From Fidelibacterota bacterium (GTDB lineage: Bacteria > Fidelibacterota > Marinisomatia > Marinisomatales > TCS55), in the NCBI GenBank assembly GCA_002701785.1, contig NZXC01000017.1:11800-26473 (forward strand): a stretch of DNA of 14,674 bases. The letters run 5' to 3'. Of the stretch, positions 1-14,674 are shown piece by piece. The position numbers and the translations under genes were made by a program. Each line of letters opens with the position of its first letter. The stretch's first letter is position 1. The notes beneath the pieces were generated by a model. The model did no database searches, had not been told where the DNA came from, and saw only the letters and a program-made list of their open reading frames with translations.

Positions 1-930
1 GGTGATTATAATGTAATCATAACAGATTTGACATTAAATAATCCAATTATGCCAGGTATGGGACATATTGCCGATCTTTATTTATATGTAGATGCGAATA
101 CACCTTCCGGTAGTTCATATCCTATTGAAGTTGATAAAATAGTAGCGGATGCAAATAGTATTGAAATGTTTACAGAGATGATTTCTTCAAGTGTTTTTGT
201 TGGTACGCCTATGGCACATTTTTCAATTGATACTAGTTTTTCTATGTCTGGATCTGCAACTAGAACCATTCCTGTTTATCTGGATAATATTGTACCAATT
301 TCTGTTTTTGAAATGACTTTAATGGATATGCCTGATGGGTTAATTGTCACTTCAGTTAATCCTGTAGGGCGTTTTTCAGATGTCGGTGGATTATTTTTAG
401 ATAATACTGGAGAAGATGAAGATGGTAATTGCTTTGTTTTTGGCTATACTGTTGGAACGGCTGTTCCTTCAGGTTCTGGTCCAATATTTGAATTAACTGT
501 CCAAAGAAAGAATTCTTTTGGAGGACAATTAGGGTTGTTTTTTGGAGATGTTTCAGCTAGAGATGAAAATACTAATGAGGTAACAGTTTGTGGAACAGGT
601 TATGCTATGTTGAGCGTTGCTTTAGAACTAACAGATACCTTTATTTTTCCAAATCAGTATAAGCTATATCAAAATTATCCGAACCCATTTAACCCATCAA
701 CAGTAATTCAGTATGATATCCCAGAGCTATCACAAATTTCATTAACACTATATGACCTATCTGGGCGTGAGATTAATCAGTTGGTGAAAGAGATTCAACC
801 ACCGGGTTTAAAAACTGTGGTATGGGATGGTAAAGATTTTATGGGTAATAGAATGGGTGCTGGGATTTATATATATCAATTAAAATCAGGCAACTATGTT
901 GAATCCAAAAAGATGATATTTGTAAAGTAA
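1..930 (+). CDS. Secreted protein with tandem cohesin-like domains and FlgD-like/T9SS C-terminal sorting domain (5' truncated)
   Basis: The reading frame is open from base 1, so the true start lies outside the window and only the last 309 residues are visible. Two stretches resemble each other and the cohesin-like beta-sandwich: one ending near base 170 (GHIADLYLYV..., then DKIVADANSIE) and one at about 217-620 (TIPVYLDNIVPISVFEMTL, later GPIFELTV, then GDVSARDENTNE). After a short linker, bases 655-927 encode a typical FlgD-like/type IX sorting domain: YQNYPNPFNPSTVIQYDIP, then LYDLSGREI, WDGKD and AGIYIYQL, ending in a lysine. In FCB bacteria this domain directs export and surface attachment or release of large proteins. 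The N-terminal part and the ligand or activity are unknown. An internal TTG at base 28 is not a credible start because the frame continues upstream with similar residues. A terminator follows 24 bases after the stop, so the gene is separate from the respiratory cluster. Confidence 0.85.
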   Translation, partial: GDYNVIITDLTLNNPIMPGMGHIADLYLYVDANTPSGSSYPIEVDKIVADANSIEMFTEMISSSVFVGTPMAHFSIDTSFSMSGSATRTIPVYLDNIVPISVFEMTLMDMPDGLIVTSVNPVGRFSDVGGLFLDNTGEDEDGNCFVFGYTVGTAVPSGSGPIFELTVQRKNSFGGQLGLFFGDVSARDENTNEVTVCGTGYAMLSVALELTDTFIFPNQYKLYQNYPNPFNPSTVIQYDIPELSQISLTLYDLSGREINQLVKEIQPPGLKTVVWDGKDFMGNRMGAGIYIYQLKSGNYVESKKMIFVK

Positions 931-954
931 TTTAATTTTTTTCTCTAATTTTTC

Positions 955-979
955 AAGGCAGGTAAAACCTGCCTTTTTT
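955..979 (+). terminator. Rho-independent terminator of the secreted-protein gene
   Basis: A perfect 9-bp stem (AAGGCAGGT at 955-963 pairing with ACCTGCCTT at 967-975) encloses an AAA loop and runs directly into TTTT (976-979), giving an unbroken run of six T with the end of the stem. It lies 24 bases after the stop of the upstream gene and ahead of the tRNA, and separates the two transcription units. Confidence 0.93.
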
Positions 980-1000
980 GTCTCGTCAAACAATAAACAT

Positions 1001-1028
1001 TTGATTAATTTCACCGACTGAATAAATA
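1001..1028 (+). promoter_or_regulatory. Possible sigma70-type promoter for tRNA-Leu
   Basis: TTGATT (1001-1006) and TAAATA (1023-1028) are separated by 16 bases and end 8 bases before the mature tRNA. The match to TTGACA/TATAAT is only partial. The call rests mainly on position, between a terminator and a tRNA gene that needs its own promoter. AT-rich sequence yields such matches often. Confidence 0.3.
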
Positions 1029-1036
1029 AACAAAAT

Positions 1037-1120
1037 GCCGCGGTGGTGGAATTGGTAGACACGCCAGATTTAGGATCTGGTGCTCTTAAGGGTGTGAAGG
1101 TTCGAGTCCTTTCCGCGGCA
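1037..1120 (+). tRNA. tRNA-Leu, anticodon UAG
   Basis: This is a complete class II tRNA cloverleaf. The acceptor stem is GCCGCGG (1037-1043) with CCGCGGC (1113-1119) and discriminator A at 1120. The anticodon stem is CCAGA (1064-1068) with TCTGG (1076-1080), and the loop TTTAGGA carries anticodon TAG at 1071-1073. A long variable arm (1081-1095) is present, as expected for leucine. The T arm is GAAGG / TTCGAGT loop / CCTTT (1096-1112). It reads CUN leucine codons, mainly CUA. The bases after the discriminator are CAC, so the 3' CCA is not encoded and must be added. No terminator is visible before the next gene, 51 bases downstream. Confidence 0.96.
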
Positions 1121-1127
1121 CACTATT

Positions 1128-1164
1128 TTGAAAACAAATTATATTAACAATAAAGTTTTATAAT
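1128..1164 (+). promoter_or_regulatory. Possible promoter region of the respiratory cluster
   Basis: The 51-base gap between the tRNA and the HEAT-repeat gene holds TTGAAA (1128-1133), spaced 17 bases from TAAAGT (1151-1156). It also holds a perfect TATAAT at 1159-1164, only 7 bases from the ATG at 1172. If that box is used, transcription would start at or next to the start codon and give a leaderless mRNA, which fits the lack of a Shine-Dalgarno site there. In such AT-rich DNA this is weak evidence. Read-through from the tRNA promoter is the alternative. Confidence 0.3.
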
Positions 1165-1171
1165 TAAAAAA

Positions 1172-2008
1172 ATGCCTGAACAAAAAAAATCAGTTTTTCA
1201 AGTAATCATTCATAGTTTTTTTGTTGTTCCATTTATTATTGCAATTTTTGGTGTATTAATATTCCTAATGGCTCGTGTGCTAACTTTAGAACCTAGAACT
1301 GCTCATGATTATTTAGAGGATGTAAAAATTGGAGGAAGAACAAAGCGCTGGCAAGGGGCATTCGAACTATCAAAAATTTTAGCGAACCCAAATAGTATTC
1401 CCACTGATGATAGGTTTGTAAATGATCTAATATCTACCTATAAATATTCTGAGAATGAAAGAGATAATAGAATACAGATTTATTTAGCACTTGCGATGGG
1501 TAGAACAAGGGACGAAAGATATTCAGATATTCTAGAAAACTCCTTAAACAATGAAGCTGAAGACATTTTAAGTGCTGTAATATTTTCTTTAGGCTTGATT
1601 GCTAATCAAAATAGTCTGGAAAAGTTATTGATATTAAATAATCATTCCTCTGCTAGGGTTCGGCATCAATTAGTTGTAGCTCTTGGTAATTATAATAATA
1701 ATCAATCTCGTAAAGTTTTATATGAATCATTAAATGATGTAGAGCCAAATGTTAGATGGGATGCAGCAATCTCTTTGGCAAAACAAAAAGATAATAAAGG
1801 ACGAAGAATAATATTAGATCTTATGGATAGAAAATATTTAGATTCTTTTCCTAATATTGATCCAATAGAACAAAACCAAGCTATGATGACAGCAATTGCT
1901 ATTAGTAAACAAATATTAGATGATGAAATAAAGGAAATGTTAATAGAATTGATGGATAACGATATCAATATGAAGATTCGTCAAGCTGCACGAAATGCAT
2001 TACAATAA
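1172..2008 (+). CDS. Membrane-anchored HEAT-repeat protein of the respiratory cluster
   Basis: This 278-residue protein has one hydrophobic segment at about residues 9-37 after a short charged N-terminus. From about residue 55 it continues as paired amphipathic helices of HEAT/PBS-lyase type. The clearest units lie at 98-125, 131-155 (DILSAVIFSLGLIA), 161-188 (ARVRHQLVVALGNY) and 192-220 (PNVRWDAAISLAKQKD), with a last one near 252-278. Such repeats are protein-binding scaffolds, and no catalytic motif is seen. It is the first gene of the cluster and ends 17 bases before the Rieske gene, so a role in assembling or holding the bc complex is plausible but inferred. The ATG at 1172 has no Shine-Dalgarno sequence; a possible TATAAT lies just upstream. 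The function is otherwise unknown. Confidence 0.8.
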   Translation: MPEQKKSVFQVIIHSFFVVPFIIAIFGVLIFLMARVLTLEPRTAHDYLEDVKIGGRTKRWQGAFELSKILANPNSIPTDDRFVNDLISTYKYSENERDNRIQIYLALAMGRTRDERYSDILENSLNNEAEDILSAVIFSLGLIANQNSLEKLLILNNHSSARVRHQLVVALGNYNNNQSRKVLYESLNDVEPNVRWDAAISLAKQKDNKGRRIILDLMDRKYLDSFPNIDPIEQNQAMMTAIAISKQILDDEIKEMLIELMDNDINMKIRQAARNALQ

Positions 2009-2025
2009 AGTATTGGATATATAAT

Positions 2026-2595
2026 ATGCCAGATGGTAAAAGCACAGTATCGAAGCCCCCAGATCCTAAGTCGCCTGCAGCACTTGGCAAAACGACAAAA
2101 GATAATGAAGATATAAATAGAAGATCTTTCTTTTCTTGGTTATCCTTTGGTTGGGTTGGATTTGTAGCTGCTACAGGTGGGTTCTTTACAATGATGTTGA
2201 GATTCTTGTTTCCTAATGTTCTTTTTGAGCCTGTACAAACTTTTCGGGCAGGTTACCCTGATGATTATATAATTGGTGCAGTTAATACGAAATGGAAAGA
2301 TAAATATGGAGTATGGATTATTCGAAATGATCAAGGTCTATATGCATTATCTACTGTATGTACCCATTTAGGATGTACACCAAATTGGCTTACTACATCT
2401 CGAAAATTTAAATGTCCTTGTCATGGAAGTGGATTTAAAATGACAGGAATTAATTTTGAGGGTCCTGCACCTAGGCCGCTTGAGAGATATCGTATTGTAC
2501 TTGCAGATAGTGGTGAAATTATAGTAGATAAGACTCAAAAGTATCAACAGGAAAAAGGCCAATGGAATGACCCAGAAGCATTTTTAACAGTATAG
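2026..2595 (+). CDS. petC: Rieske [2Fe-2S] protein of a bc-type complex
   Basis: A 189-residue Rieske iron-sulfur subunit that takes the first electron from quinol at the Qo site and passes it to a c-type heme. Both cluster-binding boxes are intact: CTHLGC at 112-117 (ligands C112, H114) and CPCHGSGF at 130-137 (ligands C130, C133-equivalent His), with C117 and C132 able to form the usual disulfide. GPAPRPLERY at 146-155 is the conserved segment after box II. The N-terminus carries a twin-arginine-like motif NRRSFF (31-36), followed by a hydrophobic anchor at about 38-62, as is usual for Tat-exported Rieske proteins. The start at 2026 is 17 bases after the HEAT gene. The stop is 9 bases before the cytochrome b start. 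The symbol follows b6f naming, since the cytochrome b partner is of the split b6 type. Confidence 0.95.
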   Translation: MPDGKSTVSKPPDPKSPAALGKTTKDNEDINRRSFFSWLSFGWVGFVAATGGFFTMMLRFLFPNVLFEPVQTFRAGYPDDYIIGAVNTKWKDKYGVWIIRNDQGLYALSTVCTHLGCTPNWLTTSRKFKCPCHGSGFKMTGINFEGPAPRPLERYRIVLADSGEIIVDKTQKYQQEKGQWNDPEAFLTV

Positions 2596-2604
2596 AGAAA
2601 AAAT

Positions 2605-3399
2605 ATGTCTGAAGAAAAAAATAAATCTTTTTTAGAAAAAGCAGCTGAATCGCAAGTATGGAGATCAATTTTTCGAGGTGGTGGTGTACCAAGAAATAGA
2701 CGTCAACGTATGATGTCAGTATTGAATTCAGTTTTCTTACACTTACATCCTGTTCGACTTCCAAAACATGCAGTGAAATTAAAGTTCACATGGTGTATGG
2801 GTGGTTTATCTTTTTTTATATTTCTAATACTTACAATCTCTGGAATTCTATTAATGTTTTATTATAGACCAACAATAGAATATGCTTATACAGATATTAT
2901 TGATTTAGCTGAACAAGTTCCTTTTGGAATTATGCGTGAATTACATCGGTGGGGTGCCCATGCAATGGTCATTACTGTTTGGTTACATATGTTTAGAGTA
3001 TTTATGACTGGTTCATATAAGCCTCCTAGAGAATTCAATTGGTCTATTGGCGTGATATTACTATTGTTAACTCTATTATTGAGTTTTACAGGTTATCTAT
3101 TGCCTTGGGATCAATTAGCAATATGGGCAATAACAGTTGGTGGTAATATGGCTCGTGCTACTCCATTTCTAGGTTCAGAAGGTCCAGGCGCTTCTCTACT
3201 TGCAATCGGTGATATTAACTTTATTACCATGGGAAGTGATGCGAGATTTGCTTTGATTGGAGGTCGTTTTATGGGAGAAGCAGCTTTATTGCGGTTTTAT
3301 GTTTTACACTGTATAGGTCTACCATTTATTATTATGATTTTTATGGCTGTTCATTTTTGGAGAGTGAGAAAGGATGGCGGTATTTCCACACCAGTATAA
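2605..3399 (+). CDS. petB: Cytochrome b N-terminal subunit, b6-like (four heme-binding helices)
   Basis: A 264-residue membrane protein that binds two b hemes and forms part of both quinone sites. The helix-B ligands are H114 and H128 in [10 protein letters not shown]...WLHMFRV. The helix-D ligands are H235 and H250 in YVLHCIGLP...AVHFWRVRK. The helix-D spacing is 15 residues, as in cytochrome b6 and menaquinol bc complexes, not the 14 of mitochondrial-type cytochrome b. [13 protein letters not shown] (163-175) is the Qo-side motif in its b6-like form. An N-terminal soluble extension of about 50 residues precedes helix A (about 66-87). The protein stops after helix D, and the remaining helices are in the next gene, which starts two bases after this stop. 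The cytochrome b of this complex is therefore split and the two halves are probably translated together. Only a weak AGAG-like ribosome site is seen. Confidence 0.95.
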
Positions 3400-3401
3400 T
3401 T

Positions 3402-4520
3402 ATGGGATCCTTTAAAGAAATAGTAAATACAATATCTAATCCAACAATATTATTCACTTCCGTTGTAATTATATTTCCTTTTGTATTTCCTCCGTCAGAC
3501 TGGTTTGAAAAATGGCACCGGAAATTAGGTTTACATCACTTATGGGGAACAAATGCAATTGTTATAGCCATGATAGCAATGGTTACTTTTTTTGTTTATG
3601 GTTTGGGAGATTATAATTTTCAGAAAATAGTATTGAAACCAGACAATGTTCCAATTTCAGGAATGATTTTTCTTGTCGTTTTCTTTACTTGGTTATCTAT
3701 GCATCAAGCGTATAAAAATGATGAAAGGTTAGATGCTGGTCAGAAGCCAGATGAGTTTTACGAAGCTCCAAATGATAAAGTATTAGTATGGCCAGATTTA
3801 GTATATGTTGAGCTTATTTCATTAATAATAATGTCAGCTTTTTTATTAGTATGGTCCATTGGTCTCCCTGCGCCAATTGAAGAACCTGCTAATCCTACAG
3901 AATCCCCAAATCCTGCAAAAGCGCCTTGGTATTTTTTGGGACTTCAGGAAATGTTAGTTTATTTTGATCCATGGATGGCTGGTGTTGTTTTGCCTAGTCT
4001 AATAATTGTTGGTTTAATGGCTATGCCTTATATAGATCGAAGTTCTGAAAACTCGGGATTTTATAGCTATAAACGTAGAAGACTGGCTATCTCTTTATTT
4101 ATGTTTGGATGGTTAGTCTTATGGGTTATGTTAATAATTGTAGGGACCGTATTAAGAGGTCCAAACTGGAATTTCTTTGGACCATTTGAATACTGGGATG
4201 TACATAAGTTGGAGGCGTTAACCAATATAAATTTATCAGAGATAGTTTACATAAAATTGTTGAGTACAGGATTACCTGATAGCATTTTATTACGTGAAAT
4301 TTGGGGCATTCTAATTACTCTTGCCTATTTTCTTATCTTACCTCCATTATTGGCTAAAACGATACTTAAGGATATGTATGCTAGATTGGGAGTAGTTAGA
4401 TATTCATTGTTTATTGTTTTAATCATTACTGCACTAACCCTACCTATTAAGATGTATCTTAGGTGGATATTTAATTTGAAATATATTATTTCAATTCCTG
4501 AATATTTTTTCAATTTTTAA
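3402..4520 (+). CDS. petD: Cytochrome b C-terminal subunit (subunit-IV-like), enlarged
   Basis: A 372-residue partner of the b6-like protein that completes the Qo pocket. The recognisable core is PDLVYVELISLIIMSAFLLV (131-150, helix E), PNPAKAPWYFLGLQEML (169-185), DPWMAGVVLPSLIIVGLMAM (189-208, helix F), a further helix at about 228-250, and RGPNWNFFGPFEYWD (252-266). Two things stand out. The usual PEWY glutamate is alanine (APWYF, 174-178). The protein is also more than twice the usual length of about 160 residues: about 115 extra N-terminal residues hold three probable membrane segments (about 13-30, 51-67, 85-101), and a C-terminal part holds two more (about 301-319, 334-352). The start is placed at ATG 3402, two bases after the previous stop; an in-frame TTG at 3357 would overlap the previous gene by 43 bases and is less likely. 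No CxxCH motif is present. Confidence 0.88.
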   Translation: MGSFKEIVNTISNPTILFTSVVIIFPFVFPPSDWFEKWHRKLGLHHLWGTNAIVIAMIAMVTFFVYGLGDYNFQKIVLKPDNVPISGMIFLVVFFTWLSMHQAYKNDERLDAGQKPDEFYEAPNDKVLVWPDLVYVELISLIIMSAFLLVWSIGLPAPIEEPANPTESPNPAKAPWYFLGLQEMLVYFDPWMAGVVLPSLIIVGLMAMPYIDRSSENSGFYSYKRRRLAISLFMFGWLVLWVMLIIVGTVLRGPNWNFFGPFEYWDVHKLEALTNINLSEIVYIKLLSTGLPDSILLREIWGILITLAYFLILPPLLAKTILKDMYARLGVVRYSLFIVLIITALTLPIKMYLRWIFNLKYIISIPEYFFNF

Positions 4521-4531
4521 TTATTTAGTAT

Positions 4532-7500
4532 ATGTCAGAAAGTCAAGAAAGACACTATAATATCCTAAAGTTGAATCGTTTATTTGCGATTTCATCTATT
4601 ATATTTACCGCAGTTTGGTTACTTGTATTTTTTGATGATTATCAACGTCCTTGGAAAAAATACCAGAAAGAATTTCGAAAATTAGAAATTGAAAAGGTTC
4701 GTTCTGATCTTAGTGAATTGTCAATTCAATTAGAGAGTAATTCGAAGTATAATGTGCTTAAAGAGGAATTATTATTCTCAGAAAAAAAATTAGAAGGCCG
4801 TAAAAATGAATTAAATAATATTGTTAATGAACTTACAATATTGGAAGCAGTATTATATAAAAATAACCAATTGTATCAATTTGCAAAAGCAGATTTAGAT
4901 GTTCTCAAATATGATTATGAAAAAAGTCAATTTGGTCATATAAAGAGTGCAGATATAGAAAAAAAATATTTTACTCTTAAAGACAGTGTAGATAAGTATT
5001 TTTTGATACGAGAGCAATCAGAGACAAAAATTGATAAAGCAAATGAGACACGACAAGAAATAACCAAAGAAATTAGTCTAATAAATGGTTCCTTAACATC
5101 ATTGACCCGTGAAAAGAATATGATGGAAAGAAAATTATCCAAAGTTGATCCTGAAGCAATGACATTTGCTAATAAGATAGGTAATATTGTAAGAGATTTG
5201 CCTGTGCTTGATTTTATTGACCCTTATTATAAGGTTAAACAGGTAGTAGTTAATGATTTAGAAGAAGATCTTGTTTATATGGGAATGCCAAAAGTAGACC
5301 GTTGTGTTACTTGCCATGTTGGAATAGATAAAGATGGTTTCGAAGACGCTCCTCAGCCCTATACTACTCATCCAAAGCTTGATTTAATGGTAGGTCCGAG
5401 CTCATCTCATCCAATTAGTGAATTTGGATGTACTTCATGTCATGCAGGTCGTGGAAGAGGGACAGGATTTTATTCTTCTGCTCATAGCCCAAATGATAAA
5501 GAAACTGAGCATCGCTGGGAGGAAGAATACGATTGGGAGCCAATGCATTATTGGGAGAACCCTATGTTACCTACACGTTATACAGAGGCAGGTTGTTATA
5601 AATGTCATAGTGGTAATATGCCTTTAAAAGAAGCCGAAACATTAAGTCTTGGCTTATCAGTTTATGAAAAATCAGGTTGTTATGCATGTCATAATATTGA
5701 TCGTTGGGATGATGCGCCTAAGCCTGGACCCAGTCTTTATAAATTAGCATCAAAAACAAATAAAGACTGGACATATAAATGGATTATGGATCCCAGATCA
5801 TTTCGTCATAACACATGGATGCCTCATTTCTTTAACAAAGGGAATAATAGTTCTCCTGATGATATTAAAAGAAATGAACAAGAAGTTCTAGCTATGACCG
5901 AATATTTATTTAGTAAATCGGAATCCTATAAAACAATTAGTTTTGATGCTTCAGGAGACTATGATCGTGGCCGTGTTCTTGTGAATTCATTAGGATGCAA
6001 AGGATGCCATCAGATCCAACATGATCCTGAACCTAATTATGACCCAACAATTCAAGCTATACGTTCGGAGCAAGGTCCAAATTTGATTAACTTAGGATCT
6101 AAGGTAAATGAAGATTGGTTGATTAGCTGGTTAAAAAATCCATATAGTTATCATGAAGGAACTAAGATGCCAAATTTGCGGATAACAGATCAAGAAGCAA
6201 TAGATATCGCAACATTCTTATTAGCTGATAAAGATAAAGACTTTGATAATATGAATACTGCACAAATAAATGATGATGTCCTAAATGAAATTTCTGCTGA
6301 CTTTCTTTCTCAATTATTGAGACAATCTCAAATTGATGAAAAACTATCTAACATGAGTACCAAAGAAAAATTGAATTATTCTGGCGAAAAGCTTATTGGT
6401 CATTACGGATGTTATTCTTGTCATAATATTGCAGGATTTGAAGACCGAAAGCCAATAGGAATAGCTTTAGATGTTGAAGGAAGTAAATTGATTTCTAAAC
6501 TTGATTTTGGTTTCTGGCATAATGAAATACCTCATACAAAGTGGGATTGGTTTTATACAAAAATTAATAGACCAGAAACTTTTGATCTTATTCCTAATGA
6601 AGATGGGTCTGTATCAGTTAAAGAATTACGACCACTTGATAAATCACGCATGCCACATTATGGATTGAATGATAAGGAAATAAATGGTTTGGTTACTTTA
6701 ATAATGGGTTTAGTTAAGGATGAGATACCTGAAAGTAAACTTCCGGAAAAAACTCCAGATTATCTAGCAGTAACTAATGGAGAAAGGTTTATCCATACAA
6801 ATAATTGTCTAGGGTGTCATAAAATTGATGGAGAAGGAGGAGCAATTTGGCCTTCAACAGCTATATGGCTTGAAGAAATAGCGGGATCAGAAAACTCTGA
6901 GGATATGAGCATTGTTCAAAGTTTTAGTCCACCACTTTTAAATACTCAAGGTAAAAAGGTGCAGCCGGAATGGCTATTAAATTGGTTTCAAAATATATCT
7001 ATGATACGACCCCATTTGCAGGTGCGAATGCCCAGCTATGATTTTACCAATGAAGAATGGAACAGTGTAATTTCATATTTTCAATCGAAAGATGGCTTAT
7101 CATTGAAATATGAAAATCCGCATAATTTTTCGAAAGCATCTAATTCATATAAGGCAGGAGAAAAGATTCAGGAAGAAGGAGCTTGTATAAACTGTCATTT
7201 TTATGGAGAAATGAAACCACGTCAGGATGCTCTTACTTGGGCTCCAAATCTAGTTCTAACAAAAGAAAGACTTCGACCAGAATGGTTGATAGATTGGTTC
7301 AATAACCCTCAGACTATTATGCCAGGAACTACAATGCCTGCTCCTTATATGCCAGTTGATGAACCAATTTCTGATGTGAAAGAATATTGGGGTAATGAAG
7401 TTGCATCATTTGTTGGGGATACTACCGGCATGTTATACGGACTTATTGATTGGATGTGGGGTTTAGAAGGAAAAGAAGATGTTTCATTTATAGTAAAAGA

Positions 7501-7573
7501 ACATCTCGATAATAAAGGATACGGATTTATTTCGGATGATGAAGATGATGAATGGGGAGATGACGAATGGTAA
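4532..7573 (+). CDS. Membrane-anchored octaheme cytochrome c with long coiled coil; likely electron link from bc complex to oxidase
   Basis: This 1013-residue protein has a membrane anchor at about residues 15-34 and a long charged helical stretch at about 42-205 that looks like coiled coil. Eight CxxCH heme-c sites start at C258, C300, C355, C383, C489, C627, C759 and C885. The last five each precede a Met-Pro that can give the distal ligand: M430, M546, M707, M833, M935. They sit in repeated modules with a W(L/I)xxWxxNP-like segment (for example DWLISWLKNP at 528-537 and EWLIDWFNNP at 917-926). The first three have no such Met-Pro and may be His/His ligated; HPISEFGCTSCH (293-304) is typical of multiheme proteins. 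The position after the split cytochrome b suggests it replaces cytochrome c1 and probably the soluble carrier. The C-terminus is an acidic tail ending in EDDEWGDDEW, shared with oxidase subunit II. No Shine-Dalgarno site is seen at ATG 4532. The heme count is certain; the electron route is inferred. Confidence 0.9.
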   Translation: MSESQERHYNILKLNRLFAISSIIFTAVWLLVFFDDYQRPWKKYQKEFRKLEIEKVRSDLSELSIQLESNSKYNVLKEELLFSEKKLEGRKNELNNIVNELTILEAVLYKNNQLYQFAKADLDVLKYDYEKSQFGHIKSADIEKKYFTLKDSVDKYFLIREQSETKIDKANETRQEITKEISLINGSLTSLTREKNMMERKLSKVDPEAMTFANKIGNIVRDLPVLDFIDPYYKVKQVVVNDLEEDLVYMGMPKVDRCVTCHVGIDKDGFEDAPQPYTTHPKLDLMVGPSSSHPISEFGCTSCHAGRGRGTGFYSSAHSPNDKETEHRWEEEYDWEPMHYWENPMLPTRYTEAGCYKCHSGNMPLKEAETLSLGLSVYEKSGCYACHNIDRWDDAPKPGPSLYKLASKTNKDWTYKWIMDPRSFRHNTWMPHFFNKGNNSSPDDIKRNEQEVLAMTEYLFSKSESYKTISFDASGDYDRGRVLVNSLGCKGCHQIQHDPEPNYDPTIQAIRSEQGPNLINLGSKVNEDWLISWLKNPYSYHEGTKMPNLRITDQEAIDIATFLLADKDKDFDNMNTAQINDDVLNEISADFLSQLLRQSQIDEKLSNMSTKEKLNYSGEKLIGHYGCYSCHNIAGFEDRKPIGIALDVEGSKLISKLDFGFWHNEIPHTKWDWFYTKINRPETFDLIPNEDGSVSVKELRPLDKSRMPHYGLNDKEINGLVTLIMGLVKDEIPESKLPEKTPDYLAVTNGERFIHTNNCLGCHKIDGEGGAIWPSTAIWLEEIAGSENSEDMSIVQSFSPPLLNTQGKKVQPEWLLNWFQNISMIRPHLQVRMPSYDFTNEEWNSVISYFQSKDGLSLKYENPHNFSKASNSYKAGEKIQEEGACINCHFYGEMKPRQDALTWAPNLVLTKERLRPEWLIDWFNNPQTIMPGTTMPAPYMPVDEPISDVKEYWGNEVASFVGDTTGMLYGLIDWMWGLEGKEDVSFIVKEHLDNKGYGFISDDEDDEWGDDEW

Positions 7574-7643
7574 TTAGATTATTTGTTATTGGATTTATAA
7601 TTTACCTTAATAAATTTATTGCTTTAATTGATATAAATTACTC

Positions 7644-7650
7644 TGGAGGA
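7644..7650 (+). promoter_or_regulatory. Strong Shine-Dalgarno site of the cupredoxin gene
   Basis: TGGAGGA lies four bases before the GTG at 7655. It is one of only two strong ribosome sites in the window and supports the GTG as the real start. It may give this gene independent and higher translation than its neighbours. Confidence 0.8.
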
Positions 7651-7654
7651 AATA

Positions 7655-8368
7655 GTGAAAATTAAAATTATAGGAATGTTAATTGTTTTTGTTTTGATAG
7701 AAATTAGCTTTGCAGGTGATGTTCAAGGAAAAATTACATTTGATGGGAACGCCCCAAAAATGAAACCCTTAAGAATGGATGCGGACCCCGTATGTGTCGC
7801 TAATAATGAAATACAACCTAGAAAAGAATGGTTAGTGCTTGATGAAAATAACGGTGTAAAAAATGTATTGGTTTATGTAAAGGAGAGTAAATCTGGAACA
7901 TTAGTAGATATTGATTATGTACCTAAGGATAAAGCTGTTATCGATCAAAAAGGATGCGTTTATGTTCCTCATGTATTGGGTGTCATGGTAGGGCAACAGC
8001 TAGATATTCTAAATAGCGATGGTACTTTGCATAATATCCATGCACTACCTAAGGTAAACAAGGAATTCAATAAAGCTATGCCTAGATCAAAAAAACAAAT
8101 GTCTGTAACATTTGATAAAGTAGAAGCTCCATTTAAAGTTAAATGTGATGTTCATCCTTGGATGGGTGCATATTTAGGTGTTTTTGATCATCCCTATTTT
8201 GCAGTAACAGATGATAGTGGTTCTTATAGTATTTCTGGTTTAGCTCCTGGAAAATATGTTATTGAAGCGTGGCATGAAAAGCTTGGATCTCAGTCGGCTG
8301 ATATAACTGTGGATGATAGTGGTGTTTCTCAAGATTTTACTTTTAAGAAACCCAGTAAAAAGAAATAG
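7655..8368 (+). CDS. Exported amicyanin/plastocyanin-like copper protein with carboxypeptidase-regulatory-like domain
   Basis: A 237-residue protein with a cleavable signal peptide (residues 1-20, MKIKIIGMLI... ending SFA, then GDV), so it is placed in the periplasm. The type 1 copper set looks complete: H126 in LHNIHA, then C164, H167 and M170 in CDVHPWM. The C-x2-H-x2-M spacing is that of amicyanin; plastocyanin has C-x2-H-x4-M. C47 and C101 could form a disulfide. Residues 186-222 (SGSYSISGLAPGKYVIEAW) form a small carboxypeptidase-regulatory-like beta domain. The protein ends KKPSKKK, a strongly basic tail. It starts at GTG 7655 behind a strong Shine-Dalgarno site, 81 bases after the octaheme cytochrome and 45 before oxidase subunit I. 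A role as electron carrier to the oxidase is likely; a copper-delivery role is the main alternative. Confidence 0.85.
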   Translation: MKIKIIGMLIVFVLIEISFAGDVQGKITFDGNAPKMKPLRMDADPVCVANNEIQPRKEWLVLDENNGVKNVLVYVKESKSGTLVDIDYVPKDKAVIDQKGCVYVPHVLGVMVGQQLDILNSDGTLHNIHALPKVNKEFNKAMPRSKKQMSVTFDKVEAPFKVKCDVHPWMGAYLGVFDHPYFAVTDDSGSYSISGLAPGKYVIEAWHEKLGSQSADITVDDSGVSQDFTFKKPSKKK

Positions 8369-8400
8369 TCTTTATATATTAATTTATAATTTTATAAAGA
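8369..8400 (+). repeat. AT-rich inverted repeat before ctaD
   Basis: TCTTTATA (8369-8376) and its exact reverse complement TATAAAGA (8393-8400) flank a 16-base AT-rich spacer in the 45-base gap before oxidase subunit I. No T-run follows, so it does not look like a terminator. It could be an RNA hairpin, an operator half-site pair, or chance in AT-rich DNA. Confidence 0.3.
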
Positions 8401-8413
8401 ATAAGCGATATAC

Positions 8414-10138
8414 ATGAGCGAACATACTCACCACGAAGAATCTTTTTTCCGAAAATATATTTGGTCAACAGATCATAAAATAATTGGTTTACAGTATGGT
8501 TTTACGGCTTTGTTTTTTTTACTTGTAGGTTTTTCATTAATGATGGTTATGCGTTGGCAGTTGGCTTATCCTGAAACACCTATTCCATTTGTAGGCTCAT
8601 TGTTTGGAGAAGATGGATTATTACTTCCTGACATCTATAATTCACTAGGTGCAATGCATGGAACTATTATGATTTTCCTTGGTATTGTTCCGCTTGCTGT
8701 TGGTGCTTTTGGCAATTATTTGGTGCCATTACAAATTGGTGCTCCCGATATGGCTTTTCCTAAGCTTAATGCTGCTAGTTATTGGAGTTATCTCGTAGGT
8801 GGACTTGTAATGATGAGTAGTTTCTTTACTGAAGAAGGCGCTGCTAGGTCCGGTTGGACTTCCTACCCACCGTTAGCTAATATTGAATTTGGTCAAACTA
8901 TTTGGCTTATAGGGATGATATTTTTAATCACCTCAAGTTTATTGGGATCGATGAATATAATCACTACGATTGTTCAACTTCGTGCGCCAGGTTTAACATG
9001 GATGAGATTGCCGTTTTTCGTATGGGCACAGTTTGTTACTTCCTTTTTGCTGGTATTAGCTTTTCCTCCATTGGAAGCAGCTGCTGTTCTCCAGCTGATG
9101 GATCGTGTAGTGGGAACAAGTTTCTTTTTGCCTAGTGGACTGGTGGTTGCAGGTGAAGTAATGGAAGTTAGTGGAGGAGGAAGTCCATTATTATGGCAAC
9201 ATCTCTTTTGGTTTTTAGCTCATCCAGAAGTTTATGTCTTAATTTTACCGGCAATGGGTGTTGTATCCGAAGTAATTGCTAATAATACCCGTAAACCACT
9301 ATGGGGTTATAATTCATTAGTTTTTGCTGCAGTCTTTCTTGGTTTCATGTCTTTTATTGTATGGGCTCATCATATGTTTTTAACTGGAATGGGGACTACA
9401 ATGAGTGCTTTTTTCCAAACAACAACTATGATTATTTCTATCCCATCTGTTATTATTTTATCTGCATTATTTATTTCATTATGGGGAGCATCAATTCGTT
9501 TTAATACTCCAATGTTATTTGCCCTAGCTTTTTTGCCAATGTTTGGTATCGGTGGGCTAACGGGTTTACCCTTAGGATTTGCTGCAGCTGACATTTATTT
9601 ACATGACACCTATTATGTGATTGGTCATTTTCATTATGTTGTGGCACCAGGTACTATTTTTGGTCTATTTGCTGGTATTTATTATTGGTATCCAAAAATA
9701 ACGGGTAGAAAAATGAATGAACTTCTAGGTAAAATACATTTTTGGCCATCGCTTTTATTCATGAATGGTATCTTTATGCCTATGTTTATACAAGGATTGG
9801 CTGGGGTTTCACGGCGACTTTGGGATGGGGGTCTGGAATATGCGCATGCAGCAGGTGTTCTTCATTGGAATGAATTTATGTCAATTTCTGCGTGGCTATT
9901 AGGACTAGCACAAATTCCTTTTATCTTTAATGTTTTTTATAGTTTAAGAAGTGGGGAAAAAGTAGATAACAATCCTTGGCAGGCCACCACTCTGGAATGG
10001 GAGGCTCCATCGCCACCTTTGCCTCATGTAAATTTTGAAAAATTACCTGAGGTTCATAGAGAACCATATGAATATAGCGTTCCTGGTCGTAATAGAGATT
10101 ATACTCCACAAACAGAACCGAAAAAGGATCAATATTAA
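8414..10138 (+). CDS. ctaD: Cytochrome c oxidase subunit I (A-type heme-copper oxidase)
   Basis: A 574-residue catalytic subunit with about 12 membrane helices that reduces O2 to water at a heme-copper centre. Ligands are in place: H82 and H407 for the low-spin heme, H405 for heme a3 (GHFHYVV), and H270, H319 and H320 for CuB. Y274 is in HPEVY, where it can form the His-Tyr crosslink. D-pathway residues N101, D112, N119 and E272 are present, so it is A1-like. Ungapped alignment from HH319-320 to the next helix places I348 where bovine K319 (K-pathway) is expected, and S345 for T316; S285 is kept and E286 replaces the bovine His256. The C-terminal soluble part (about 512-574) is rich in Pro, Glu and Tyr. 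It heads the oxidase gene block; subunit III starts two bases after its stop. With ctaA and ctaB downstream, heme A is the expected cofactor. Confidence 0.97.
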   Translation: MSEHTHHEESFFRKYIWSTDHKIIGLQYGFTALFFLLVGFSLMMVMRWQLAYPETPIPFVGSLFGEDGLLLPDIYNSLGAMHGTIMIFLGIVPLAVGAFGNYLVPLQIGAPDMAFPKLNAASYWSYLVGGLVMMSSFFTEEGAARSGWTSYPPLANIEFGQTIWLIGMIFLITSSLLGSMNIITTIVQLRAPGLTWMRLPFFVWAQFVTSFLLVLAFPPLEAAAVLQLMDRVVGTSFFLPSGLVVAGEVMEVSGGGSPLLWQHLFWFLAHPEVYVLILPAMGVVSEVIANNTRKPLWGYNSLVFAAVFLGFMSFIVWAHHMFLTGMGTTMSAFFQTTTMIISIPSVIILSALFISLWGASIRFNTPMLFALAFLPMFGIGGLTGLPLGFAAADIYLHDTYYVIGHFHYVVAPGTIFGLFAGIYYWYPKITGRKMNELLGKIHFWPSLLFMNGIFMPMFIQGLAGVSRRLWDGGLEYAHAAGVLHWNEFMSISAWLLGLAQIPFIFNVFYSLRSGEKVDNNPWQATTLEWEAPSPPLPHVNFEKLPEVHREPYEYSVPGRNRDYTPQTEPKKDQY

Positions 10139-10140
10139 TT

Positions 10141-10737
10141 ATGAATATTCCTTATACAGTTGAAGAAAGGCCCGATACTGGATTATATAATGCGAAATTG
10201 GGAATTTGGTTATTTCTTGCATCAGAGGTTATGTTATTTGGTGGGCTATTTTCTGCATATGTTTTTTTGAGATTTGGTGCTCCTGAAGGGGCATTTCATG
10301 AATGGGGAAAAGAATTAAATATTCCATTAGCAACAATTAATACAATGATATTGATTTCTTCTAGTGTGACGATGGTAATGTCATGGGCTTCTTTAAAGCT
10401 TAAAGATTTTAAAAAATACAAATTTTATATGGGTATTACATTGTTATGTGCCTTGGGTTTTTTAGTTATTAAATACTTAGAGTATACTGCAAAGTTCGAT
10501 CATCATATTTACCCAAGTACCAATACATTTTATGCTATATATTTTACTCTTACAGGACTCCATGGATTACATATTATTGGAGGTATGGTAGTCCTTTTTT
10601 ATTTATGGATGCCCGGTAGTAAAATGTGGCATTCAAAACCAGAACAATTTACAAATAGAATTGAAACTGTAGGATTGTATTGGCATTTTGTTGATTTGGT
10701 ATGGATATTCCTTTTCCCAATTCTATACTTATTATAG
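10141..10737 (+). CDS. ctaE: Cytochrome c oxidase subunit III, five-helix form
   Basis: A 198-residue membrane subunit of the oxidase. It shows the conserved WLFLASEVMLFGGLFSAYVF (23-42) with the family glutamate E29, then GLHGLHIIGGM in the middle, and YWHFVDLVWIFLFP near the C-terminus, which is the subunit III signature. The length corresponds to the short bacterial form with five helices; mitochondrial subunit III has seven. Subunit III binds no metal and stabilises subunit I and proton uptake through the D-pathway. The start is two bases after the ctaD stop. Its TAG stop (10735-10737) is embedded in the Shine-Dalgarno sequence of the next gene, so the two are probably translationally linked. 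Confidence 0.96.
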   Translation: MNIPYTVEERPDTGLYNAKLGIWLFLASEVMLFGGLFSAYVFLRFGAPEGAFHEWGKELNIPLATINTMILISSSVTMVMSWASLKLKDFKKYKFYMGITLLCALGFLVIKYLEYTAKFDHHIYPSTNTFYAIYFTLTGLHGLHIIGGMVVLFYLWMPGSKMWHSKPEQFTNRIETVGLYWHFVDLVWIFLFPILYLL

Positions 10738-10741
10738 GAGG
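10735..10741 (+). promoter_or_regulatory. Shine-Dalgarno site overlapping the ctaE stop codon
   Basis: TAGGAGG holds the ctaE stop codon and a full AGGAGG, four bases before the ATG at 10746. This fixes the start of subunit IV at 10746. The in-frame ATG at 10701 would lie inside ctaE and has no such site. Confidence 0.85.
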
Positions 10742-10745
10742 TTTT

Positions 10746-11054
10746 ATGACTAGTGGACATGACACAGCGGATATAAAAAATCATATAAAAGTATATATGA
10801 TGGTTTTTGCAGCATTAGCTTTTTTGACAATAATCACAGTTGCTGCATCTTACTTAGATTTGAGTAGTGGTGAAGCAATTTTCCTTGCGTTAGCTATTGC
10901 TTCTATCAAAGGCTCTTTGGTGGCGAGCTATTTTATGCATTTAATATCTGAGCGTGCTTTAATTACTTGGATATTGATGCTTACAGCCGGTTTCTTTTTT
11001 ATATTAATGTTCATTCCTATGGCTTCGTTAATAGATCAGGCAAGGTTAGGATGA
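10746..11054 (+). CDS. ctaF: Cytochrome c oxidase subunit IV (prokaryotic COX4 type)
   Basis: A 102-residue protein with three membrane helices (about 15-35, 43-62 and 72-94). The pattern ALAIASIKGSLVASYFMHL (48-66) is typical of bacterial subunit IV, which helps assemble the CuB-containing oxidase core. The start at 10746 follows a full AGGAGG; the longer form from 10701 would add 15 residues that are only a frame-shifted reading of ctaE. Its TGA stop overlaps the ATG of the next gene in the sequence ATGA (11051-11054), which points to coupled translation. Confidence 0.9.
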   Translation: MTSGHDTADIKNHIKVYMMVFAALAFLTIITVAASYLDLSSGEAIFLALAIASIKGSLVASYFMHLISERALITWILMLTAGFFFILMFIPMASLIDQARLG

Positions 11055-11248
11055 TATCCCTAAAAACATTTCATATTCTTTTTATTGCTTTGGCTATTAT
11101 TCTAATGATTGGTTATGGTGCTTATGAATTAATAACACCATCTGCTCCAGGTATTATGTCAAATATTTTTGCTCTTTTATCATTTGCTGTAGGAGGTGCT
11201 TTACTATTCTATTTTGTTCGTATAATTCAAAAATTTAGGACAATATGA
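11051..11248 (+). CDS. Small two-helix membrane protein of the oxidase block, function unknown
   Basis: A 65-residue hydrophobic protein with two probable membrane helices (about 5-25 and 37-57) joined by a short Tyr- and Pro-containing loop (GAYELITPSAPG). I do not recognise a family and see no metal-binding motif. The start is taken at ATG 11051 because it overlaps the ctaF stop (ATGA) and its own stop overlaps the next start in the same way. An upstream in-frame ATG at 10967 would only add a frame-shifted reading of ctaF. The chain of overlaps between oxidase genes suggests an accessory subunit or assembly factor; this is inference from context. Confidence 0.7.
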   Translation: MISLKTFHILFIALAIILMIGYGAYELITPSAPGIMSNIFALLSFAVGGALLFYFVRIIQKFRTI

Positions 11249-11493
11249 AAAACACTATTAAACTGATATATTTATATACTTTAATTTGTTTTCCTAGAAT
11301 CTTATCAGCATGTGCAACGTGTTATGGCGCAGCAGATGCACCCGCTACTCAGGGATTAAATATGGCTATTCTTGTGTTACTGGCTTTTATAGGTATAATA
11401 CTATCATTAATTATTTTGACAATATTTTCATTTTATAAAAGATCAAAAGCATATCATTTGTCTTTATTAACTAAAATTGAAAATGGGGAATAA
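11245..11493 (+). CDS. Small Cys-x-x-Cys membrane protein of the oxidase block (possible lipoprotein), function unknown
   Basis: An 82-residue protein with a hydrophobic N-terminus followed by LSACATCYG (20-28), then a membrane helix at about 40-63 and a short basic-polar tail. LSAC fits a lipobox, so C23 could be lipidated; alternatively C23 and C26 form a redox or copper-binding pair. The motif is CxxCY, not CxxCH, so it is not a heme site. It starts by ATGA overlap with the previous gene and ends 7 bases before ctaC, which encodes the CuA subunit. That position suggests a role in assembly or copper handling of subunit II, but nothing in the sequence proves it. I recall similar short unnamed proteins in oxidase operons, without a known function. 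Confidence 0.72.
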   Translation: MKNTIKLIYLYTLICFPRILSACATCYGAADAPATQGLNMAILVLLAFIGIILSLIILTIFSFYKRSKAYHLSLLTKIENGE

Positions 11494-11500
11494 TTAAGCT

Positions 11501-12343
11501 ATGCTAGAATTTCTTCAAAAATATGGACTACCAATTAGTCTCTCAGAGGCAGGCCCAGGAATTGATGAAATCATTGTCTTGACACATTGGCTTATGTTAT
11601 TTTTATTTATTGGTTGGGGATCTTTCTTTATTGTATCCTTAGTAAAATTTCGTTCATCAAAAAACCCCAAAGCGGATCATGTAGGTGTGAAATCTCACTT
11701 TTCTTCAGTGCTGGAAGTTGCTATTGCTGTAGTAGAAATAGTATTACTTATTGGTTTTGCTTTTCCAATATGGGCAAATCGGGTTAATAATGTCCCATCT
11801 ACAAATGATGGAGCGGTCCATATTCGTGTCGTTGCTCAACAGTATGTATGGAATATTCATTATACAGGACCCGATGGAATTTTTGGTGATTCAAGGTCGG
11901 AGCTAGTAGACGAGGTAGATAATCCAATAGGGATAGATAGATCTAGTCCAAACTCTGCTGATGATTTTTATACAATTAATCAATTACATATTCCAGTTAA
12001 TAAGAAAATTCGTATTGATTTATCAACAAAAGATGTTATTCATAGCTTTAAACTCCCAGAACTCCGTGTTGGCCAGGATGCCATCCCAGGGATGAGTATT
12101 CCAATTCATTTTACGGCTAACATGACTTCAGATCAATTTTTACAACAAATGATTGGAACTCCTCGTGAAGGTAAGGGCTTGGAAATAGCTTGTGCACAGT
12201 TATGCGGACTTGGACATTATCGGATGAGAGGATACTTAATAGTTGACACTGAAGAAGAATATAATGATTGGTTAAATTTGCAGGCTGAATATTTGTTAGA
12301 AGATAATGAAGAAGATGAATGGGGTGATGAGGAAGACTGGTAA
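11501..12343 (+). CDS. ctaC: Cytochrome c oxidase subunit II with CuA site and acidic C-terminal tail
   Basis: A 280-residue subunit that accepts electrons at a binuclear CuA centre in a periplasmic cupredoxin domain. Two membrane helices lie at about 24-48 and 69-91. CuA residues are H181 (DVIHSF), C231, Q233, C235, H239 and M242 in CAQLCGLGHYRM. The glutamine replaces the more common glutamate, which binds through its backbone, so copper binding should be kept. The aromatic patch before the domain is QQYVWNIHY (113-121). An acidic insertion with many Asp, Glu and Ser lies at about 124-157. No heme c domain is fused, so this is not a caa3-type subunit II. The last 14 residues (267-280) are acidic and end DEWGDEEDW, nearly the same tail as the octaheme cytochrome. 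Unusually, the gene lies after subunits I, III and IV. Confidence 0.96.
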   Translation: MLEFLQKYGLPISLSEAGPGIDEIIVLTHWLMLFLFIGWGSFFIVSLVKFRSSKNPKADHVGVKSHFSSVLEVAIAVVEIVLLIGFAFPIWANRVNNVPSTNDGAVHIRVVAQQYVWNIHYTGPDGIFGDSRSELVDEVDNPIGIDRSSPNSADDFYTINQLHIPVNKKIRIDLSTKDVIHSFKLPELRVGQDAIPGMSIPIHFTANMTSDQFLQQMIGTPREGKGLEIACAQLCGLGHYRMRGYLIVDTEEEYNDWLNLQAEYLLEDNEEDEWGDEEDW

Positions 12344-12354
12344 ATAATCCTTAT

Positions 12355-12370
12355 ATAGCTCTTTAGCTAT
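12355..12370 (+). terminator. Weak hairpin after ctaC
   Basis: ATAGCT (12355-12360) and AGCTAT (12365-12370) form a 6-bp stem with a CTTT loop in the 60-base gap between ctaC and ctaA, followed by a T-rich stretch (TTTATTTATTATT). The stem is short and AT-rich. At most it would attenuate transcription between the oxidase structural genes and the heme genes, or mark a 3' end protected from decay. Confidence 0.3.
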
Positions 12371-12403
12371 TTTATTTATTATTATACTTTCGTAAATCAT
12401 TTA

Positions 12404-13402
12404 ATGTCTTTATTGGATGTAAACTCAATTTCGTTTCATATCATTGCTAAAATATTATCAAAAATACTAGTTTTTTCAATTCTTGTATTGATATTTGCTG
12501 GAGCTTTAGTTAAAAGTCATGAGGTTGGATTATCGGTACCTGATTGGCCAACAACCTATGGATATCAAATGTTTTCCTTTCCTTTTTCAGATATGGTTGG
12601 TGGGATATTTTATGAACATGGTCATAGAATGATAGCAACAGTGGTCGGTTTTATGACTTTAATTTTATCCATTATGGTATATTTAAGTAATAATAAAATA
12701 TGGTTAAAGAAATTGACCTTCTTAGCTTTAGGTGTTGTGATTCTACAAGGATTATTCGGTGGATTAACTGTTCTATTATATTTACCTGCGTATATATCTG
12801 TTATACATGCAATTCTTGCGCAAACCTTTTTTGTCTTAATAATATTTATTTCTTTCAGTTTATCAATAAAAGATAAAGATAACTTGCAACATTCATCCAA
12901 TGTATCTGATTTAAAACTACCAGCTTATTATGTCTCCATAACTATTTATATACAATTAATTATTGGTGCAATAATGCGTCATACAGAATCAGGATTAGCT
13001 ATACCTGATTTTCCACTATCTGGAGGATATATTATTCCATTATTTAATCAAACAATGATTAATTCAATAAAATCAATGCATTTTGACGCTGGATTACAGT
13101 TTGTCGAATTTTATCAAATTATTATTCATTTTACCCATCGTCTTGGAGCTTTTATTGTCGCTTTATCAATTGGCTATTTATCTTTGAAATTGATTCAACT
13201 AAAATTAAAGTTTTCAATTATTCATAAATTAATATTATCAATTGTTATTTTATTAATTATTCAAATCTTTTTAGGCGCTATGACAATATGGACAGTAAAG
13301 AATCCTTTAATTACGAGTATTCATGTATTAAATGGTGCTATTATTTTAGGTGCTAGTTTATTGATAATTTTACAAGTGCGATCATTAAATCAAATAAAGT
13401 AG
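12404..13402 (+). CDS. ctaA: Heme A synthase
   Basis: A 332-residue, eight-helix membrane enzyme that oxidises the C8 methyl of heme O to a formyl group, giving heme A. The two-fold internal repeat is visible: SHEVGLSVPDWPTTYGY (38-54) matches RHTESGLAIPDFPLSGGY (192-209). Heme-ligand histidines are H74 (in YEHGHR, with E71 as the expected catalytic glutamate) and H135 in the first half, and H245 (in HFTHR) and H307 in the second. The extracytoplasmic loops lack the cysteine pair found in Bacillus-type CtaA, which places it with the Cys-less types. The start at ATG 12404 has no clear Shine-Dalgarno site. It follows ctaC by 60 bases and precedes ctaB by 10. Confidence 0.95.
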   Translation: MSLLDVNSISFHIIAKILSKILVFSILVLIFAGALVKSHEVGLSVPDWPTTYGYQMFSFPFSDMVGGIFYEHGHRMIATVVGFMTLILSIMVYLSNNKIWLKKLTFLALGVVILQGLFGGLTVLLYLPAYISVIHAILAQTFFVLIIFISFSLSIKDKDNLQHSSNVSDLKLPAYYVSITIYIQLIIGAIMRHTESGLAIPDFPLSGGYIIPLFNQTMINSIKSMHFDAGLQFVEFYQIIIHFTHRLGAFIVALSIGYLSLKLIQLKLKFSIIHKLILSIVILLIIQIFLGAMTIWTVKNPLITSIHVLNGAIILGASLLIILQVRSLNQIK

Positions 13403-13412
13403 ATTATAAGTA

Positions 13413-14297
13413 ATGAAAAAAATGTTGAATAAATATTTAGTTATAACTAACTCATATATTGATTTAATGAAGCCAAATATTTTGATCATGGTCTTAATTA
13501 CTACCATATTAGGATACTTTTTAGGTTCTGACGCTAAGATATTATGGAGTAATCTAACATGGATGTTAATTGGGACTACTTTTTCAGCAGGTGGGGCAGG
13601 TGTTTTAAATCAATACCTTGAACGTGATCAAGATAAGATTATGAATCGCACATGTAATAGGCCTATTCCTTCAGGAAAAATATCTCCTAAAAACGCACTT
13701 ATATTTGGAATAATAACAGTTATAGTTGGAACAGTAATTTTATTAGTAAAAACAAATCTTCTTACTGGATTTTTATCATTATTAACAGCATTTATGTATG
13801 TCTTAATATATACACCAATGAAAAGAGTTACCTGGCTAAATACATCTCTAGGATCAATACCAGGGGCCTTACCTCCTGTTGGTGGGTGGGCAGCTGCAAC
13901 TAATAGTATTGATTCAGGAGCTTGGATTCTTTTTGCAATACTATACTTATGGCAACATCCTCATTTTTTTGCAATTGCTTGGATGTGTAAAGATGATTAT
14001 GAAAAAGCTGGATTTAAAATGTTGCCGGTAATTGAACCTGATGGTAATCGGACAATACGTCAAATATTATGGCATTTAAGTTTGTTATTTCCTATTTCAT
14101 TGCTTCCAGTCCTAATAGGAATGAATGGAAATATATATTTATATGGAGTAATGATTATCACTTTATATTATTTTTTGTCAGCCTTACCCATGGTCTATGA
14201 AAAATCCTATAAGAATGCTTCTAAAATATTACAGGCATCTATATTGTATTTACCTGCTTTAATGATAATCATTATTATAGATAAAGGAATGCGATAA
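13413..14297 (+). CDS. ctaB: Protoheme IX farnesyltransferase (heme O synthase)
   Basis: A 294-residue UbiA-superfamily membrane prenyltransferase that adds a farnesyl group to heme B to make heme O, the substrate of CtaA. The first prenyl-diphosphate-binding motif is NQYLERDQDKIMNRT (66-80), with D72 and D74, followed by NRPIPSG (82-88). YTPMKRVTWLNTSLGSIPGA (133-152) and WQHPHFFAIAWMCKDDYEKAG (180-200) are typical of this family, the latter holding the second aspartate motif at D194-D195. Nine membrane segments are expected. The start is ATG 13413; ATG 13422 is a possible alternative three codons later. Its TAA stop shares one base with the ATG of the next gene. Confidence 0.96.
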   Translation: MKKMLNKYLVITNSYIDLMKPNILIMVLITTILGYFLGSDAKILWSNLTWMLIGTTFSAGGAGVLNQYLERDQDKIMNRTCNRPIPSGKISPKNALIFGIITVIVGTVILLVKTNLLTGFLSLLTAFMYVLIYTPMKRVTWLNTSLGSIPGALPPVGGWAAATNSIDSGAWILFAILYLWQHPHFFAIAWMCKDDYEKAGFKMLPVIEPDGNRTIRQILWHLSLLFPISLLPVLIGMNGNIYLYGVMIITLYYFLSALPMVYEKSYKNASKILQASILYLPALMIIIIIDKGMR

Positions 14298-14674
14298 TGA
14301 CTTTTAAACCATGGGTATACTTATCAACTTTATTAATTGTAATTATATTAATTATAATTTTACAGCCAGATGAAATAGTGAAAGAACTTCCTGTTATTGG
14401 TCAAATACCTGCATTCGATTTAATTGATCAGGATGGAGAACAATTTACTCTAGATGATTTAAAAGGAAATGTATGGTTAGCAGACTTCATTTTTACAACA
14501 TGCGCTGGTCCTTGTCCTATTATGACAGAGCGTATGAGTACAGTCCAACGTGATTTAATTGGAATAGATAAATTACAATTTGTATCATTTACTGTTAATC
14601 CTGATTATGATACACCTGAAGTATTAAAAAAGTATGCAAAACGATTTGATGCAGATATTAATACTTGGTCTTTT
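14297..14674 (+). CDS. sco: Sco1/SenC-family copper chaperone (3' truncated by window edge)
   Basis: The frame from ATG 14297 stays open for 126 codons to the last base, so the 3' end is outside the window. The N-terminus has a membrane anchor (about residues 7-22). A thioredoxin-like fold follows: IPAFDLIDQDGEQFTLDDLKG (37-57), then the copper-binding FIFTTCAGPCPIM with C69 and C73 in the CxxxC spacing of Sco proteins. The third ligand, a histidine about 85-90 residues further on, would lie beyond the edge. Sco proteins deliver copper to, or reduce, the CuA cysteines of subunit II. The start overlaps the ctaB stop by one base (TAATG), so it is part of the same operon. Confidence 0.9.
   Translation, partial: MTFKPWVYLSTLLIVIILIIILQPDEIVKELPVIGQIPAFDLIDQDGEQFTLDDLKGNVWLADFIFTTCAGPCPIMTERMSTVQRDLIGIDKLQFVSFTVNPDYDTPEVLKKYAKRFDADINTWSF

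Follow-up and report, generated by a model that had tools for sequence, protein, structure and literature searches.

In yeast III-IV supercomplexes, cytochrome c docks electrostatically and diffuses in two dimensions, using negatively charged surfaces that the oxidase and the bc complex both offer (PMC8361435). In the actinobacterial bcc-aa3 supercomplex, it is the dihaem cytochrome cc domain of QcrC through which electrons pass from one complex to the other (PMC8361435). The locus described here resembles both systems: a carrier would meet negative charge on both complexes, as in yeast, and an aa3-type oxidase would receive its electrons from a multihaem c subunit on the bc side, as in the actinobacteria. 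It differs from the first in that the charge lies in a near-identical, Trp-closed tail, probably disordered, and that the likely carrier is a cupredoxin, and from the second in that the cytochrome carries eight haems and that the gene of a separate carrier lies in between. The cupredoxin itself is like amicyanin (PDB 1sf3, 1aac; TIGR02657) in its fold and C-x2-H-x2-M ligand loop, and unlike it in having an extra C-terminal domain, a K-rich end and a place among respiratory genes. Where a carrier docks is usually deduced from charge on the surface of folded proteins; at this locus, a portable peptide may take that part. Titles and abstract openings in a largely open-access literature gave no description of a C-terminal tail shared in this way.

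The window, by which we mean the whole stretch of 14,674 nucleotides analysed, contains one respiratory gene set comprising a HEAT-repeat protein, a Rieske protein, a split cytochrome b, an octaheme cytochrome, a cupredoxin and oxidase subunits:

1172..2008, + strand: HEAT-repeat protein with an N-terminal hydrophobic segment (PF13646), first gene of the complex
2026..2595, + strand: Rieske protein (Pfam-type family match)
2605..3399, + strand: cytochrome b, N-terminal half (family match)
3357..4520, + strand: cytochrome b, C-terminal half (family match; the listed ORF begins upstream of the likely start)
4532..7573, + strand: octaheme c-type cytochrome of the bc-type complex, 1013 aa, 8 CxxCH
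7535..7570, + strand: acidic, Trp-closed tail of the cytochrome, DDEDDEWGDDEW, residues 1002-1013, then stop
7655..8368, + strand: amicyanin-like cupredoxin with a C-terminal regulatory-like domain, the proposed shared carrier
8345..8365, + strand: lysine-rich C-terminus of the cupredoxin, KKPSKKK (from the translation)
8414..10138, + strand: oxidase subunit I (family match)
10141..10737, + strand: presumably oxidase subunit III, conserved in the operon
10701..11054, + strand: caa3-type subunit IV-like protein (TIGR02229)
11501..12343, + strand: oxidase subunit II (CoxII), CuA motif CAQLCGLGHYRM (PF00116)
12299..12340, + strand: acidic, Trp-closed tail of CoxII, EDNEEDEWGDEEDW, residues 267-280, then stop

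The positions of the two tails, each directly followed by a stop codon, are as the initial annotation gave them, and no other complete protein of the window carries the tail, as it also held (none among the listed complete ORFs). The cytochrome, cupredoxin and CoxII genes form one conserved neighbourhood, with the cupredoxin gene between the other two. CoxII belongs to the COX2 domain family by its PF00116 score (36.6 bits, cut-off 22) and scores below the cut-off of TIGR02866 (110.8 bits against 147.7); its CuA ligands C231, C235, H239 and M242 are invariant in an eight-row alignment. It is preceded at 11245-11493 by the gene of an 82-aa membrane protein with a CATCYGAA motif, which is kept in the operon and is without a Pfam or NCBIfam match. 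The name of subunit III at 10141..10737 was assigned from sequence and position, and on the same grounds we take further genes of the window to be ctaA, ctaB and a Sco-like gene.

The tail is restricted to these two proteins to an extent that exceeds chance. A scan of the window's genome (1.82 Mb, 93% complete) for [DE][DE]W directly before TRR gave 14 sites, of which 7 have a true stop, and the only frames longer than 24 aa closed by [DE][DE]W and a stop are the cytochrome and CoxII; DEWG is found at four further sites, all internal to other proteins. A stricter pattern, [DE]W[GDE][DE][DE]x(0-3)W, gave 71 matches in 61 genomes, a set that overlaps the named records considered below, so that the counts here and there are not independent of each other, and the reversed pattern, scanned as a control, gave 2. 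The 71 comprise 28 matches on the cytochrome (28 genomes), 31 on CoxII (30 genomes; one, in G043, straddles the stop codon of a protein ending EWDEE) and 12 elsewhere, with both proteins matched in 20 of the genomes. None of the 12 in these 61 genomes closes a protein as a C-terminal tail: three lie in frames open to the contig end, and the other nine are either internal or in short frames whose Trp is not followed by a stop. Similarly, acidic-aromatic ends were found on 96 of 1259 ORFs in 80 named loci (the best 80 of 564 relatives), and these belong to 63 cytochromes, 32 CoxII and one ferredoxin-like protein, as named by eye.

Conservation was followed by scanning named genome records for the octaheme cytochrome and keeping the best 80 of 564 relatives, a choice that favours close kin. 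Four of these 80 cytochromes (L211, L222, L244 and L257) run off their contigs and were dropped. The Neomarinimicrobiota (SAR406) set consists of the window and the records not titled Omnitrophota, Planctomycetota or PVC, including nine titled only 'bacterium' that were placed by tree position. Within this selection (best 80 of 564), the tail is present on 65 of 67 complete octaheme cytochromes and, by a rule of at least six D/E in the last 16 residues and a W in the last 8, on all 54 CoxII, of which that of L223 passes weakly (…EEQADEIEIW). CoxII absent from the locus was sought in 30 genomes and matched in 25, leaving 13 of the 67 cytochromes unpaired. Both partners are tailed in 52 of the 54 pairs, CoxII alone in two and the cytochrome alone in none (best 80 of 564). 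The two untailed cytochromes are those of L186, where the C-terminal region is interrupted among ambiguous bases, probably through an artefact of assembly, and of L248, where the tail is present on CoxII and absent from the cytochrome.

What is kept in these tails is their acidity and closing Trp, while length, order and Trp number vary, as would be expected of a fuzzy handle. A W lies within the last three residues in 64 of 65 cytochrome tails and 52 of 54 CoxII tails, and K or R within the last eight in one cytochrome tail and no CoxII tail (both among the best 80 of 564); across 12 cytochromes, D1006, W1008 and W1013 hardly vary, and CoxII with longer C-termini (314-326 aa) likewise end in acidic-Trp runs. 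The number of Trp residues (one versus at least two) agrees in 45 of 52 cytochrome-CoxII pairs (Fisher p 1.4e-5). On the FastTree tree, changes in this number went the same way in about 3.6 cases, the opposite way in 0.1 and without difference in 3.3, the corresponding values in the other direction being 3.3, 0.0 and 1.7; these are too few independent changes for a significant sign test, and covariation of Trp number was set aside.

Outside the phylum, the tail is missing from all 10 complete cytochromes of Omnitrophota, Planctomycetota and PVC records, and the five paired CoxII end DDFWN, DDFWQ, DDFWK or DDFFN, typically DDFWN (all among the best 80 of 564 relatives); that of a sixth outgroup genome, the genome of L260, ends DDFWS. 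The same is seen among the 120 best database homologues (P0001-P0120) of one Omnitrophota CoxII, picked by similarity to that query, 119 of which have FW beside an acidic residue in the last six positions (for example DDFWN, DSFWN and DDFWGS), with P0009 as the single exception. This Omnitrophota-type end, a D[DS]FWN that hardly varies and follows a variable S/G/E-rich stretch, makes a separate motif. A second tailed protein was also sought in 11 outgroup genomes, where D-x-F-W-x followed by TRR has 95 sites against 66 for the reversed control. The D[DS]FW[NQKS]-stop sites among them are six CoxII, identified by tblastn (G091:C14, G096:C136, G095:C39, G098:C301) or by coordinates (G090:C125, G090:C274), and the end of a 13-aa frame at G090:C95, with no second tailed protein among these; the remaining sites were judged from the matched letters only. 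By this pattern and the fetched loci, CoxII was not seen in G092, G094, G097, G099 and G100.

Since the CoxII end is acidic-aromatic in outgroups whose cytochrome is untailed, the CoxII tail looks older and the cytochrome tail acquired. Tail presence changes three times on the cytochrome tree, which was rooted on the outgroup by choice: between the outgroup and the rest, at L248, a long branch, and at L220, which has an acidic-Trp end that the simple tail label missed. As judged from these sequences, the likely order is that CoxII was tailed first, that the cytochrome gained its tail on the Neomarinimicrobiota stem and that L248 lost it. We can envisage, with more reserve than we attach to the docking role proposed below, that the acid-Trp motif arose on CoxII and that the unrelated octaheme cytochrome converged on it, leaving the sites of electron exit and entry with a common handle for the cupredoxin. 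These results give a divided answer to the check proposed in the initial annotation, whether the tail occurs only on these two proteins and always in pairs: within Neomarinimicrobiota, exclusivity and pairing hold (52 of 54 pairs, best 80 of 564), whereas in the outgroups and in L248 only CoxII is tailed, a one-sided occurrence that the initial annotation had itself named as counter-evidence. The tail is thus not an obligate pair tag, given CoxII-only tails outside the phylum and in L248 and a second CoxII without a tailed neighbour (see below). The exclusivity and the pairing within Neomarinimicrobiota fit the suggested common docking partner.

The tail of the cytochrome is probably disordered, judging from an AF2 model (mean pLDDT 78.0, shallow alignment of 41) in which residues 1002-1013 have pLDDT 31-36 and confidence drops from 87 to 65 across a helix predicted just before them, at 985-995. 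Low pLDDT is also found at residues 1-9 and over most of 222-312; AF2 models were used for confidence and secondary structure only. A low-confidence end of this kind, its extreme C-terminal position and its near-invariant Trp are what one might expect of an assembly or maturation tag, with one periplasmic factor reading both C-termini during insertion or cofactor loading. The cofactors of the two proteins differ, however (haem c versus CuA), and the outgroup cytochromes do without the tail (0/10, best 80 of 564), making such a tag quite improbable.

Our preferred reading, which we hold tentatively, is that the two tails act as flexible handles on which a single periplasmic carrier docks. The most likely carrier is the amicyanin-like cupredoxin, whose binding we infer. 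The acidic stretch would draw the carrier in, the Trp would contact its surface near the metal site, and the local concentration of carrier would be raised at electron exit (the octaheme cytochrome) and entry (the CuA of CoxII). The matching tail gained later by the cytochrome of Neomarinimicrobiota would then give the same grip at both stations. Acidic C-terminal peptides of the SSB type, which are disordered and closed by an aromatic residue, recruit partners; they serve cytoplasmic DNA metabolism, unlike the tails described here, and no homology is implied. If docking handles are indeed what these tails are, they would amount to a phylum-wide, sequence-encoded steering of a soluble carrier between two complexes, and the electrostatic and aromatic shares in carrier shuttling could be told apart simply by deleting or exchanging tails. 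The tail also offers a clue, open to experiment, to the respiratory chain of a marine phylum that is known for the most part through genome assemblies.

Several observations bear on the cupredoxin as carrier. With H126, H129, C164, H167 and M170 invariant in 40 rows and an AF2 model of pLDDT 89.5 whose best Foldseek matches are amicyanin (E 2e-6), the protein is a predicted type 1 copper cupredoxin by both its His-Cys-His-Met ligand set and its fold; against the amicyanin equivalog TIGR02657 it scores 18.7 bits (E 0.0017), under the cut-off of 110.2, which places it outside that equivalog. No small c-type cytochrome was found in the window's genome (93% complete) with PF00034 and PF13442, the two families searched, whose matches (E up to 0.1) sit in open frames of 466-1014 aa; G022, a relative with alternative complex III (ACIII), does encode a 195-aa monohaem cytochrome. 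A relative of the cupredoxin is present in 57 of the 80 named loci (best 80 of 564), many of which are incomplete. It ends KK in 51 of 53 Neomarinimicrobiota, with RPKK or a longer form in 27 of the 53, versus 11 of 120 Omnitrophota-type homologues, and its last 12 residues carry an average net charge of +3.6 versus +0.9. L240, one of the four outgroup cupredoxins, also ends KK.

Charge shifts in opposite directions in the proposed partners, in group comparisons that ignore kinship and use a small outgroup: the cupredoxin core (residues 22-233, leaving out the last residues) is at +2.6 (n=52) in Neomarinimicrobiota versus -3.2 in four outgroup loci (p 0.021), and the CuA domain of CoxII at -10.1 (n=33) versus -3.8 (n=4). 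The 120 Omnitrophota-type cupredoxins average -3.6, by the slightly different measure of the mature protein. The cytochrome body is likewise more acidic in Neomarinimicrobiota than in the outgroup. The Rieske protein turns basic too (+0.9 versus -1.8, p 1.4e-4, again with kinship ignored), so the basic shift is not unique to the cupredoxin. Within the phylum, cupredoxin charge scarcely correlates with that of the cytochrome tail (rho -0.10, p 0.50, n=51) or of the CoxII tail (rho -0.29, p 0.06, n=44), and the window's own cupredoxin is about neutral. In the Omnitrophota-type sets, an acidic cupredoxin stands alongside the near-invariant DDFWN end of CoxII, so that a simple charge attraction cannot explain how the tail works there. 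The charge argument for the cupredoxin as tail ligand is suggestive only. The greater acidity of the CuA domain and of the cytochrome body might also be taken as a sign of lineage-wide acidic drift, a marine adaptation that places acidic ends on surface proteins without any specific partner. Drift is the least probable of the explanations considered here, since the cupredoxin and Rieske proteins move toward basic, the tail Trp is near-invariant, and neither the other frames above 24 aa of the window's genome ([DE][DE]W ends) nor, with hardly an exception, the other ORFs of the 80 loci (best 80 of 564) share such an end.

A common tail could also suggest one receptor, and the two tails might be bound by a third protein that tethers the bc-type complex to the oxidase as a supercomplex. 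The HEAT-repeat protein is one candidate, as HEAT repeats commonly bind extended peptides and its gene lies upstream of those of the Rieske protein and the cytochrome in relatives. Such a tether is nevertheless less likely: the HEAT gene is also found in outgroups with an untailed cytochrome, the protein is itself net acidic, with a charge that is alike between groups (-7.4, n=60 versus -5.6, n=8, p 0.44), and a second CoxII beside alternative complex III has a similar block with no bc-type partner adjoining. Neither presence nor charge gave a signal for the HEAT protein as tail receptor. Docking handles would fit better than a supercomplex tag. The HEAT gene precedes the Rieske gene in Neomarinimicrobiota and in Omnitrophota/PVC relatives alike. 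The protein looks like a fixed part of the bc-type complex, and a membrane anchor is predicted from its sequence.

The second CoxII, found in several genomes, carries an acidic-Trp block of a similar kind, behind which comes WGWxWKE or a close variant. The paralogues are:

L087 15080-15880, - strand: second CoxII paralogue
L096 11418-12248, - strand: second CoxII paralogue
L239 21809-22687: second CoxII paralogue
L332 4071-4934: second CoxII paralogue
L335 3857-4729: second CoxII paralogue

It adjoins alternative complex III genes in L087/L330 (ActD by Pfam) and apparently, by the look of the ORFs, in L335. In the one locus L330, a pentaheme gene, which was named an ACIII subunit from its five CxxCH and position, ends CAACHY and is without the tail, and in L335 the second CoxII has as its neighbour an eight-CxxCH ORF that likewise ends without a tail. 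ACIII was accordingly discarded as the tail partner of the second CoxII, whose block, standing beside an untailed pentaheme gene, needs no tailed partner. Near its main operon, G022 has a further Rieske and cytochrome b pair (L088 579-1870), a distant one of 31-36% identity.
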